Of a stretch of 64,000 nt of DNA, positions 1 through 64,000 are shown piece after piece. Every line of letters starts with the position of its first letter. Position 1 is the first letter of the stretch. Location of the stretch: contig CACXFB010000022.1 in assembly GCA_902766825.1 (NCBI GenBank), forward strand, positions 1 through 64,000, written 5' to 3'. Source of the stretch: an uncultured Lachnospiraceae bacterium. Its GTDB lineage: Bacteria; Bacillota; Clostridia; Lachnospirales; Lachnospiraceae. Under the pieces are notes generated by a model. The model saw only the letters and a program-made list of their open reading frames with translations, ran no database searches and had not been told where the DNA came from. The translations under genes and the position numbers were made by a program.

Positions 1-292
1 CACTGTTTTTTCTGCCTACGATGGGGATAAATTAGTCGGGATGGTATGTGCTATGGATGATGGAATAATGAATGCATATGTCCATTATTTGTTAGTTAAT
101 CCAGAATATCACAATCAGATGATTGGAACAACACTAATCAATAAGATTAAAGATAAGTATCAGGATTATCTTAGAATAGCGGTAATTGCTTATGACAATG
201 AAATGCATTTTTACAAGAACTGTGGTTTCGAAAAGAGCAATGATGCATCGCCAATGTTTATAACATCTTTATGGACACAAAAAATGCGGTAA
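1..292 (+). CDS. GNAT-family N-acetyltransferase, C-terminal part (5' end outside window)
   Basis: The frame is open from the left edge (codons start at base 2) to the stop at 290-292, so about 96 C-terminal residues are visible and the true start lies outside the window. The segment reads as the second half of a GNAT fold: a strand with DKLVGMV, a strand around AYVHYLLVNPEYHNQMIGTTL (acetyl-CoA loop region, degenerate in its glycines) and the C-terminal FYKNCGFEKS motif typical of the family. GNAT enzymes move an acetyl group from acetyl-CoA to an amine; the substrate here is unknown. An ATG at 41 is internal and not the start. Confidence 0.7.
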   Translation, partial: TVFSAYDGDKLVGMVCAMDDGIMNAYVHYLLVNPEYHNQMIGTTLINKIKDKYQDYLRIAVIAYDNEMHFYKNCGFEKSNDASPMFITSLWTQKMR

Positions 293-617
293 ATACACGC
301 TACAGAGGATAGATTGGTTATGAAATCATTTATACGACTTACCGATTACAAAAAAAGTGAGATCTTGAAGAATGTGACAAGTATCATTGATGCCGCAAGG
401 AAGAATAGTATCTTAAAAGTGTCAAGGGGCTGGAAAAAGAAGTGAAGAAGAGAAAAAGAGCAACTAAGAAATAAAAAGGAACCAGTTTCCACATCTATGC
501 AGATAGACGGTTGTTCTTCTTTCTCAACTTTGTCAGAAGCCGGATGATTATATTGAAGTACATCCATAATAGGAGACGTCCATGTATTATTAAATAGATG
601 GACGTCTCTTTACTTGT
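293..617. other. Gene-poor stretch with a possible broken small gene
   Basis: A 41-codon frame starts at ATG 320, 11 bases after AGAGGA, and stops at 443-445. A second frame directly after it (Lys/Arg-rich, ending KKRKRATKK near 474) reads like a continuation, which suggests a frameshifted small gene. I do not recognise it. The rest of the stretch holds only the terminator hairpin at 573-608. Confidence 0.3.
573..608 (-). terminator. Terminator hairpin of the toxin/immunity pair
   Basis: GAGACGTCCAT at 573-583 pairs with ATGGACGTCTC at 598-608 (11 bp, 14-base loop). It lies just downstream of the minus-strand gene ending at 618. The T-run is weak on both strands. Confidence 0.6.
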
Positions 618-956
618 TTAAATTGGAGTGCTTTCGTCTAGCCAGGCAATCTCTTTTTCAACTTGCCAAAATGTTTTTCCCTCGAATGGAGTAGCTTCAA
701 GAAAATGTTTTTTGATTAAATCTAAATTGCTACCATGTATTTCTAAAACTCGGTCATAGGAAATAGTTCCATCATTGTTTAATATAGAATGAAAATATTT
801 ATTATCTTCATTCTGAGCTTTCCATCGATCAATGAAGAAAACAGATTCGGTATCGTCTGATTGAGCCTCTAACCAGTAAATATAGCCATTGTAGTAAAGT
901 GTTGCTTCAGAGAACCATCCAGTATCAAGAAATTGATTCAAATTACCATTAATCAT
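618..956 (-). CDS. Putative immunity protein of the adjacent toxin-like gene
   Basis: A 112-residue acidic soluble protein with no signal peptide or membrane segment. It is rich in Trp, Phe and Asp/Glu (FLDTGWFSEA, YWLEAQSDDTES, FWQVEKEIAWLDE), a composition common among small immunity proteins that bind a toxin. Its start overlaps the stop of the upstream toxin-like gene by four bases (ATGA), so the two are translationally coupled and probably made together. I do not recognise the family by name. The immunity role is inferred from size, charge and coupling. Confidence 0.5.
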   Translation of the reverse strand: MINGNLNQFLDTGWFSEATLYYNGYIYWLEAQSDDTESVFFIDRWKAQNEDNKYFHSILNNDGTISYDRVLEIHGSNLDLIKKHFLEATPFEGKTFWQVEKEIAWLDESTPI

Positions 957-1354
957 AATCCGTACTCCTTTAAATATTTTTTGTATTTTTTATAAATGTC
1001 AGGGTTAGATGTTTCTGACACTTTTCCGCCTATAACTTTTTCAAGATTTGCCTTGAAGGTATGAAAATGTAATACATATGTATGTCTATTGCCTGTTAAA
1101 GATTGCTCATGATGGTAGACAATTTCAATAATCGGAAATCCTGTTTCGTCATAATCTCTAAGTTCTCTAAAACTTCCATCAGGATTTTCTTTGATGTATT
1201 TACTATTTGGAGAGTGGGCATAGTCGGGTAAACCGTGCTGCTTGGAGCTTGCCCCGACTAAAACTTTTGCATCTTCTACCATCTTACCATCTTTAAGCTT
1301 ATATTCAGTTGTTGTTACGTGACCATTTTCGGTTTTAGCACCTCTTGATGACAT
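953..1354 (-). CDS. Phage-type polymorphic toxin-like protein (MSSRGA leader)
   Basis: A 133-residue protein with the short MSSRGA leader that resembles the MGGRGSSSG leader of the protein at 7767 and of toxin tails attached to phage head proteins. The body has the pattern LPDYAHSPNSKYIK, NPDGSFRELRDYDE, YHHEQSLTGNRH and LHFHTF. The conserved His, Asn and Arg residues suggest a nuclease-like or ADP-ribose-type active site, but I cannot name the enzyme class. It has an AAAGGAG ribosome site ahead of ATG 1354 and overlaps its immunity-like partner by four bases. Upstream lies a decayed DUF4417 gene, so this is a surviving cargo unit of a degraded element. Confidence 0.5.
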   Translation of the reverse strand: MSSRGAKTENGHVTTTEYKLKDGKMVEDAKVLVGASSKQHGLPDYAHSPNSKYIKENPDGSFRELRDYDETGFPIIEIVYHHEQSLTGNRHTYVLHFHTFKANLEKVIGGKVSETSNPDIYKKYKKYLKEYGL

Positions 1355-1488
1355 ATTAACATACTCCTTTCGATATAGTCATATCCCAGTTGAATAATTT
1401 TGGCTGCCAGTAATCGCAGTGGGCATCAAATGTTCCAAAGGATTCTTCGTATTTAACAAAACAGATGTCGGAATCCATTCCTTTAAGT

Positions 1489-1839
1489 TTATCTCCTACA
1501 CATATTAGTTGTGAATTGGGAAAACCATCCTACGGTGGCCATTGATGGTTTCCCATGGGATTGTAGAAATGCGCCGGTCCATCTGTTATCATATGTGGCA
1601 CAAAGAATTTGTTTGAAATCCATCTTAGAGTCCATACTAAAATCAAATGAAGAAGCGGCAAGATATTTAGCAGTTCTTTCAAGATACCTGTAAGGGTTGT
1701 TGAATTCACGGACTAAAGTATCATCGTAGCAAAAGGAATGCACGATTTTTGATTCTGGATGTTTGTCTTTAGAAGAAAGATTTTTCATATTAATTAGCCA
1801 ACGCCCATTAGTCCGTCCAGGGTGACAACCTTGGCCCAA
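1489..1839 (-). pseudogene. DUF4417-like phage/plasmid protein, decayed
   Basis: The frame contains the DUF4417 signature order NPYRYLER, SSFDFSMD, YDNRWTGAFLQSHG and ATVGW. Family members normally continue with a TVGW...YDICF stretch and a long C-terminal half; here the frame breaks just after ATVGW and ends in unrelated residues. Another frame downstream (about 1370-1505) carries a 45-residue open tail ending SKGVC directly ahead of the toxin-like gene. DUF4417 proteins occur in phages and plasmids; function is unknown. The start codon is uncertain. Confidence 0.5.
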
Positions 1840-2252
1840 TAAAGTGTTGGGCGCGACACTTAATATTGGGTTATTATCTGTAACGCTTCGCGCAGAATTA
1901 GTGGCTTCGCCGGAAAGTGCAAGTTAATCTTTTAAGAAAAATAAAAAATGAATAGTGGCATATTAAGAGGAATCGAGTAAGAGCGACCAGGCACAATGGT
2001 CGTAAAGGTGAAAATGGAGTCAAGAATATGTTCCATGTGACACAGCCTGCGTTGCAGGCGTAGCTTGTCGATGAAATCGGCAATCAGGGGGGATTGGGGA
2101 CGCACGACGTTCGGGAAACGTCGGCTTTGCGCGGACCGGAGTGGAACGGAGACTACTCCCCGACAAGCAAAAACGCATCAGGTGTACACCGATGCACTGC
2201 TTGCTAATTTGTGAAAAGCAAAAAAAATGGCATAGACGGAGGGGCAAGTGCT
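1840..2252. other. Non-coding, GC-richer stretch with several hairpins
   Basis: No convincing gene. Three consecutive foldable blocks are visible: CGACGTT/AACGTCG (2105-2111 and 2117-2123), GGAGT/ACTCC (2138-2142 and 2155-2159) and a longer nested hairpin at 2164-2203. Two mini-hairpins with TTC triloops lie at 1884-1892 and 1903-1911. Base composition between 2040 and 2165 is much richer in G and C than the flanks. This may be a structured RNA, an attenuator or a transfer/replication site of the decayed element. Confidence 0.4.
2164..2203. repeat. Nested inverted repeat (long hairpin)
   Basis: Three paired blocks nest around one axis: CAAGCA (2164-2169) with TGCTTG (2198-2203), GCATC (2175-2179) with GATGC (2191-2195), and the perfect palindrome GGTGTACACC (2181-2190) at the tip. 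It lies 50 bases upstream of the next gene. No T-run follows on either strand, so it is not a simple terminator. Confidence 0.6.
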
Positions 2253-2474
2253 ATGAAAAATAAAGTGGTAGTAAAAGAAAGAGATGAAAGGAGTGCTCTG
2301 GCAGATTTCATTGGAAATATGATAGCCAAATATGCTGATGAAATTGATTTTGATTCATTACTAGATATGGATGTGTATCTGCAAAAGAGATATGTGTATG
2401 AAGCTTATAAAATGTATATAAGAATTCGACACCAGAAGAAGCAGCTTATTGAAAGTGGTATAATGATATGCTAA
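2253..2474 (+). CDS. Small mobile-element-type protein of unknown function
   Basis: A 73-residue soluble, highly charged helical protein. ATG 2253 is preceded by GGAGGGG with a 9-base gap, which is better supported than the upstream GTG at 2211. The sequence has the look of small proteins carried by integrative elements (FIGNMIAKYADEIDFDSLLDMD, then KRYVYEAYKMY). No domain is recognised. A DNA-binding regulator follows 57 bases later on the same strand. Confidence 0.5.
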   Translation: MKNKVVVKERDERSALADFIGNMIAKYADEIDFDSLLDMDVYLQKRYVYEAYKMYIRIRHQKKQLIESGIMIC

Positions 2475-2531
2475 AATAAATTCATAATTATGAATGTTAT
2501 ATAAGTGAATTATAGATGTGAGGTAGCTATC

Positions 2532-2894
2532 ATGATAATCAGTGAAAGAATTATAAAAGTTATCAAAGAGCGCAATATGACTCAGGCTGAGTTTGCCAAG
2601 CAAGTTGGTATTTCTACGAGTACCATAAGTGAATGGAAAAAGAGAAAGACTAATCCTTCGGTGGAAAAAATCATGGATATTTGTAATGTCCTACAGATTA
2701 CGCCGGAGCAGCTTCTTACAGGCAAAGGAATCGAAGACGAGGAGGAAATCGCTGCTGCAAGTCCTGAGAGCAAGTTTACTCCCAACGATGTTCAGATGAT
2801 TGAAGATTATCATAATCTTAAAGAAGAACAGCAAAAGCGTCTTATGGCTTACATGGAGGCTCTGAAGAAGATAGAGAGCCTGGAGGATATGTAA
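2532..2894 (+). CDS. XRE-family helix-turn-helix regulator
   Basis: A 120-residue protein. Residues about 4-60 form a Cro/C1-type HTH: ERIIKVIKERNMTQAEFAKQVGISTSTISEWKKRKTNPS, with the recognition helix around STISEWKK. The C-terminal part (IEDEEEIAAA..., then a Lys/Glu-rich helix) is a likely dimerisation or antirepressor-sensing tail. ATG 2532 follows GAGGT by about 8 bases; the GTG at 2505 has no good site. Such proteins repress phage or integrative-element promoters. Its target is probably local but no operator was identified. Confidence 0.85.
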   Translation: MIISERIIKVIKERNMTQAEFAKQVGISTSTISEWKKRKTNPSVEKIMDICNVLQITPEQLLTGKGIEDEEEIAAASPESKFTPNDVQMIEDYHNLKEEQQKRLMAYMEALKKIESLEDM

Positions 2895-2975
2895 AAAGCT
2901 TAAGCTATAATTTGGCGTTTCATAATAAAACAATTATTTGTATTTTAAGAAAGAGTAATTTCACGGAGGAGAATA

Positions 2976-3323
2976 ATGTCAAAAAATAGAGCGATAGAAG
3001 TTCAAGGAATTCCAGTTACAGTATCCTTTGGAGAACTTGCAGATTATGTTTGTATAACAGATATGGCTGCAGCTAAGTCTGATAATTCGAGGGCGGCTGA
3101 TATTATACGTAATTGGCTAAGAAACAGGACCACCCTAGAATTTTTATCCACATGGGAAGAAATGTATAATCCTAACTTTAAAGTGTTCGAATCTGAACAC
3201 TTTAAAAAGGATGTCGGATTAGTAACGTTTACTCCTAGTCAAACGCTTTTTGTCAGAGAATCAGATATGCAGAAAGAGTATTCGCACGAGCTTCTTGAAA
3301 AATATAAGGATGTGATAGAATAA
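2976..3323 (+). CDS. KilA-N domain protein, truncated and with a foreign tail
   Basis: Residues about 5-90 match the N-terminal half of the KilA-N DNA-binding domain of phage and plasmid proteins: VQGIPVTV, DYVCITDMA, IIRNWLRNRTTLEFLSTWEE, NPNFK, GLVTFT. Intact family members are about 250-280 residues and continue with a Lys-rich segment after the GL..F motif; here the sequence departs at about residue 88 and ends after 115 residues with SHELLEKYKDVIE. The tail may be the end of a different gene joined by deletion. GGAGG precedes ATG 2976. The stop at 3323 is one base from the next start, so the two are cotranscribed. Confidence 0.65.
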   Translation: MSKNRAIEVQGIPVTVSFGELADYVCITDMAAAKSDNSRAADIIRNWLRNRTTLEFLSTWEEMYNPNFKVFESEHFKKDVGLVTFTPSQTLFVRESDMQKEYSHELLEKYKDVIE

Positions 3324-3324
3324 G

Positions 3325-3960
3325 ATGTATGAAATATATTATATAATTGGAACTGCATACGCCGGAAAATCAACGATGGTTAAACTCCTTGCGGAAAAAT
3401 ATAATGGTATAGCCTGTGAGGAAAACTATCATGACAGACTGGTAGATGAAAATCTTGATAAAAACAAGTTTCCATGTTTGTGTTACACCAGGGATCTTGT
3501 GGATTGGCGTAATTTTATTCGCAGGACGCCTGAAGAATATGAGGCTTGGATTGATGGTGTGGCTAAAGAGTGCGAAATTCTTGAATTAAGAATACTTGGT
3601 GATTTAAAAGAACAAGGAAAAAAAATATTCGTAGATACCAATATTCCCATCGAAACTCTTAAGAAAATTTCCGATAATGATCATGTTCTTGTAATGTTGT
3701 CCGATCAGATGGTGTCTGTTAACAGATTTTTCGATAGACCAGATCGAGAAAAACAATTTTTATATCAGCTTTTGATGCAGGAAGAAAATCCGGATGCAGC
3801 GATGGCGAATTTCAGAGAGATGCTGATGAGGGTCAACTCTAAAGAAAGGTACGATAGGTTTCTTAATTCAGGTTTTCAGGTCTTACTGCGTGATGACAGC
3901 AGAACAGTTGAGGATACTTTGGAAATCGTTGAAACAATGTTGAAACTTAATAAACCATAA
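3325..3960 (+). CDS. P-loop NTPase / small-molecule kinase-like protein
   Basis: A 211-residue protein with a Walker A motif at the N-terminus (YYIIGTAYAGKSTMVKLLAEKY, residues about 5-26), a mid-strand KKIFVDTN (about 105-112) resembling the Walker B or lid-adjacent strand of shikimate-kinase/AAA-type kinases, and a helical C-terminus. No signal peptide. The substrate is not identifiable from sequence. It starts one base after the truncated KilA-N gene, so it may be translated by reinitiation. A candidate terminator lies at 4126-4175. Confidence 0.65.
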   Translation: MYEIYYIIGTAYAGKSTMVKLLAEKYNGIACEENYHDRLVDENLDKNKFPCLCYTRDLVDWRNFIRRTPEEYEAWIDGVAKECEILELRILGDLKEQGKKIFVDTNIPIETLKKISDNDHVLVMLSDQMVSVNRFFDRPDREKQFLYQLLMQEENPDAAMANFREMLMRVNSKERYDRFLNSGFQVLLRDDSRTVEDTLEIVETMLKLNKP

Positions 3961-4313
3961 ATGAAAAGTGGTTAATCAACGAAAACGACGTCGAAAGTGT
4001 TTGCCTCCTCTCTAAGAAATGCCCAGTTTAAGCGGATTTGAGGGTTATATTGGCTAGAACATAATAATAAAATAAGCCTGACAAATATGTGCATTAATTG
4101 AAAAATAGAATATGGGTGTAGTGAAAATAAACCTTTTGGCGTAGCTTACAGTTAGTGCGCTGAAAGGTTATTTTTATATGATTATGTACGCGATAGAGTA
4201 TGGTGATGTACGCAGAAATTTATACAGGTTTAGACTGATTTACGGCGTCTCTACGCTTATAATAAACATAGGGTAAAATGTCGTATTTTAGAACTTTATT
4301 GAGGTAAGAAAAT
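3961..4313. other. Intergenic stretch without a gene
   Basis: No open frame with a ribosome site. The only structure seen is the hairpin at 4126-4175. Confidence 0.5.
4126..4175 (+). terminator. Imperfect hairpin with T-run
   Basis: AATAAACCTTTTGGCG (4126-4141) pairs imperfectly with CGCTGAAAGGTTATT (4158-4172), followed by TTTT. It is a plausible rho-independent terminator for the operon ending at 3960. Confidence 0.5.
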
Positions 4314-4505
4314 ATGGAGTTTATGACTATTAAAGAAGCAGCAGAAAAATGGAATTTATCAGTTAGAAGAGTGCAGACCATCTGCGATGAAGGAATGATA
4401 GAAGGGGCTATGAAGTTTGGTAATACATGGGCCATTCCAAAGGATGCTGTATAACCAGTGGATAAGAGAATTAAGTCCGGAAGGTATATCAAAGATAAAG
4501 AATAG
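4314..4505 (+). pseudogene. Small helix-turn-helix DNA-binding protein with an in-frame stop
   Basis: ATG 4314, preceded by GAGG, opens a MerR/excisionase-like HTH: MTIKEAAEKWNLSVRRVQTICDEG, then MKFGNTWAIPKDAV. A TAA at 4452-4454 stops it after 46 residues. The same frame then continues PVDKRIKSGRYIKDKE to a natural stop at 4503-4505, which is the usual C-terminus of this family (AVKPVDKR...). A single A-to-T change in a Lys codon explains the stop. The 46-residue product may still fold, but the gene is best read as nonsense-interrupted. Confidence 0.7.
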
Positions 4506-4708
4506 CTATCTGTCTGGCATGGTAACGTTGATTGTGAAGGGAATAGAATTCTTTCATTGTCAGAGTGGAAGTAAAAGCCCACAATGGGTAACGATATTGA
4601 TAAGAATCAAGAAGATTTGTCTGTAGGGTATGAGTTATTTAATGTTATTGGGAGAAACTAATAAAATTTGATTGACAGCGCAATGTTTTGTAGATATTAT
4701 ATACATAC

Positions 4709-4750
4709 TTGTCATAAAAAACAAAGATTAAAGTGTTTACATTATGACAA
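4709..4750. promoter_or_regulatory. Operator: 9-bp inverted repeat across the promoter
   Basis: TTGTCATAA at 4709-4717 and TTATGACAA at 4742-4750 are perfect inverted copies spaced 33 bases centre to centre (three helical turns). The right copy lies in the spacer of the promoter at 4736-4764. This suits autorepression by the XRE protein encoded immediately downstream. Confidence 0.65.
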
Positions 4751-4764
4751 AATAATGATATTAT
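4736..4764 (+). promoter_or_regulatory. Housekeeping promoter of the XRE-ImmA-PIN module
   Basis: TTTACA at 4736-4741, a 17-base spacer, and TATTAT at 4759-4764. It lies 27 bases ahead of the first gene's ATG. Confidence 0.7.
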
Positions 4765-4790
4765 ATATTAAAAGAAGGGGGCGCGATACT

Positions 4791-5123
4791 ATGGATAGAT
4801 TAAGCATTGGTAATAAAATTAAAGAATTAAGAACAAAGGCTGGCTTTAATCAATCTATAATTGCTGAATATTTGCAGGTTGATCAGAGCCTGATTTCAAA
4901 AATTGAAAAAGGTGAAAGAGAGGCAAGTACTGATGTTTTAAAGAAACTTGCGGAACTATTTGGCTGTAAGGTGAGTGCTATTATTAATGAAAAAGAGGAT
5001 ATTTCTTGTTTAAATGTTGCGTTTCGAACTAATGGAATGTCCAAGGATGATTTGAATTCAATTGCTGTCATAAATAGGATTGCTTTGAATCTTGAAAATA
5101 TGCAACGAATATTGGAGGGATAA
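4791..5123 (+). CDS. XRE-family regulator of the ImmA/PIN module
   Basis: A 110-residue protein with a Cro/C1 HTH at residues about 5-60: IGNKIKELRTKAGFNQSIIAEYLQVDQSLISKIEKGER. ATG 4791 is chosen because AAGGGGG lies 8-13 bases upstream; the longer open frame from 4668 runs through the promoter. It is the first gene of a three-gene unit with imma-type peptidase (gap 5 bases) and PIN protein (overlap). A perfect inverted repeat flanks its promoter, which suggests autorepression relieved by the downstream peptidase, as in ICEBs1 ImmR/ImmA. Confidence 0.85.
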   Translation: MDRLSIGNKIKELRTKAGFNQSIIAEYLQVDQSLISKIEKGEREASTDVLKKLAELFGCKVSAIINEKEDISCLNVAFRTNGMSKDDLNSIAVINRIALNLENMQRILEG

Positions 5124-5128
5124 AGCGA

Positions 5129-5869
5129 GTGAGAAGTATTAATGAAATTGATAGTATGGCAGTAAATTTGCGAAAAGAATTAGGTGAAGATAGTATGTCA
5201 CCTATTGATATTTTTGCAATTGCGAAGACTATGACAGAATTGACAATCGTGTTGTATCCTTTGGGTAGCAATATCAGTGGAATGTGTATAAAGGGTGATG
5301 GTGCTAATTTAATAGCAATTAATTCGGGAATGTCACTTGGAAGACAAAGGTTTTCGATGGCACATGAATTTTATCATTTGCATTTTGATTCAGAAGTAAA
5401 AAAGAGTGTTTGTTCAATAGCTATTAATGGCGGGGACGAAAAGGAGCGTGAAGCTGATTTGTTTGCGTCACATTTTTTACTCCCTTCTGCTGCTTTATAT
5501 AATGTATTGAAAAATAATGATACGGTATCTTTAGAGCAGGTAGTATGGTTAGAACAGCATTTTGGTATGAGTCGTCAGGCAATATTATATAGGTTAAAAA
5601 GCGAAGGAAAGATTGATAGCAATTTATATAATAAGATGCAGGTTGATGTTCAGTATTCTGCTGCAAAACTTGGATATGACACTGATTTATATAAGGCTAC
5701 TCCTGCGGGCAGTAATATGAAAACTACCGGACAGTACATCAGAATGGCTGACAAGCTTTACAGCGAAGAAATAATATCTACAGGAAAATACGAAGAAATG
5801 CTTTTGGATGCATTTAGAGAGGATCTTGTCTTTGGGGAAGATAGCGAGGGGGACGAGATTATTGACTAA
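5129..5869 (+). CDS. ImmA/IrrE-family metallopeptidase
   Basis: A 246-residue protein. The zinc site is visible as HEFYH at residues 79-83 within MAHEFYHLHF, with a downstream EREADLFASHFLLP helix (Glu near 108) supplying the third ligand. Members cleave a cognate XRE repressor and thereby switch on genes; the upstream XRE protein is the likely substrate. Residues from about 150 on form an extra helical tail not needed for the fold. Start is GTG 5129, 8 bases after GGAGGGA. The end overlaps the next gene by 8 bases, so the pair is coupled. Confidence 0.85.
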   Translation: MRSINEIDSMAVNLRKELGEDSMSPIDIFAIAKTMTELTIVLYPLGSNISGMCIKGDGANLIAINSGMSLGRQRFSMAHEFYHLHFDSEVKKSVCSIAINGGDEKEREADLFASHFLLPSAALYNVLKNNDTVSLEQVVWLEQHFGMSRQAILYRLKSEGKIDSNLYNKMQVDVQYSAAKLGYDTDLYKATPAGSNMKTTGQYIRMADKLYSEEIISTGKYEEMLLDAFREDLVFGEDSEGDEIID

Positions 5870-6395
5870 GGATATTTTTATTGATACTGATTGTATCTCC
5901 GCATTTTTATGGGTTGGTAATGAAAGCCTTCTTTCACAGTTATATCCAGGAAGAGTAGTAATGCCAAAACCTGTATATGATGAGATTGATAGACCAACAT
6001 TAGCCTGGATGAAGGCACGTGTTGATAGTATGATTAGCGCAGGTAAATTAACCGTTGTTGAACTTGCGTCGGGAACAGATGAATTTGATTTGTATTATAA
6101 ATTGACTGAACATCCTGACGAGGGACATAAGATTATTGGTGATGGAGAAGCATCGTCAATTGCGTTAGCTAAAGTGAAAAATGGAATAGTAGCTAGCAAT
6201 AATTTCAATGATATTTTGACTTATATAAATGAGTATTCGTTGGAGTATACTACAACAGCAGATATTCTTGTTGATGCGTATAAGCAAGGAATTATTGACG
6301 AGAGCCAAGGTAATACGATATGGGCAAACATGTTGCGAAAAAGGCGTAAGTTAGGTGCTGCTAGTTTTTCTGACTATTTGAGTACACATTCATAA
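5862..6395 (+). CDS. PIN-like nuclease, third gene of the XRE-ImmA module
   Basis: About 177 residues from TTG 5862, which follows GAGGGGG by about 8 bases and overlaps the peptidase stop. The N-terminus MTKDIFIDTDCISAFL gives the first PIN acidic residues (D8, D10). Then come YDEI (about 40) and GDGEASSIALAKV, the helix with the conserved Glu of DUF3368-like PIN domains, and SNNFNDIL near the last acidic position. PIN domains cut RNA and are common toxins. No separate antitoxin is present, so the XRE and peptidase genes may control it. A strong terminator follows. Confidence 0.65.
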   Translation: MTKDIFIDTDCISAFLWVGNESLLSQLYPGRVVMPKPVYDEIDRPTLAWMKARVDSMISAGKLTVVELASGTDEFDLYYKLTEHPDEGHKIIGDGEASSIALAKVKNGIVASNNFNDILTYINEYSLEYTTTADILVDAYKQGIIDESQGNTIWANMLRKRRKLGAASFSDYLSTHS

Positions 6396-6419
6396 TTATA
6401 TATCAAGGATGTTATACAG

Positions 6420-6444
6420 CGCCTACAGAATTGTAGGCGTTTTT
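6420..6444 (+). terminator. Rho-independent terminator
   Basis: CGCCTACA (6420-6427), loop GAAT, TGTAGGCG (6432-6439), then TTTTT. It ends the XRE-ImmA-PIN operon. Confidence 0.85.
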
Positions 6445-6489
6445 GTAATTATTAGTTATTATGAATCATAATTTGGGAGGTAATTGAGT

Positions 6490-7377
6490 TTGAGGATGTT
6501 TTGCTATTATTACGATGAAGCATATCAATCCTATTTTGAAACCAGCTATTGGGCAATGAAAGAAATAGAAGGAACTACTGAGTTTCTAAGACGAAAGTCC
6601 AATTTGTATAAAGATGATCACGGTAAAACTAAAATGCAAATTGTAGTGAAAGGTTCGCATCAGGGATTTAGACGTTTTCCTATGGGAACGGGAAATCATT
6701 TGTGTTCGTCACGCGGAGATTACGAAAGTGTATCTCATCAGGGTAATAAAGAGGCAATTGCATCATTGAATGAAATAAAACTTAATATTGGAAACGAAAC
6801 AGTTCTAGTTTATGTAGGAAATATTGAAATAGAAAAAGAGGTAAAATGTAATAACCGAAAGTATGAAATTGATATTTATATTAAAATAGATAGAACGGAG
6901 CCTGAAGAATACAAAGATCTGTGGAACGGTGAATTGTGGCTTGAGGTATTTCATACATGTAAAGTTGATAGAAAACAAGCTGAAGATTTTGCAATAGAAG
7001 GCTTACCGTTATTTGAAACAAAAATACCTGATACGTATACTTTCTATGAAAATATTACCTTAGAAGGTTATAAGAAAAGGAAAGACCAAATTATAGAGAA
7101 GTATAAGCAAATTGGAGTAACGGGAATATTCTTTTTATTCAATAATAAATTCTCGTCTGTAAAATGGAGATTAAGTGAAAATGGAAATTACACTGCATAT
7201 ATAGGGGGACGTAACTTTACAATTATCAAAAGTAAATTTGATGATGGCTTTGGGATTATGTATGGGGAAAAGAAGCCTTTGTGGGAGTATAATGGAAAGC
7301 GATTTGGTTCTATTGAAGAGGCAAAAAAGAATGCAGAATATGTGGCCTTTCTGCTATATAATAATGAAAAGGTGTAA
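6490..7377 (+). CDS. Unrecognised protein with nuclease-like motif pattern
   Basis: About 295 residues. TTG 6490 lies 9 bases after GGGAGG; TTG 6484 is too close and ATG 6496 is an alternative. An early region has a GSHQGFRRFPMG segment and SHQGNKEAIASLNEIK. The middle has YEIDIYIKID, ELWLEVFHTCKVDRKQAEDF and LPLFETKIPDTYTF. Asp followed by Glu-Val-x-His on neighbouring strands is reminiscent of PD-(D/E)XK nucleases and of CoiA-like proteins, but the match is by eye only. The gene stands alone between a terminator and decayed sequence, consistent with element cargo. Confidence 0.35.
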   Translation: MRMFCYYYDEAYQSYFETSYWAMKEIEGTTEFLRRKSNLYKDDHGKTKMQIVVKGSHQGFRRFPMGTGNHLCSSRGDYESVSHQGNKEAIASLNEIKLNIGNETVLVYVGNIEIEKEVKCNNRKYEIDIYIKIDRTEPEEYKDLWNGELWLEVFHTCKVDRKQAEDFAIEGLPLFETKIPDTYTFYENITLEGYKKRKDQIIEKYKQIGVTGIFFLFNNKFSSVKWRLSENGNYTAYIGGRNFTIIKSKFDDGFGIMYGEKKPLWEYNGKRFGSIEEAKKNAEYVAFLLYNNEKV

Positions 7378-7567
7378 AAGTTAATTCAGTTTATGCCTAA
7401 AGAAATATGCGGACAGGAATTATGCCTATACCGTAAGCAGTATTTACAACAATAATTGCAGGTAAAAGTGTAACAACTAATCGGCGTACTTGCATATTAA
7501 GAGGTTTATAAACCGGTATGTACGCTAAATCATAACGGTTTGACTGCGATTATATGAAAATCTCCAA

Positions 7568-7767
7568 AAGGGTGTTAAATACTGAGTTTGCGGGTAGTCC
7601 GCAATCTGTTAAAGCCCTGTCGGAAGATACCGCATGTCGAGACGGTAGTACTTTTTTCCAAACTCTCTGAAGCTAAGCATCATATCGAAGTTAAGGTGGA
7701 TATGGACGATGGCAAGCCTGTCCTTATTATCGTCGATTACCTTGAATCGAGAAAGGTGGTGCGATAA
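7568..7767 (+). pseudogene. Frameshifted small phage-type gene
   Basis: One frame gives VLNTEFAGSPQSVKALSED..., then at the six-T run 7652-7657 it must shift by one base to continue FSKLSEAKHHIEVKVDMDD, ending LESRKVVR with a TAA at 7765-7767. That stop overlaps the ATG of the toxin-like gene at 7767 (TAATG), showing an original coupled pair. The product is not recognised. The stretch 7378-7567 upstream holds no gene. Confidence 0.4.
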
Positions 7768-8186
7768 TGGGAGGAAGAGGTAGTAGTTCAGGCATAAGCG
7801 ATGCCGGAAAAATATACGGAACGGAGTATAAATCTTTGCTTACATATGGCAATATTAAGTTTGTTGTGAATTTAGACAACAGTGCTTCGGCTCCGATGGA
7901 AACAATGACAAATAATCGTGTTTATGTGACCTTATCGCCGGAGGGCAATCCTAAGTTTATTTCATATTATGACAAAGAGAATAAACGTAGAAAGCAAATA
8001 GACTTAGATAAGCCACATAAAGGGGTGTTACCGCATACACACCATGGATATGAACATAATGAGAATGATTCGTCCAAAGGTTTTAGTCATTTAACTCTTC
8101 AAGAAAAAGAAATGGGCAATAGGATTAATGATGTATGGAGGGAAAAGAAAAATGTTGCATGGGCCAGATGGAAAAAACGTAACTAA
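7767..8186 (+). CDS. Phage-type polymorphic toxin-like protein (MGGRGSSSG leader)
   Basis: A 139-residue basic protein beginning MGGRGSSSGI, a leader seen on small phage-linked toxin proteins and related to the MSSRGA leader of the gene at 953-1354. The body contains VYVTLSPEGNPKFISYYDKENKRRKQIDLDKPHKG and LPHTHHGYEHNE, a His-rich stretch that may be catalytic. It ends WARWKKRN. RBS-like GAAAGG lies about 11 bases upstream of ATG 7767. No intact immunity gene follows; a 34-codon frame starting at ATG 8152 is all that remains directly downstream. Function is inferred from the leader and context. Confidence 0.45.
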   Translation: MGGRGSSSGISDAGKIYGTEYKSLLTYGNIKFVVNLDNSASAPMETMTNNRVYVTLSPEGNPKFISYYDKENKRRKQIDLDKPHKGVLPHTHHGYEHNENDSSKGFSHLTLQEKEMGNRINDVWREKKNVAWARWKKRN

Positions 8187-8591
8187 GATGACTTGGCAGC
8201 AGTTCTGTGAATATCAAAGATGGGATGAATTCTCGGAACGAGAAGTCATTTCATGATCGAATTGACGATATTCTTTTTGAGGAATGAACTACATGATGCC
8301 ATTATGTAGGACCTTGATTCGCTGTACTATGATGCCAAACGCTTTTTGTCAAAGAATAATTATTTAATACAAACATATGCGGTAAAAAACTATTTCATTC
8401 CGGCTCTTAAAGATATCGGTGTAGCTAAGAATTATTTAAAGGAAGATGAATTGAGGATTCTTAACAATTCTCGCACCGGATACAAAAACGGATGGCGATA
8501 TTTTGCTTAATATAAATAGTTTAACGGAGAAAATATTTAATGAGGGCAAAATTATTGGTATAACGGAAGGAAATTGAGTGGGTTTAAGACA
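8187..8591 (+). pseudogene. Decayed gene fragments between toxin-like gene and acyltransferase
   Basis: A frame from about 8310 reads DLDSLYYDAKRFLSKNN, then AVKNYFIPALKDIGVAKNYLKEDELRIL. A one-base shift near 8460 continues PDTKTDGDILLNINSLTEK and ends ITEGN at TGA 8575-8577. This is one broken gene of unknown function. Its decay accounts for the lack of a clear ribosome site before the next gene. Confidence 0.4.
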
Positions 8592-9869
8592 ATGAAAAAG
8601 AAAATCAGGAAGTTAAATTTTTTGGACGAGACATTTTATTGGGGACGTTCAGGTAAACAGGCGACAGTTATAGAGGTGACTTGCAAACTTGCGCAAAAAG
8701 TGGATGTAAAAGTGTTGTCTGATTCATTGCTTAGTGCACTTAAAGTGCATACGAATTTCAGAATTCAGCCGGTTGTTGTAAAGCGCAGATTCCATGCTGT
8801 GATTGAAGATGTGACAACGCCACCGGTAATGCCTCATGACGGACGTCCAAGACATCTTGGAACCAAGGAAACACAAGGGCTTATGTTGTATGTCACCTAC
8901 AAAGAAAATGAAATTACATTGCATGTGTTTCATGGAATATCAGATTTACGAGGAGTTTATGCATTTCTTAATACTCTGTTGAAATTTTATTATAATGAAC
9001 TAGGAGTGGAAGGTATAGAGCTGCCAAAGCCAGATAGTATGGACAGCACGGTAAGTTATGAAGATATCCTTAAAGAAGGCACACATGGAAAAGCAAAAGG
9101 CAGATTTAATCCAAAAGAGCATAACATTTTTCATTTGCCGGAAAATAAATTTGGGAAGAATACAACACGTCAGCGCATATTTGAGATTGGTGTACCGTTG
9201 CAACCACTTCTTGATTTTGCAAAGGAAAATAAAAGCTCTGTTGTTCCAACATTGCATGCAATTATTGGACAAGCAATACGTAAAACATATGAGGCGGGAG
9301 AGAAGAATATTGTTGGCTACATACCGATAGATTTGCGGCCGGTATTCAATTTTGAGACCGGTGGTAACGGAGTGTCGACATTTTCACTTCCATATCCGGC
9401 AAAGCTTGACAGGTACGGGCTTAGTGAGAGGAGCAGACATTTGCGTGATGAGATGGAACTGCAGATTCAGCCGGATAACCTTTATGCCGGCGTTGCTGCA
9501 CTAAGACAGAGTATGGAACCGGTTTTTCGTCTGCGCCTGCCAAAAGGCATCCTGTCAGGACTTGCAGTCAGAATCGGACGAAAGAGGGATGCAAGCAGCT
9601 ACACTTACGGCATTTCATACGCAGGAAAAATAACCTTTGGGGAGCAAATAGACCCATATGTTACAGCGGTAACCGCCTGCGCAGGCTCATATTCGTATCC
9701 GTTGTGGAATATAGCATGTGAGTACAAAGGAACTATCCGAATGATGTTCGTACAAGCCTATGAGAGCGACACTCTCATAAGAAACATATATCACGAATTG
9801 TCCGGATTGTTCGGCGGGACCGCTATAACGGACAAAGGCTACCATGAATTCGATGAATTCCACTTGTAA
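8592..9869 (+). CDS. Condensation-domain / alcohol-acyltransferase-like protein
   Basis: About 425 residues from ATG 8592. TTG 8574 is in frame but only 3 bases from GGAAGG, which is itself inside the end of a broken gene, so the start is uncertain. The fold is of the CoA-dependent acyltransferase / NRPS-condensation type: the active-site-like HGISDLRG (about residue 120; family HHxxxDG, here one His before G-x-x-D) and a later segment GYIPIDLRPVF resembling the conserved DLRP loop. No carrier protein or NRPS gene is near, so it may act as a stand-alone O-acyltransferase. It precedes jetA by 26 bases and may share its transcript. Confidence 0.65.
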   Translation: MKKKIRKLNFLDETFYWGRSGKQATVIEVTCKLAQKVDVKVLSDSLLSALKVHTNFRIQPVVVKRRFHAVIEDVTTPPVMPHDGRPRHLGTKETQGLMLYVTYKENEITLHVFHGISDLRGVYAFLNTLLKFYYNELGVEGIELPKPDSMDSTVSYEDILKEGTHGKAKGRFNPKEHNIFHLPENKFGKNTTRQRIFEIGVPLQPLLDFAKENKSSVVPTLHAIIGQAIRKTYEAGEKNIVGYIPIDLRPVFNFETGGNGVSTFSLPYPAKLDRYGLSERSRHLRDEMELQIQPDNLYAGVAALRQSMEPVFRLRLPKGILSGLAVRIGRKRDASSYTYGISYAGKITFGEQIDPYVTAVTACAGSYSYPLWNIACEYKGTIRMMFVQAYESDTLIRNIYHELSGLFGGTAITDKGYHEFDEFHL

Positions 9870-9895
9870 TTACTGAAAACAGAAAAGGAGTAAGA

Positions 9896-11311
9896 ATGAA
9901 CATGAACATCTTTGATGAAGTAGACGAGAATTTATTTCGTCCGTTAACTGGAATAAATAAAAGAAAATATGTTGATATTCTAACTATTATCTGGGACAAG
10001 TGTAAACGTATGCCGATGTATGCCATAGAGAAAAGCACTATATTTGATATGGTGGAGGATTACTTTTGTGGCCTTGATGAACAAGTGGAGCTCGATATAG
10101 AAGAACAGGATGAAACGGATGGGAATATTGCAGATGCGCGTGTACTTGCAGGTGGGTTTGTCAGGAGGATTAAAAATACAGGCTGGCTAACGGAAAAAGA
10201 GGGAGAGTACGAAGAAGAATCCAAGCTGGCTATTAATTATAAAGTAGTTCCGATTCTTAAATCATTTCAGGAAATTATCAGTCCGATGATTATCACATAT
10301 AAGGGCAAACTCTTCAAAATATATTCCATGTTTGAACATATTTCAGAGCAGGGAAGTCCTTATGAAGGGGTGTTAAAAGAAGCGTCGGAGGATTTTGATA
10401 ATCTTAATCAGGCACTTAGGATATTATCGGCATCTATAGAGGATCATATTAACAACCTGACACAGGGAAAAAGACCGGAAGAAGTGCTTGAATTTTTTGA
10501 AACATATGAAGAAAAGATTGTGGTAGGTTCGTATCACAGGTTTAAGACAAACGATAATCTTTTCTACTATAGAACAAGCCTGTATGAGAGTCTTGATAAG
10601 TGTGAAGATGTTTTGATGGATGCCCTTGTAGCTGATTATATGGATGCGGAGCGTGTCGATAAAGCAGAGGCTGCTGTGAGAATAAAGGAATTAATTACAA
10701 AGGTTCGTATGGATATTGAAGAGATGGAAGCTATCATGAGAACTATTGATGACCGGCATATTTTATATAGAACCAGGGCGGTACAAAGAGCGCAGTTTTT
10801 ACTATTATCCGATGGAAGTGTTAAAAGTAAAATTAACAATATTCTTCAGTACTATGTGAGTCAGATAAATACAAAAGAAGATTTGTACGAGGATGATGAC
10901 ACTATGTGTCAGGAGATATTTCAGGTATTTGGACAAAACTATATTGACAGTTCTTCTCTTGCAACACCGGTGAAAAAGAGACGTTCTTCGCCAATCGAAT
11001 TAATGGCGGTGATAGATGAACTGGATATGGAATTAGTTGAAGAGAAGAATCGCAAGATGATGGAATACATAAAAAATGCACTAACCTCCGAAAATGTTAA
11101 TTCTTTTGCAAATGATATTTTAAAGGGGAGGATGGCGGTTTCTGTCGGCGCTGTTTTTGAAAATAAACCTGATACATTGGCGAAGATTATTGGACTATAT
11201 ACATATTCGCAAACACCGGAGCGTGAATATGAAATCAGATTAAAGGATACAGTTGTGGAGAGTAATGGTGTGCGTTTTAAAGAGTTTATTATTGAGAAAA
11301 GGAAGGGTTAA
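9896..11311 (+). CDS. jetA: Wadjet type II protein JetA (kleisin-like, DUF5716)
   Basis: A 471-residue protein opening NIFDEVDENLFRPLTGINKRKYVDIL, the JetA (DUF5716) N-terminus, followed by winged-helix-like and long helical segments. JetA is the kleisin subunit that joins the SMC-like ATPase JetC with JetB to form a loop-extruding complex. AAAAGGAG lies 8 bases before ATG 9896. Stop and next start are separated by two bases (jetB), and gene order A-B-C-D is canonical. Length is normal for type II. Confidence 0.85.
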   Translation: MNMNIFDEVDENLFRPLTGINKRKYVDILTIIWDKCKRMPMYAIEKSTIFDMVEDYFCGLDEQVELDIEEQDETDGNIADARVLAGGFVRRIKNTGWLTEKEGEYEEESKLAINYKVVPILKSFQEIISPMIITYKGKLFKIYSMFEHISEQGSPYEGVLKEASEDFDNLNQALRILSASIEDHINNLTQGKRPEEVLEFFETYEEKIVVGSYHRFKTNDNLFYYRTSLYESLDKCEDVLMDALVADYMDAERVDKAEAAVRIKELITKVRMDIEEMEAIMRTIDDRHILYRTRAVQRAQFLLLSDGSVKSKINNILQYYVSQINTKEDLYEDDDTMCQEIFQVFGQNYIDSSSLATPVKKRRSSPIELMAVIDELDMELVEEKNRKMMEYIKNALTSENVNSFANDILKGRMAVSVGAVFENKPDTLAKIIGLYTYSQTPEREYEIRLKDTVVESNGVRFKEFIIEKRKG

Positions 11312-11313
11312 AG

Positions 11314-11895
11314 ATGGCTATTGATATCAAAGAAGAAATTGCTAATTATTTGTTGAACAACTGCTTCCTTATTGGAAATGTGGATTCAACCAGAGAAAAA
11401 TATTATTACGTAATTAATCACGAAGAAAGCTTCAGACAATTATTTCAGCCGATTGGATATACATTAGTTATTCATAGAAACTTACGTGTTGTGCAGCTTA
11501 TTAATAATCATGGTACAGGAAGACTTGCACTTAAGAAGTATGAAAGTATTATGCTTTTAATATTCAGGTTACTGTATGTAGAGAAGAGGGAGAGTCTGTC
11601 TACCAGCGAAGACAGGGTGGTTGTAACTGTAGAAGAAATTAAAAATGAGTATGAGAAATTAAATCTTCCAAGAAAATTTGATAAGGTTTTATTGGAGGAT
11701 TCTCTTAGAAATATTAAAAGATACAATCTCGTGCAGCCACTAGATAAATTGCAGGATTTAAATGCAAAAATACAGATATATGCTTCTGTGATGCTTGCCA
11801 TGCCGGATACAACAATTACTACGGCATATGAGCAGACCAGTAAGTTGTTATCACAGTATGTAAATTCAGATGAGGAGGATGAAAACGATGATTAG
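11314..11895 (+). CDS. jetB: Wadjet protein JetB (KITE-like, DUF4194)
   Basis: A 193-residue protein of the DUF4194 family: FRQLFQPIGYTLVIHRNLRVVQLINNHGTGRLALKKYESIMLLIFRLLYVEKRE, then VTVEEIKNEYEKLNLPRKFDKVLLEDSLRNIKRYNLVQPLD, two winged-helix units. It is the KITE subunit that bridges kleisin JetA. The C-terminus is acidic (SDEEDENDD). The last 8 bases overlap the jetC start. Confidence 0.85.
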   Translation: MAIDIKEEIANYLLNNCFLIGNVDSTREKYYYVINHEESFRQLFQPIGYTLVIHRNLRVVQLINNHGTGRLALKKYESIMLLIFRLLYVEKRESLSTSEDRVVVTVEEIKNEYEKLNLPRKFDKVLLEDSLRNIKRYNLVQPLDKLQDLNAKIQIYASVMLAMPDTTITTAYEQTSKLLSQYVNSDEEDENDD

Positions 11896-14800
11896 AATGA
11901 CCAGACTCCATCTGATAAACTGGCATAATTTTCAGGACGATATTATTGATTTTAAGAATATAACATACCTGCTTGGTGTAAATGCTGTGGGAAAGACAAC
12001 TATTATGGATGCAATAAGATATTGTCTCACTACCAACAAGGATTTTAATACTGCCGGTAACAAAAAGAGCGGTAGAACTTTGCTTGGTTCTGTTCACCAG
12101 AAGCAAAGAGCTGAGGATAGCTATCTGCGCCCGGGGCATACGGTTTCATATATTGGAATTGAATTTTTAGATGAAAATATAAACAAGAAATTTGTTATTA
12201 CAGTTCGTGTGGAATCTGAAACACCAAAGCAGGATTTAAAAGGAGTATATCAGGATTGGTATATTACAAAACCGGGATATTCACTTGAGGACGTTCCGTT
12301 TTTTACACGGGTGAAAGATGGAAGAAAACCTACATCAAGAGATTCATTTAAACTTGAAAATAAAGGAATGGACAGGGCTTCGAATCAGGCAGATGCCAGA
12401 AGAAGAATCTGTCGAATGCTTGGCGTTGGAGAAGCGGATTCACCAATTGGCAAGAAGTTCAATGAAGTATTTCACATGGGTACCAGTCTTGAAGATATCA
12501 AGGACATTCGTGAATTTATTTATACATATATTTTGCCTGAACCGGAGGTAAATATTGATTTCCTTCAGAAGGATATGCGGGAACTGGAACGTTTGCAGGA
12601 GATTTTGCAGGAAGCGCAGGACAGGGAAGTATTGCTTGCACAGATTAATGAAAAAATCATTGAAGCAAAAGCACGTTTATCTAAAGTAAAGGTAAATGAA
12701 ATGCTTGTTGCATATGCAAAGTATCAGGGAAATGTTGAAGAACAGCAGGAAAATAAGCGTCTTATAAATGAATGGACAGCAAGTATTAAGGTGCTGAATG
12801 AGAAGTTAGATGAATTGTCAGGGAAGGAAAGAAAAGCGACAGATTTATTATATGAGGCAAGAAGGGCTGCTGAGGATAATGCAGATAATAAGCAGATGCT
12901 TTCATTAGAAAAAGAGAATAAAGAAAATGAAAGAGAATATGAGAGATTAAAATCTGAAGCTGCTATATTTAAAGATACGTTAGGAAGGCTGTTGTCTCTT
13001 AAAAAGAAACTGAACGGTATTGGCTTTTCTTGTGAATTTACTATAAGTGATGAAGCACAGCAAAAAAATATTGAGGAGATGATTACAGAAATAAAAGAGG
13101 CAGCTAAAGTTCTGGGTGATTTGGAGGAAATAATAAAAAATCACGATGCAAAGATAAGAACGAATATAGAAAATCTGACAAGTCAGTCTAAAGCACTTGA
13201 GGATAAAATTAAGAACCTCGAAGCGGGTGTGATGTGTTATCCTAAGGAAGCTGTTTTGGTCAGAAAAAAAATAAATGAAGAATTAGGGGAACAAAGCAGG
13301 AAAGCAGATGCAAAGCTTTTGTGTGAACTTCTTTATATGACTGATAATAGTTGGCAGGATGCTGTTGAAAGTTATCTTAATACACAAAGATTTAATATCA
13401 TTGTCGCACCGGAAAATTATCTTATTGCAAAGAAGGTTTTCATTTCGTTGGGAGATAAGGTAAAAGGTATTGGACTTATTGACACACGAAAAATCAGGGA
13501 CATTCAGCATGGTGAAGAGGGCGTAAGTTTCCTTGGAGATAAAGTTGAGTCTGAAAATATTTATGCGAAACGTTATGCTCGGTTTGTTATGAGGGATGTT
13601 GTGTGTTGTGACAGTGCAGATTATCTTGAACAATATAGGAAGAGCGTAACAAAAGACCGGTTGCGTTTCCAAAATTTCTGTTTGCAGAGAATGGGCAAGC
13701 AGGAGCATTTTATCGGAGTTGATGCTATAGAAAAGCAGTTAAAAAGTGCAAAAAAAGAACTTTTTGGTATTCAGAAACAATTAGATGAATCAATGGCTGA
13801 TAAGAAAAAATTTGATGAGGTATCAAAAGAGTACAGTACCTTCATTGCCGGGAATAATTTTATTTCACTGGAAAAATATATTGATTCTAAACGACAGGCA
13901 AAAGAGATAGGAATAAGAATTGATGAGATAAATGAGAAAATAAAAGAATTTAAGAAGAACCCTATTCTACTTGCAATGCATGACCGTGTTAGTGAATGTG
14001 AGAAGAGGGTAGACAAGATAAACGATGAAATTTCTGATACTAAAGCCAAAAAACAGAATCTTGAAGCAAGTGTAAAGAAGGCAGAACAGACGATTACCGG
14101 ACTTGAGGATGCTGTCAGTGGGCTCAAAAAAGATTATGAGGATATTGTAAGAGAATATCCGGAGCATGATAGTGATGTTAAAAAGAAATATCAGGACGAG
14201 AGAAGGACAAAGAAGGCATCGGCTATAGCGAATAACTTTAATAATCAGGTTTCAAAAGACAGTATTGCTTTTAATAGTTATCTGAGTCAGGAATTGATAC
14301 CTTTGCAGCAAAAATATACAGCAACATATACTTGTGATTATCCGGAAGGTATTGATGGTGCCGGCCGATATCAGCAGGAATATCTGGCTTTACAAAACAT
14401 TGAGCTGGAACGTCATAAAGAAGAATTAGCTCAGGCTCAGGTGCGTTGTAAGGACAGATTCCGTAAAGAAGTGCTGTTTAGAATGAAGGATGATATTCTT
14501 CGTGCAAGACAGCAGTTTAAACAGATTAATCGCGTTATGGAAAATCTCGAATATGGTGAGGAAAGTTACCGGTTTGGAATTGATAAGAGCAGGGACAAAG
14601 AATTAGGCATTTTCTATGACATAATAATGGACAAAGATAATCAGCAGATAGACCAGGATAACGAGATTATGGCATTTTTAGCAGAAGCTAATAAGTCAGA
14701 GATTTTTGAAAGTCAGATTGAAGATTTTATGAGTAGAATAATGATGGATGTGGAAGAGCATGCAAAAGAAAATCTGACCGGAAAGCGTAGCGGTGCTAAG

Positions 14801-15202
14801 AGTATGGGCATGTATGTTGATTATAGGACCTATCTGGATTATGACATTATAGTTAAAAACTCCGTTACCGGTATTGAGGTTGCGCTTTCCAAAGTAAGTG
14901 GTGAAGGAAGTGGTGGTGAGAATCAGGCGCCATTTTATGTTGCCATATGTGCTTCGCTTTTGCAGATATATGAACAGAACCCAGATGGATGTATGAGACT
15001 TGTATTGCTTGATGAAGCATTTAATAATATGACAAGCGATCGAATTGAACCGATGATGAATATGTTTAAGAAACTGAATCTTCAGTTGGTGCTTATAGCA
15101 ACTGCAGAGAAAGCAACGTCGATTCTGCCATATTGTGATATTACATACTCAATCGTGAAATCGGGTAACCGAAATGCCATACAATCATTCGAAAAGATAT
15201 AA
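11888..15202 (+). CDS. jetC: Wadjet SMC-like ATPase JetC
   Basis: A 1104-residue SMC/MukB-like ATPase. ATG 11888 is chosen because GAGGAGG lies 9 bases upstream; upstream ATGs at 11870 and 11879 overlap that site. Walker A GVNAVGKTT is at residues 30-38. Long coiled-coil arms follow (about 240-500 and 640-800) with a hinge-like section between them (LCELLYMTDNSWQDAVESYL onward). The ABC signature SGEGSGGENQAPF (about 1003) and Walker B LVLLDEAFNNM (about 1037) close the head. It powers DNA loop extrusion on circular plasmids. The gene is full length with all ATPase motifs intact. Confidence 0.9.
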   Translation: MIRMTRLHLINWHNFQDDIIDFKNITYLLGVNAVGKTTIMDAIRYCLTTNKDFNTAGNKKSGRTLLGSVHQKQRAEDSYLRPGHTVSYIGIEFLDENINKKFVITVRVESETPKQDLKGVYQDWYITKPGYSLEDVPFFTRVKDGRKPTSRDSFKLENKGMDRASNQADARRRICRMLGVGEADSPIGKKFNEVFHMGTSLEDIKDIREFIYTYILPEPEVNIDFLQKDMRELERLQEILQEAQDREVLLAQINEKIIEAKARLSKVKVNEMLVAYAKYQGNVEEQQENKRLINEWTASIKVLNEKLDELSGKERKATDLLYEARRAAEDNADNKQMLSLEKENKENEREYERLKSEAAIFKDTLGRLLSLKKKLNGIGFSCEFTISDEAQQKNIEEMITEIKEAAKVLGDLEEIIKNHDAKIRTNIENLTSQSKALEDKIKNLEAGVMCYPKEAVLVRKKINEELGEQSRKADAKLLCELLYMTDNSWQDAVESYLNTQRFNIIVAPENYLIAKKVFISLGDKVKGIGLIDTRKIRDIQHGEEGVSFLGDKVESENIYAKRYARFVMRDVVCCDSADYLEQYRKSVTKDRLRFQNFCLQRMGKQEHFIGVDAIEKQLKSAKKELFGIQKQLDESMADKKKFDEVSKEYSTFIAGNNFISLEKYIDSKRQAKEIGIRIDEINEKIKEFKKNPILLAMHDRVSECEKRVDKINDEISDTKAKKQNLEASVKKAEQTITGLEDAVSGLKKDYEDIVREYPEHDSDVKKKYQDERRTKKASAIANNFNNQVSKDSIAFNSYLSQELIPLQQKYTATYTCDYPEGIDGAGRYQQEYLALQNIELERHKEELAQAQVRCKDRFRKEVLFRMKDDILRARQQFKQINRVMENLEYGEESYRFGIDKSRDKELGIFYDIIMDKDNQQIDQDNEIMAFLAEANKSEIFESQIEDFMSRIMMDVEEHAKENLTGKRSGAKSMGMYVDYRTYLDYDIIVKNSVTGIEVALSKVSGEGSGGENQAPFYVAICASLLQIYEQNPDGCMRLVLLDEAFNNMTSDRIEPMMNMFKKLNLQLVLIATAEKATSILPYCDITYSIVKSGNRNAIQSFEKI

Positions 15203-15205
15203 AGT

Positions 15206-15258
15206 GGAACAACCGTTCCTTTGGAACGGGGGTGGAACGGGGGACGTTTCCTCGTTCC
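15206..15258. repeat. Dispersed palindrome, copy 1 (jetC-jetD junction)
   Basis: GGAAC (15206-15210) with GTTCC (15215-15219), then GGAACG (15234-15239) with CGTTCC (15253-15258). On the minus strand it reads CGTCCCCCGTTCCAC, matching the copy at 54931. It inserts a foldable block between jetC and jetD, where Wadjet genes normally abut. Confidence 0.7.
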
Positions 15259-15335
15259 ATGTATAGTGCTGTTATTGCAAAGTGTAATTCTGAACGGGTT
15301 AAATGAGTGAATTACAGTATGAAAGGATTTAATGA

Positions 15336-16544
15336 ATGGATTACGGTAAAGATATATTGAATCATTTAATTGATATGTACGAAAGAAGAGGTGCATTTGA
15401 TAAGGATGCGTCTGCCCTGCGAGCCATTCAGATTGATGTAGGAAAAGTTTATCCTGCATATGTGGATCGTTACAATCATGATGCTTATAAAGATATTAAT
15501 ATGGCAGTAGATAAACTCTGTATGGAAGAACTAACTTTGGCAGAGAAAAACAGTGTCGGTCAGTATTCAAAGGTAAGATTAAATGTTGTCAATGTTTCGC
15601 AGTGCTATAAGAAATTAAAAAGAATAAGCATCCCTGAGCAATGTGAAAAGGTTAAAAAGAGTTTAGCCGGGTATCAGAATTGTGAGTCTCCTTTATTACA
15701 AATGCTGATAGGTGATTGGCTAAAGTGCTTGGCAGAGTATAAAAAGCTTCCGTATGATTTGAAGTTTAACAGTAAGAGAGTAAGTGAGATTCTTTGCGTA
15801 TTACAGGCAATATTAAAGCTTGATACAGAAACTTATATCCGCAATTTCTCTACAGCATTATTTAAGGATTCAAAAAGATTCCAAAAAGAATTTATGAGTA
15901 CAATCTCATCAATATTATTTGATTATACAGAGGAAGTTGTCGAGAAAGATAGTATACTTGGATTTTATAATTTGTATGAAAATCCTACATATGTACTGGT
16001 GAAGGGGGATGCTGTTATAAAGTTTGATTCATCAGTTATAGATGTATCTGAGTTGCCAGATGGAATTGCATTGTCAAATGCCTCACTTGAAATAATAAGG
16101 ACTGTTACGGTAAAGGCCGATAAGGTCATAACTGTAGAAAATCTGACAACATATCATGATTCTGATGAGGATGATGCTGTTCGTATCTATCTTGGAGGAT
16201 TTCATAACCATTCCAAGCAGCTATTACTTGAAAAGATATATGCAGATAATAAATCTAAAAGATATTTCCATAAGGGTGATTTGGATGTTTATGGATTTTT
16301 GATATTGGAGAACCTAAAAGAAAAAACAGATATTCCTTTTGAACCGCTTATGATGGATGTTGCGACAATTGAAAGGTTTTATAAGGCTGGACTTTATAAA
16401 GAACTGACTGCAACAGATGTAAAAGTGATTAATGAAAAAAAGAGTACGAAGCTTGCTGCATATGCAGAGGTACTTCAGTTTATGCTTGATAACAACTGTA
16501 AAGTGGAACAGGAGTCTATCAAGGCTGTGGAGTTGATGGAATAG
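15336..16544 (+). CDS. jetD: Wadjet nuclease subunit JetD (toprim-like, DUF2220)
   Basis: A 402-residue protein. The C-terminal toprim/Spo11-like domain shows the Glu motif VENLTTYHD (Glu 268) and the DxD motif GDLDVYG (Asp 315, Asp 317), which bind the metal that cleaves extruded plasmid DNA. The N-terminal helical part would contact the JetABC complex. A ribosome site GAAAGGA is about 10 bases before ATG 15336. It is separated from jetC by 133 bases that contain a repeat palindrome, unlike the tight spacing upstream. Confidence 0.85.
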   Translation: MDYGKDILNHLIDMYERRGAFDKDASALRAIQIDVGKVYPAYVDRYNHDAYKDINMAVDKLCMEELTLAEKNSVGQYSKVRLNVVNVSQCYKKLKRISIPEQCEKVKKSLAGYQNCESPLLQMLIGDWLKCLAEYKKLPYDLKFNSKRVSEILCVLQAILKLDTETYIRNFSTALFKDSKRFQKEFMSTISSILFDYTEEVVEKDSILGFYNLYENPTYVLVKGDAVIKFDSSVIDVSELPDGIALSNASLEIIRTVTVKADKVITVENLTTYHDSDEDDAVRIYLGGFHNHSKQLLLEKIYADNKSKRYFHKGDLDVYGFLILENLKEKTDIPFEPLMMDVATIERFYKAGLYKELTATDVKVINEKKSTKLAAYAEVLQFMLDNNCKVEQESIKAVELME

Positions 16545-16636
16545 AATTAAAATGAATGGGTAAACATTATAGTCAAAGATTATACTATCAAGGTTGGGGC
16601 ATGGATGTTGAGAGACGTAAGAATGGAGGTATGAAC

Positions 16637-17089
16637 ATGCTTGAAATTGGATCAAAAGCACCGGACTTTTCCTTGCCGGATCAAAATGGGAAAATGAAAT
16701 GTTTAAAAGATTATCTGGGACAGAAGGTGGTTCTATATTTTTATTCAAAAGATATGACAAGCGGATGTTCGAAGCAGGCCTGTAGTTTTAGTGAATTGTA
16801 TCCGCAGTTTAGGGAGAAAGGTGCGGTTGTTCTTGGTGTAAGCAAGGACAGTGTAGCATCCCATAAAAGATTTGAGGAAAAGTACGGCCTTGCGTTTGCG
16901 TTGCTTTCAGACACGGAATTAGAAGTAATCAGCGCGTATGATGTCAGAAAGAAAGACAAGGATGGGGAGCTTACAAAGAGCCTGATAAGGACCACATATC
17001 TGATTGATGAAGAAGGCATTATTGTAAAGGCTTTTGGTGGTGTTAAGGCGGCTGAAAATGCTAAGCAGATGCTGGAAACATTAAGTTAA
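16637..17089 (+). CDS. bcp: Thioredoxin-dependent peroxiredoxin, Bcp type
   Basis: A 150-residue protein starting MLEIGSKAPDFSLPDQNG. ATG 16637 lies 6 bases after GGAGGT; an upstream in-frame extension to 16556 lacks a site. The active site FYSKDMTSGCSKQAC carries the peroxidatic Cys and, five residues on, the resolving Cys of the Bcp class. It reduces organic peroxides in the cytoplasm using thioredoxin. It follows jetD by 92 bases and is unrelated to Wadjet. Confidence 0.85.
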   Translation: MLEIGSKAPDFSLPDQNGKMKCLKDYLGQKVVLYFYSKDMTSGCSKQACSFSELYPQFREKGAVVLGVSKDSVASHKRFEEKYGLAFALLSDTELEVISAYDVRKKDKDGELTKSLIRTTYLIDEEGIIVKAFGGVKAAENAKQMLETLS

Positions 17090-17161
17090 AAAGGCAGCAA
17101 AACGATATCATTTCCTGGTGAAAATAATCACAGAGAAAATGAAAAAAGAGGAGAGAAACTT

Positions 17162-17401
17162 ATGCGAAAAATAACTGAACTTCCTGCATGGGAGAGATTA
17201 TTTAAACGAATAGTATGGGAACAGATTGGTGATATAGAGGGAAAGAAAATTCTCGATTTTGGAAGCGGGGAAGGAATAACGGCAAATCATTTTGCCAAAG
17301 GAAACGAGGTAATTGCGATAGAGCCGTCAGAGCAGATGCTTAAAGATGCATGGACGGATTATCCGTACAGACAGATTATTGGCGATGGCGGTGCTGCTTG
17401 A
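17162..17401 (+). pseudogene. Class I SAM methyltransferase, N-terminal remnant
   Basis: The frame begins MRKITELPAWERLF and contains the SAM-binding motif I KILDFGSGEGITANHFAKG and motif II VIAIEPSEQML, then ends after 79 residues where a full enzyme would continue for about 150 more. The C-terminal part of the same enzyme appears in another frame directly downstream (17346-17680). The core catalytic middle is missing, consistent with an internal deletion that also shifted frame. Confidence 0.7.
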
Positions 17402-18149
17402 TGATTTTGATAAGGCGAATGCGCTTCTTGACGGACACAACAGTACAGCTTCCAAATTTGGTTCGATAAGATATTACGAAGATGAAGATATTTTAAAATG
17501 GGAGCCATCATTAAATATTTCAGAAGTTCGTGGAATAAGAACATTCTGGGATTTGCAGCAAAAACAGGAATTGCATGAGGATGAGAAATGGCAGGAAAAA
17601 ATGATGCGGCTCGAAAGAAGAGTTGAGAAGGTTCCTGAATACAGAAACATTGCATTTTTTCATCATTTGATACTAAAAAAACAGCAACAGGTCACAGTAT
17701 CTGATGATGTAGATTTATCAATCAGGGTGGCAAATGCTGATGACAGTATTGCAATCACAAAAATATGCAAGGATGACTTGGGATACGATTGTGACGAGCA
17801 GTTGGTAAAAAGAAAGTTAGAAGCGATAAACCAGGAGCGGGAATGTGTGTTTGTGGCACAGTTAAATGGACGCGTCGTGGGATTTATTCATGTGGAGATT
17901 TATGATGTGCTGTATCATGAAAGCATGATTAACGTATTGGGACTTGCTGTATCAGGGGATGTCAGAAGAAAAGGTGTTGGCACAGCGCTGATGACAATGA
18001 CACAGGAGTATGCTTTACAAAACGGAATTAATGAAATAAGATTAAATTCCGGCTTTTCACGAAATGATGCCCATGAGTTCTACAGGAAGATGGAATTTGA
18101 TAATGAAAAGACGCAACTAAGATTTATGAAGAAAGTGATAAAAGTGTAA
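17346..18149 (+). CDS. Methyltransferase C-terminal remnant merged with a GNAT acetyltransferase
   Basis: The open frame first encodes a methyltransferase tail (MAVLLDDFDKANALLDGHNSTASKFGS, YYEDEDI, IRGIRTFWDLQQKQE, about residues 14-110), then a complete GNAT domain (about 125-267) with LNGRVVGFIHVEIYD, VLGLAVSGDVRRKGVGTALM (acetyl-CoA loop) and FYRKMEF. No ribosome site precedes ATG 17346, so translation of the GNAT half may depend on an internal start. Whether the two domains were fused before the deletion is unclear. The last codon is one base from the next gene. Confidence 0.6.
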   Translation: MHGRIIRTDRLLAMAVLLDDFDKANALLDGHNSTASKFGSIRYYEDEDILKWEPSLNISEVRGIRTFWDLQQKQELHEDEKWQEKMMRLERRVEKVPEYRNIAFFHHLILKKQQQVTVSDDVDLSIRVANADDSIAITKICKDDLGYDCDEQLVKRKLEAINQERECVFVAQLNGRVVGFIHVEIYDVLYHESMINVLGLAVSGDVRRKGVGTALMTMTQEYALQNGINEIRLNSGFSRNDAHEFYRKMEFDNEKTQLRFMKKVIKV

Positions 18150-18150
18150 A

Positions 18151-18906
18151 ATGTCACAACAAAATATATATGACAATGATGATTTCTTTAATAACTTTAA
18201 AGGAATAAGAGAACAGGATATTAACTATAACGATATGATTGAGACGCCGATTCTGCACAAAAAGCTGCCGGATTTAACGGGCAAAAATGTCCTTGATATC
18301 GGGTGCGGAATGGGACAGCATGCAAAGCAGTATTCGGATATGGGAGCAAAAACGGTACTTGGAATTGATATTTCTGAAAAGATGCTTGCATTTGCAAAAG
18401 AGCACAATAGCGCACCCAATATAACTTATTGCAGGATGGCATTTGAAGATTTAGAAAAACTGAGTGATAAGTTTGATGTAATAACAAGCTCGCTGGCGTT
18501 TGATTATGTAAAAGATTTTGGAGCACTTATGAAAAAGATTCACAATCTTTTAGTACCGGGAGGTAAAGTCGTTTTTTCAATGTCTCATCCGATTTCAACC
18601 GCCTATGACGGTGTCTATGACAGGTACACAAAAAACGAAAGAGGAGAAAAGCTTTATGCAAATCTTCATAACTACAGCATAGAAGGAATCAGAAAAGTAA
18701 AGTGGGTAGTAGATGATTATGAATTGTATCACAGAAAAGTATCAACGCTTATCAATGAAATGATAGGCGCTGGATTTGTGATTGAAGAATGCCAGGAAGC
18801 AAAATTGCCGGATGAAATACCTGAAGGAATGTACCAAAAGTACCTTGATATGTTCGGCGGCATCATTCACCATCCTGACTTTATTTTCTTCAGAGTAGGT
18901 TGCTAA
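18151..18906 (+). CDS. Class I SAM-dependent methyltransferase
   Basis: A 251-residue enzyme with motif I GKNVLDIGCGMGQHAKQYSDMGAKTV (about 46-70), motif II GIDISEKML, motif III region FDVITSSLAFDYV and post-motif LLVPGGKVVFSMSHP. This is the UbiE/Methyltransf_11 type; the substrate is not evident. It begins one base after the preceding stop and probably shares a transcript. A repeat palindrome acting as terminator follows. Confidence 0.8.
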   Translation: MSQQNIYDNDDFFNNFKGIREQDINYNDMIETPILHKKLPDLTGKNVLDIGCGMGQHAKQYSDMGAKTVLGIDISEKMLAFAKEHNSAPNITYCRMAFEDLEKLSDKFDVITSSLAFDYVKDFGALMKKIHNLLVPGGKVVFSMSHPISTAYDGVYDRYTKNERGEKLYANLHNYSIEGIRKVKWVVDDYELYHRKVSTLINEMIGAGFVIEECQEAKLPDEIPEGMYQKYLDMFGGIIHHPDFIFFRVGC

Positions 18907-18913
18907 GAGACTA

Positions 18914-18950
18914 AAAGTGAGTCAACGTCCCTGCTGACTCACTTTGTTTT
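18914..18950. terminator. Dispersed palindrome, copy 2, acting as bidirectional terminator
   Basis: AAAGTGAGTCA (18914-18924) and TGACTCACTTT (18935-18945) are perfect inverted arms around ACGTCCCTGC, followed by GTTTT. It sits between convergent genes (methyltransferase and K+ channel). The arms match the other repeat copies. Confidence 0.75.
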
Positions 18951-19676
18951 CATCGACTTTAATATCCTGCAAATATCATCGACTTCTTCCACGGTCAGTT
19001 CGTCGAAACGGTCAAGCTCCGATTTGACCGAATCAATCATGGAATTTTTAATACCTTTTTTCTGACGTTCCATAAAAAATGATGTAAGCGTACTGGTTAG
19101 GGAACCAATTAATCCTATTCCTACAATCATCAGGACAGAAGCGATTAATCTTCCATAAATCGTAGAAGGTGAGATGTCGCCGTAACCTACAGTTGTTGCG
19201 GTTACGAATGCCCACCAGATACCATCGTCCATGTCCATATGCTCGGCGTAGTGAATTAATATACCACCGGTGATTATGGTCATAAGAGATGCAAAAACAA
19301 CGTATTTGAATCCGTTGGTATTGTAAAATGGTTTTAATTTTCGTAAAGGACGGGATAAAAAAGCAACAGCACGAATTATTCCAAGCAGACTTAAAATAAC
19401 GTCAAGCGTATGATTTGACGGAGCAGGAAATATCCCGTGGATTGGCAATAATGCAATAACGTCCCATACATTATGTATCAGAAAACGCCGTTTGTTATCT
19501 GCCCTGATTAAACGTACAGTAAAATCAACAGCAAATATAAGATATATTATCAGAAATATTCTGTGTAGTGTTGTGCTGAGATTTTCAGAAGAATCTATAA
19601 AAACCAGTACAGCAGCCATACATGCCAATGCACCAAAGATTATGTCATATACTTTATGAAGTTTTGTGTTTTTCAT
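18939..19676 (-). CDS. Voltage-gated-type potassium channel
   Basis: A 245-residue membrane protein with six predicted membrane segments: the first helices at about 10-30 and 35-55, a VWDVIALLPIH segment, a charged RAVAFLSRPLRKLKPF linker resembling a voltage-sensor S4, and the pore unit IWWAFVTATTVGYGDISPST with the TVGYGD selectivity filter (about 170-180), then a last helix. The C-terminus is a short coiled tail. It conducts K+ across the cytoplasmic membrane. It has its own minus-strand promoter at 19716-19744 and ends against a palindromic terminator. Confidence 0.85.
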   Translation of the reverse strand: MKNTKLHKVYDIIFGALACMAAVLVFIDSSENLSTTLHRIFLIIYLIFAVDFTVRLIRADNKRRFLIHNVWDVIALLPIHGIFPAPSNHTLDVILSLLGIIRAVAFLSRPLRKLKPFYNTNGFKYVVFASLMTIITGGILIHYAEHMDMDDGIWWAFVTATTVGYGDISPSTIYGRLIASVLMIVGIGLIGSLTSTLTSFFMERQKKGIKNSMIDSVKSELDRFDELTVEEVDDICRILKSMKTK

Positions 19677-19715
19677 ACTAATTCGCCCTTAATTCAAAAT
19701 TTAATTCATTACTGG

Positions 19716-19744
19716 ATTGTACATTTTTGTTTAGTGAATGTAAA
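19716..19744 (-). promoter_or_regulatory. Promoter of the K+ channel gene
   Basis: Read on the minus strand: TTTACA (19744-19739), 17-base spacer, TACAAT (19721-19716), 40 bases before the start codon. Confidence 0.65.
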
Positions 19745-19865
19745 GTCAATGTTTGAAAAGGTAAAAAATAAGGACAATCTTTGCATAGCTATAACGAGGG
19801 AAATGTTATATAATTAGAGTGCAATTTTAAATGACTACATTAAATATTTAAATAATGCAATAGGT

Positions 19866-19913
19866 AAGTGAGTCAATCAGAACTGTCCCCAGCGACTCCC
19901 CAGTGACTCACTT
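19866..19913. repeat. Dispersed palindrome, copy 3
   Basis: AAGTGAGTCA (19866-19875) and TGACTCACTT (19904-19913) enclose AGAACTGTCCCC and a second partial GACTC. The right arm ends where the ribosome site GAAAGGAG of the next gene begins, so the hairpin would be in its 5' leader. Confidence 0.75.
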
Positions 19914-19930
19914 GAAAGGAGAACAGTTCG

Positions 19931-20611
19931 ATGGAAGACAATAAATGCCGTTTTTGTGGTGGTGAATTGGTATTATCCAAGTCAAGGACAAAGAAGATTT
20001 GCCCTTTTTGCGATGCCAAATTTGATGTGGATGCAAAGAGTTTAGGTGATCCTGATGGCAGGGATGCGGGGTTAAATCAGGAATTATTTTATATAGACAG
20101 AGACTTTCGTGAAGCTATGAAAAAGAAAAATACATCTGAGAGCATAGGAGCTATAAGGTATTGCCTTAATGAGCTTGGTACGGCCAAAGATGTTGAGAAT
20201 TATATAAGAAACAGTCTGATAAATGATGAAGATGTTGCGTCAGAGGGCGTTAACCAGCGCCGTATAGAGAATGTAAAAGACAAAATCGAACCTCATATGG
20301 AAGCCGGAGAACGAATTATTGTATATGGTGATAATGACTTGTTTTTCAGAGGGAAAAATTTTGTGCTGGTAACGAATTTAAAATGCATGTTCTTCACGAA
20401 AAAAGGTGTAAAAACCGTTCGTCATAAGGATCTTATAAGCATAAAACTGGATGATAGCCTTAGTACACCGAGCTGGCTGTTAAATGGTAATTATGAAACA
20501 ACCATTTCTAATTTTGGTGCGAAATATCAGCTGCAGGGGGCAATTATTGCACTCATAAGCCTTCTCATTTTTGAAAATAATCAGGACAGAGAGCGAATAA
20601 GATTAGTATAA
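19931..20611 (+). CDS. Zinc-ribbon protein with a PH-like domain
   Basis: A 226-residue protein. An N-terminal zinc ribbon, CRFCGGEL...ICPFCDAKF (residues about 6-30), is followed by a helical linker and a bacterial PH-like domain (about 130-190) with ERIIVYGDNDLFFRGKNFVLVTNLKCMFFTKKG, the pattern of YokE-like PH proteins. It ends with a hydrophobic segment (GAIIALISLLIF) and a charged tail. The role is unknown, though such proteins usually act as adaptors. Ribosome site GAAAGGAG precedes ATG 19931 and is preceded by a repeat hairpin. Confidence 0.6.
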   Translation: MEDNKCRFCGGELVLSKSRTKKICPFCDAKFDVDAKSLGDPDGRDAGLNQELFYIDRDFREAMKKKNTSESIGAIRYCLNELGTAKDVENYIRNSLINDEDVASEGVNQRRIENVKDKIEPHMEAGERIIVYGDNDLFFRGKNFVLVTNLKCMFFTKKGVKTVRHKDLISIKLDDSLSTPSWLLNGNYETTISNFGAKYQLQGAIIALISLLIFENNQDRERIRLV

Positions 20612-20642
20612 ATGAATGTGTTACTTAAAAATGGCTCAAAAT

Positions 20643-20690
20643 GAGTCGGTAAGAACAGTCCCCGGTGAATCACCGGGGAACTCTTTTTTT
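20643..20690 (+). terminator. Dispersed palindrome, copy 4, with strong terminator
   Basis: GAGTC...GAACAGTCCCC marks it as a repeat copy. CCCCGGTG (20660-20667), loop AAT, CACCGGGG (20671-20678), then AACTC and eight Ts. It ends the preceding gene just ahead of the flagellar cluster. Confidence 0.8.
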
Positions 20691-20700
20691 AAAAAAAGGG

Positions 20701-20727
20701 TAAAGTTCCGGGGGAAGTGTACGATAT
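20701..20727 (+). promoter_or_regulatory. Sigma-28 (SigD) promoter of flgM
   Basis: TAAAGTTC (20701-20708), 11-base spacer, TACGATAT (20720-20727). Consensus is TAAAGTTT-N11-GCCGATAA. It matches the geometry of the promoters at 27771 and 31752 and lies 110 bases ahead of flgM. Confidence 0.6.
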
Positions 20728-20837
20728 TAATTATGAATGTTTCTATAAAATATGAACGAACAAGCATTAATAATACATGAACATATATTAAGAAGCATAG
20801 AAAAATAACAGTTAACAAAGACAACTTGGAGGTAATT

Positions 20838-21107
20838 ATGAGAATAGATGCGTATAATACAATCGGACAGATGTACAAGACAAACAATGTCAGAAAGACA
20901 GGAAAACAGCAGGCAGCGCAGCCTACGGATACATTTGTTATTTCTCAGGAAGCAAAAGATTACCAGACTGCGAGAATGGCTGTGAAGGAAGCTGCGGATA
21001 TCAGACAGGATGTTGTTACTGACATTAAGAAAAGAATGGATGCGGGAACTTATAATGTCAGCACAGATGATCTGGCAGACAAGATGATGGCAGAATTTAT
21101 GGGATAA
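20838..21107 (+). CDS. flgM: Anti-sigma-28 factor FlgM
   Basis: An 89-residue protein, mostly disordered at the N-terminus and helical at the C-terminus. The C-terminal half has VVTDIKKRMDAGTYNVSTDDLADKMMAEFMG, the FlgM pattern (IKxxIxxGxYxVdxxxiAxkml). It binds and holds SigD until the hook is complete. ATG 20838 lies 6-7 bases after GGAGG; an upstream TTG overlaps that site. It heads the late flagellar operon, 26 bases before flgN. Confidence 0.85.
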   Translation: MRIDAYNTIGQMYKTNNVRKTGKQQAAQPTDTFVISQEAKDYQTARMAVKEAADIRQDVVTDIKKRMDAGTYNVSTDDLADKMMAEFMG

Positions 21108-21133
21108 ATAAGTTAACAGGAACGGAGAATATA

Positions 21134-21646
21134 ATGGCAAGTCTTATAGAAGAGCTTACGCAAACCCTTAAGGGTGAATTGGAGATTTACGAGAAACTTC
21201 TTCCAATAGAGAACAGGAAGACAGGAATAATAATGAAAAATGATCTTCTGGCACTGGAAGATATAACTGCAAAAGAGCAGGAACTCATGGATGAGGCTGC
21301 TAATCTTGAGAAAAAGAGAATGCAGGTTGTTAAAAATATTGCTATAGTCATGAACAAGAAGGAAGAAGATATCAAAGTGCAAAGCGTGATTGGGATGCTC
21401 GATTCCCAGCCACAGTTAAAAGAACAGCTTTCTTTAATTCATGATGATCTAAAACGTGTTGTGCATCAGGTCGTTGATGTCAACAATCATAATCAGTCTT
21501 TAATTGAACAATCCCTAGAATTAATAGAATTCAATATGAATTTGATTCAGAGTACAAGGATGTCACCGGGGAATAACAATTATACCAGTAATGCAACGTC
21601 AGCCGGTAATGACCGTGGGGCGGGCACATTTGATGCTAAGCAGTAA
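21134..21646 (+). CDS. flgN: FlgN-family chaperone for hook-associated proteins
   Basis: A 170-residue coiled-coil protein with the FlgN order: LIEELTQTLKGELEIYEKLLPIENRKTGIIMKNDLLALEDITAKEQEL, a long helix that ends near residue 110, then a Ser/Asn/Gly-rich tail. It guards FlgK and FlgL in the cytoplasm, and it lies directly between flgM and flgK. Length is typical. Confidence 0.8.
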   Translation: MASLIEELTQTLKGELEIYEKLLPIENRKTGIIMKNDLLALEDITAKEQELMDEAANLEKKRMQVVKNIAIVMNKKEEDIKVQSVIGMLDSQPQLKEQLSLIHDDLKRVVHQVVDVNNHNQSLIEQSLELIEFNMNLIQSTRMSPGNNNYTSNATSAGNDRGAGTFDAKQ

Positions 21647-21666
21647 GAGGAAGGTATGGTGATGTC

Positions 21667-23544
21667 ATGTCCAATCTGATTACAAGTATGTGGACCGGAG
21701 TTTCCGGTATGACAGCAGCTCAGAATGCGCTTAATATGACAGCGCACAATATTGCAAATATAGATTCAAAAGGCTATACAAGGCAGCAGCTTTTGCAGGT
21801 AGATACCAATTACAATACTATCGGATACGCCCACAATGGTTCAAAACTTAATGTAGGAATCGGAACAACAGCTTCCACGGCAAGAGCACTTAGAAATCAG
21901 TTTTTTGACAGAACTTACAGAACTGAGGCGGGCCGGGAGGCTTTTTATGATTCACAGTATGAGATAGTAAATGAGATTGAAGATCTTTTAGGTGAGTTAG
22001 AAGGTGTTCAGTTTCAGACTTCAATTCAGAATATGTGGAGTTCACTCGAGGAGCTTTCAAAGGAACCTGAGAGTATCGTTACAAGAGCAACATTTGTAAA
22101 CCAGGCAAATGAATTTATTCAAAGAGCAACTGAGATACAGGACCAGATTAAGAAGTATCAGGTTGATCTTAATACGAGAATAATAGAAGAAACAAACAGA
22201 ATTAACGAGCTAGGTAAAGAGATTTATGAGTTGAACAAACAGATAGTATCAATAGAATCAGCTAAAGTTGAGAGGGCAAATGATTTAAGAGATGCAAGAA
22301 ACCTGGCACTTGATGAACTGGCAACATATGCGGCAATCGAATATGCAGAAGAAATTGACGGAGCTGTACAGGTTTATGTTGAAGGACAGCTGTTTGTAAC
22401 CGACCTTAACATGAATGAACTTGAGGTTAGAGAAAATGAGGCAAGTTCTATGGTTGATCCATATTGGGTTACCACAGGAGAACCTCTGTATTCTATGGAA
22501 AAGCTGGCTTCAACTAACGCAAGAACAGATATTGGTTCACTTAGAGGACTTCTTCTTGCAAGAGGTAATTCACCGGCAAAATATACGGATATTCCTATAA
22601 GACCGGTACAGCCTACATATCCGGCAAGAGCGGATTACATGATAAAGAATGCTGAAGGGGCTAATGTTCTTGATACGGAAAAATACGCACAGGCGGTTGA
22701 AGCTTATGAAGCAGAAATGGAAGATTATAATGTTGCAATGAACAGATTCAATGTAGCACTCAAAACATACAATAACACAATAGACGCTTCAACTATTATG
22801 GGCGTTATGGCTCAGCTTGATAATCTTGTACACGGTATTGTGACCGGAATTAATGACAGATTGTGTCCTAACAAAGAGATAACAGTAATTGATGAAGCAG
22901 GCAATGAGACAACAATGCTTGTACTTGATGAGGATAATGCACCGGTTGGTATGGACGATGACCAGACCATGGGTGAGGCACTCTTTGACAGAAAAGCGGT
23001 AGACAGATATACAAAGACGACAGTTGCCATGCTTGTAACTGACGATGAAGGCAATACAACAACCCAGATTAAGGATGTTTACAAATATAACGAGGAAAAT
23101 CCAAGTAGTAATTATTCATTGTTTACCCTCGGTGAGATAAAAATAAATGAGAAAATACTTAACGATTATTCTAAACTTCCGTTAAGTGAAAACAGTAACG
23201 GTGGAGATTTTTCATACGCAGGAACCGTAAAGGGTATGATTGATATGTGGGATGAACCGTTTTCGACTCTGACACCGTACACTTTAACAAGATATACTTT
23301 TAAGAACTATTATTCAGCAATGATCGGTAATCTTGGAAATGACGGTAATACATATCGTATGATGTCTGAGAACCAGCAGACCATGGTGGCACAGATTGAT
23401 GTTACAAGAAACAATTATGCCGGTGTTGCCCAGGATGAGGAACTGTCAAACCTTATAAAATATCAGTATTCATACAATGCTGCATCAAGATATTTTAACG
23501 TAATTAATGATATGCTGGACACTCTGTTGTCAATGTTTGCATAG
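21667..23544 (+). CDS. flgK: Flagellar hook-associated protein FlgK (first copy)
   Basis: A 625-residue protein with the N-terminal rod/hook motif NALNMTAHNIANIDSKGYTRQQ (residues about 20-41) and C-terminal coiled segment EELSNLIKYQYSYNAASRYFNVINDMLDTLL. The middle is a long insertion rich in acidic and Thr residues. FlgK joins hook to filament outside the cell. ATG 21667 is used. The second FlgK-like gene begins 21 bases downstream, so both are cotranscribed. Confidence 0.85.
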   Translation: MSNLITSMWTGVSGMTAAQNALNMTAHNIANIDSKGYTRQQLLQVDTNYNTIGYAHNGSKLNVGIGTTASTARALRNQFFDRTYRTEAGREAFYDSQYEIVNEIEDLLGELEGVQFQTSIQNMWSSLEELSKEPESIVTRATFVNQANEFIQRATEIQDQIKKYQVDLNTRIIEETNRINELGKEIYELNKQIVSIESAKVERANDLRDARNLALDELATYAAIEYAEEIDGAVQVYVEGQLFVTDLNMNELEVRENEASSMVDPYWVTTGEPLYSMEKLASTNARTDIGSLRGLLLARGNSPAKYTDIPIRPVQPTYPARADYMIKNAEGANVLDTEKYAQAVEAYEAEMEDYNVAMNRFNVALKTYNNTIDASTIMGVMAQLDNLVHGIVTGINDRLCPNKEITVIDEAGNETTMLVLDEDNAPVGMDDDQTMGEALFDRKAVDRYTKTTVAMLVTDDEGNTTTQIKDVYKYNEENPSSNYSLFTLGEIKINEKILNDYSKLPLSENSNGGDFSYAGTVKGMIDMWDEPFSTLTPYTLTRYTFKNYYSAMIGNLGNDGNTYRMMSENQQTMVAQIDVTRNNYAGVAQDEELSNLIKYQYSYNAASRYFNVINDMLDTLLSMFA

Positions 23545-23564
23545 GAAAGGATGTGTAATCGACT

Positions 23565-25385
23565 ATGGGTTCAACGTTTTTTGGATTGGATATTGCGCTT
23601 TCAGGAATATTCGCATCGAATACACAATTAAATACAACAGCACATAACATCTCTAACGCAGAGACAGAAGGCTATACAAGACAGGTCGTTAATACCCAGG
23701 CATCAAAAGCCTTAAAGACATATACAACCTACGGAATGGTTGGAACGGGAATTGACGTTACCGGAATTGATCAGCTTAGAAATGAATATTTTGACCTTAA
23801 ATACTGGAAAACCAATACTCTTGCAGGCGAGTACACAACAAAAGAGTATTATGTCAACTGTGTTGAAAACTATTTCAATGAGATTAACGACAATGGATTT
23901 ACGGCAACATTTGATAAATTCTACGATGCACTTGAACAGCTGTCAAACGATCCGTCAAGTCTTGAAAAAAGAGAGCAGGTAGCACAGATAGGAAGTGCTT
24001 TTGCGGATTATTTTAACGATATGTCAAGCAGTCTTGATCAGATTCAGACTGATCTTAATTTTGAAATCCAGAACACGGTGGATACCATTAACAGTATCGC
24101 CGAAGAAATATCCGTAATTAATCTTAAGATTAACACTCTTGAGCTTGCAGGACAAAAGGCTAACGACTTAAGAGATCAGAGAAATCTTCTTATAGACCAG
24201 TTATCTAATTATGTGAGTGTTGAAGTAGAAGAAAAGGTTGTTAATAAGACTGATATAAGCATGGGCCAGAAGATGTATACGGTTAAGATAGACGGACAGA
24301 CTCTGGTAGATACATATAACTACAACACTTTAAAATGTGTGCCAAGAGAATGTAAGGCAAATCAAAATGACATCAGAGGTCTTTATGATGTGTCATGGAC
24401 AACAGATGACCAGACCGGTGAGACATTCAGTATGTACAGCGGCAGTCTTGGCGGTGTGCTTCAGGCACTTACCCAGATGAGAGACGGCAATAATCTTGAG
24501 AATCTTTACGGAAAAGTATCAGCTTCTGTCGGAGACCGTCAGGTAACGATGACAGGGACATCCATTAACAGTATAAGCAAACTTAATATACCAAATGAAG
24601 GTTATGTTACAATCGGTGCCATTGATTACAAATACAACGGCTTTACTGTTGATATTGAGAAAAATGCACTTGGTTCGGATGTTTATACATACACATTTGA
24701 TTTGGAAGAGCCGATAAAACTTGATGTAGATTCTGTGACTGCACATATTGGAGAGACTGTTGATTACAAGGGTGTAGCTTATTACAAAGCGCAGATGAAT
24801 GAATTTTTAAGAACTTTTAGTGACAAATTCAATAAAATCTGCAACGAATCACAGGATTTAAAAGGTAATGCCGGAGAAGATTTCTTTGTATTTAAAAATG
24901 AGGTTACGGGCGAATATACACAGCTTAAGGAATATGATGAAATCACATCATTTACATCAAGTGACGACACTTATTATCGCTTGACAATGGGGAATTTCAA
25001 GGTTAACAAAGCGGTAATACACGATCCTAACACATTTCCTGCAGCATCGGATACAAGTATGGGTGTTGCCAACAACATAGGAGTAAGAAGTCTTCTTGCG
25101 CTAAAGAGTGACGAGACGATGTTCAAACAAGGTCAGCCGGCATCATTTTTGCAGACTCTTATCTCTGAGATTGGTGTAGACAGTGCATCGGCAAAATCAT
25201 TTTCAAAGAATCAGAATACAATTCTTAATTCGATATCGAACCAGAGACTGTCAAAGTCAGGTGTCGACAAAGATGAAGAGGCAATGAACCTTATAACATA
25301 TCAGAATATGTATCAGTTGAATGCAAAAGTTGTATCCATAATGAATGAGGTGCTTAATACACTTATCAACCAGATGGGATTATAA
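23565..25385 (+). CDS. flgK2: Second FlgK-like hook-associated protein
   Basis: A 606-residue protein with the same end motifs as the preceding gene: NTTAHNISNAETEGYTRQVV at the N-terminus and EAMNLITYQNMYQLNAKVVSIMNEVLNTL at the C-terminus. The middle domain differs almost completely. Most flagellated bacteria have one FlgK, so this is a paralogue in tandem. It could form part of the hook-filament junction or replace FlgK under different conditions. The symbol is a position label, not an established name. Confidence 0.75.
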   Translation: MGSTFFGLDIALSGIFASNTQLNTTAHNISNAETEGYTRQVVNTQASKALKTYTTYGMVGTGIDVTGIDQLRNEYFDLKYWKTNTLAGEYTTKEYYVNCVENYFNEINDNGFTATFDKFYDALEQLSNDPSSLEKREQVAQIGSAFADYFNDMSSSLDQIQTDLNFEIQNTVDTINSIAEEISVINLKINTLELAGQKANDLRDQRNLLIDQLSNYVSVEVEEKVVNKTDISMGQKMYTVKIDGQTLVDTYNYNTLKCVPRECKANQNDIRGLYDVSWTTDDQTGETFSMYSGSLGGVLQALTQMRDGNNLENLYGKVSASVGDRQVTMTGTSINSISKLNIPNEGYVTIGAIDYKYNGFTVDIEKNALGSDVYTYTFDLEEPIKLDVDSVTAHIGETVDYKGVAYYKAQMNEFLRTFSDKFNKICNESQDLKGNAGEDFFVFKNEVTGEYTQLKEYDEITSFTSSDDTYYRLTMGNFKVNKAVIHDPNTFPAASDTSMGVANNIGVRSLLALKSDETMFKQGQPASFLQTLISEIGVDSASAKSFSKNQNTILNSISNQRLSKSGVDKDEEAMNLITYQNMYQLNAKVVSIMNEVLNTLINQMGL

Positions 25386-25435
25386 CATTAACGGTTGCAC
25401 CAGGAACATAAGAGGACGGAAGGGAATGAAAAAAT

Positions 25436-26968
25436 ATGAGAATAACCCACAAGATGATTACCAATAATATGATGAGTAACATTAACAGGAACAAAGACCT
25501 TGTTAATAAATACGATGAGCAGTACACAACGGGAAAGAGAATACAGAGACCTTCTGATGATCCTATTATCGCTGTGCGTGCTCTTAAACTTCGTACAACT
25601 TTGTCAGAGTTAGAACAATATGTGGAAAAAAATATTCCTGATGCTCTTTCGTGGATGGAAGTGTCGGAGAGTGGACTTAAGAATATCAACACGATACTGA
25701 CGAATATTAATACACACTGTAATCAGGGGTCAAATGATACACTCAGTGTAAGTGACCGCAATTCCATAGTTGAAAACCTTACACAGTTTAAAGAACAGAT
25801 TTACAAAGAGTGTAATGCTAACAGTGCCGGAAGATATGTTTATGCAGGTTATAAGACTAACAGCAGCATAACTTATGACACAACTTCTCAGGATGTTAAG
25901 TATGATATCACAGAAAAATTTGACGGTACCGATATTAAGAAGATATCAAAAGTTATCGGTGGATACACAAGCTCTGATTATGATTCGGCAAATCCTGACA
26001 AGGACAAGTTTGCAATGGCACCGACTCTTATTGAGAATATATACAGATTAAGACTTTCTTACGATAAGATGGATGATGTTAAGATGACGGCAGATGATAT
26101 TACCTACACCGAGACGACGACAGATCCTGATACGGGAAAAGAGGTTAAAGAGACATTTCCGATAAGCAATCTCGGAGTGACTGTCGAAAATAAGATTTCT
26201 ACGGATGTAGATGCATATCAGCCACAGGAAAATCAGATAATATATTTAAAAGATACCGGTGAGCTGATTATGGATGCCGGAATGTATGAGAAATTAAGAC
26301 TTCAGGGCGAAGATGCAATCAGCGTATCTTACCATAAAACAAATTTCTCTGAGGGAGATTGCAGACCGGAGCACTTTTTTACATGTACATCAACAGATCA
26401 ATATGGTGTTGTAAGAAACTATGAAAAGACACAACAGCAGATTGAATATGAAGTAAGCTTCGGACAAAGTATCAGAGTGAATACACAGATAACAGATGTT
26501 ATCGGAACAGATGTGGCAAGAGATATTGATGAGATACTTGACAGAGTAAATCAGGTTTTAGATGTTGAAAACCAGCTTGCAAATGTTAATCAGTTATTGT
26601 CTAACTCCGATACAACTACTGATCAAAAGGATGCACTTAATCTTTTGAAAGAACAGCTTACTACAGAACATGTGTTAAAAAGCAAGCTTATGAGAGATGC
26701 ATTTGAAAGTGGAATAGGTAATTCGGAAAAATATCAGGCACAGGTAAATATCGCAATTGCGGATTTAGGAAGCAGATATTCAAGAGTACAGCTTACCCAG
26801 AGCAGACTTGAAGACCAGCGTATTGATTACACTGAGCTTAAGTCTGAAAATGAGGATGTTGACCTTGTGGACGCGTATATTAAGCTTACATCTGCAGAAA
26901 ATATATATACAGCTTCCCTTAGTTCTGTAGCTAAGATAAGCAAGAATTCGCTCCTCGATTTTATCTAG
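25436..26968 (+). CDS. flgL: Flagellar hook-filament junction protein FlgL
   Basis: A 510-residue protein, long for FlgL (usually about 300). The N-terminus MRITHKMITNNMMSNINRNKDLVNKYDEQYTTGKRIQRPSDDP and C-terminus LGSRYSRVQLTQSRLEDQRIDYTELKSENEDVDLVDAYIKLTSAENIYTASLSSVAKI are the flagellin-like coiled-coil ends. Residues about 140-400 are a species-specific inserted domain exposed on the filament base. It is the last gene of the flgM-flgN-flgK-flgK2-flgL run. No strong terminator follows before fliW. Confidence 0.85.
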   Translation: MRITHKMITNNMMSNINRNKDLVNKYDEQYTTGKRIQRPSDDPIIAVRALKLRTTLSELEQYVEKNIPDALSWMEVSESGLKNINTILTNINTHCNQGSNDTLSVSDRNSIVENLTQFKEQIYKECNANSAGRYVYAGYKTNSSITYDTTSQDVKYDITEKFDGTDIKKISKVIGGYTSSDYDSANPDKDKFAMAPTLIENIYRLRLSYDKMDDVKMTADDITYTETTTDPDTGKEVKETFPISNLGVTVENKISTDVDAYQPQENQIIYLKDTGELIMDAGMYEKLRLQGEDAISVSYHKTNFSEGDCRPEHFFTCTSTDQYGVVRNYEKTQQQIEYEVSFGQSIRVNTQITDVIGTDVARDIDEILDRVNQVLDVENQLANVNQLLSNSDTTTDQKDALNLLKEQLTTEHVLKSKLMRDAFESGIGNSEKYQAQVNIAIADLGSRYSRVQLTQSRLEDQRIDYTELKSENEDVDLVDAYIKLTSAENIYTASLSSVAKISKNSLLDFI

Positions 26969-27055
26969 AATTTGTTTACAATTAATCATATTTGAGATAA
27001 AATAATTATATGTATTGGAAAAGGTTATTAACTATAGGTTGGATTGGAGGTTTAT

Positions 27056-27517
27056 ATGGTTATTAATACAAAATGTTTCGGACAGGTGGATATAGGAGAA
27101 GAGAAGGTTATTACTTTTGATTCAGGAATATTGGGATTTGAAGAGTTTAAAAAGTATACAATTCTGTATGATAATTCAGGTGAACAGCGCTCAACTATTT
27201 CTTGGCTTCAGAGTATGGACGAGCCGGGACTGGCACTTCCGATTGTTGAACCGTGTTACATTAAGGAGGATTATAACCCTACGGTTGAAGATAGTCTTTT
27301 AGAAGGACTTGGTGAGATGAATGATGAGAATACTCTCGTGTTTGTTACACTTACAGTTCCGGGCAGCCTTAAGGATATGACAGCTAATCTTCGTGCTCCT
27401 ATTATTATCAATGCGGATACAAGAAAAGCTATGCAGATAATATTGGAGGATAACAGTTATCCAATTAAGTTTAATGTGTTCGAGGCTGTTGAAGCCATGA
27501 AAAAAAGTAAAGGATAG
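27056..27517 (+). CDS. fliW: Flagellar assembly factor FliW
   Basis: A 153-residue protein beginning MVINTKCFGQVDIGEEKVITFDSGILGFEEFKKYTIL, the FliW family start. FliW binds either flagellin or CsrA; when flagellin is low it frees... the switch by antagonising CsrA, which otherwise represses flagellin translation. ATG 27056 is used since GGAGG lies 6-7 bases upstream; the TTG at 27044 would overlap that site. csrA follows 13 bases downstream and the flagellin leader has CsrA sites, so the whole circuit is present. Confidence 0.9.
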   Translation: MVINTKCFGQVDIGEEKVITFDSGILGFEEFKKYTILYDNSGEQRSTISWLQSMDEPGLALPIVEPCYIKEDYNPTVEDSLLEGLGEMNDENTLVFVTLTVPGSLKDMTANLRAPIIINADTRKAMQIILEDNSYPIKFNVFEAVEAMKKSKG

Positions 27518-27530
27518 GAGGGGGACAGGT

Positions 27531-27755
27531 ATGTTAGCTCTTACAAGAAAGCTTAATGAGTCGATAATTATTAATAATGATATTGAAGTCGTTATTCTTG
27601 AAGTAAAAGGAGATCAGGTAAAGGTTGGAATAAAAGCACCTAAGTCGGTTCCTATATATCGTAAGGAGATTTATGATCAGATTCAGCAGTCTAATAAAGA
27701 AGCGGCTATGACGCAAGTGAGTCCTAAGTCACTTAATGATGTGTTTAAGATATAA
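27531..27755 (+). CDS. csrA: Carbon storage / translational regulator CsrA
   Basis: A 74-residue RNA-binding protein: MLALTRKLNESIIINNDIEVVILEVKGDQVKVGIKAPKSVPIYRKEIY is the full CsrA core with the conserved Leu-Thr-Arg-Lys start and the VPIYRKEIY helix. It dimerises and binds GGA motifs in mRNA leaders. GGAGGGGG precedes ATG 27531. Its likely target is the flagellin leader (31801-31874). A terminator follows at 27785. Confidence 0.9.
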   Translation: MLALTRKLNESIIINNDIEVVILEVKGDQVKVGIKAPKSVPIYRKEIYDQIQQSNKEAAMTQVSPKSLNDVFKI

Positions 27756-27770
27756 ATTTTTTATAAGATA

Positions 27771-27797
27771 TAAAGTGATTTAATAAACTGCCGATAA
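27771..27797 (+). promoter_or_regulatory. Sigma-28 promoter of the flaG-fliD-fliS operon
   Basis: TAAAGTGA (27771-27778), 11-base spacer, GCCGATAA (27790-27797): an almost perfect SigD promoter. Its -10 box forms part of the 5' arm of the csrA terminator. Confidence 0.8.
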
Positions 27798-27826
27798 TCT
27801 ATGTAGGATAGTCGGCAGTTTTTTTC
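27785..27826 (+). terminator. csrA terminator overlapping a promoter
   Basis: AAACTGCCGA (27785-27794) pairs with TCGGCAGTT (27812-27820) over a 17-base loop, followed by TTTTT. Its left arm contains the -10 box of the flaG promoter. Confidence 0.8.
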
Positions 27827-27885
27827 AACTATATTTGGCAACGGTATTATTATAACAAACAAATATACACAAGGAGGTGTTTGGA

Positions 27886-28308
27886 ATGGTAATCGAATCA
27901 GTTTCAGGTGCAGCTTATAGCATGGATGCGGGAAGAGGAAGCGCCAGACGTATTGAGAATATTCCGGCAGATAAAGCAGGTACGGTGGTACAGACTAATC
28001 AGACATCCAAAGTTGCACCGGCAGGTAACGGTGGACAGGCGGATAATCAGGACAATCCTAATCAGGAAGGCAAACAGCAGCAGATGTCTGAAAAATTTGT
28101 ATCGGGTGCTGTAAGTAATGCCAATTCTCATCTTCCTACAAGAACAAAATGCGAGTTTGCATATGATGAGAAGACAAAGCGTGTATCCATAACCATTAAG
28201 GATGAGGATACAGATGAGGTTATCAAGGAGATACCGCCTAAGGAAGCTCTTGAGATGGTGGCGAAGATGTGGGAATTAGCCGGAATCTTGGTTGATGAGA
28301 AGAGATAG
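27886..28308 (+). CDS. flaG: FlaG-family flagellar protein
   Basis: A 140-residue protein. The C-terminal half is the FlaG domain: SGAVSNANSHLPTRTKCEFAYDEKTKRVSITIKDEDTDEVIKEIPPKEALEMVAKMWELAGILVDEKR. The N-terminal half is low-complexity, Gln/Asn-rich and probably disordered. FlaG influences filament length. ATG 27886 follows AAGGAGG by 8-9 bases; GTG 27877 overlaps it. fliD starts 14 bases after its stop. Confidence 0.8.
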   Translation: MVIESVSGAAYSMDAGRGSARRIENIPADKAGTVVQTNQTSKVAPAGNGGQADNQDNPNQEGKQQQMSEKFVSGAVSNANSHLPTRTKCEFAYDEKTKRVSITIKDEDTDEVIKEIPPKEALEMVAKMWELAGILVDEKR

Positions 28309-28322
28309 AATGGAGGATTACT

Positions 28323-30662
28323 ATGGCTATACGAATGACGGGTCTTATGTCAGGACTTGATACGGAATCAATTGTAGAACAGTTGATGACGGCTCATTCC
28401 ATGAAGAAGACCAAAGTGGAGAATAGTAAGACGAAGCTTGAGTGGAAGCAGGAGAAGTGGCAGGATCTTAATACTAAGCTGAAGAATTTATATGACAATC
28501 AGGTCAGCAAGATGAGACTCCAGTCATCATATCAGGCTAAGAAAGTAGCATCATCCAACGAGTCTGCGCTTACTGCAACGGCAGCTAACAATGCTCCGTC
28601 AGGCAGTAACATTGTTACAGTTGATAAGTTAGCAAGTGCCCAGTATGTAACAGGTTCCGACGTTAAGTCTTTAGGACTTACCAAGATGAGTAAGCTCACA
28701 GAGATTGTGGACGGCAATGGTAATGGTATAGAAGCAGGAACAGTATTTACCGTAACCAGCGGAACCGGGGATGACCAGGTGGTTAAGAGCCTTGCGGTAA
28801 CAGCAGACACTACAGTGAATGACTTCTTAAATACTCTTAAGGAGGCAGGGCTTAACGCAAGCTTCGACGAGAATCAGGGAAGATTTTTTATAAGCTCGGC
28901 TGAAAGCGGAGAGAAGAATGCATTTACCATTACATCAACTTCTCTTTCAAGTGAGGCTGTAAGTGGAAGAGATGCCATAAAGGATGCAGTGGGTTTTGAT
29001 TCACTCAGTTCTTCTGACAAGGATACGGTTAATAATGCATTTTCAAAGATAGCGTCAGGTACATATCAGGAATATTATGATGCCACTAATTCTCTTCAAA
29101 GTATTGTGGAGAAGAGTGTCAGAGCAGACGTTAAGAGCAAAGCTACAGCTTATGTGACAGACGTTGCGAAGGAGCATGTACGAACTGACACACAGGCTAT
29201 GGAGGAGATTACATCCATTGCCCGGGAGAGCATTGAAGGTACGGATTTTGAGGCTAAGGTTAAGGCTCAGTACAGAGAAGATGCAAAGCAGGCGATAGAG
29301 GCTCAGCTGGATGAAGATATTGCCAATGGTACGGTAACCTTAGAGGATGATACCCAAAGAGCAGTAATTCTTAAGCAGCGTCTTGATGAGCAGTTAGACA
29401 GCGCAGTTGAGGCAAAGGTTAATGATACCACAACCTTTGAGGCAGATGTGGAGGCTGTAAGACAGGAAGCTCTTGATAAAGCGATAGATAATGGTGTTGC
29501 TGCTAAGGCTAATGAGATAGTAACTTCTGATGAAGGTAAGGCACAGATTGCATATCTTGAAGAGAATGGATTATCTGAAAGCTCACTTAACTTAGCGGTC
29601 AGTGAAGGTATATTTACCGCTGAAGATGCAGCACTTGTAGCTGTTGATGAAGATAACACTTTTGAAAGTGCGGACCTTTCAGTTACACTTGCCACGGATA
29701 CGCTCACAACAGCAATAGAAGCCTACAGAAATGTTGGCGAGACAACAGGCAGTTCTACAGGAGCACTTTCAGTTTTAGGACTTGGGGAAATTACAGGTTC
29801 TGATGTGGCAGCAGCTGCGGACGGAAGCGGAATGGTTGTTGTAAGCGCTAAGAACAGCCAGATAACTCTTAACGGTGCGGTGCTCACAGGTACAACCAAT
29901 AGCTTTACTGCTAATGGAATAACATTTAACCTTAATAAGACGACAGAACCGGGAGAGACCGTAAGCATAAATGTTACTAATGATGTAGACGCAACATATG
30001 ATATGGTTAAGAATTTCGTTAAGGAATATAATGAAATTTTAAAAGAGATGAATACTCTTTATGGCGCAGCATCATCGAGAGGATATGATCCTCTTACGGA
30101 TGATCAGAAGGAAGCCATGACAGATGATCAGGTGGAAAAGTGGGAGAAGAAGATTAAGGATTCTCTCTTTAGGAACGACACTACTCTTAATTCAATTACC
30201 AGTGCTATGAAGAATGCAATGGCATCCACAGTGGAATTTAATGGTGCAAAGTATTCTCTTGCGGCTTTTGGAATTCAGACATCTACAGATTATTCAGAGA
30301 AAGGGCTTCTTCACATCTATGGTGATACAGATGATGCTACATATTCAACAATGGATGACAAGCTTAAGAAGGCTTTGATGGATGATCCTGATAGTGTAAT
30401 TAACGTTTTAAGCGGAGTAGCTAAGAATCTGTACAGTGCTATGACAGACAAGATGAAGACATCAAGTATAAGCAGTGCATTTACATTCTATAATGATAAG
30501 CAGATGAATAAGGAACTGAAGGAATACAGCAGTCAGATAAGCAAGTGGACTGAGAAGCTTTCGGATATGGAGGATAGCTATTACAAGCAGTTTTCAGCTA
30601 TGGAGAAGGCGATGGCCAAGCTTAATTCCCAAAGTTCATACATGTCATCATTGTTTGGATAA
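28323..30662 (+). CDS. fliD: Flagellar capping protein FliD
   Basis: A 779-residue protein beginning MAIRMTGLMSGLDTESIVEQLMTAHSMKKTKVENSKTKLEWKQEKWQDLNTKL, the FliD N-terminus. The C-terminal FliD domain (about 555-770) has YDMVKNFVKEYNEILKEMNTLYG and the terminal coiled coil. Residues about 220-470 are an acidic Ala/Glu/Asp/Thr-rich helical insert (many KVND, EEITSIA-like repeats) that makes this longer than the usual 450-650. It caps the growing filament and folds exported flagellin. It is controlled by the SigD promoter at 27771. Confidence 0.9.
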   Translation: MAIRMTGLMSGLDTESIVEQLMTAHSMKKTKVENSKTKLEWKQEKWQDLNTKLKNLYDNQVSKMRLQSSYQAKKVASSNESALTATAANNAPSGSNIVTVDKLASAQYVTGSDVKSLGLTKMSKLTEIVDGNGNGIEAGTVFTVTSGTGDDQVVKSLAVTADTTVNDFLNTLKEAGLNASFDENQGRFFISSAESGEKNAFTITSTSLSSEAVSGRDAIKDAVGFDSLSSSDKDTVNNAFSKIASGTYQEYYDATNSLQSIVEKSVRADVKSKATAYVTDVAKEHVRTDTQAMEEITSIARESIEGTDFEAKVKAQYREDAKQAIEAQLDEDIANGTVTLEDDTQRAVILKQRLDEQLDSAVEAKVNDTTTFEADVEAVRQEALDKAIDNGVAAKANEIVTSDEGKAQIAYLEENGLSESSLNLAVSEGIFTAEDAALVAVDEDNTFESADLSVTLATDTLTTAIEAYRNVGETTGSSTGALSVLGLGEITGSDVAAAADGSGMVVVSAKNSQITLNGAVLTGTTNSFTANGITFNLNKTTEPGETVSINVTNDVDATYDMVKNFVKEYNEILKEMNTLYGAASSRGYDPLTDDQKEAMTDDQVEKWEKKIKDSLFRNDTTLNSITSAMKNAMASTVEFNGAKYSLAAFGIQTSTDYSEKGLLHIYGDTDDATYSTMDDKLKKALMDDPDSVINVLSGVAKNLYSAMTDKMKTSSISSAFTFYNDKQMNKELKEYSSQISKWTEKLSDMEDSYYKQFSAMEKAMAKLNSQSSYMSSLFG

Positions 30663-30752
30663 TATTTGGTGGCATCTTTCTATAAAGAGATGATAAAGAT
30701 TTTTAAGCAATACTTCAGAGTATAATTAATTGCTTGGAAAAGAGGATAAACT

Positions 30753-31130
30753 ATGAATTATAATGCGGCAGCAGCTTATAAGAACAATTCAATTCAGACA
30801 GCATCCAAGGCAGAATTAACCCTTATGTTGTATGAAGGTGCAATAAAGTTCTGTAATATCGCACTTATGGCTATTGAGAAAAATGATGTGGAACAGGCTC
30901 ATACAAACATAGTCAAAGCACAAAAGATTATTGTGGAATTTCGTTGTACACTGGATTTCAAATATCCCGTGGCAAAAGATTTTGACGTAGTATATGAATA
31001 CATATACAGAAGACTGGTGGAGGCTAACCTCAAAAAGGACCCTGAGATTTTAGGCGAAGCATTAAAGTACATCAGGGAGATGAGGGATACCTGGAAGGAA
31101 GTAATGAAGGCTAATAAGGCCGGAAAGTAA
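30753..31130 (+). CDS. fliS: Flagellin export chaperone FliS
   Basis: A 125-residue helical bundle with the FliS order: NYNAAAAYKNNSIQTASKAELTLMLYEGAIKFCNIALMAIEKNDVEQAHTNIVKAQKII, then DLDKYPVAKDF-type loop and VKANLKKDPEILGEALKYIREMRDTWKEVM. It binds the flagellin C-terminus before export. Ribosome site AGAGGA precedes ATG 30753. A terminator lies just past the stop. Confidence 0.9.
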   Translation: MNYNAAAAYKNNSIQTASKAELTLMLYEGAIKFCNIALMAIEKNDVEQAHTNIVKAQKIIVEFRCTLDFKYPVAKDFDVVYEYIYRRLVEANLKKDPEILGEALKYIREMRDTWKEVMKANKAGK

Positions 31131-31137
31131 AAAAATC

Positions 31138-31190
31138 AGGGAACTGACTTATAATAATTATTCAGTGGTCAGTTCCCTTTTATTTTTAAT
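31138..31190 (+). terminator. fliS terminator
   Basis: AGGGAACTGAC (31138-31148) and GTCAGTTCCCT (31168-31178) form an 11-bp stem followed by TTTTATTTTT. Confidence 0.85.
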
Positions 31191-31213
31191 TTAAAAGATA
31201 TGGAGGAGGAAGC

Positions 31214-31708
31214 ATGGAGCCAACCAGTATGACATATGTCAGTGTTCTAAAGAATACATTGATAAGAAAACATGAAGTATTATTAGCATTCATCAAGGTG
31301 ATGGAAGACTTTGAAAAGAAACTTAATGAGGGCAACGGCGACATGGATGCTGACAGCTTTGAAGATTTTTTAAGTAAGAGAGATACTATAATAAAGCAGA
31401 TTAACTCCCTGGATGACGGCTTTGAGAGTATATATAAAAAGGTTCAGGAAGAGATAAAATCTAATCCGGTTGCCTATAAAAGCGACATTAAGGTGATGCA
31501 GCAGTATATACCAAAGGTTACGGAGCTGGGAGTCAAGATTAATGCAATAGAGCTTAGGAATAAAAGCAGAATTGAACGTCTCTTTGGAATGAGAAAAAAT
31601 GATGTAAAATCCTACAAGATGAGCCAGAAGACGGTGTCTAACTATTACAGGAATGCGTACAGTGCTTATGAGAGCAGTGATATTAGAAGAATTGACCAAA
31701 AAAAATAA
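31214..31708 (+). CDS. FliT/FlgN-like flagellar chaperone
   Basis: A 164-residue all-helical protein, rich in Lys, Glu and Asn, with no signal peptide. It carries a long central helix (FEDFLSKRDTIIKQINSLDDGFESIYKKVQEEI) like FliT/FlgN chaperones and ends with a basic helix RIERLFGMRKNDVKSYKMSQKTVSNYYRNAY. Position directly after fliS and before the flagellin gene supports a FliT-like role for FliD, but sequence identity is too low to be sure. GGAGGAGG lies 4-5 bases before ATG 31214. It is separated from fliS by a terminator, so it needs its own promoter or readthrough. Confidence 0.55.
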   Translation: MEPTSMTYVSVLKNTLIRKHEVLLAFIKVMEDFEKKLNEGNGDMDADSFEDFLSKRDTIIKQINSLDDGFESIYKKVQEEIKSNPVAYKSDIKVMQQYIPKVTELGVKINAIELRNKSRIERLFGMRKNDVKSYKMSQKTVSNYYRNAYSAYESSDIRRIDQKK

Positions 31709-31751
31709 CTATTTGATTAAAAAAATTATTGAAAAAAATCAAAAAAAATGC

Positions 31752-31778
31752 TAAAGTAAATTTATCGGTAACCGATAT
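31752..31778 (+). promoter_or_regulatory. Sigma-28 promoter of the flagellin gene
   Basis: TAAAGTAA (31752-31759), 11-base spacer, ACCGATAT (31771-31778), giving a leader of about 90 bases. Confidence 0.8.
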
Positions 31779-31814
31779 ATATTATAGGTAACAAAGTAAC
31801 ATATAACAATTAAC

Positions 31815-31867
31815 TGCTCGCAAGAGCAATCACCAGTCACAAGGATGTGGCTGTATATTCAAGGAGG
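31815..31867 (+). promoter_or_regulatory. Flagellin leader with two CsrA-type sites
   Basis: First a GNRA-loop hairpin TGCTC-GCAA-GAGCA (31815-31828). Then a hairpin AGTCACAAGGATGTGGCT (31835-31852) that presents ACAAGGATGT (31839-31848), an exact match to the CsrA consensus core ACARGGAUGU. A second site is CAAGGAGGA at 31860-31868, which is the Shine-Dalgarno sequence itself. This is the two-site arrangement of the Bacillus hag leader. Confidence 0.75.
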
Positions 31868-31874
31868 AATTATT

Positions 31875-32705
31875 ATGATAGTACAACACAACATGGCAGC
31901 TCTTAACACAAACAGACAGTTAGGAGTATCAAACACAAATCTTTCTAAGGCAACAGAGAAGTTATCATCAGGCTACAGAATCAACAGGGCCGGTGATGAC
32001 GCAGCAGGTCTTTCAATCTCAGAGAAGATGAGAGGACAGATTAGAGGTCTTGATCAGGCATCTACTAACGCTGAGGATGGTGTTTCACTTATCCAGACAG
32101 CAGAGGGTGCTTTGAATGAGATTCACTCAGTTCTTCAGAGAATGAGAGAACTTACAGTGCAGGCAGCTAACGATACTAATGTTACGGCAGATCGTAAGGC
32201 AATTGCTTCAGAGCAGTCTCAGTTACAGCAGGAGATTACACGTATTGCTTCTCAGACAGAATTCAATACTATGAAGTTGCTTAATGGTAACTTTGGAACT
32301 GCTGGAGGTGGAAAGAATCTTCAGGTTGGCGCTAATGCAAATCAGAGTATTAATGTTACCATTACTAATGTTAGTGCGAGTGGTTTAAAAGTAGATGATG
32401 TAGGTACTAAAATGACATCTTATACTGATGCAACTGCATATATTACCACTATTGATAAGGCTATAACAACAGTATCTTCTCAGAGATCTAATTTGGGTGC
32501 TATCCAGAACAGACTTGAGCATACAATTGCTAACGCTGATAACACTTCTGAGAACCTTCAGTCAGCTGAATCACGTATCAGAGATGTAGATATGGCTGAT
32601 GAGATGGTAACATACTCAAAGAATAATATCGTTCAGCAGGCTGCACAGTCAATGTTGGCTCAGGCTAATCAGTCTACACAGGGTGTATTATCATTACTCA
32701 GATAA
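31875..32705 (+). CDS. fliC: Flagellin
   Basis: A 276-residue flagellin. The N-terminus MIVQHNMAALNTNRQLGVSNTNLSKATEKLSSGYRINRAGDDAAGLSISEKMRGQIRGL and C-terminus AESRIRDVDMADEMVTYSKNNIVQQAAQSMLAQANQSTQGVLSLLR are the D0/D1 parts. The short variable centre (about residues 145-200) has many Ser, Thr and Asn, suited to the O-linked sugars made by the pseudaminic-acid genes. ATG 31875 follows AAGGAGG by 7 bases; a longer frame from 31845 would run through the regulatory hairpin. It is regulated by SigD and CsrA-FliW and followed by a terminator. Confidence 0.95.
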   Translation: MIVQHNMAALNTNRQLGVSNTNLSKATEKLSSGYRINRAGDDAAGLSISEKMRGQIRGLDQASTNAEDGVSLIQTAEGALNEIHSVLQRMRELTVQAANDTNVTADRKAIASEQSQLQQEITRIASQTEFNTMKLLNGNFGTAGGGKNLQVGANANQSINVTITNVSASGLKVDDVGTKMTSYTDATAYITTIDKAITTVSSQRSNLGAIQNRLEHTIANADNTSENLQSAESRIRDVDMADEMVTYSKNNIVQQAAQSMLAQANQSTQGVLSLLR

Positions 32706-32729
32706 TTTTGATATTATTATCTGGTAGGT

Positions 32730-32772
32730 AGAAATAGGACTGGCCGGTATGGTCAGTTCTATTTCTTTTTTT
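32730..32772 (+). terminator. Flagellin gene terminator
   Basis: AGAAATAGGACTGGCC pairs with GGTCAGTTCTATTTCT (32751-32766) around a short loop, followed by seven Ts. Confidence 0.85.
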
Positions 32773-32811
32773 ATTAGTTTAATATAGGTTGGGGTGGAAG
32801 CGAGGAATGAA

Positions 32812-33120
32812 ATGGAGCTACAAAATATCATTGAAACAATGACAGAATACATAATGGATATTAGTGAAAATTTTTACAGACAGCATAATAAAGAGGCATA
32901 TTCAAAACTTGATGAATTGTATATGCAATTTGATTTATTGTTAAATAATGAGATGGTAATGAAAAATGATATATTAAAAAGTAATGTAATTGACATATCA
33001 CGTTTTTTAAACAATATAATGGAAGCGCTGAAAGAGCAGGATGGAGTATTGATAGCAGATATTTTGAGGTTTGATATTGGAAATAGCATTCTTAATATGA
33101 TAGATGAGATTGGAGAATAG
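32812..33120 (+). CDS. Small helical protein between flagellin and maf genes
   Basis: A 102-residue acidic protein (MELQNIIETMTEYIMDISENFYRQHNKEAYSKLDELYMQ...), predicted as an all-helical bundle. ATG 32812 is 6 bases after GAGG; the GTG at 32794 lacks a good site. The C-terminus of the third Maf protein's N-terminal segment (36900-37150) has a similar helical pattern (KVIDNIMKYLEQ, YEMVNEYIFSNS), so it may be a related small partner for the Maf proteins or for flagellin. I do not recognise a family. It is tightly linked to the first maf gene (2-base gap). Confidence 0.5.
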   Translation: MELQNIIETMTEYIMDISENFYRQHNKEAYSKLDELYMQFDLLLNNEMVMKNDILKSNVIDISRFLNNIMEALKEQDGVLIADILRFDIGNSILNMIDEIGE

Positions 33121-33122
33121 AA

Positions 33123-34958
33123 TTGAACGTGGGAATACTTGGCAAAAATTTAATGGCAATTAAAACGTATAAAAAGTATTTGACTAATATATATAGTGTA
33201 AAAAATAGTCACAACAAATGTAGTGATGCTCACTATGAGCTCCATAATGAATACGCATTAGATGGATGCAAATTCATGTATATTGATGATGGAACTAGGG
33301 TGATTAGAATTAATAGTATGTACAGTCCACAAAATGAGGCACGGTATTGGGCAAAAAACATAACAGATGGTTATAACAATATGCTTATTACATGTTTGAT
33401 GTTTGGATTCGGAAATGGATACTTTGTTAGAGCAATTTTAAATTCAATGGATGAAAACGATGTGATCATCATATATGAACCTTCGATAAAAATTTTTAAA
33501 AATACATTGGAACAATATGATATCTCAGATATTGTTCACGATGAGAGGATTCTATTATTAGTCGGAAACAATAGTTTTAAAGAGTATGTTAACAGTTTGC
33601 ATGGAACAGTTAGGGCTGAAAATGTTGTGGATACAAAAATGGCAATACATCCTTATTATGATAGGTTATATCCAATAGAAAAAAAGGCATTTGTTGACAT
33701 TACAAACAAACATATGATGGATTGTATTGTAATGAAGAATACCTATAATGTGTCTGGTAGAAAAATGGTTGAAAATGAGTTGTTTTCGCTTAATAATCTG
33801 AAATCGTGTATGTCAATGTATGATTTGAAAGAGAGTATTCACCAGATTGAAAAAGAAACAGCAATAATTGTGTCTGCAGGACCATCATTAGTGAAAAATA
33901 TGAAAACATTGAAGCTGGTAAAAAATAATGGATGTATAATTGCTGTAGATAGAATTGCAAATGTTTTATTAGAAAATGATATAATTCCTGATGTAATAAT
34001 ATCAATAGATTCGCGTTATCCTATTGAAAAATTTGCAGACGAGAGATGGAAAAATATAACGCTAATGTGTGATTTTATTTCCAATATCGAAGTAATAAAA
34101 GCTCATCCTAATAGGCGGATATATATTGGAAATCCTAGATTTATAAGAGGCATGTTTGATGAGATAGGGAAAAAGTATCCACAGATAGCCAGAGGTGGTT
34201 CTGTAGCTACTGCTGCAACTTCAGTATGTGCTGAATTAGGGTTTAAAAATATAATACTGTGCGGACAGGACTTAGCATATGGGGAAGGTGATATCACACA
34301 TGCGGATGGACTTCATGAGGATAATTTAACAAGCAGTGGTAAGGATATATATGTTGAAGATATCTATGGTAATAAGGTCAGAAGTAGGTGGGACTGGACA
34401 ATGTACAGGTATTTTTTTGAACAGATGATAGCTGGTATGCCACAAATAAACTTTATAGACGCTACAGAGGGAGGGGCAAAGATAAAAGGAACCAGAATAA
34501 TGACATTAAAGGATGCTATTGCAGAGTACTGTACGTCGCCTTCAAAGGCAAAAAAAATATTCAACAATCCTGCAACAACTATAACAGATGAGGATGTAGA
34601 GGCCATTAATAGACAGCTGGAACAGTTCAAGTCGGATATTGATGATATCAGATTAGTATGTGATGATGCGCTTAATGCGTTAGATATTATTCTTACTGAC
34701 ATTGATGAAGATAATTATGAAGATGATAGTGAGATTGTAAAGGAATTTCAAAGTAAAATAGATGCTTTTAATGAGTTTAGAATTGCGAAAATGATTGTTA
34801 CGTATTCAGGTGAAGATATAAAAGATTCAAGATGGAGCCTTTTTGTTGGAAAAAAAGATAATACGAAATCAATTAGATTTATGTATGAGAAATACAAGGA
34901 TATGTTTAAAGGAATTATAAAATCCTTACCTGAGATTTCCGGCTTTTTAATGCAGTAG
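33123..34958 (+). CDS. maf1: Motility accessory factor (Maf), DUF115 glycosyltransferase-like, copy 1
   Basis: A 611-residue protein. An N-terminal half (about 1-200) has the FGFGNGYFVRAILN motif. The central DUF115/MAF_flag10 domain has ETAIIVSAGPSLVKNMKTL, GCIIAVDRIANVLL, PDVIISIDSRYPIEKF, RGGSVATAAT and LCGQDLAYGEGDITHADG, a GT-A-like fold with a sugar-nucleotide site. Maf proteins transfer pseudaminic or legionaminic acid to flagellin Ser/Thr in the cytoplasm. TTG 33123 follows GGAG by 8 bases. The gene label is positional. Confidence 0.85.
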   Translation: MNVGILGKNLMAIKTYKKYLTNIYSVKNSHNKCSDAHYELHNEYALDGCKFMYIDDGTRVIRINSMYSPQNEARYWAKNITDGYNNMLITCLMFGFGNGYFVRAILNSMDENDVIIIYEPSIKIFKNTLEQYDISDIVHDERILLLVGNNSFKEYVNSLHGTVRAENVVDTKMAIHPYYDRLYPIEKKAFVDITNKHMMDCIVMKNTYNVSGRKMVENELFSLNNLKSCMSMYDLKESIHQIEKETAIIVSAGPSLVKNMKTLKLVKNNGCIIAVDRIANVLLENDIIPDVIISIDSRYPIEKFADERWKNITLMCDFISNIEVIKAHPNRRIYIGNPRFIRGMFDEIGKKYPQIARGGSVATAATSVCAELGFKNIILCGQDLAYGEGDITHADGLHEDNLTSSGKDIYVEDIYGNKVRSRWDWTMYRYFFEQMIAGMPQINFIDATEGGAKIKGTRIMTLKDAIAEYCTSPSKAKKIFNNPATTITDEDVEAINRQLEQFKSDIDDIRLVCDDALNALDIILTDIDEDNYEDDSEIVKEFQSKIDAFNEFRIAKMIVTYSGEDIKDSRWSLFVGKKDNTKSIRFMYEKYKDMFKGIIKSLPEISGFLMQ

Positions 34959-34993
34959 TATAAAAAGTGTTGCAATGAAAGTGAGAATATTTA

Positions 34994-36799
34994 ATGAATT
35001 ATTTCAATGTTAATACAAAAGCTATATATACTCATAAAATATATCTTGACAATGTAATAAATAATAATGTGAATGAAACTATTAAGGTTTTTAATGAATT
35101 AGCCGGAGATGGAAATTTATTTATGTACATTCAGATGGCGGATGGAAAAATAATAAGAATAAATAGCATGTACAGTCCTGTAAATGAAGCGTCAATTTGG
35201 GCTAAAAACATTGTAGATAATTATGATTTGCTAAATATATGTGTATTGTTTGGCTTTGGAAACGGGTATTGTGTTAGAGAAATTTTGTCGGGAATAAATA
35301 AGGACGGAAGAATAATAATATATGAGCCATCAATAGAAATATTTATAAGTACTTTAAATAATTATGATGTTTCGGATATATTGATAGATAACAGAGTGCT
35401 GCTGTTGGTGGGAACGGAGTATTTAAGTGCATTTAAAGAATATGTAATAGAAACGGTGAGAGTAGACAATATAAACTATGTACATACGGCAGTTCATCCT
35501 CAGTATGACTTGATGTTTAAAAAAGAGAGTGACAGATTTCAAAGTTTTATACTTCAATATATTGACAGAATGAAAGTCAGTCAGAATACAATGAACAGTG
35601 CAGGAAAAAGACTTGTTGAGAATCAGATATATTCTTTAAAACATCTTGATAATTGCAATATATTGCATGACATGGCTGAATTTGTGATGAAAAACGATAC
35701 CGCGATTATAGTATCGGCTGGACCATCTCTTAAAAAGAACATGGATTTTATCAAAGATGTCAATGGAAAGGCACTGGTTATTGCGGTTGATAGGACGATA
35801 GATTTGCTATTAAAGCATGATATTATCCCTGATATAGTTGTATCTGTTGACCCTATATTTTCCCTTTCGCATATTGAGAATGATACGTGGAAAACAATTC
35901 CACTAATGTGCTCTTTTGATACTAATGCTGATATTATAAGAGCACATCCGGATAAAAGAATATATTTTGATAGTCCGAAATTGCCAGCGGACATTTTAAC
36001 TAAAGAAGGAAAAAATGTAATTAAGCTTGAAAGAGGAGGTTCGGTAGCTACTGCAGCGTTTATGGCAGTTATTGCGCTAGGATATAAGAACATTATATTG
36101 TGCGGTCAGGATCTGGCATACGGTGAAGGAGATGTAACGCATTCAGATGGAACCAGTGAAAAAGTCTCTGAAGATAAATACAAGGACATTATGGTTCAGG
36201 GTATTAATGGTGACATGATTAAATGTCGTTCAGACTGGAAGACATATCTTGATTTTTTTGAAGATGCTATAATGAGGAATCCTGATGTTAACGTTATAGA
36301 TGCAACAGAGGGGGGCGCACTTATTCGTGGAACAATTGTTATGGCGTTGAAAGATGCGATATCAAAGTATTGTACTAAGGAATCTAGAGCAAGACAGTTT
36401 GTTACGGATTTACAGACATCATTTTCTGACGAAGATATAAAAAATATTAAAGAGCATTTGTTAAGTATAGTAAATGACATTAATATGGTCAGGTCATTGT
36501 CAAAGAGTATTGTTAAAACAGCGGATAAATTATTAAAAATGATTAATGATGGTCGATTTACCGAACGCAGCGAAGAGGTTAAAATGTTTAATCAATATGT
36601 AAGCCAGTTTAATTCATGTAGTTCATTGACTATGATTATTATGTATTCCGCGAATGATATTAAGGAGTATATTTGGAATCTATATACAGGAGAAGACGAT
36701 GATGAAAGCACATTAATCAACATGTACGAAAAGTATAAATATATGTTTAGTGCATTGCAAGGCAAGCTTGATGAATTGACAAAGCTGATTTATAATTAG
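34994..36799 (+). CDS. maf2: Motility accessory factor (Maf), copy 2
   Basis: A 601-residue paralogue of the preceding gene, collinear along its length: FGFGNGYCVREILS, IIVSAGPSLKKNMDF, ALVIAVDRTIDLLLKHDIIPDIVVSVDPIF, LERGGSVATAAF, LCGQDLAYGEGDVTHSDG. The two differ in the last 150 residues and in loop sequences. It may modify a different flagellin residue or act as a hetero-partner. Weak ribosome site GAAAGTGAG precedes ATG 34994. Confidence 0.85.
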   Translation: MNYFNVNTKAIYTHKIYLDNVINNNVNETIKVFNELAGDGNLFMYIQMADGKIIRINSMYSPVNEASIWAKNIVDNYDLLNICVLFGFGNGYCVREILSGINKDGRIIIYEPSIEIFISTLNNYDVSDILIDNRVLLLVGTEYLSAFKEYVIETVRVDNINYVHTAVHPQYDLMFKKESDRFQSFILQYIDRMKVSQNTMNSAGKRLVENQIYSLKHLDNCNILHDMAEFVMKNDTAIIVSAGPSLKKNMDFIKDVNGKALVIAVDRTIDLLLKHDIIPDIVVSVDPIFSLSHIENDTWKTIPLMCSFDTNADIIRAHPDKRIYFDSPKLPADILTKEGKNVIKLERGGSVATAAFMAVIALGYKNIILCGQDLAYGEGDVTHSDGTSEKVSEDKYKDIMVQGINGDMIKCRSDWKTYLDFFEDAIMRNPDVNVIDATEGGALIRGTIVMALKDAISKYCTKESRARQFVTDLQTSFSDEDIKNIKEHLLSIVNDINMVRSLSKSIVKTADKLLKMINDGRFTERSEEVKMFNQYVSQFNSCSSLTMIIMYSANDIKEYIWNLYTGEDDDESTLINMYEKYKYMFSALQGKLDELTKLIYN

Positions 36800-36849
36800 T
36801 GATTTTCTATATGAATATATATACATAATTGCATGCGGAGGAAGTATTT

Positions 36850-38478
36850 ATGAAGGAATTGTTGAAAATAAGCACGGATGTCATTATTGAGTCTAAAAAC
36901 ATGGTTTTCTTTTTTAGAAAGCTTGATTATAGAGCGGGTTTGCTTCATTATCTGAAGGTGATAGATAATATAATGAAATATTTAGAGCAGAATAATGCTG
37001 CTAATGAAGAGTTGAAAATACCGTTTGAACAATCTAAACTTTATAGATGCTTATCCAAGCTTGAGGGATGTATGGAACAAAAAGATTATGTTTTATTATC
37101 TGATGTCGTTGGTGGTGAACTTATTCATTATTTTGAAATGGTCAATGAATATATTTTTAGTAATTCTAAAGTAAATGATTTGTTTTTTGAATCTGAACGG
37201 GATTATATAAATTGGACAGCGGATAAAAAACAATTAGTCGGTGATTCGGAACTGATGAAAAAATATGAAGTGGAACCAACATCGGATGGACTTATTACTC
37301 TTAAATATGAAGATAAATACCTTGTGAGCAACTATCCTGTAGATCAAGCCATAGAACTTGCATCGGAGTGGATGAAAGATTACAAGATGTCTTACATAGT
37401 GTGTGGTCTGGGGATGGGGTACCATATAAAGCAAATGCTTGTAATAGATGATAATGTGACTATAGATGTGTATGAGGCTTCAAAAGCAATTTTATGCATA
37501 TCAGAGAAATATGGTTGCTACAGAGAACTAGTTGAGAGTGCAAGGGTAAATATAATTTATGATGAGGATTATAAAAAACTTTGGAGCAGGATAAAAAATA
37601 TAGAAGTAACCACTGGTTTTGTTGTGTATGAACCTGAACTGGTAACTATAGAGAATGTTGATACAAGGGATAGATTAGAGGATTATTTCATTAATTACAG
37701 TTCTATAAGGAATCAAGGAAGAAACTTATACTATTGCTTCAACAAGAATATGGAATTGGGCAGTAAACCGGTCGATTGTATTGGAACAAATATTGAAGGA
37801 AAAGATGTATATATAATAGGTGCGGGACCATCCCTTGATAAAAACATTATGGAACTTAAAAATGTGGGTGAAAACGGTGTGATTATATCTACTGGAACTG
37901 TTTTCAGAAAACTATTAAGAGCGGGGATAAAACCGAATTATGTGATAATAACAGATTCTAATAGTGGGGTATATAGACAGATAGACGGGCTTGAAGCAAG
38001 CGATGTTCCGTTACTGTACATGTCAACTGCGTATTATAGAATACCACAAGAATATAAAGGTGATAAATATATAATTTATCAAAAAGGATATAATTTAAGT
38101 GAACAACGAGCTAAAAAAATGTCGGGGAAAATGTATAATACTGGAGGCTCTGTAACAACAACTGCATTTGACTTAGCTATTCAATTAGGTGCAAAGAGAA
38201 TAATTGGAGTTGGTATTGATATGGCATACACGGATGGCTATGATCATGCGAAGGATACTCCTCTTGTGAAGGAGGTTGGGGGTCAGGCAGGAGCAAAACT
38301 GGTTGATGGTATAGATGGTGGTAAAGTCAGAACCTCGAATAATCTTGATATATATCGTAAGTGGATAGAGAGAAGAATTGCAACTGTTGATTCAGTTGAG
38401 TTTATTAATGCAACAGAAGGTGGAGCATTGATAAAGGGAATGAAAAATAAAAAATTAAAGGATGTGATTAAAAACTAA
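36850..38478 (+). CDS. maf3: Motility accessory factor (Maf), divergent copy 3
   Basis: A 542-residue, more distant Maf. The first 110 residues are an extra helical segment (MKELLKISTDVIIESKNMVFFFRKLDYRAGLLHYL...), then YIVCGLGMGYHIKQML, then VYIIGAGPSLDKNIMELKN, YNTGGSVTTTAFDLAIQLGAKRIIGVGIDMAYTDGYDHAKD. It lacks the extended C-terminal helices of copies 1 and 2. ATG 36850 follows GCGGAGGAAG by 8 bases; TTG 36829 would contain it. It may act on the same or another acceptor. Confidence 0.8.
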   Translation: MKELLKISTDVIIESKNMVFFFRKLDYRAGLLHYLKVIDNIMKYLEQNNAANEELKIPFEQSKLYRCLSKLEGCMEQKDYVLLSDVVGGELIHYFEMVNEYIFSNSKVNDLFFESERDYINWTADKKQLVGDSELMKKYEVEPTSDGLITLKYEDKYLVSNYPVDQAIELASEWMKDYKMSYIVCGLGMGYHIKQMLVIDDNVTIDVYEASKAILCISEKYGCYRELVESARVNIIYDEDYKKLWSRIKNIEVTTGFVVYEPELVTIENVDTRDRLEDYFINYSSIRNQGRNLYYCFNKNMELGSKPVDCIGTNIEGKDVYIIGAGPSLDKNIMELKNVGENGVIISTGTVFRKLLRAGIKPNYVIITDSNSGVYRQIDGLEASDVPLLYMSTAYYRIPQEYKGDKYIIYQKGYNLSEQRAKKMSGKMYNTGGSVTTTAFDLAIQLGAKRIIGVGIDMAYTDGYDHAKDTPLVKEVGGQAGAKLVDGIDGGKVRTSNNLDIYRKWIERRIATVDSVEFINATEGGALIKGMKNKKLKDVIKN

Positions 38479-38950
38479 CACATGGGAATATGTATGAAGG
38501 ACTTACAACAATTGTTAAATTTAGAACTAATGGAGCTAAAACTCAGACACTTGAGTATAAAAATGGTGAATGAGTGAATAAGGTTGCAAAGTATTCATAG
38601 ACAAATGGGTGCTAATGTGATTGCAGGGATGCAACATCGATGCTTTTAATAAAAGTATATAATACACTATTTAATTATGGTGTAAAAGCCGATATAATAT
38701 AAGCAGTAATGCGTATTGTTACAAGGATGACCGACAGGAGGGCTCTGCTGATATAATTGAGAGAGAAGATGTATCGGATATTGCTTGGATTATTCCGGTT
38801 TCATTAAGGTTTGTTAAGAAGGATGTTTTGTGGATCGAGTTACCGACAACAGCTACACATAGTACATATGGAACGAAGCTCACACTCAAAATGGTTTTTG
38901 ATTTCAAAGTTACAGAATAATAATAAACTAAGATTTAGAGGTAGTAGAAT
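38479..38950. other. Gap with an orphan C-terminal coding fragment
   Basis: No complete gene. An open frame from about 38676 to TAA 38918-38920 lacks a start; it reads SNAYCYKDDRQEGSADII, then IAWIIPVSLRFVKKDVLW and ends KMVFDFKVTE. It looks like the end of a beta-rich protein whose front is lost. GCCGATAT at 38688 has no -35 partner at the SigD distance. Confidence 0.35.
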
Positions 38951-39949
38951 ATGCTCAATGGAAAAAATATTTTAATTACAGGTGGTACAGGCTCATTTGG
39001 ACATAGATTTGTTGAATATGTTCTTGCCAATTATAAGCCTAATAAAATTATTATATACTCTCGTGATGAATTTAAGCAGTTTAATATGCAAAATCAATTC
39101 AGAGAATATAGTGACGTATTGAGATTTTTTATAGGTGATGTGAGAGACAAGGAACGGTTATGTCGTGCGCTAAATGGGGTGGATTATGTGATTCATGCAG
39201 CAGCACTTAAACAGGTGCCGGCATGTGAATATAATCCCATTGAAGCGATTAAGACTAATATTAATGGAGCGGTCAATGTAATTGATGCCTGTCTTGATAC
39301 AGGGGTAAAAAAGGTCGTTGCCCTTTCTACGGATAAGTCTGTCAGCCCTATTAATTTATATGGTTCTACCAAGATGGTTTCTGACAAGCTTTTTGCGGCA
39401 GCAAATGCATATTCCGGTGCGGAAGGTACAAAATTCTGTGTTGTTCGCTATGGTAATGTGGCAGGAAGCCGTGGATCAGTTATTCCATTTTTTCAAAACA
39501 TTATTGATAAAGGGGGAAAAGAGCTACCGATTACAGATTACAGAATGACTAGATTTTGGATAAGCCTTGAAGAAGGAGTAAAGTTGGTGATTAAAGCGTT
39601 AAAAGAGTCTAATGGGGGAGAAACATTTATCTCAAAGATTCCTTCTTTTAAGATTACTGATTTAGCACAGGCAATGCTTCCTGGATGTGAAATGCCTCAG
39701 GTTGGAATCAGAGAAGGAGAAAAGCTTCATGAGGTAATGATACCGGAAGAAGATTCGGCAAGAACATATGAGTATGACAGACATTATATTATATATCCTA
39801 ATTACAATTGGTGGAGCAGTGATAAAATCATTGAAGGTGGAAAACTTGTAGAACCGGGATTTATATATAGTTCGGGCGCTAATAAGGATTGGCTTTCTGT
39901 TGAAGATATTAAAAGATTGCTTAAGACTGATTTACACGGCAATGACTAA
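38951..39949 (+). CDS. pseB: UDP-N-acetylglucosamine 4,6-dehydratase (inverting)
   Basis: A 332-residue extended SDR. TGGTGSFGHRFVEYVL is the NAD(P) Gly-rich loop (about 10-25), and the D..K pair lies in the VVALSTDKSVSPINLYGSTKMVSDKLF segment (family YGxTK). PseB converts UDP-GlcNAc to a 4-keto-6-deoxy-L-altro sugar, the first step of pseudaminic acid synthesis. It opens the six-gene pse cluster. GAGG lies before ATG 38951. Confidence 0.9.
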   Translation: MLNGKNILITGGTGSFGHRFVEYVLANYKPNKIIIYSRDEFKQFNMQNQFREYSDVLRFFIGDVRDKERLCRALNGVDYVIHAAALKQVPACEYNPIEAIKTNINGAVNVIDACLDTGVKKVVALSTDKSVSPINLYGSTKMVSDKLFAAANAYSGAEGTKFCVVRYGNVAGSRGSVIPFFQNIIDKGGKELPITDYRMTRFWISLEEGVKLVIKALKESNGGETFISKIPSFKITDLAQAMLPGCEMPQVGIREGEKLHEVMIPEEDSARTYEYDRHYIIYPNYNWWSSDKIIEGGKLVEPGFIYSSGANKDWLSVEDIKRLLKTDLHGND

Positions 39950-39968
39950 GACGGAGGGCGTAAGGCAG

Positions 39969-41162
39969 ATGGAAAGATTAGCTATACTTGGTGGAGAACC
40001 TGTTTTTAAGAGTAAAATAGGATATGGCCATCAGTTTATAGATGAAAAAGATATACAGGCGGTTGTTGATGTGATGAAAGGTGATTACCTGACATGCGGA
40101 CCGTCTGTTTTGCGTGCTGAAAAGAAACTGTGTGAGATTACAGGAGCTAAATATGCTGTACTGTTAAGCAACGGTACAGCTGCATTACACGCTGCATGCA
40201 GTGCGGCCGGTATATGTGAGGGGGATGAGGTTATTACTACTCCTTTGACATTTGCAGCATCGGCAAATTGTGTTTTATATTGTAAAGGAACACCGGTTTT
40301 TGCTGATATAAACATGGACACATATAATATCAATCCGGATAGTATAATCAGCCATATTACAGAGAAGACAAAGGCGGTGATTGCAGTTGATTTCACAGGG
40401 CAGGCAGTTGAACTTGATAGAATAAGGCAAATATGTGAGGAGCATAATCTTATTTTGATAGAAGATGCAGCTCACTCCTTAGGAACAAAATATAATGATA
40501 AATGTGTTGGAAATATTGCAGATATGACAACGTTTAGTTTTCATCCGGTAAAAACATGTACTGCCGGAGAGGGTGGTGCTGTTTTAACAAATGATGAAAA
40601 CTTATATAACAAGCTGATATTATTTAGAACGCATGGTATAACAAGAAATGAGCAGTGGATGGATAAGACTTCCGAGGGGGGATGGTACTACCAACAGGTT
40701 GATTTAGGCTTCAATTACAGGGTGACGGATATCCAGGCTGCGCTGTTGGAAAGCCAGTTAGATAAGCTTAACCTTTTTGCTAAAAGACGGAAAGAAATTG
40801 TCAAACGTTATGATGAAGCTTTTGCACATGTGCCTGAAATAATCATACAAAAAGAAATACAGGAATCCGATACAGTGCGTCATTTATATATAGTTCAGTT
40901 TAAGCTTGAAAGTTTACGATGCACAAGAAAAGAATTGTATGATGCCCTGCATGCGGAGGGGATAGGAGTTAACGTGCATTATATTCCTGTTTATCTTTTT
41001 CCGTATTATCGAAAGCTTGGTTATTTACCGGGGTTATGCCCTAATGCGGAAAAACTATATGAAAGAATATTGTCAATACCTTTGTTTTATTCAATGACGG
41101 ATGAGGATTTAGAAGGCGTAATAACAGCTGTTAAAAAGGTTGTTGATTATTATAAAAAGTAA
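39969..41162 (+). CDS. pseC: UDP-4-amino-4,6-dideoxy-GlcNAc transaminase
   Basis: A 397-residue PLP-dependent DegT/DnrJ/EryC1 enzyme. PLP-lysine lies in TTFSFHPVKTCTAGEGGAVLTND; the N-terminus AEKKLCEITGAKYAVLLSNGTAALHAA matches the family substrate loop. ATG 39969 has GGAGGG 11 bases upstream; the longer frame from 39900 overlaps pseB. It adds the 4-amino group in step two of the pathway. It follows pseB by 19 bases. Confidence 0.9.
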   Translation: MERLAILGGEPVFKSKIGYGHQFIDEKDIQAVVDVMKGDYLTCGPSVLRAEKKLCEITGAKYAVLLSNGTAALHAACSAAGICEGDEVITTPLTFAASANCVLYCKGTPVFADINMDTYNINPDSIISHITEKTKAVIAVDFTGQAVELDRIRQICEEHNLILIEDAAHSLGTKYNDKCVGNIADMTTFSFHPVKTCTAGEGGAVLTNDENLYNKLILFRTHGITRNEQWMDKTSEGGWYYQQVDLGFNYRVTDIQAALLESQLDKLNLFAKRRKEIVKRYDEAFAHVPEIIIQKEIQESDTVRHLYIVQFKLESLRCTRKELYDALHAEGIGVNVHYIPVYLFPYYRKLGYLPGLCPNAEKLYERILSIPLFYSMTDEDLEGVITAVKKVVDYYKK

Positions 41163-41180
41163 TATGCATGGAGGTATGCG

Positions 41181-41888
41181 ATGAGTAGTATTGCGATAAT
41201 AACTGCAAGAGGTGGGTCGAAGAGAATCCCAAAAAAGAATATTAAAGATTTTTGTGGCAAACCTATTATTGCGTATAGTATAGAAGCTGCATTGGAGAGC
41301 GGAGTTTTTGATGAAGTTATGGTTTCTACAGACAGTGAAGAAATAGCACAGATTGCAAGAGAGTATGGAGCAAATGTACCATTTCTCAGATCAAAGGAGA
41401 CGAGTGATGATTTTGCTACTACTGCAGATGTGTTAAAAGAAGTAATTAACAGATATGGAGAGACCGGAGTGAAATATGATAATTTTGCGTGTTTATATCC
41501 AACTGCTCCGTTTGTGAACTCATTGCGATTAAAGGATGCCATGGAAAGGTTGATTGAATCCGGAGCTGATTCAATTATATCGGTTGTCAAATTCAGTTTT
41601 CCGCCGCAAAGGGCTTTGAGTTTAAAGAATGGCAGAGTACAGTTTATGTACCCTGAGTATGCTGCGACAAGAAGTCAGGATTTAGAAGAGATATATCATG
41701 ATTGCGGACAATTTTATATATGCAGGACAGACTCGTTTTTGAGAACCAATTCCATGATAACATCAAATACGATACCATATGTTCTTCCGGAAATTGAGGC
41801 ACAAGATATTGATAATTTATCTGATTGGGAAATTGCAAAAGCAAAATATTTTGTATTACATGGCGACCGAGGTAAAGAAGATGTTTAG
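41181..41888 (+). CDS. pseF: CMP-pseudaminic acid cytidylyltransferase
   Basis: A 235-residue nucleotidyltransferase with the N-terminal CTP-binding motif IITARGGSKRIPKKNIKDFCGKPIIAYSI and the Arg-Ser-Gln loop ATRSQDLEEIYHDCGQFYIC. It couples pseudaminic acid to CMP, the donor used by Maf. The stop overlaps the pseI start by 8 bases. GGAGG precedes ATG 41181. Confidence 0.9.
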   Translation: MSSIAIITARGGSKRIPKKNIKDFCGKPIIAYSIEAALESGVFDEVMVSTDSEEIAQIAREYGANVPFLRSKETSDDFATTADVLKEVINRYGETGVKYDNFACLYPTAPFVNSLRLKDAMERLIESGADSIISVVKFSFPPQRALSLKNGRVQFMYPEYAATRSQDLEEIYHDCGQFYICRTDSFLRTNSMITSNTIPYVLPEIEAQDIDNLSDWEIAKAKYFVLHGDRGKEDV

Positions 41889-42921
41889 TGTTTTTGATAA
41901 AATAGAGAATAATGAAGTTTATATAATTGCTGAAATGAGTGCAAATCATGGTGGAAAACTGGAGAATGCTTTGGAGATTGTAAGACAGGCAGCAAAAGCG
42001 GGGGCTGATTGTATCAAAATTCAAACTTATACAGCAGATACCCTGACAATTGATTGCGATAATGATTATTTTAAGATTAAAGGTGGCTTATGGGATGGAT
42101 ACAAGCTATATGATTTGTATGATGACGCCGGAACACCATATGAGTGGCATAGAAAAATTAAAGAGGAATGCGAGAAAAACGGCTTAGATTTTTTATCTAC
42201 TCCATTTGACAGTACTGCGGTAGATTTTTTGGAGGATTTAGGAGTAGAAGCTTATAAAATAGCAAGTTTTGAGCTGGTTGATATACCATTGATTGAGTAT
42301 GCAGCTTCAAAAGGGAAAATCATGATTATGTCCTGTGGAATGGCGAGTGCTGATGAAATACAGGAGGCTGTTAATGCTTGTAAAAGAGTAGGAAATGATA
42401 AGGTTATTTTATTAAAATGTTGCAGTGAGTATCCGGCAAATTGGGAGGATATGCACCTTGGTAATATACCTGATATGAAAAAGAGGTTTGGCGTTCATGT
42501 AGGACTATCGGATCATAGTTTTGGAAGCATGGGCGCTGTTGTTGCGGTTGCACTTGGTGCGAGAGTAATTGAAAAGCATGTAAAGCTTGAAGGCGTTACA
42601 AGTGCTGACAGTGAATTTAGCATGAGTATGAATGATTTTGAACAGATGATTAATGATGTAAAAAATGCAAAGAAAATATCTTACGGCCCTGATTATACAC
42701 TATCAGCGAAGGAACAGGCATCCTTGGTGTTTAGAAGAAGTCTGTTTGCGATTGATGATATTGAAGAGGGGGATGTAATAAGTTTTGAAAATGTTCGAAG
42801 TATACGCCCGGGCAATGGTATAGCACCAAAGTATTTGAACGAAATGATAGGGAAAAAATCAGGGATGACAATTAAGAGGGGACAACCTATTACTGTTGAG
42901 TTTTTTGAAAGTTTAAAGTGA
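41881..42921 (+). CDS. pseI: Pseudaminic acid synthase
   Basis: A 346-residue NeuB-family condensing enzyme: EVYIIAEMSANHGGKLENAL at the N-terminus (TIM-barrel, metal and phosphoenolpyruvate site), KIASFELVDIPLIEYAASKGK and the C-terminal antifreeze-like SAF domain (FRRSLFAIDDIEEGDVISFENVRSIRPGNGIAPKYL). It joins 2,4-diacetamido sugar with PEP. ATG 41881 is used; 41779 would overlap pseF deeply. Tightly coupled to pseF and to pseH. Confidence 0.9.
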   Translation: MFSVFDKIENNEVYIIAEMSANHGGKLENALEIVRQAAKAGADCIKIQTYTADTLTIDCDNDYFKIKGGLWDGYKLYDLYDDAGTPYEWHRKIKEECEKNGLDFLSTPFDSTAVDFLEDLGVEAYKIASFELVDIPLIEYAASKGKIMIMSCGMASADEIQEAVNACKRVGNDKVILLKCCSEYPANWEDMHLGNIPDMKKRFGVHVGLSDHSFGSMGAVVAVALGARVIEKHVKLEGVTSADSEFSMSMNDFEQMINDVKNAKKISYGPDYTLSAKEQASLVFRRSLFAIDDIEEGDVISFENVRSIRPGNGIAPKYLNEMIGKKSGMTIKRGQPITVEFFESLK

Positions 42922-42929
42922 GGATATTC

Positions 42930-43445
42930 ATGAAAAAGGGACAAGATAATTTTGAATCTGAACGTCTTATGTTGCGTGGAATGGAAGATGTGGATGCAGA
43001 CGAGGTTGTAAGATGGAGATCTGATCCTGATGTGTATAAGTTTTTTAAGAATCCTCACATGATAACGGGGGATGAACATATTTCATGGTTTTTTAATTCA
43101 TATATGACCAATCAGAACAGATTTGAATGGATATGTATAGAAAAGAAAAGTTTAAAGAAAATTGGTGTGATCGGCATTGTTTTGAACAGTAATAATGCGG
43201 ATACAGCTGAAGTCAGCTATTTGCTGGACGATAAAGAAAAACATAAGGGATATGCGAGTGAGGCTGTTTTTAAACTTATGGAATATGCGGCTTCAAAATG
43301 GAGCATTAAAAGGTTTGAAGCTATAATTCACAATAAGAATCTTCCATCCATCAATATGGTGAAAAGAATGGGATTTGAATTTGAAGGCAGTAATGAAGAG
43401 TTTGATATATATGTTTTTGTAAAAATCAATAATTCATTTCAGTAA
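42930..43445 (+). CDS. pseH: UDP-4-amino sugar N-acetyltransferase
   Basis: A 171-residue GNAT enzyme (RimJ/RimL type): LMLRGMEDVDADEVVRWRSDPDVYKFFKNPHMIT, then SYLLDDKEKHKGYASEAVFKLMEYA with the acetyl-CoA loop, ending SINMVKRMGFEFEG. Position between pseI and pseG assigns it as the third pathway step (4-N-acetylation). ATG 42930 follows GAGG by 7 bases. Confidence 0.8.
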   Translation: MKKGQDNFESERLMLRGMEDVDADEVVRWRSDPDVYKFFKNPHMITGDEHISWFFNSYMTNQNRFEWICIEKKSLKKIGVIGIVLNSNNADTAEVSYLLDDKEKHKGYASEAVFKLMEYAASKWSIKRFEAIIHNKNLPSINMVKRMGFEFEGSNEEFDIYVFVKINNSFQ

Positions 43446-43480
43446 TGACTGACTAAATGTTATGGGAGGATGCCGGCTAG

Positions 43481-44527
43481 ATGGTTGTAATACGCGCAGA
43501 TGGAAATGAACACATAGGAGCAGGACATATTATGAGATGTCTTTCCATAGCTGAAGAGATTAAAAAAAATGATAAATGCATAGTGTTCGTGATGGCGGAG
43601 GAAAAATTTGAGTCACTGGTAAAAGAAAGGGGATTTGAAACGTTTGTTCTTCACAGTGATTACAGTGATATGAGTAGTGAAGAAGAAATGGTGATTGAAT
43701 ATACGAAGAAGATAAAACCCACTGCCTTGATTGTTGACAGTTATTTCGTCACACCTCATTATCTTGAAAAACTCAGAAAAATTACAAAGCTTATTTATAT
43801 TGATGACCGTATGGAATTTGCCTATGATGTTGATATGATAATTAATTATAATGTTTTTGCAAGAGAGGATTCATATGTAAAATTATATGGTAACTGTGAT
43901 AGGAAAAAGCCACAGTTATTGCTGGGAACATCGTATGCGCCTTTGCGTAAACAGTTTTTAAATTCGAGAATAACCATTAAAGAAAATGTCTCAGATATTT
44001 TAGTTTTATCAGGAGCAACAGATAAACAACATGTTGAGAAAGGATTAATGGAATGGTTAATTCAAGAAAAGAATATGTTAGAAAAATATAGATTTCATTT
44101 TGTAGCAGGTAAATTGAATTCGGATTATGAAAATCTCAAGAAACTGGCTGTTAAAGATAATAATTTATGTATACATTACGATGTTAATGACATGAAATCT
44201 TTAATGTGTCTATGTGATGTTGCTGTTTCAGCTGCAGGAAGTACGTTGTATGAATTATGTGCTTGCGGAATACCTGCCATTACCTATTCGTTTGCAGATA
44301 ATCAGATGCCAGCAGAACACGAATTTGCCAACAGGAAGATTATGTTGTCGGTTGGAGATATTAGAGACAATATAAGATATTTGGAACAGATAATGCAATG
44401 CCTTGAACATTTAATAAATGATTATAAAATGAGATCAGATATGTCTGCAAAAGCATTTGAGCTGGTTGATGGAAAAGGAGCAGGACGTATTGCTGAGTAT
44501 ATATTTAAAAAGCAGAAATTTATATGA
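43481..44527 (+). CDS. pseG: UDP-2,4-diacetamido-2,4,6-trideoxy-altropyranose hydrolase
   Basis: A 348-residue GT28/PseG-like enzyme: IRADGNEHIGAGHIMRCLSIAEEI at the N-terminus with the catalytic His, and AVSAAGSTLYELCACGIPAITYSFADNQ for the UDP site near the C-terminus. It removes UDP before the PseI step. It completes the pathway pseB-C-H-G-I-F in this order: B, C, F, I, H, G. GGGAGG precedes ATG 43481. Confidence 0.9.
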   Translation: MVVIRADGNEHIGAGHIMRCLSIAEEIKKNDKCIVFVMAEEKFESLVKERGFETFVLHSDYSDMSSEEEMVIEYTKKIKPTALIVDSYFVTPHYLEKLRKITKLIYIDDRMEFAYDVDMIINYNVFAREDSYVKLYGNCDRKKPQLLLGTSYAPLRKQFLNSRITIKENVSDILVLSGATDKQHVEKGLMEWLIQEKNMLEKYRFHFVAGKLNSDYENLKKLAVKDNNLCIHYDVNDMKSLMCLCDVAVSAAGSTLYELCACGIPAITYSFADNQMPAEHEFANRKIMLSVGDIRDNIRYLEQIMQCLEHLINDYKMRSDMSAKAFELVDGKGAGRIAEYIFKKQKFI

Positions 44528-44612
44528 TAATTCATAATTAAGAAGTTTGATGTAAAGTAAGTTATTTTGCAGTCTCTTTAATAGTTTCATTAACTCCCAT
44601 TGACAAAAACAA

Positions 44613-44642
44613 TTGACTATACAACAGGGATTTTTTTATAAT
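44613..44642 (+). promoter_or_regulatory. Housekeeping promoter of nfo
   Basis: TTGACT (44613-44618), 18-base spacer, TATAAT (44637-44642), 60 bases ahead of the start. Confidence 0.6.
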
Positions 44643-44701
44643 TACAGTAGTGAGAGTAATATATATTTACTGTTAAAATATTATGAATCAGAGGATTTAC
44701 T

Positions 44702-45604
44702 ATGTCAGATTTATTGATTGGTTCCCATGTGGGAATGAGTGGGAAAGAGATGATGTTAGCTTCTGTTAAGGAAGCGTTAGGATATGGTGCCAATACGTTT
44801 ATGATTTATACGGGGGCACCGCAAAATACACGTAGAAAAGCGCTTGAAGAGTTAAATATTGATGCGGCACTTAAGCTTTGCAACGAGAGTAACATTAAGG
44901 ACATTGTTATTCATGCACCTTATATAATTAATCTTGCAAATACTGTGAAGGAAGATATGTTTGGGTTTGCTACGGATTTTCTGTATAACGAGATAATAAG
45001 GTCGCAGGCTATGGGCAGTAAAGTTATGGTTCTTCATCCGGGCTCGCATGTCGGAGCGGGTGTTGATGCTGGAATTGCACAGATTATTAAGGGGCTTAAC
45101 ATTGTTCTTGAGGAGAAGCATGAGGTTAATATTGCGCTTGAGACTATGGCCGGCAAGGGAAGCGAGATAGGTAGAAGTTTTGAGGAGCTTGCAAGGATTT
45201 ATGATGGAGTTGTTCATAACGACAGACTGAGAGTTTGTTTTGATACGTGTCATACAAACGATGCCGGTTATGATGTGAAAAATGATTTTGATGGTGTTAT
45301 AGAGGAGTTTGATAAGATAATCGGCGCGGACCAGATTGCTGTGTTCCACATTAATGACAGCAAGAATCCGCTTGGAGCGGGCAAGGACAGACATGAAAAT
45401 ATAGGTTTTGGAACAATCGGATTTGATGCGCTCTCATACATTGTTCATCATGAAAGATTTGCTGATGTTCCTAAGATTTTAGAGACGCCTTATGTGATGG
45501 ATGAGAATAAAAAGACTTATCCTCCGTACAAATATGAGATTAAGATGTTAAAAGACAACAAGTTTGACGAGAATGTTCTAAAAGCAATTACAACAGGATG
45601 TTAG
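44702..45604 (+). CDS. nfo: Endonuclease IV (AP endonuclease)
   Basis: A 300-residue AP endonuclease: [14 protein letters not shown] at the start, [54 protein letters not shown] and [31 protein letters not shown] hold the eight His/Asp/Glu zinc ligands. It repairs abasic sites. It has its own promoter. The glycosyltransferase gene follows 39 bases after the stop. Confidence 0.9.
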
Positions 45605-45643
45605 ATTAACAATTGGCAACGCTGCAGAAAAGAGGATGGGACC

Positions 45644-46717
45644 ATGATAACAGTAAGTATTTGCATGATAGTTAAAAATGAAGAAGACAAGATTGCAAGA
45701 TGTCTTGATTGTATTAAGGATTTTGGTGATGAGATAATAATTGTGGACACCGGTTCGACTGATTCCACTAAGGAGATTGCGGCAAAATATACTGACAAGG
45801 TATATGATTTTGCATGGGTGGATGATTTTGCGGCTGCGAGAAATTATTCATTTTCATTGGCGACAATGGATTACATTTACTCAGCCGATGCCGATGAGAT
45901 TGTTGATGAAATGAACAGGAAAAAGATGATGCAGTTAAAGGAAGTATTGCTTCCGGAGATTGAGATTGTACAGATGAATTATACCAACCAGCTGGAGTTT
46001 GGCTCTACGTATAATTATGACAGCGAGCCAAGACCAAAGCTTTTTAAGAGATTAAGAACATTTGAATGGCAGGATCCGATTCATGAGACAATAAGAACAT
46101 TTCCTGTGATATACGATAGTGATATTGATATTATTCACAAGCCTCACGAGCCTCATCACAAGAGAGATTTTGCAGTGTTTAAGAAGATTATTAAGGAAGC
46201 CGGGGCAAATGGAGCTAAAGGACAATGTGGCGTATATGATAATGACGGCAATGATGTCCTGAGACTGACAGCAGGGCTTACTCGTAATGCAAGAACGATG
46301 TATGTTAAGGAGCTTTTGCAAAAGGGAGAAGATTCGGATTTCCTGGATGCGCTTGGTTTCTTTAAGGGGATGGCTGATGCGGGGATACTGGAACTTCGTG
46401 AGTTAAATGAAGCAGTGTGCGTTATAGCAAAATGTGCCCTTATCAGAAATGATGCAGCAATGCTTATGAAATATGTTTTAAAAAATCTGTGTGATACTCC
46501 TTGTAGCGAGATTTGTGTGATTATCGGTGAGTATTATTACAGACAGGGTGATTTTAACGAAGCATATGTGTGGTTTTATAACGGAGCATATGAGACAGAG
46601 CCACTTTTGGTTGTTAAATACAAGGAAGAGCATTCAATCAGAGGGCTTATCAGGTGCTGTGAGAGAATGGGCGATTTTGAGCAGGCAAAGAAACTGGAGA
46701 TGAACATTGGCAGATAA
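45644..46717 (+). CDS. Family 2 glycosyltransferase with helical C-terminal part
   Basis: A 357-residue protein with a GT2 N-terminal domain: SICMIVKNEEDKIARCLDCI, EIIIVDTGSTDSTKEIA, FAWVDDFAAARNYSFSLA, YSADADEI (DxD). The C-terminal half is a TPR-like helical repeat (about 230-357). Such enzymes act on surface polysaccharides or lipids at the cytoplasmic face. It overlaps glf by 11 bases, so the two are likely in one pathway. GAGGATGGGACC precedes ATG 45644. Confidence 0.75.
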   Translation: MITVSICMIVKNEEDKIARCLDCIKDFGDEIIIVDTGSTDSTKEIAAKYTDKVYDFAWVDDFAAARNYSFSLATMDYIYSADADEIVDEMNRKKMMQLKEVLLPEIEIVQMNYTNQLEFGSTYNYDSEPRPKLFKRLRTFEWQDPIHETIRTFPVIYDSDIDIIHKPHEPHHKRDFAVFKKIIKEAGANGAKGQCGVYDNDGNDVLRLTAGLTRNARTMYVKELLQKGEDSDFLDALGFFKGMADAGILELRELNEAVCVIAKCALIRNDAAMLMKYVLKNLCDTPCSEICVIIGEYYYRQGDFNEAYVWFYNGAYETEPLLVVKYKEEHSIRGLIRCCERMGDFEQAKKLEMNIGR

Positions 46718-47918
46718 TTTTGTAGAATATGATTATTTAATAGTTGGTGCAGGTTTGTTTGGTGCAACCTGTGCCAATCTGCTTACTAAGGCGGGAAAGA
46801 AATGTCTGGTGTTAGATAAGCGTGATCACATTGCAGGCATGGCCTACACACAGGAAGTAGAGGGGATTGTGGTTCATAAGTACGGTCCGCACATTTTCCA
46901 TACAAATGATGAACTGGTGTGGAAGTATGTCAACAGGTTTGCCAAGTTCAATCGCTTTACCAACTGTCCGATTGCAAAATATAAGGATGAGGTGTATAAC
47001 CTGCCAATCAACATGAATACTTTCTACAGATTGTGGGATGTGGTAAATCCCAACCAGGCAAGGATGATGGTGGAAGCGCAGGTAAAGGAGTATCTTAAAG
47101 AGTATGAAAGGCAAAAGCCACAGCGTTTTCGAAAAGGTAAAGTCTTTCGCCCGGAAAACCTGGAAGAACAGGCAATTCTTATGTTTGGCACGGACATTTA
47201 TAACAAGATTATAAAAGAGTACAGTGAGAAGAAATGGGGCAAAAAAGTAACGAAGCTCCCACCTGAGATTGCAGGTCATCTTACCTTAAGATATGATTAC
47301 AACAACGATTACTATGATGATATGTATCAGGGTATTCCTGTAGGTGGTTATACCGAGATGGTAAGGAAAATGCTGTTGGGAATTGAAGTGCGACTTGGGA
47401 AAGATTTTTTTGCAAACAGAAAAGAGTGGGAGACGAAAGCGTATAAGATTATTTATTCCGGACCGCTTGATGAATTTTATGACTGCTGTTATGGAAAACT
47501 TGAATACACGACGTTAAGGTATGAGGAGGAAGTACTGGAATTGCCGGATTATCAGGGAAATGCAGTGGTATATTACACAAGTGATGATGTTCCTTACACC
47601 AGGATAATCGAGCATAAATATTTTGAAGCGCCGCGTCACAGACAGCAGATGACTTATGTGTACGATGAACCAAGATTTCAGGGTTCGCCCGTGCCGCAAA
47701 GAACGGTTATTACAAGAGAATACTCACAGGAGTTTCATAAGGGAATGGAACCGTTGTACCCGGTAAATGACAAATACAACGAGGGTGTGGCTGGGCTTTA
47801 TATGGATAAGGCAAAGAAAGAGAATAGAGTGTTTATAGGAGGACGCCTGGGAAGTTATAAATATTACAATATGGCCGAGGTGATTAAAGAGGCAATGGAG
47901 TTGGTGAGGGGGATATGA
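46707..47918 (+). CDS. glf: UDP-galactopyranose mutase
   Basis: A 403-residue flavoenzyme with the FAD Rossmann motif YDYLIVGAGLFGATCANLL and YGPHIFHTNDELVWKYVNRF, then the UDP-sugar segment PVGGYTEMVRKML and FIGGRLGSYKYYNM. It converts UDP-galactopyranose to the furanose form. TTG 46707 follows GGAGATGAACA. It makes the galactofuranose donor probably used by the coupled GT2 enzyme. Confidence 0.9.
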   Translation: MADNFVEYDYLIVGAGLFGATCANLLTKAGKKCLVLDKRDHIAGMAYTQEVEGIVVHKYGPHIFHTNDELVWKYVNRFAKFNRFTNCPIAKYKDEVYNLPINMNTFYRLWDVVNPNQARMMVEAQVKEYLKEYERQKPQRFRKGKVFRPENLEEQAILMFGTDIYNKIIKEYSEKKWGKKVTKLPPEIAGHLTLRYDYNNDYYDDMYQGIPVGGYTEMVRKMLLGIEVRLGKDFFANRKEWETKAYKIIYSGPLDEFYDCCYGKLEYTTLRYEEEVLELPDYQGNAVVYYTSDDVPYTRIIEHKYFEAPRHRQQMTYVYDEPRFQGSPVPQRTVITREYSQEFHKGMEPLYPVNDKYNEGVAGLYMDKAKKENRVFIGGRLGSYKYYNMAEVIKEAMELVRGI

Positions 47919-47935
47919 AAAGAAGGAAAGAGTGT

Positions 47936-47964
47936 TTGACATAAGATATATTAGATGTTAATAT
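47936..47964 (+). promoter_or_regulatory. Promoter of the antisense RNA of the type I toxin locus
   Basis: TTGACA (47936-47941), 17-base spacer, TAATAT (47959-47964), an almost ideal housekeeping promoter with no coding frame behind it. Confidence 0.75.
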
Positions 47965-47970
47965 ATAAAA

Positions 47971-48050
47971 AAAGGTGCTACCGATGACGGTTCGCCTGTA
48001 AATTATGTTATGATGACCGCACAATTTTCAAGGCTGGGCGGTCATCTTTT
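47971..48050 (+). ncRNA. Candidate antisense RNA (type I antitoxin)
   Basis: Expected transcript from about 47971, ending at a hairpin GATGACCGC (48012-48020) with GCGGTCATC (48038-48046) and TTTT. It would be about 80 bases and overlaps the 3' end of the minus-strand toxin ORF, including its stop. No protein is encoded. Confidence 0.6.
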
Positions 48051-48272
48051 CGTCTTGGAATCGTGCTGTCCATGCACATAACCAAGACCGTAAAAAGTTG
48101 CACAGCAACAAATCACTGATATTATGTCGGTTAAAGTTAGCATAGACACATTCCTCCTTTCCATTAGAATCCCGATAAGGGTTTTATGTAATGAATAGTC
48201 ATTACATATGGAATGGAGAAGTATAAATTCTCCGCAAAAAGCGAACCGCCATCGTCATATTGATAGCACCTT
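47972..48272. repeat. Inverted repeat flanking the toxin locus
   Basis: AAGGTGCTACCGATGACGG... (47972-47996) and its near inverse at 48241-48272 (with a small insertion, GATGGCGGTTCGC) flank the locus, so both RNAs start with a similar 5' sequence. Confidence 0.65.
48042..48143 (-). CDS. Small hydrophobic peptide, candidate type I toxin
   Basis: A 33-residue peptide: MLTLTDIISVICCCATFYGLGYVHG then a charged tail HDSKTKR. One membrane helix (residues about 3-23) plus a basic/charged C-terminus is the form of holin-like type I toxins. AAAGGAGG lies 9 bases upstream on the minus strand. A promoter is at 48321-48293 and the stop lies inside the antisense terminator stem. It was not found by length-based gene calling. 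Function is inferred from architecture; the family is not named. Confidence 0.6.
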   Translation of the reverse strand: MLTLTDIISVICCCATFYGLGYVHGQHDSKTKR

Positions 48273-48292
48273 GAGGTAAAACCTCGAAATAC

Positions 48293-48321
48293 ATTCTAAC
48301 AAATATCATAGACATAATCAA
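48293..48321 (-). promoter_or_regulatory. Promoter of the type I toxin mRNA
   Basis: On the minus strand: TTGATT (48321-48316), 17-base spacer, TAGAAT (48298-48293), giving a leader of about 140 bases with a small GAGGT/ACCTC hairpin at its 5' end. Confidence 0.6.
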
Positions 48322-48374
48322 TAAGTATGGTGGAAGAATTATAAAAAACTAAATGTATATAAATAAAAAATTTA

Positions 48375-48402
48375 ACGGCATAGATTATTAAATCTATGCC
48401 GT
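48375..48402 (-). terminator. pyrG terminator
   Basis: ACGGCATAGATT (48375-48386), loop ATTA, AATCTATGCCGT (48391-48402); the minus-strand transcript then runs into a T-rich stretch. The hairpin could also work on the plus strand. Confidence 0.8.
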
Positions 48403-48414
48403 AAATTTTTATAA

Positions 48415-50022
48415 TTATTTATTTTCAAGTGAAGCTTTTATAAATCCTGCAAACAGTGGATGTGGTCTGTTTGGTCTTGATTTGAATTCAGGATGTGCCT
48501 GAGTTGCAACAAACCAAGGATGATTTTCTTTTGAAAGCTCTATCATCTCTACAATTCTTCCGTCAGGAGATATTCCTGAAAGATTCATGCCGTTCTTTGT
48601 AAGGTCTTCACGATAATAGTTGTTAACTTCATATCTGTGACGATGTCTTTCGTGAATTTGTTTTTCACCGTAAAGTGATAATGCAATACTGTCATCTGCA
48701 AGTACACATGGATAAGAACCAAGTCTTAAAGTACCACCGATATCTTCAATGCCTTCTTTGTCTGGCATAATGTGAATTACAGGGTGAGTTGTCTGTGGAT
48801 CAAACTCTCCTGAATGAGCATCATCAAAACCGATTACGTTGCGGGCAAATTCAACAATTGTAAGCTGCATTCCAAGGCAAAGGCCAAGGTATGGAACACG
48901 ATTTGTTCTTGCGTACTCGATTGAATAAAGCATTCCGTCGATTCCTCTGTTACCAAATCCACCAGGAACAATGATTCCGGATACGTCACCTAAAATATCG
49001 GCAACATTTTCTTTAGTAACTGTCTCTGAATCAACCCATTTAATTGTAACGTTAGCATTGTTAGCAACAGCACCATGTTTAAGTGCTTCAACAACGCTTA
49101 TATATGCATCATGTAACTGAGTGTATTTTCCGACAAGGGCAACAGTAACTTCCTTTGTAGGATTCTTGAGATTGTTAACCATCTGCTCCCATTCTGTAAG
49201 GTCAGGAGTAGGACAATCAAGATGAAGTGACTCGCATACAACATCTGCAAGATGTTCCTTTTCCATTGCAAGAGGTGCCTCGTAAAGAGTCTCTACATCA
49301 AGGTTCTGAAGAACATGATTCTTAGGAACGTTACAGAAGAGGGAAATCTTATCCTTGATTCCTTTTTCAAGAGGAACTTCGGTACGACATACGATGATGT
49401 CAGGCTGAATACCCATTCCCTGAAGCTCCTTAACGCTTGCCTGTGTTGGCTTTGTCTTCAACTCGCCTGAAGCGTGAAGGTAAGGCATAAGTTTTACATG
49501 TATAAGTATGCAGTTGTCATGTCCGACATCCTGCTGGAACTGTCTGATTGACTCAAGGAAAGGCTGACTCTCAATGTCACCCACAGTTCCACCAACTTCT
49601 ATAATTGCAATGTTAGTGTCCGGATCACCATCATTTCTGTAAAAACGACTCTTAATCTCATTAGTGATGTGAGGGATAACCTGAACAGTTCCTCCGCCAA
49701 AATCACCACGACGTTCTTTCTGAATAACTGACCAGTAAACTTTACCGGTAGTTACATTTGATTTTTTATCAAGACTCTCATCTATGAATCTCTCATAATG
49801 ACCAAGGTCAAGGTCAGTCTCTGCACCATCGTCGGTTACGAAAACTTCACCGTGCTGAATTGGGTTCATTGTTCCCGGGTCAATATTAAGATAAGGGTCA
49901 AATTTTTGCATTGTTACCTTGTAACCACGAGCTTTTAAAAGTCTTCCAAGAGACGCTGCCGTGATTCCTTTTCCGAGACCAGATACTACGCCACCTGTCA
50001 CAAATACGTATTTTACAGCCAT
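48415..50022 (-). CDS. pyrG: CTP synthase
   Basis: A 535-residue enzyme: an N-terminal synthetase domain ([27 protein letters not shown]-loop) and a C-terminal class I glutaminase with the catalytic Cys in [10 protein letters not shown] (about residue 380) and His/Glu in [10 protein letters not shown]. It makes CTP from UTP and glutamine. ATG 50022 is 5 bases after GGAGG; the upstream ATG 50034 overlaps that site. A promoter lies on the minus strand at 50122-50093 and a terminator past the end. Confidence 0.95.
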
Positions 50023-50092
50023 GTTTTCCTCCATTCGTTAAAGTAATTATCTATGAAAATATTTATATAGTGCGTTAAAACATAACTTATTC

Positions 50093-50122
50093 ATTATAAC
50101 GCATGGTTTAAGTGGCAGTCAA
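50093..50122 (-). promoter_or_regulatory. Promoter of pyrG
   Basis: On the minus strand: TTGACT (50122-50117), 18-base spacer, TATAAT (50098-50093), 71 bases from the start codon. Confidence 0.6.
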
Positions 50123-50220
50123 TAAGGCTTGACCAAAAATCTTATTGAAAATGTTACCTTAAATGATGCGCTTCGTTGGTGAAAATGTTGTGTACGTGTT
50201 GAATGTGGTAAAAAATGTTG

Positions 50221-50249
50221 TTGACATATGAGACTACATGCTGTAGTAT
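50221..50249 (+). promoter_or_regulatory. blaI promoter
   Basis: TTGACA (50221-50226), 17-base spacer, TAGTAT (50244-50249), covered by the first operator. Confidence 0.8.
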
Positions 50250-50273
50250 ATACACAGACTACAAAATGTAGTC
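50233..50273. promoter_or_regulatory. BlaI/MecI-type double operator
   Basis: ACTACATGCTGTAGT (50233-50247) and GACTACAAAATGTAGTC (50257-50273) are two ACTACA/TGTAGT palindromes 25 bases apart, matching BlaI/MecI operators. The first covers the promoter's -10 box. Confidence 0.85.
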
Positions 50274-50293
50274 CCAAGAAAGGAGTGTTTTAA

Positions 50294-50656
50294 ATGCCGG
50301 ATATTCAGATGGGTTTGGTTGAAAGCCAGTTTGCAGATATTATTTGGGCGAATGAGCCGATTAAGACTTCAGAGCTTGTAAAGATAGCGGAAGCTGATTT
50401 TACATGGAAACGTACAACAACACACACGGTTATCAAGAGGCTGTGCGAGAAAGGTCTCTTTGTTAACAACAAAGGAACAGTAACTTCGATTATCAGCAGG
50501 GATGAATTCTACTCTATGCAAAGCAGGCAGTTTGTTGAGAATTCATTTAAAGGTTCATTGCCTGCATTTATTGCCGCATTTACAAAAGCGGGTGGCATAA
50601 GTGCCAAGGAGGCGGAGGATATAAGAAAGATAATTGACAGTATTGAGGAGGAGTAG
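50294..50656 (+). CDS. blaI: BlaI/MecI-family transcriptional repressor
   Basis: A 120-residue winged-helix repressor: SQFADIIWANEPIKTSELVKIAEADFTWKRTTTHTVIKRLCEKGLFVNNKGTVTSIISRDEF, the BlaI DNA-binding domain, and a dimerisation helix at the C-terminus with the usual Asn-Phe-like cleavage region. It is 20 bases after its own operator pair and one base before the first sensor gene. It is inactivated by proteolysis when a BlaR1-type receptor signals. Confidence 0.9.
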   Translation: MPDIQMGLVESQFADIIWANEPIKTSELVKIAEADFTWKRTTTHTVIKRLCEKGLFVNNKGTVTSIISRDEFYSMQSRQFVENSFKGSLPAFIAAFTKAGGISAKEAEDIRKIIDSIEEE

Positions 50657-50657
50657 T

Positions 50658-51992
50658 ATGGAGAGTTTTAAGTATCTGATTATATGGATAGCAACAAAAG
50701 TTGTGAATAACAGTTTGCTTTCAATCAGTCTGATACTAAGCGTTATTGTTTTAAGGTTTATTATTAACAGGTTCTTTAAAGACAAGGTTGCAAGATGGGT
50801 TATGCCTGTATTGTGGGGATTGGTTGGGTTAAAGCTTATGATTCCTGTTGATTTTGGAAGGTGTATAGGTGTCACGTCAAGTGAAGAAGCACTATTCTTA
50901 ATCAGGAAGGAAAACAATCCGTTGTTTATGAGTATAGGAACGGAACAGTTACATAATTTTTTTAGTCAGAGTATTTCAAAAATCAATAGTTATAGTTTAG
51001 TAACGATGTTTGAAGTTGTGTGGAGTGTTGGTGTGGTAGCAATGTTAATCTATTGTTTTGTTGGATATGTTTGGTTAAAAAGAGGCATTAATGAAGCAGT
51101 TCCCACAGTATGGAGTAATGTTCGTATGTGCGATAAGGTTAAGCAACCATTCATTGTAGGGGTTTTTAATCCTATAGTATATATGCCTTCTGATGTTACA
51201 GACAGGGAGTTTAATTATATAGTAGAGCATGAACATGCTCATATAGAGAGAAGAGATAATATAAGAAAATTTGTTGGTTACATAATACTTTGTATTCATT
51301 GGTTTAACCCGTTGGTATGGGTGGCATATTTTCTGTTATGTAAGGATATTGAGCTTGCCTGTGATGAAAGAGCTGTTGCACATTATGATGTATCTGAGAA
51401 AAAAACTTATGCAAATATTCTTTTGGATTGGAGTGCAGGTACAAGGGCTGCTTTAGCCGGACCGCTTGCGTTTGGTGAAATCGGGGTAAAGGAACGAGTA
51501 AAAGTAGTTGTTGCTAATAAAGATTCGAAAAGAAAAACACAGATTGTATCTGCCATGATATGTGTGTTTGTAGCCTTATGTACCATATTGCACCCGGATA
51601 ACGCAAAGGCGGCTTTGTGGGCACAAAGAACTGCAGGTTTTTTTAATCATCCGACAGGATGTAAGGAGGAATCTGAAATATTTACGCAGGACGAGTTGGA
51701 TGCTGCGCTAAAAGAGGCAGTTGCTTATTGCAAGGATTGTAGAAGTATTGGCTTTTATCCGGTAAATGTATTTTATGGCGGAGATGATTGCTTTGAAAAA
51801 AAAGAGTGTTGCAGAATATATGGTGCAGATGAGAAAGATTTGATGATTTTTTATTCTACATATTATAACAGCTGGGTTGGAGGAACTTTAGTTTTAGACC
51901 AAGGGAAGTATAGTCAGTATGAGATTGAAATTATTTTATTAAGAAATGAGAAAAATGAGTGGGAAGTAGTCTCGATAAGTGAATTCGGATGA
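50658..51992 (+). CDS. BlaR1/MecR1-family M56 sensor peptidase, copy 1
   Basis: A 444-residue membrane peptidase with four membrane segments (about 5-25, 35-55, 110-135, 300-320) and the HExxH site in YIVEHEHAHIERRDN, followed by IELACDERAV. The extracellular C-terminal part (about 320-444) is short and has no penicillin-binding SxxK, so it does not sense beta-lactams directly as BlaR1 does. ATG 50658 follows GAGGAGGAG. It is coupled to blaI. The input signal is unknown. Confidence 0.8.
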   Translation: MESFKYLIIWIATKVVNNSLLSISLILSVIVLRFIINRFFKDKVARWVMPVLWGLVGLKLMIPVDFGRCIGVTSSEEALFLIRKENNPLFMSIGTEQLHNFFSQSISKINSYSLVTMFEVVWSVGVVAMLIYCFVGYVWLKRGINEAVPTVWSNVRMCDKVKQPFIVGVFNPIVYMPSDVTDREFNYIVEHEHAHIERRDNIRKFVGYIILCIHWFNPLVWVAYFLLCKDIELACDERAVAHYDVSEKKTYANILLDWSAGTRAALAGPLAFGEIGVKERVKVVVANKDSKRKTQIVSAMICVFVALCTILHPDNAKAALWAQRTAGFFNHPTGCKEESEIFTQDELDAALKEAVAYCKDCRSIGFYPVNVFYGGDDCFEKKECCRIYGADEKDLMIFYSTYYNSWVGGTLVLDQGKYSQYEIEIILLRNEKNEWEVVSISEFG

Positions 51993-52032
51993 TGTATATG
52001 TCGGATGATGATATCGGAAAGGAGGAAGATTA

Positions 52033-53382
52033 ATGAATCATATTTTATTGATTTTACAAAGAATAATTCATAACAGTATAGCTGCTGTATGGCTGATACT
52101 GATTGTGCTTGCAATAAGATTTCTTATTAACAGGTTCTTTAAGGACAAGGTCGCAAAATGGGTTATGCCAGTATTGTGGGGGATTGTTGGGATAAGGTTT
52201 TTAATACCTATTCAGATTGAAGCACTTTTTTGGAACCGTTTAGATGAATATTTAAAATATAGGGGAAGCTATCCTGGGGGAAGATATCAAGGTTTAATTG
52301 TACTTGATAATAATGGATTCGGACTTGCAAATCGGGGTTTTATAGAACTTGATAGTAAGGTTTACAACTCAGATTTGTATAAAAGAATTACCACAGATAT
52401 TATTAGTTACAGATGGTTGCGAAACTTCCTTATTGTGTGGTTAATTGGTGTAACGGTAATGACTCTGTATTTCATTTATTGTTATGTCAGACTAAAAAAA
52501 GAGATTACGGAGTCTGCACCAACAGGATGGAGTAACGTGCGTATGTGTGACAGAGTGAAACAGCCGTTTATTATCGGAGTATTTGATCCGATTGTTTACA
52601 TGCCTTCCATTGTTAGTAAAAAGGAGTTTAATTATATAGTTGAGCATGAGCATGCTCATATTGAAAGAAGAGATAATATAAGAAAGTTTATAGGTTATGT
52701 AATTCTTATTATTCATTGGTTTAACCCGTTAGTTTGGATTGCGTATTTACTTTGCTGTAAGGACATTGAGCTTGCCTGTGATGAAAGAGCAGTGTCATAT
52801 TATAGCGGCAAAGAGAAAAAAACATATGCAAATATGCTTTTAGACTGGAGCATGGGAACACCGGCTGCACTGGCTATACCATTGGCTTTTGGAGAAATAG
52901 GGGTAAAACAAAGAGTGGAAGCTCTTGTCGGTGGCAAAAAGAAAAAAGGTATGACAATTGCACTTTCGATAGGTATATGTGTTTTTGTAGCAGGATGTTT
53001 TTGTGTTAATCCATGTAATGGTCAGACATTAATATGGACAGGAATTAACAGAGCAGGTGAGACAGAGTCGCAGATATACACTAAAGAAGAGTTGGATGAA
53101 GCGGCAAGGGAGTATATTAGAACTTCAATGGCAAATGATGGTGATTATACAATGGTGATAACTTATGCCGGAGATGAGAGTGTTAAAAATGATTGGTATT
53201 CCCCAGATACTAAAGAAGCATTTAAAAATGGAAATTTTATTATTTTGGAGAATGAAATATTTAGAGGGGTTAGTTGGGAGGGGTTTGATGATGATGCAGG
53301 ACCTATTGTAAGATATGATATTGCAATTAGTAGAGTTCGTGAAGAATGGAAATGTTTGGGTAACTTACGAGGGTGGGGATGA
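52033..53382 (+). CDS. BlaR1/MecR1-family M56 sensor peptidase, copy 2
   Basis: A 449-residue tandem paralogue of the preceding protein, near identical in the core (NRFFKDKVAKWVMPVLWGIVG, EFNYIVEHEHAHIERRDNIRKF, DIELACDERAVS) but with a different N-terminal loop (about 60-115) and a different C-terminal sensor with CFCVNPC. The two share the blaI promoter. Having two sensors for one repressor suggests two inputs. AAAGGAGG precedes ATG 52033. Confidence 0.8.
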   Translation: MNHILLILQRIIHNSIAAVWLILIVLAIRFLINRFFKDKVAKWVMPVLWGIVGIRFLIPIQIEALFWNRLDEYLKYRGSYPGGRYQGLIVLDNNGFGLANRGFIELDSKVYNSDLYKRITTDIISYRWLRNFLIVWLIGVTVMTLYFIYCYVRLKKEITESAPTGWSNVRMCDRVKQPFIIGVFDPIVYMPSIVSKKEFNYIVEHEHAHIERRDNIRKFIGYVILIIHWFNPLVWIAYLLCCKDIELACDERAVSYYSGKEKKTYANMLLDWSMGTPAALAIPLAFGEIGVKQRVEALVGGKKKKGMTIALSIGICVFVAGCFCVNPCNGQTLIWTGINRAGETESQIYTKEELDEAAREYIRTSMANDGDYTMVITYAGDESVKNDWYSPDTKEAFKNGNFIILENEIFRGVSWEGFDDDAGPIVRYDIAISRVREEWKCLGNLRGWG

Positions 53383-53437
53383 TAACCCAGAAAAGCAGTT
53401 AATTATGGAGTAGGTAAAATATTGTATGAAAAAAATT

Positions 53438-53479
53438 AGCCAAGGAACTGTAGTCAGAACACAGTCCCTTGGCTTGTTT
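53438..53479 (+). terminator. Terminator of the blaI operon
   Basis: AGCCAAGGAACTGT (53438-53451) pairs with ACAGTCCCTTGGCT (53461-53474) with one mismatch, followed by TGTTTTT. Confidence 0.85.
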
Positions 53480-53536
53480 TTAATTCATTTTTGGTTATTA
53501 TTATTCGATTTGTATTCTAAAGATGTATGTTGTTAA

Positions 53537-54532
53537 TTACTTCAACGCTTCTTTAAGAACTTCAAGATTCTTTTCCATAATTGAAAGATAGTTTGTGCCG
53601 TTTTCATAATCCTTAGTTGTTGAAGACTGCATTGAATCCATTACGAGGATCTGCTGGTTTTTGTCCTTCGTATTCTGAATTATTGTTTCAGCAATTTTGT
53701 GATTGGTTCCTTCGATAGTTATAACATTTTTCAAAGAAAGTTCATCGACCTTCTGTGCAAGGAATGTAATTGTCTCAAAACTTGCTTCAGTTTCTGCGGA
53801 ACAACCGATAAATGCTGCATAGTAATCAAGGTTATAGTCCTCTGTAAGGTAGCGGAATGGGAATCTGTCTCCGAATAAAAGAGTCTTTACGCTGGCGTTA
53901 TCAACAACTTCTTTGTATTCGTTATCTAACTTATTAAGTTTGTCTGTGTAAGCTTTTGCATTCTGCTGGTATGTTGAAGCATTGTCCTTATCAAGTTTTT
54001 CTATAGCTTCATCGATGCTGTTAACAAGAATTGAGGAATTTTTTAATGAAAGCCATACATGCTCGTCATATTCAGGTCCTTCTTCCTCATCCTCATCTTC
54101 GCCTTCTTCCTCTTCTTCACCTTCCATACCTTCTACAAGCTCTTCTTCCTTAACACTGTCACCCAAAGTGTCAAGAAGGTTGATTACGATCATGTCTTTG
54201 TTTTTTGCTTCCTTTAAAACATCGTCAACCCATTTATCAGACTCGCCACCGACATATATGAATAAATCACATGTTGATATTTTGATGATATCTTCTGCAG
54301 TTGGCTGATAACTGTGAAGGTCAACACCATTATCAAGAAGAAGTGTAACATCTGCTTTTGCTGGATTGTCGCCTAAAATGTTGTTAACCCAGTCGTACTC
54401 AGGAAAAATAGTAGTGACAATGTGTATGGTATCCTCATTTTTACCTAATTTATTGTCTGATGAACTGCAACCGGAAAAACAACTAATAATAAGTGCACAT
54501 ATTAATAATGTAATATAAAATTTTCTTTTCAA
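53537..54532 (-). CDS. Zinc/manganese-type ABC transporter substrate-binding lipoprotein
   Basis: A 331-residue cluster A-I binding protein with a lipoprotein signal (LLICALIISCFSGCSSS; lipid-modified Cys near residue 22) and the ligand region HIVTTIFPEYDWVNNILGDNPAKADVTLLLDNGVDLHSYQPTAED. Members use three His and a carboxylate; the usual His-rich loop is replaced by an acidic run (EGEEEEEGEDEDEEEG) at about 125-145. TTG 54532 is chosen since GGAGG lies 7 bases upstream; ATG 54547 has none. No permease or ATPase gene is adjacent. Confidence 0.75.
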   Translation of the reverse strand: MKRKFYITLLICALIISCFSGCSSSDNKLGKNEDTIHIVTTIFPEYDWVNNILGDNPAKADVTLLLDNGVDLHSYQPTAEDIIKISTCDLFIYVGGESDKWVDDVLKEAKNKDMIVINLLDTLGDSVKEEELVEGMEGEEEEEGEDEDEEEGPEYDEHVWLSLKNSSILVNSIDEAIEKLDKDNASTYQQNAKAYTDKLNKLDNEYKEVVDNASVKTLLFGDRFPFRYLTEDYNLDYYAAFIGCSAETEASFETITFLAQKVDELSLKNVITIEGTNHKIAETIIQNTKDKNQQILVMDSMQSSTTKDYENGTNYLSIMEKNLEVLKEALK

Positions 54533-54590
54533 TGAGATATCCTCCATAAATATAATAAATTTCTGTTAGTTATATGCATTTATGGGATAA

Positions 54591-54902
54591 TCAATTATTT
54601 AGCCGTACCTTTGTTGAAACCGGAGTGGCGCTTGCTGTTAAAAGAATATAAAACATTGCACCGGCCGCGACCATAACAATAGGAAGCGGTATTACAACAC
54701 CGGCTCCAAATTCATTCTTTATATTATTAAGATTGTCTGCACACTGATGAAGTATGATACAGGTTTCACAGTGCTCGCCGCAGCAATCATGATGTAGATT
54801 TTTTGCAACAAAGAAAGAGGAGTACAGCATAACAAGAAGCATTGCAACAAAAACAATGCTGGCGATAGTATTTTTTTGAAATTTTGAGCTGTAATATCGC
54901 AT
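54591..54902 (-). CDS. Small Cys-rich membrane protein
   Basis: A 103-residue protein with two membrane segments (about 15-35 and 70-92) around a Cys/His-rich loop HHDCCGEHCETCIILHQCADN. The loop could bind zinc or another metal. It lies just upstream of the metal-binding lipoprotein on the same strand, so both are probably one operon for metal handling. I do not recognise a named family. Confidence 0.5.
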   Translation of the reverse strand: MRYYSSKFQKNTIASIVFVAMLLVMLYSSFFVAKNLHHDCCGEHCETCIILHQCADNLNNIKNEFGAGVVIPLPIVMVAAGAMFYILLTASATPVSTKVRLNN

Positions 54903-54930
54903 TTATGCCTTCTCCTTTCCGGGGATCAAG

Positions 54931-54952
54931 GTGGAACCGTCCCCCGTTCCAC
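54931..54952. repeat. Dispersed palindrome, copy 5
   Basis: GTGGAAC (54931-54937) and GTTCCAC (54946-54952) enclose CGTCCCCC. It matches the minus-strand reading of the copy between jetC and jetD. Confidence 0.7.
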
Positions 54953-55075
54953 TCAGAACTTTGCTAATTTTATGATTATATGACGGCAAATTATTGTTGT
55001 CAAGTATTGTGATTACGTTTATAATTAAAGTATGTAATTTGGGTGGCTCGGGGGAGCCGAAAGGAGACATGTGTA

Positions 55076-55327
55076 ATGGTACAGATGACATTAGGTATCG
55101 AAGGAATGGCCTGTGATATGTGTGAGATGCACATGAACGATGCAATTAAGAAGGCATTCAAGGTTGAGAAGGTTACATCATCATTTAAAAAGAAGAAGAC
55201 TGTCATAGTGGCGGAGAACGAGATTCTTGAAGATGAACTCGATCAGGTTGTATCGTCTACGGGATACATACTCAAGACTTTCAAATGTGAGCCATATAAA
55301 AAGTCTATTTTCTCATTTAAAAAATAA
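55076..55327 (+). CDS. Heavy-metal-associated (HMA) domain protein
   Basis: An 83-residue protein with the HMA motif MTLGIEGMACDMCEMHMNDAIKKAF (GMxCxxC, residues about 9-16), then a beta-alpha-beta fold and a basic tail. It resembles small copper/metal chaperones or the isolated N-terminal domain of metal-transport ATPases. ATG 55076 follows AAGGAG by 9 bases. It diverges from the metal lipoprotein operon. The metal is unknown. Confidence 0.75.
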   Translation: MVQMTLGIEGMACDMCEMHMNDAIKKAFKVEKVTSSFKKKKTVIVAENEILEDELDQVVSSTGYILKTFKCEPYKKSIFSFKK

Positions 55328-55354
55328 TTACAGTTTCCTGGCATTTTTAAAAAG

Positions 55355-55388
55355 TGTAGTCATTAGCGGATGACTATGCTTTTTTATT
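55355..55388 (+). terminator. Terminator of the HMA gene
   Basis: AGTCAT (55358-55363) and ATGACT (55370-55375) form the core stem, extended by weaker pairs, followed by TTTTTTATTTTT. Confidence 0.7.
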
Positions 55389-55463
55389 TTTCTTAAAATG
55401 TAAAAAATAAATAGAATAATATATGAAATAAACAGAAAATTTAAATAAAATTACATATAATGC

Positions 55464-55492
55464 TTGAATTTTTAAAACAATCTTGATAATAT
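55464..55492 (+). promoter_or_regulatory. Promoter of CBM21-like gene 1
   Basis: TTGAAT (55464-55469), 17-base spacer, TAATAT (55487-55492), with the leader stem 10 bases on. Confidence 0.65.
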
Positions 55493-55502
55493 ATGAAATG
55501 CG

Positions 55503-55557
55503 CTTAGGGGGAGGGAAACAATGACTTTTAAAAGTAATTTTCAGAACTTCTTCTAAG
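55503..55557 (+). promoter_or_regulatory. 5'-terminal leader hairpin of CBM21-like gene 1
   Basis: CTTAG (55503-55507) and CTAAG (55553-55557) close a loop that contains the palindrome CTTTTAAAAG followed by TAA. The position and the palindrome parallel the leaders of copies 2 and 3. Confidence 0.5.
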
Positions 55558-55586
55558 AAGAAATAACTAAATATTTGGAGGAAAAT

Positions 55587-56336
55587 ATGACAAGAACAAG
55601 TAAAGCTACAAAGATTGTAGCATTGGTAATGACACTCACAATGATTTTTGGAGTATTTAGCATTAAAGGAGCAACTGTTGCAAGTGCCGCTACAGACAGA
55701 GTAAGCCTTTATTCAGCAACTGTAACATTTGCTAAGTATGGTTATGCTGATTATGAAGTTTATGTAAAGACTAATGATAACGCAAGTGATCAGAAGGTTT
55801 ATGTTCACTATTACTATGGTGCTTATAACCAGGGTTGGGTAAAAACTGAAGCTGAATATTTCACAACACTTAGCGATGGATCAAAGATCTGGAAAGCTTC
55901 TATTGGTGGATTCCAGTGTGAGTATGCTATTGAGTATGTAGCTGACGGTCAGACATTTTGGGATAATAACAATGGACAGAATTATGCCGGCGGACAGAGA
56001 ATCGCAAGCGCTCCTATTGAACTTAAAAGATTAGGTTACCAGCGTTATATCCAGGGAGAATACAGAGTTGAGGCAATGCTTCAGAACTATGCTTATGAGA
56101 AAAATGTATTTGTAAGATACACTACAGATGGTTGGAATACATATAGTGATGTTGCACTCAGATACAGTGATACAAATGCTGACGGAACAGAGAACTGGAT
56201 TGCAAGCTTCCCAGTAGGAGATCTTGGAGATGGAACTGGTTTTGAGTATGCAGTTTGCTACGAAGTAAACGGTACACAGTACTGGGCTAATAATTTTGGT
56301 GCAAATTACGATGCAAGTTATTGTGCTCACCAGTAA
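55587..56336 (+). CDS. Secreted two-module CBM21-like protein, copy 1
   Basis: A 249-residue secreted protein with a Sec signal peptide (about 1-34, ends VASAA) and two repeats of a CBM21-like module: each has SLYSATVTFAKYGYADYEVYVKT or an equivalent, the Trp-rich turn and the terminal FWDNNNGQNY or YWANNFGANY motif. CBM21 binds starch or glycogen. No catalytic domain is present. ATG 55587 follows GGAGG; the TTG 55575 overlaps it. It is the most divergent of the three copies. Confidence 0.7.
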   Translation: MTRTSKATKIVALVMTLTMIFGVFSIKGATVASAATDRVSLYSATVTFAKYGYADYEVYVKTNDNASDQKVYVHYYYGAYNQGWVKTEAEYFTTLSDGSKIWKASIGGFQCEYAIEYVADGQTFWDNNNGQNYAGGQRIASAPIELKRLGYQRYIQGEYRVEAMLQNYAYEKNVFVRYTTDGWNTYSDVALRYSDTNADGTENWIASFPVGDLGDGTGFEYAVCYEVNGTQYWANNFGANYDASYCAHQ

Positions 56337-56374
56337 AAAATCTAGTTATTAGCATTTATAATTATTAATTAGTG

Positions 56375-56403
56375 TTGAAAATAATTATAAGTGATGCTAA
56401 TAT
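56375..56403 (+). promoter_or_regulatory. Promoter of CBM21-like gene 2
   Basis: TTGAAA (56375-56380), 17-base spacer, TAATAT (56398-56403). Confidence 0.65.
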
Positions 56404-56411
56404 ATGTTTAA

Positions 56412-56458
56412 CCCAGGGAAAAATCTTTGCAAAGTAACACGTTAACAATAACGCTGGG
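56412..56458 (+). promoter_or_regulatory. 5'-terminal leader hairpin of CBM21-like gene 2
   Basis: CCCAG (56412-56416) and CTGGG (56454-56458) enclose CTTTGCAAAGTA (56425-56436) and an inner hairpin CGTTA/TAACG. Confidence 0.55.
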
Positions 56459-56489
56459 AAAACAAAATTAAATTCGGAGGATTATAAAA

Positions 56490-57230
56490 ATGTTTAAGAC
56501 AAGTAAGTTAAAAAAAGTAGTAACAATGGTTCTTGCACTTGCATTAATCGTTGGTGTATGTGGATTTAAGGGAGCAACTCCTGTAAGCGCAGCAGCAAGC
56601 AAGGTTAGCCTTTACTCTTCAAGTGTAGCAGTAGCTTCACATGGTGGACGTACTTTTGAAGTATTTATCAAGACAACTGGTAATGCAAGCAATGAAAAGG
56701 TAACTGTTCATTATCAGTTTTTCTCAGGAGAGAACTGGAAAGATACAGAAGCTACATATGTAACAACACTTAGTGATGGTTCAAAGATTTGGAAAGCAAT
56801 TTTTTCTAGTTTTTCTTGTGAATATGCAATCAAATATGAAGCTGATGGAAGTGTATACTGGGATAACAACAATGGAAATAACTACGATGGTAGCGTAGTT
56901 ATAGGTTCAGCACCTGTAGCAGCAGACAGACTTGGTTATCAGTATGATTATAAGAACTATGAGATCAAAGCAGTAGTTAAGAATTTTGGTTACAACAAAA
57001 ACGTAGTTGTAAGATATACAACAGATGGATGGAAATCTTATAAGGAGAAAACTCTTAGCTATGATAAGACAAACAATGATGGTTCTGAAACATGGACAAC
57101 AAAAATTAATGTTGAAAATGTAGCATCTGGTGATTTTGAGTATGCTATCCGTTACAAGGTAAACGGAAATACATATTGGGCAAATTATTGTGGAGATAAT
57201 TACGATTTTAGTTATTGTATTCATCACTAA
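56490..57230 (+). CDS. Secreted two-module CBM21-like protein, copy 2
   Basis: A 246-residue protein with signal peptide MFKTSKLKKVVTMVLALALIVGVCGFKGATPVSA and two CBM21-like modules: KVSLYSSSVAVASHGGRTFEVFIKTTGNAS...YWDNNNGNNY, then YDYKNYEIKAVVKNFGYNKNVVVRYTTDGWKSY...YWANYCGDNY. It is closely related to copy 3. GGAGG precedes ATG 56490. It is probably abundant at the cell surface or in the medium; the ligand is inferred, not shown. Confidence 0.7.
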   Translation: MFKTSKLKKVVTMVLALALIVGVCGFKGATPVSAAASKVSLYSSSVAVASHGGRTFEVFIKTTGNASNEKVTVHYQFFSGENWKDTEATYVTTLSDGSKIWKAIFSSFSCEYAIKYEADGSVYWDNNNGNNYDGSVVIGSAPVAADRLGYQYDYKNYEIKAVVKNFGYNKNVVVRYTTDGWKSYKEKTLSYDKTNNDGSETWTTKINVENVASGDFEYAIRYKVNGNTYWANYCGDNYDFSYCIHH

Positions 57231-57263
57231 AATAATATCACGATTGTGATTAAATCTTAAAAG

Positions 57264-57302
57264 AGGCTGTTGTGCTTTATTAAAAGCACAATGGCCTTTT
57301 TG
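57264..57302 (+). terminator. Terminator of CBM21-like gene 2
   Basis: A long stem from AGAGGCTGTTGTGCTTT to AAAGCACAATGGCCTT, followed by TTTTT. Confidence 0.85.
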
Positions 57303-57343
57303 AAATGTTTGTAATTTTATTTATATGACATGAAAAAATACAC

Positions 57344-57372
57344 TTGATTTACCATATAAGAGGTGCTATTAT
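57344..57372 (+). promoter_or_regulatory. Promoter of CBM21-like gene 3
   Basis: TTGATT (57344-57349), 17-base spacer, TATTAT (57367-57372). Confidence 0.65.
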
Positions 57373-57382
57373 TGATTTCGTG

Positions 57383-57431
57383 CTCAGAATAGAGTAAATA
57401 GCTTTGCAAAGTAGAACGTCAAAAATCTGAG
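57383..57431 (+). promoter_or_regulatory. 5'-terminal leader hairpin of CBM21-like gene 3
   Basis: CTCAGA (57383-57388) and TCTGAG (57426-57431) enclose CTTTGCAAAGTA (57402-57413) and ACGT. The enclosed length (37 bases) equals that of copy 2. Confidence 0.55.
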
Positions 57432-57464
57432 ATACAAACAATTATATTTGGAGGATTAGAAAAA

Positions 57465-58205
57465 ATGTTTAAGACAAGTAAGTTAAAGAAAGTATTAACA
57501 ATGGTTCTTGCACTTGCATTAATCGTAGGTGTATGTGGATTTAAGGGAGCAGCTCCTGCAAGCGCAGCAACAAGTAAAGTAAGCCTTTACTCATCAAGCG
57601 TACATTTCGCTAAGTACGGCGGACGTAGTTTTGAAGTGTTCATCAAGACAACAGGTAATGCAAGCGATGAAAAGGTTACTGTTCATTATCAGTATTTTTC
57701 TGATTCTGAATGGCAGGATGCAAATGCTGTATATATGGAAACACTTAGTGATGGATCAAAGATCTGGAGAGCATATTTCTCTAGTTTTTCTTGCAAGTAT
57801 GCTATCAAATATGAAGCTGACGGAGAAGTTTACTGGGATAACAACAACGGAAACGACTATAATGGTGACGAAGTAATCGGATCAGCTCCTGTAGCTGTAG
57901 AAAGACTTGGTTCTCAGTATGACTACAGCAACTACAAGATTAATGCAGTAGTTAAGAACTTTGCTTATAACAAGAACGTAGTTGTAAGATATACAACAGA
58001 CGGATGGAAGACATACAAAGAGCAGAACCTTAGCTACAATAAGACAAACAAAGATGGTTCTGAAACATGGACAACAAGTATTAATGTTAAAGATGTAGTA
58101 TCTGATGATTTTGAGTATGCTATCCGCTACGAGGTAAACGGAAATACATATTGGGCAAATTACTGTGGTTTCAATTACGATTTTGGATATAGTATTCATC
58201 ATTAA
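57465..58205 (+). CDS. Secreted two-module CBM21-like protein, copy 3
   Basis: A 246-residue near-duplicate of copy 2, with the same signal peptide (MFKTSKLKKVLTMVLALALIVGVCGFKGAAPASA) and modules, most differences being surface changes. Tandem duplication with separate promoters and terminators suggests dosage or ligand variation. GGAGG precedes ATG 57465. Confidence 0.7.
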   Translation: MFKTSKLKKVLTMVLALALIVGVCGFKGAAPASAATSKVSLYSSSVHFAKYGGRSFEVFIKTTGNASDEKVTVHYQYFSDSEWQDANAVYMETLSDGSKIWRAYFSSFSCKYAIKYEADGEVYWDNNNGNDYNGDEVIGSAPVAVERLGSQYDYSNYKINAVVKNFAYNKNVVVRYTTDGWKTYKEQNLSYNKTNKDGSETWTTSINVKDVVSDDFEYAIRYEVNGNTYWANYCGFNYDFGYSIHH

Positions 58206-58235
58206 GATTATAATCTGATTGTAACTCAATAACAG

Positions 58236-58275
58236 AAAGTCGTTGCACTTTATTGTAAAGTGTGGCGGCTTTTTG
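58236..58275 (+). terminator. Terminator of CBM21-like gene 3
   Basis: AAAGTCGTTGCACTTTA pairs with TAAAGTGTGGCGGCTTT around TTG, followed by TTTTTG. Confidence 0.85.
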
Positions 58276-58382
58276 TCTTATTTTCGCTTGATTTTAGAAT
58301 GACTAGTATGTAACATAATATGATGTTAAGAGTATAGCTTTTTAAGATTGCGAATGTATTTTATAAAGGAAAAGAGGATAAA

Positions 58383-58817
58383 ATGAGAGCAGTAGTTACA
58401 AGAGTAAATGAAGCCCGTGTGGATATAGATGGGGTTAATGTCGGAAAGATAGATAAAGGATTTTTGGTTTTGCTTGGAGTTCATAAGGATGATACCGATA
58501 AGGATGCAGACTATATTGCAGATAGAATTTGCGGACTTAGAGTTTTTGAAGACGAAAACGGTAAGATGAATGTTGGACCAAAGGACGCAGGGGCGAAGCT
58601 GCTTATAATAAGTCAGTTTACATTGTATGCAGATTGTAAATCAAGACGTCCGGGATTTACGGATGCGGCAAGACCGGACACAGCCATCCCACTTTACGAA
58701 CAGGTTATAGCTAAGTGCAAAGAGGCGGGATTTGAGGTTGAGACAGGGCAGTTTGGAGCGGATATGAGTGTGTATTCCGTAAATGACGGTCCTGTAACCA
58801 TAATATTGGAGTCGTGA
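58383..58817 (+). CDS. dtd: D-aminoacyl-tRNA deacylase
   Basis: A 144-residue DTD enzyme: MRAVVTRVNEARVDIDG at the start, SQFTLYADCKSRRPGFTDAA (catalytic Ser/Gln-Thr motif) and the Gly-Pro motif NDGPVTI near the end. It hydrolyses D-amino acids from tRNA. AGAGGA precedes ATG 58383. It is separated from the MATE gene by the longest repeat hairpin of the window. Confidence 0.9.
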   Translation: MRAVVTRVNEARVDIDGVNVGKIDKGFLVLLGVHKDDTDKDADYIADRICGLRVFEDENGKMNVGPKDAGAKLLIISQFTLYADCKSRRPGFTDAARPDTAIPLYEQVIAKCKEAGFEVETGQFGADMSVYSVNDGPVTIILES

Positions 58818-58818
58818 A

Positions 58819-58949
58819 GGCGGAACGGATGAGTCGGTGGGGACGGTTCTGATTGACTCATTCTTTGAACTTATCAGTTCAACATAACATTTGCAAGAAA
58901 AAAGAATGAGTCAATCAGAACCGTCCCCACTGACTCGCCCCGTTCCGCC
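58819..58949. repeat. Dispersed palindrome, copy 6 (long hairpin)
   Basis: Arms 58819-58866 and 58901-58949 are near-perfect inverse copies (first 30 bases identical, total about 48 bp) around a 34-base loop. Each arm contains GAGTCAATCAGAACCGTCCCC and TGACTC. An RNA across it would form a long stem. Confidence 0.85.
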
Positions 58950-58979
58950 CCCAATCCTCCTTAAAAGGATGTGATAATT

Positions 58980-60332
58980 ATGAAAAGTGAAGACAAACGA
59001 ATCTATACTTTAAGCAGTGAAAAGCCTGCTAAGGCTGTTATCAAATTATCGGTTCCGCTTATTGCCGGTATGTTTGTAATGGTTTTATATAATCTGGTGG
59101 ATACGTATTTTATAGGAAGGATGCATGATGATTATCAGCTGGCTGCTGTGAATCTCGCATATCCGGTTATGATGATTACAATAGCCATTTCCAATATGAT
59201 AGGAACGGGAGCATCTTCATTTATTGCAAGATGTCTTGGCGCAGGAGATGAGGGGAAAGCTAATCATACGTTAACGGCTGGTGTGGTTCTTACCGTTATT
59301 AACAGCGTGATTGTTGCAACAGTCGGGATGATATTTATCAACAAAATTGTGCATGTTCTAGGTGCTGCATCCAATACATTTGAATACACAAAACAGTATG
59401 TTGCGGTTATTCTTATCGGAAGCATTTTTACGATGGGAAATTACACGCTGGGTCAGCTTTTAAGAAGTGAAGGCTCGGTGAAGTACTCAATAATCGGAAT
59501 GCTTGCAGGGACGATTGCAAATATAATACTGGATCCGATATTTATTTTCGGGTTTGGGATGCAGATAAGGGGAGCTGCCATTGCAACAGTTTTGGGAAAT
59601 GCACTTGGAATGGTTGTTTCTGCGCTGTTGTACATAATGGGGAAAACGCTTCTTCGTCCAAGTGTAAAGTATGTTAAGCCGACAAAAGAGATACTTGGTG
59701 AGATTTATCTGGTGGGTATTCCTGCTACACTTGAGACACTTCTTACAAGCGTGGCATATGTGGTAAATAACAATCTTGCGGTCGCATACGGGGAACTTAC
59801 GGTTGCTGCCATGGGAGTTGCCCAAAAGGTCCTTTCGGTCGGCAACTACATTTATCAGGGATTTGCATCGGGAACCCAGCCGATAATGGGGTATAATTAT
59901 GGCGCAAAGAATTATAAGAGAATGATGGAAGTCCTAAAGGCGGGAGTTTTGTCAGTGAGCTGCACGGAGGCAGTCGTTATGGCAGTCTATGGTGTCAGTG
60001 CACCTCTTTTAATCGGAATTTTTTCGGATTCACCACAGGTTATAAGCATCGGTGCCAGGGTGCTTCGTACAGTAATGTTAATACTTCCTTTTGTCGGCGC
60101 GGTTTCAATGAGCAGAATGTCATTTCAGGCAATGGGAAAGCCATTTTATGCATTTGCGATAACGCTGGTAAGACAGCTTATCCTTTATATTCCGCTTTTA
60201 CTTATATTAAATAATCGTTTTGGATTTAAGGGAATGCTTTTTGCACAGCCGGTTACGGAACTTATTATGATGATGGTTTCCCTGACACTGCTGTATTCAT
60301 TTATAAAAAGAAAATGGAGCGAGGCAGCGTAG
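58980..60332 (+). CDS. MATE-family efflux transporter
   Basis: A 450-residue protein with 12 membrane segments and the MATE layout of two related halves: VIKLSVPLIAGMFVMVLYNLVDTYFIGRM at the start and ELIYLVGIPATLETLLTS-like start of the second half (LGEIYLVGIPATLETLL). It exports drugs or metabolites with Na+ or H+. ATG 58980 follows AAAGGA by 10 bases. It lies after a repeat hairpin, so it probably has its own transcript. Confidence 0.85.
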   Translation: MKSEDKRIYTLSSEKPAKAVIKLSVPLIAGMFVMVLYNLVDTYFIGRMHDDYQLAAVNLAYPVMMITIAISNMIGTGASSFIARCLGAGDEGKANHTLTAGVVLTVINSVIVATVGMIFINKIVHVLGAASNTFEYTKQYVAVILIGSIFTMGNYTLGQLLRSEGSVKYSIIGMLAGTIANIILDPIFIFGFGMQIRGAAIATVLGNALGMVVSALLYIMGKTLLRPSVKYVKPTKEILGEIYLVGIPATLETLLTSVAYVVNNNLAVAYGELTVAAMGVAQKVLSVGNYIYQGFASGTQPIMGYNYGAKNYKRMMEVLKAGVLSVSCTEAVVMAVYGVSAPLLIGIFSDSPQVISIGARVLRTVMLILPFVGAVSMSRMSFQAMGKPFYAFAITLVRQLILYIPLLLILNNRFGFKGMLFAQPVTELIMMMVSLTLLYSFIKRKWSEAA

Positions 60333-60338
60333 CATCAC

Positions 60339-60367
60339 TTGGAAATGTATCGCTGTAGCGATATAAT
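60339..60367 (+). promoter_or_regulatory. Promoter of the thi operon
   Basis: TTGGAA (60339-60344), 17-base spacer, TATAAT (60362-60367). A small hairpin ATCGC/GCGAT (60349-60362) lies inside the spacer. No TPP riboswitch follows. Confidence 0.6.
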
Positions 60368-60436
60368 GATTGAGCAGGGAATAATAGAGGTATAGAAGAT
60401 TTAAAGGAAAGGGATTAATTCGACAGGGAGGTGCCT

Positions 60437-60631
60437 ATGGTTAAGATAAACGGAGAGGAAAAAGATGTCGCAGGAATCAGTGTGGCAAAATTTCTTGAAG
60501 ATAACAATTATGATGTATCAAGAGTTGTTGTGGAGGTTAATTTTGATATTATACCTAAAAATGAATATGATACTTATATGTTTAAGGATGAAGACAGCGT
60601 TGAAGTTGTAAGTTTTGTTGGTGGAGGCTGA
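60437..60631 (+). CDS. thiS: Sulfur carrier protein ThiS
   Basis: A 64-residue ubiquitin-like protein: KINGEEKDVAGISVAKFLEDNNYDVSRVVVEVNFDIIPKNEYDTYMFKDEDSVEVVSFVGGG, ending in the Gly-Gly needed for thiocarboxylate formation (here GGG). It supplies sulfur to the thiazole ring. ATG 60437 follows GGGAGG by 5-6 bases. Confidence 0.9.
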   Translation: MVKINGEEKDVAGISVAKFLEDNNYDVSRVVVEVNFDIIPKNEYDTYMFKDEDSVEVVSFVGGG

Positions 60632-60657
60632 TAGAGACTGGTGATATGGAGACAGAT

Positions 60658-61308
60658 ATGAAAAACAACATCATTTCAAAGGAAGAACTCTGTAATGCAC
60701 TTGCAGCAAAGATTGGCAGGGAGCGTTTTGAGAAGTTTCAAAATGCCCGCGTTGCAATCTGCGGAGCCGGAGGACTTGGTTCAAATGTTGCAATTGCCCT
60801 TGCAAGGTCGGGGGTAGGTCATCTTCACATAATAGATTTTGATAAAGTTGAAGCCACCAATCTTAACAGGCAGCAGTATAAAGTGAGCCAGATTGGGATG
60901 AATAAAGTGGATGCTCTAAGAGAAAATCTTAGAGAAATTATGCCGTTTTGTGATGTGACAACTGATTGTGTCAGGATTGAAGAGGGGAATGTATGCGAAC
61001 TTTTTGACGGCGATACGATTATTTGCGAAGCATTTGATGGTGCGAAAGACAAAGCCATGCTTGTAAATGCGGTGCTTGAAAAAATGCCGGACAAATATCT
61101 GGTGGCAGCATCGGGAATGGCAGGTATGGACAGCGCTAATAATATCAGGACAAAAGAAATCGGCAGACGTTTTTATCTGTGTGGGGATTTTGTAAGTGAT
61201 GTGGAAAAGGCGGACGGTCTGGTCGCACCGAGGGTAATGCTTTGTGCCATGCATGAAGCACAGGCGGTGCTTAGAATAATTGACTGGGATAATAAAGAGG
61301 GGAACTAA
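60658..61308 (+). CDS. thiF: ThiF-family ThiS adenylyltransferase (short, family 2)
   Basis: A 216-residue E1-like enzyme: VAICGAGGLGSNVAIALARSGVGHLHIIDFDKVEATNLNRQQY holds the ATP site and substrate loop. It lacks the CxxC zinc pairs of longer ThiF/MoeB forms and matches the shorter anaerobe type. ATG 60658 follows GGAG by 6 bases; 60646 contains it. It activates ThiS. It lies between thiS and thiG in one operon. Confidence 0.9.
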   Translation: MKNNIISKEELCNALAAKIGRERFEKFQNARVAICGAGGLGSNVAIALARSGVGHLHIIDFDKVEATNLNRQQYKVSQIGMNKVDALRENLREIMPFCDVTTDCVRIEEGNVCELFDGDTIICEAFDGAKDKAMLVNAVLEKMPDKYLVAASGMAGMDSANNIRTKEIGRRFYLCGDFVSDVEKADGLVAPRVMLCAMHEAQAVLRIIDWDNKEGN

Positions 61309-61387
61309 GTGAGTGCAACAACGCTTAATTAAGCTGGTGTGAAATAAAATATGATAGTGTATAAGGGACAAACAACGGAGGATTAAC

Positions 61388-62161
61388 ATGGAAAATAACA
61401 ATGATAAACTTATACTTGGAGGTCATGAATTTGATTCAAGATTCATACTCGGTTCGGGAAAGTATTCCCTTAATCTCATAGAGGCGGCGGTTAAAGATGC
61501 GGGTGCACAGATAATTACTCTTGCGGTTAGACGCGCCAACACAAAAGATACGGAAAATATACTTGATTACATTCCAAAGAATGTTACTCTGCTTCCTAAC
61601 ACATCAGGTGCAAGAAATGCCGAGGAAGCGGTAAGAATAGCAAGAATGGCAAGAGCACTCGGATGCGGAGATTTTGTAAAAGTAGAGATTATGAGGGATT
61701 CCAAATATCTTTTGCCTGACAATGTTGAGACGATAAAGGCAACACGTATTCTTGCCGATGAGGGCTTTATTGTTCTTCCTTATATGTATCCGGACCTTAA
61801 CAGTGCAAGGGATCTGGTGGAAGCAGGTGCGGCAGCAGTCATGCCACTTGCGTCACCTATCGGTTCTAACAAAGGACTTGCAACAAAAGATTTCATCCAG
61901 ATTTTAATTGATGAGATTGACCTTCCTATAATAGTTGATGCAGGAATCGGAAGACCGTCACAGGCTTGCGAGGCAATGGAGATGGGAGCTGCAGCAATCA
62001 TGGCGAACACCGCTCTTGCAACTGCAGGAGATCTGCCACTTATGGCATCAGCTTTCAGAAAAGCAATAGAAGCAGGAAGAAGCGCATACCTTTCAGGACT
62101 TGGAAGAGTGCTGCAGCGAGGCGCAAGCGCATCAGACCCACTAACGGGATTTTTGAGATAG
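61388..62161 (+). CDS. thiG: Thiazole synthase ThiG
   Basis: A 257-residue TIM-barrel enzyme: [39 protein letters not shown] (Schiff-base Lys region), [17 protein letters not shown], and the phosphate-binding [31 protein letters not shown]. It builds the thiazole from DXP, dehydroglycine and ThiS-thiocarboxylate. Confidence 0.95.
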
Positions 62162-62176
62162 GACAGTGGTGAAACT

Positions 62177-63430
62177 ATGGAAAACCAATTTTTTATTGAT
62201 TCGGATGAACTATCAAAGGAAGCATTAGAAAGAAAGCACAGGCTTGAAAATGACCCTTCAGTAAGAACAAACCATATGGAATATATGGAGGGAATGGACA
62301 TAATAGAATCTGATATCTGCAAGAAAGTTATGTCGCAGGTTGAAGAGTATGATTACGATTCTTTTACTGCAAAAGATGTTGTGGCGGCACTTGGTCACGA
62401 GACATGTTCGGTGCGTGATTTTATGGCGTTATTGTCGCCGGCGGCACAGCCGTTTTTGGAAAAGATGGCCGAAAAAGCCAGAGTGCAGACAAGAAATCAT
62501 TTTGGTAACAATGTATACATTTTTACACCTATTTATATAGCGAATTATTGCGAGAATTATTGCGTTTACTGTGGATTTAACTGCTATAACAAAATCAAGA
62601 GAATGAAGCTTGATATGAATCAGATTGAAGAAGAGATGAAAGTCATTGCTAAAAGCGGCATGGAGGAGATTCTGATTCTTACCGGTGAGAGCAGAGCTAA
62701 GAGTGATGTGAAATACATAGGGGAAGCCTGCCGTATTGCAAGAAAATATTTTAGAATGGTAGGCATAGAGGTGTATCCTCTTAACGTGGATGAATACAAG
62801 TATCTTCATGAGTGCGGTGTGGATTATGTAACTGTATTTCAGGAAACTTACGACACGGATAAATATGAAAAGCTTCACCTTTTAGGACATAAAAGAGTGT
62901 GGCCGTACAGATTTGATGCACAGGAACGTGCACTGATGGGAGGCATGCGAGGTGTTGCATTTTCGGCACTTCTTGGCCTTGCGGATTATCACAAGGACGC
63001 GCTTGCAACAGGGCTTCATGCATATTATCTGCAAAAAAAATATCCGCATGCAGAAATATCACTGTCGTGTCCGAGACTTCGTCCTATAATCAATAATTCT
63101 AAGATTAATCCTTTAGACGTTCATGAAAGACAGCTTTGCCAGATTTTATGCGCGTATAGAATATTCCTTCCTTTTGCCGGAATAACAGTTTCGTCAAGGG
63201 AAAGTGCAACGTTTAGAAATGGAATAGTTAAGATTGCGGCAACAAAAGTGTCTGCAGGAGTATCGACCGGAATAGGTGATCATGAAAGTAAGTACGAAGG
63301 AAAGGAGTCAGATAACAGCGGTGATGAGCAGTTTGAGATAAACGATTCAAGAAGCCTTAATAAAATGTATGAAGATATCAAATCTATGGGCTTGCAGCCG
63401 GTGTTAAATGATTATCTGTATGTTCAGTAA
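62177..63430 (+). CDS. thiH: 2-iminoacetate synthase ThiH (radical SAM)
   Basis: A 417-residue radical SAM enzyme with the cluster motif CENYCVYC (about residue 120, CxxxCxxC) and the later EVYPLNVDEYKYLHECGVDYVTVFQETYD. It cleaves tyrosine to dehydroglycine in anaerobes in place of ThiO. Ends overlap with thiE by 11 bases. The C-terminal DESKYEGKESDN-type segment is an acidic insertion. Confidence 0.9.
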   Translation: MENQFFIDSDELSKEALERKHRLENDPSVRTNHMEYMEGMDIIESDICKKVMSQVEEYDYDSFTAKDVVAALGHETCSVRDFMALLSPAAQPFLEKMAEKARVQTRNHFGNNVYIFTPIYIANYCENYCVYCGFNCYNKIKRMKLDMNQIEEEMKVIAKSGMEEILILTGESRAKSDVKYIGEACRIARKYFRMVGIEVYPLNVDEYKYLHECGVDYVTVFQETYDTDKYEKLHLLGHKRVWPYRFDAQERALMGGMRGVAFSALLGLADYHKDALATGLHAYYLQKKYPHAEISLSCPRLRPIINNSKINPLDVHERQLCQILCAYRIFLPFAGITVSSRESATFRNGIVKIAATKVSAGVSTGIGDHESKYEGKESDNSGDEQFEINDSRSLNKMYEDIKSMGLQPVLNDYLYVQ

Positions 63431-64000
63431 CGATTTAAATGATGTGGTGTGTATCACCAACAGAAAAATTTGTGATATTGATTTTCTTGAGAGAATAAAA
63501 CTGGTGGCAGCAAGAAAACCTTACGCCATCATTTTGCGGGAGAAAGATATGGCTCCTGATGAGTATGAAAAGTTAGCTGTTAAGGTAAAAGAAATATGTG
63601 ACAGGGGAAATGTTACCCTTATCCTTCACACATATTATAAAACAGCAATCAGGCTTGGAATAAAAAAGATTCATATGCCATTGCAGGAATTGGAGAAAAT
63701 GCCACCAGAGGACATAGGTTTTTTTGAGGGATTAGGTGCGTCGTGCCACAGTGTTGAGGATGCAAAAAGAGCAACTGCGCTTGGATGCACTTATGTAATA
63801 GCAGGTCATATTTTTGCAACGGACTGTAAAAAAGATCTGCCACCACGAGGAATTGAATTTTTAAAAGAAGTTGTAAAAAGTGTGGATATCCCGGTGTATG
63901 CCATTGGTGGAATTCGTTTGCAGGATGAGTCAAAAAGAACCGTCCCCGCCGACTCATCGAACATGGCGCTGGCACTTGGCGCAGGAGCAAAAAAGGTGTG
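63420..64000 (+). CDS. thiE: Thiamine phosphate synthase ThiE-like, 3' end cut by window
   Basis: The frame opens with ATG 63420 inside the end of thiH and runs to the window edge (193 residues seen) with no stop. Family marks: VVCITNRKI, ILREKDM, GASCHSVEDAKRATALGCTYVIAGHIFATDCKKDLPPRGIEFLKEVV and VYAIGGI. After GGI a 12-residue stretch of repeat-derived sequence (DESKRTVPADSS, 63924-63959) precedes ALALGAGAKKV; typical members have about 10-12 fewer residues here. The enzyme couples the thiazole and pyrimidine parts. Confidence 0.8.
   Translation, partial: MFSNDLNDVVCITNRKICDIDFLERIKLVAARKPYAIILREKDMAPDEYEKLAVKVKEICDRGNVTLILHTYYKTAIRLGIKKIHMPLQELEKMPPEDIGFFEGLGASCHSVEDAKRATALGCTYVIAGHIFATDCKKDLPPRGIEFLKEVVKSVDIPVYAIGGIRLQDESKRTVPADSSNMALALGAGAKKV
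63924..63958. repeat. Dispersed palindrome, copy 7, inside thiE
   Basis: GATGAGTC (63924-63931) and GACTCATC (63951-63958) enclose AGAACCGTCCCC. It is in frame and translated. Confidence 0.8.

Follow-up and report, generated by a model that had tools for sequence, protein, structure and literature searches.

To our knowledge, hairpins at the 5′ end of an mRNA that stabilize the message have been described mainly in individual model genes. The aprE gene of Bacillus subtilis encodes an abundant secreted protein. The 5′ stem-loop of the aprE leader, together with the ribosome-binding site, is important for stability (Hambraeus 2002, cited in PMC3997798), and long downstream stretches of RNA are stabilized in B. 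subtilis by a hairpin that lies at the 5′ end or close to it (PMC3997798). RppH of this bacterium requires at least two unpaired bases at the 5′ end and a G in the second position (PMC3997798). In Escherichia coli, the 5′ hairpins of ompA and papA protect from 5′-end-dependent decay (reviewed in PMC3997798, citing Emory 1992 and Bricker 1999), while the clostridial cellulosome operons use 3′ stem-loops for selective RNA processing and stabilization (PMC4423207).

Here we describe leaders that resemble these systems in a window of 64,000 nucleotides, the whole stretch of DNA that we analysed, from an uncultured Lachnospiraceae bacterium. As in ompA and papA, a hairpin is predicted at, or a few bases from, the start of the message of a presumably abundant exported protein, but sequence and host are unrelated, and decay in E. 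coli proceeds via RNase E, whereas the present genome encodes RNase J (643.7 bits) and RNase Y (739.2 bits), both above the cut-off. Moreover, stabilization is a known effect in ompA and papA, whereas for the window leaders we infer it from the sequence. With aprE, these leaders share a Firmicute 5′ stem-loop ahead of an abundant secreted protein; however, no homology was seen, and aprE is a single gene as opposed to a covarying family across genera. The cellulosome stem-loops govern the levels of secreted proteins that degrade or bind polysaccharides in Clostridia, as the window hairpins may do, and are conserved among species (PMC4423207), but they lie mainly at the 3′ ends of processed operon mRNAs, whereas the window hairpins would form the 5′ ends of single-gene mRNAs.

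The three CBM21 genes are arranged in tandem on the + strand, at 55587..56336 (copy 1, 249 aa), 56490..57230 (copy 2, 246 aa) and 57465..58205 (copy 3, 246 aa), and a strong terminator-like stem-loop (58232..58276, + strand) lies 3′ of copy 3. Their products, of about 247 residues, look secreted, copy 1 having a signal-peptide-like N-terminus. In each protein, two stretches match the CBM21 family profile PF03370 above its curated cut-off (80.4, 66.1 and 67.1 bits for copies 1, 2 and 3, against 28.9; E 1.5e-22 for copy 1 and 4.1e-18 for copy 2). Unlike the CBM21 family, however, the window proteins stand alone as secreted double modules and have no catalytic domain, and they are probably secreted starch binders, as predicted from their sequences. 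Protein identity is 80% between copies 2 and 3 and 53% between copies 1 and 2. Among 44 window genes, the three CBM21 genes have the most biased codon usage (effective number of codons 35.5–36.3, against a median of 44.1), which points to very high expression. A flagellin-like gene (31845-32705; 38.0) ranks fourth behind them, and the flagellar cluster also holds a gene that reads as FliW-like (27044-27517). Elsewhere in the window, a BlaI/MecI-like regulator is followed by two tandem genes for BlaR1/MecR1-like membrane peptidases, as judged from the translations (50294-53382).

In agreement with the preliminary description, each gene has its own promoter with a 17-base spacer on the + strand: TTGAAT and TAATAT for copy 1 (55464..55492), a consensus shared with relatives, TTGAAA and TAATAT for copy 2 (56375..56403), and TTGATT and TATTAT for copy 3 (57344..57372), with TG preceding the −10 hexamer in copies 2 and 3. 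Given that a scan with the promoter consensus alone did no better than chance in a stretch so rich in A+T (19 found versus 17 expected), the window promoters rest on comparative evidence. A long imperfect inverted repeat at 56347-56402 (TTAGCATTTATAATTATT ... AATAATTATAAGTGATGCTAA) overlaps both the −35 and the −10 of copy 2, and could weakly terminate transcripts of copy 1.

The predicted transcript start lies seven bases past the −10 hexamer in all three copies, and the stems begin 2–5 bases past this point, which bears out, relative to the predicted start, the earlier placement of the hairpins at the 5′ end of the transcript. In copy 1, the predicted hairpin (55499..55557, + strand) is closed by arms at 55503-55513 (CTTAGGGGGAG) and 55547-55557 (CTTCTTCTAAG), with 11 pairs including G-U (E −11.0, shuffle p 0.007). 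The copy 2 hairpin (56410..56458, + strand) pairs CCCAG at 56412-56416 with CTGGG at 56454-56458 (E −6.4, p 0.023), and that of copy 3 (57380..57431, + strand) pairs CTCAGA at 57383-57388 with TCTGAG at 57426-57431 (E −5.9, p 0.033), these p values being against dinucleotide shuffles. When the fold of copy 3 is lengthened to take in the coding start, a different structure is preferred. The closing stems thus have the positions and pairing originally reported, except that the stem of copy 1 is longer than had been noted. The 37 enclosed bases reported for both copies 2 and 3 are also correct, and this equal loop length is inherited, since the two genes are recent duplicates, as their protein identity indicates. 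On the other hand, the palindrome CTTT-NN-AAAGTA (CTTTNNAAAGTA), which had been taken for part of a conserved core, occurs four times in the window (0.28 expected), three of them in these leaders, but in none of the 30 other leaders collected from the clade, and thus reflects local inheritance of the three window copies.

We collected homologues from genome contigs, from the genomes holding those matches, from the family and order of the window, and from relatives of two rumen genomes; one match in the family of the window (genome G846) is the same contig region as in Lachnospiraceae bacterium RM5. This yielded 33 leaders of one protein clade, 28 of them non-redundant, from Lachnospiraceae and Oscillospiraceae-type genomes, the carriers with named records being mostly rumen or gut metagenome-assembled genomes of Lachnospiraceae and Oscillospiraceae-type 'Ruminococcus'. 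In the closest homologues, the layout is nearly constant: TTGATTTTT, nine bases, a TCTGNTAANAT-like −10, a G-C start and then the stem. The stem itself varies, as in CTCAGGG/CCCTGAG, CTAAGGG/CCCTTAG, CCGAGGGAG/CTCCCTCGG, ATCGGG/CCCGAT, TGTCGC/GCGACA and CACTC/GAGTG, and the loops range from 6 to 56 bases without a conserved interior block. In a small-loop subgroup (L009, L054, L047 and L062), the stem is retained through a register shift, so that column-by-column counting is inapplicable there. A few leaders have weak or displaced stems (L047, L062 and L095), and the best stem of L012 would extend into its own coding start.

As controls, we used 84 promoters with the same −35/−10 pattern, nearly all from genomes that carry such leaders. 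These promoters are real, since the reversed pattern yields almost nothing and several of them precede tRNA genes or good ribosome-binding sites. When the strongest stem starting 5–13 positions past the −10 hexamer was scored, 18 of the 28 non-redundant leaders reached a shuffle p ≤ 0.05, as compared to 5 of the 84 controls (Mann-Whitney p = 1.9e-8); taken singly, 10 of the 28 fall short of this threshold. The stem energy profile of the family peaks at positions 6–14 past the −10 hexamer, and this peak is absent in the controls. At most four 5′ bases are unpaired in the predicted fold of 96% of the family leaders, versus 57% of the controls, and the family start has G at +1 in 75% and C at +2 in 61% of the leaders. 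The idea that a terminal hairpin is a trait of every strong promoter in these genomes was ruled out by the 84 controls.

To separate co-evolution from base composition, we combined each leader's 5′ part with the 3′ parts of all the others. The true pairs summed to −192.3 kcal/mol, as compared to −90.7 ± 12.1 for the permuted ones (z = −8.4), and none of 20,000 permutations was as low; the same swap was flat in a paralogous subfamily (z +0.46) and weak in the control promoters (z −0.95). When ten leaders were aligned with MAFFT, leaving the structure out of account, 97.7% of the closing-stem cells pair, three of the five aligned pairs show two-sided changes, and sliding the partner abolishes the signal. 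The 5′ end of window copy 2 is misplaced in this alignment, and this row was counted as gaps; when placed by hand, it adds one further two-sided change, from T-A to C-G in the second pair. Both the loss of pairing upon swapping and the two-sided changes indicate that the leader pairing is the product of compensatory evolution of an RNA structure, with the pairing kept and the sequence not, which upholds the covariation proposed from the three window copies.

A maximum-likelihood tree built from 81 proteins places those of all 33 hairpin leaders in a single clade with 39 members (support 100/99), and the hairpin therefore belongs to that gene clade. The six other members, for which we identified no such leader, are tandem downstream copies, a truncated gene and L105 (genome G903), upstream of whose CBM21 gene no family-type promoter was identified. 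L105 has an inverted repeat (TCCGCCCAC ... GTGGGCGGA) directly 5′ of the start codon, which would overlap the ribosome-binding site. Related genomes thus do contain homologous leaders whose stems covary, and, as far as these comparisons reach, the predicted hairpin is restricted to one CBM21 gene clade and retained across two bacterial families. A covariance model built from ten leaders and searched in 17 genomes gave confident matches to nothing but leaders of this gene family, every one of them a training sequence, including copy 1 at 55500-55557. The best other matches that we read in the 17 genomes fall within or next to coding sequence and lack a promoter of this kind. The search did not reveal the element at any other place, its sensitivity being limited since the stem has no fixed sequence.

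Outside the hairpin clade, the tree contains the paralogous subfamily, whose promoter is of a different type, and further Lachnospiraceae members that carry LacI-like palindromes close to the promoter. The paralogous subfamily (L058, L059, L064, L065, L072-L075, L096, L100-L103 and L108-L110) has a conserved, TTGACTTNNTTTTGTGCANGTTGTATAAT-like promoter (TTGACT...TGTATAAT) and short repeats of the GTGAG..CTCAC type at the start site, some of them loop-free (GTGAGCTCAC); as a group, its terminal hairpins are not significant (14 leaders). A paralogue in genome G397, L061, has an in-frame TGA. A rumen genome (G411; contigs C23, C2 and C9; L097, L099 and L100) holds nine double-CBM21 matches, mostly in one tandem array. 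More distant homologues (L015, L020, L021, L022, L028, L031, L032, L033 and L071) have palindromes of 10–14 bases near the promoter (GTAAGTACTTAC, GTAAGTGCTTAC, GCAAGTGCTTGC and GTAAGCGCTTGC), several of them directly past the −10. These palindromes resemble LacI-family operators, and the distant CBM21 homologues seem to be under a repressor instead of a hairpin.

Of the roles proposed for these leaders, that of an mRNA stabilizer fits best, by likeness to ompA and aprE. Each CBM21 gene would form its own transcription unit, driven by a strong sigma-A type promoter. The transcript would begin with 0–4 unpaired bases, with G-C as the family consensus start, and run into the hairpin, which would be followed by an A+T-rich linker of about 30–40 bases and a strong ribosome-binding site. 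By hiding the 5′ end, the hairpin would keep an RppH-type pyrophosphohydrolase, which needs a single-stranded 5′ end, from beginning its work, and the 5′-to-3′ exonuclease RNase J would likewise be blocked at the buried end. With decay from the 5′ end blocked, the message of the abundant starch-binding protein would be long-lived. The G-C starts that run directly into the stem, the RNase J and RNase Y genes, and the codon bias together make protection from 5′-end-dependent decay the most likely function, and we consider it probable that the element is a 5′-terminal hairpin protecting the mRNA of a very abundant secreted starch-binding protein. A point against protection is that a hairpin 3–4 bases from the start would leave RppH enough single strand. 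While the hairpin, its place relative to the promoter and the upkeep of its pairing by selection are shown by the sequence comparisons, we infer both the exact transcript start and a longer mRNA life through 5′-end protection.

The hairpin might alternatively be a site for a small RNA or an RNA-binding protein such as CsrA, placing the genes under control by carbon supply. CsrA binds GGA in hairpin loops, and the leaders offer some material for such binding: many have a purine-rich RGGG or GGA stretch in or beside the 5′ arm, a loop GGA occurs in 14 of the 27 stronger hairpins, and the window contains the FliW-like gene. However, such a GGA is missing from the loop in about half of the hairpins, window copy 3 among them, and loop lengths of 6 to 56 bases allow no fixed presentation. 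The hairpins also stop about 30–60 bases 5′ of the start codon, and the ribosome-binding site is therefore not masked. We thus regard such a binding site as unlikely. A more speculative, rather improbable reading is that the hairpin goes beyond passive capping and acts as a switchable end, opened by a dedicated protein or helicase, which would make the lifetime of the starch-binding-protein mRNA depend on carbon supply. If so, a family-specific RNA control device without a fixed sequence would travel with one secreted CBM21 clade and span two families of gut Clostridia.

The inverted repeats could also be read as DNA operators of a transcription factor overlapping the start site, as suggested by the loop-free, LacI-family-like palindromes of some distant relatives (such as GTAAGTGCTTAC), several of which lie directly past the −10. 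A dimeric repressor requires fixed half-sites at a fixed spacing, but in the hairpin clade the arms are 6–56 bases apart and the stem sequences differ between genomes, and this variability of interior and loop length argues against an operator. Given also that the arms contain G-T pairs, which are formed only by RNA, we judge this reading very unlikely for the clade leaders. Equally little probability attaches to a role in initiation, whereby early folding of the RNA would aid promoter escape or clear the start site. The stem does begin among the earliest transcribed bases, and the promoters have the look of strong ones, with TG-extended −10 hexamers, but the distance to the 3′ arms, up to about 60 bases, is in most leaders too great for folding during escape. 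Finally, an undescribed ligand-sensing RNA with a conserved core, which the preliminary description had entertained on the strength of the covarying closing stem, the 37-base interiors of copies 2 and 3 and the palindrome common to the three window copies, is extremely improbable, since the interior is not conserved across relatives, the loop length is variable, the palindrome is missing from the other 30 leaders, no alternative fold with a terminator or a masked Shine-Dalgarno sequence was seen, and an Rfam search of the window and 13 relatives at gathering and relaxed thresholds gave chance matches only, in agreement with the earlier remark that no known riboswitch class matched.

With protection of the 5′ end as the preferred reading, what is new here is that one protein clade retains a 5′ hairpin across many uncultured gut Clostridia while its letters turn over. 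The leader hairpin thus appears to be an unusually widely conserved example of the ompA/aprE type of 5′ hairpin, and the leaders of the clade provide a natural series for testing 5′-end-dependent mRNA decay outside Bacillus. They also suggest a portable leader for strong secretion in Clostridia that are hard to engineer. For the biology of these gut bacteria, the leaders draw attention to the small double-CBM21 proteins as predicted starch binders that are probably very abundant, whether secreted or at the surface.
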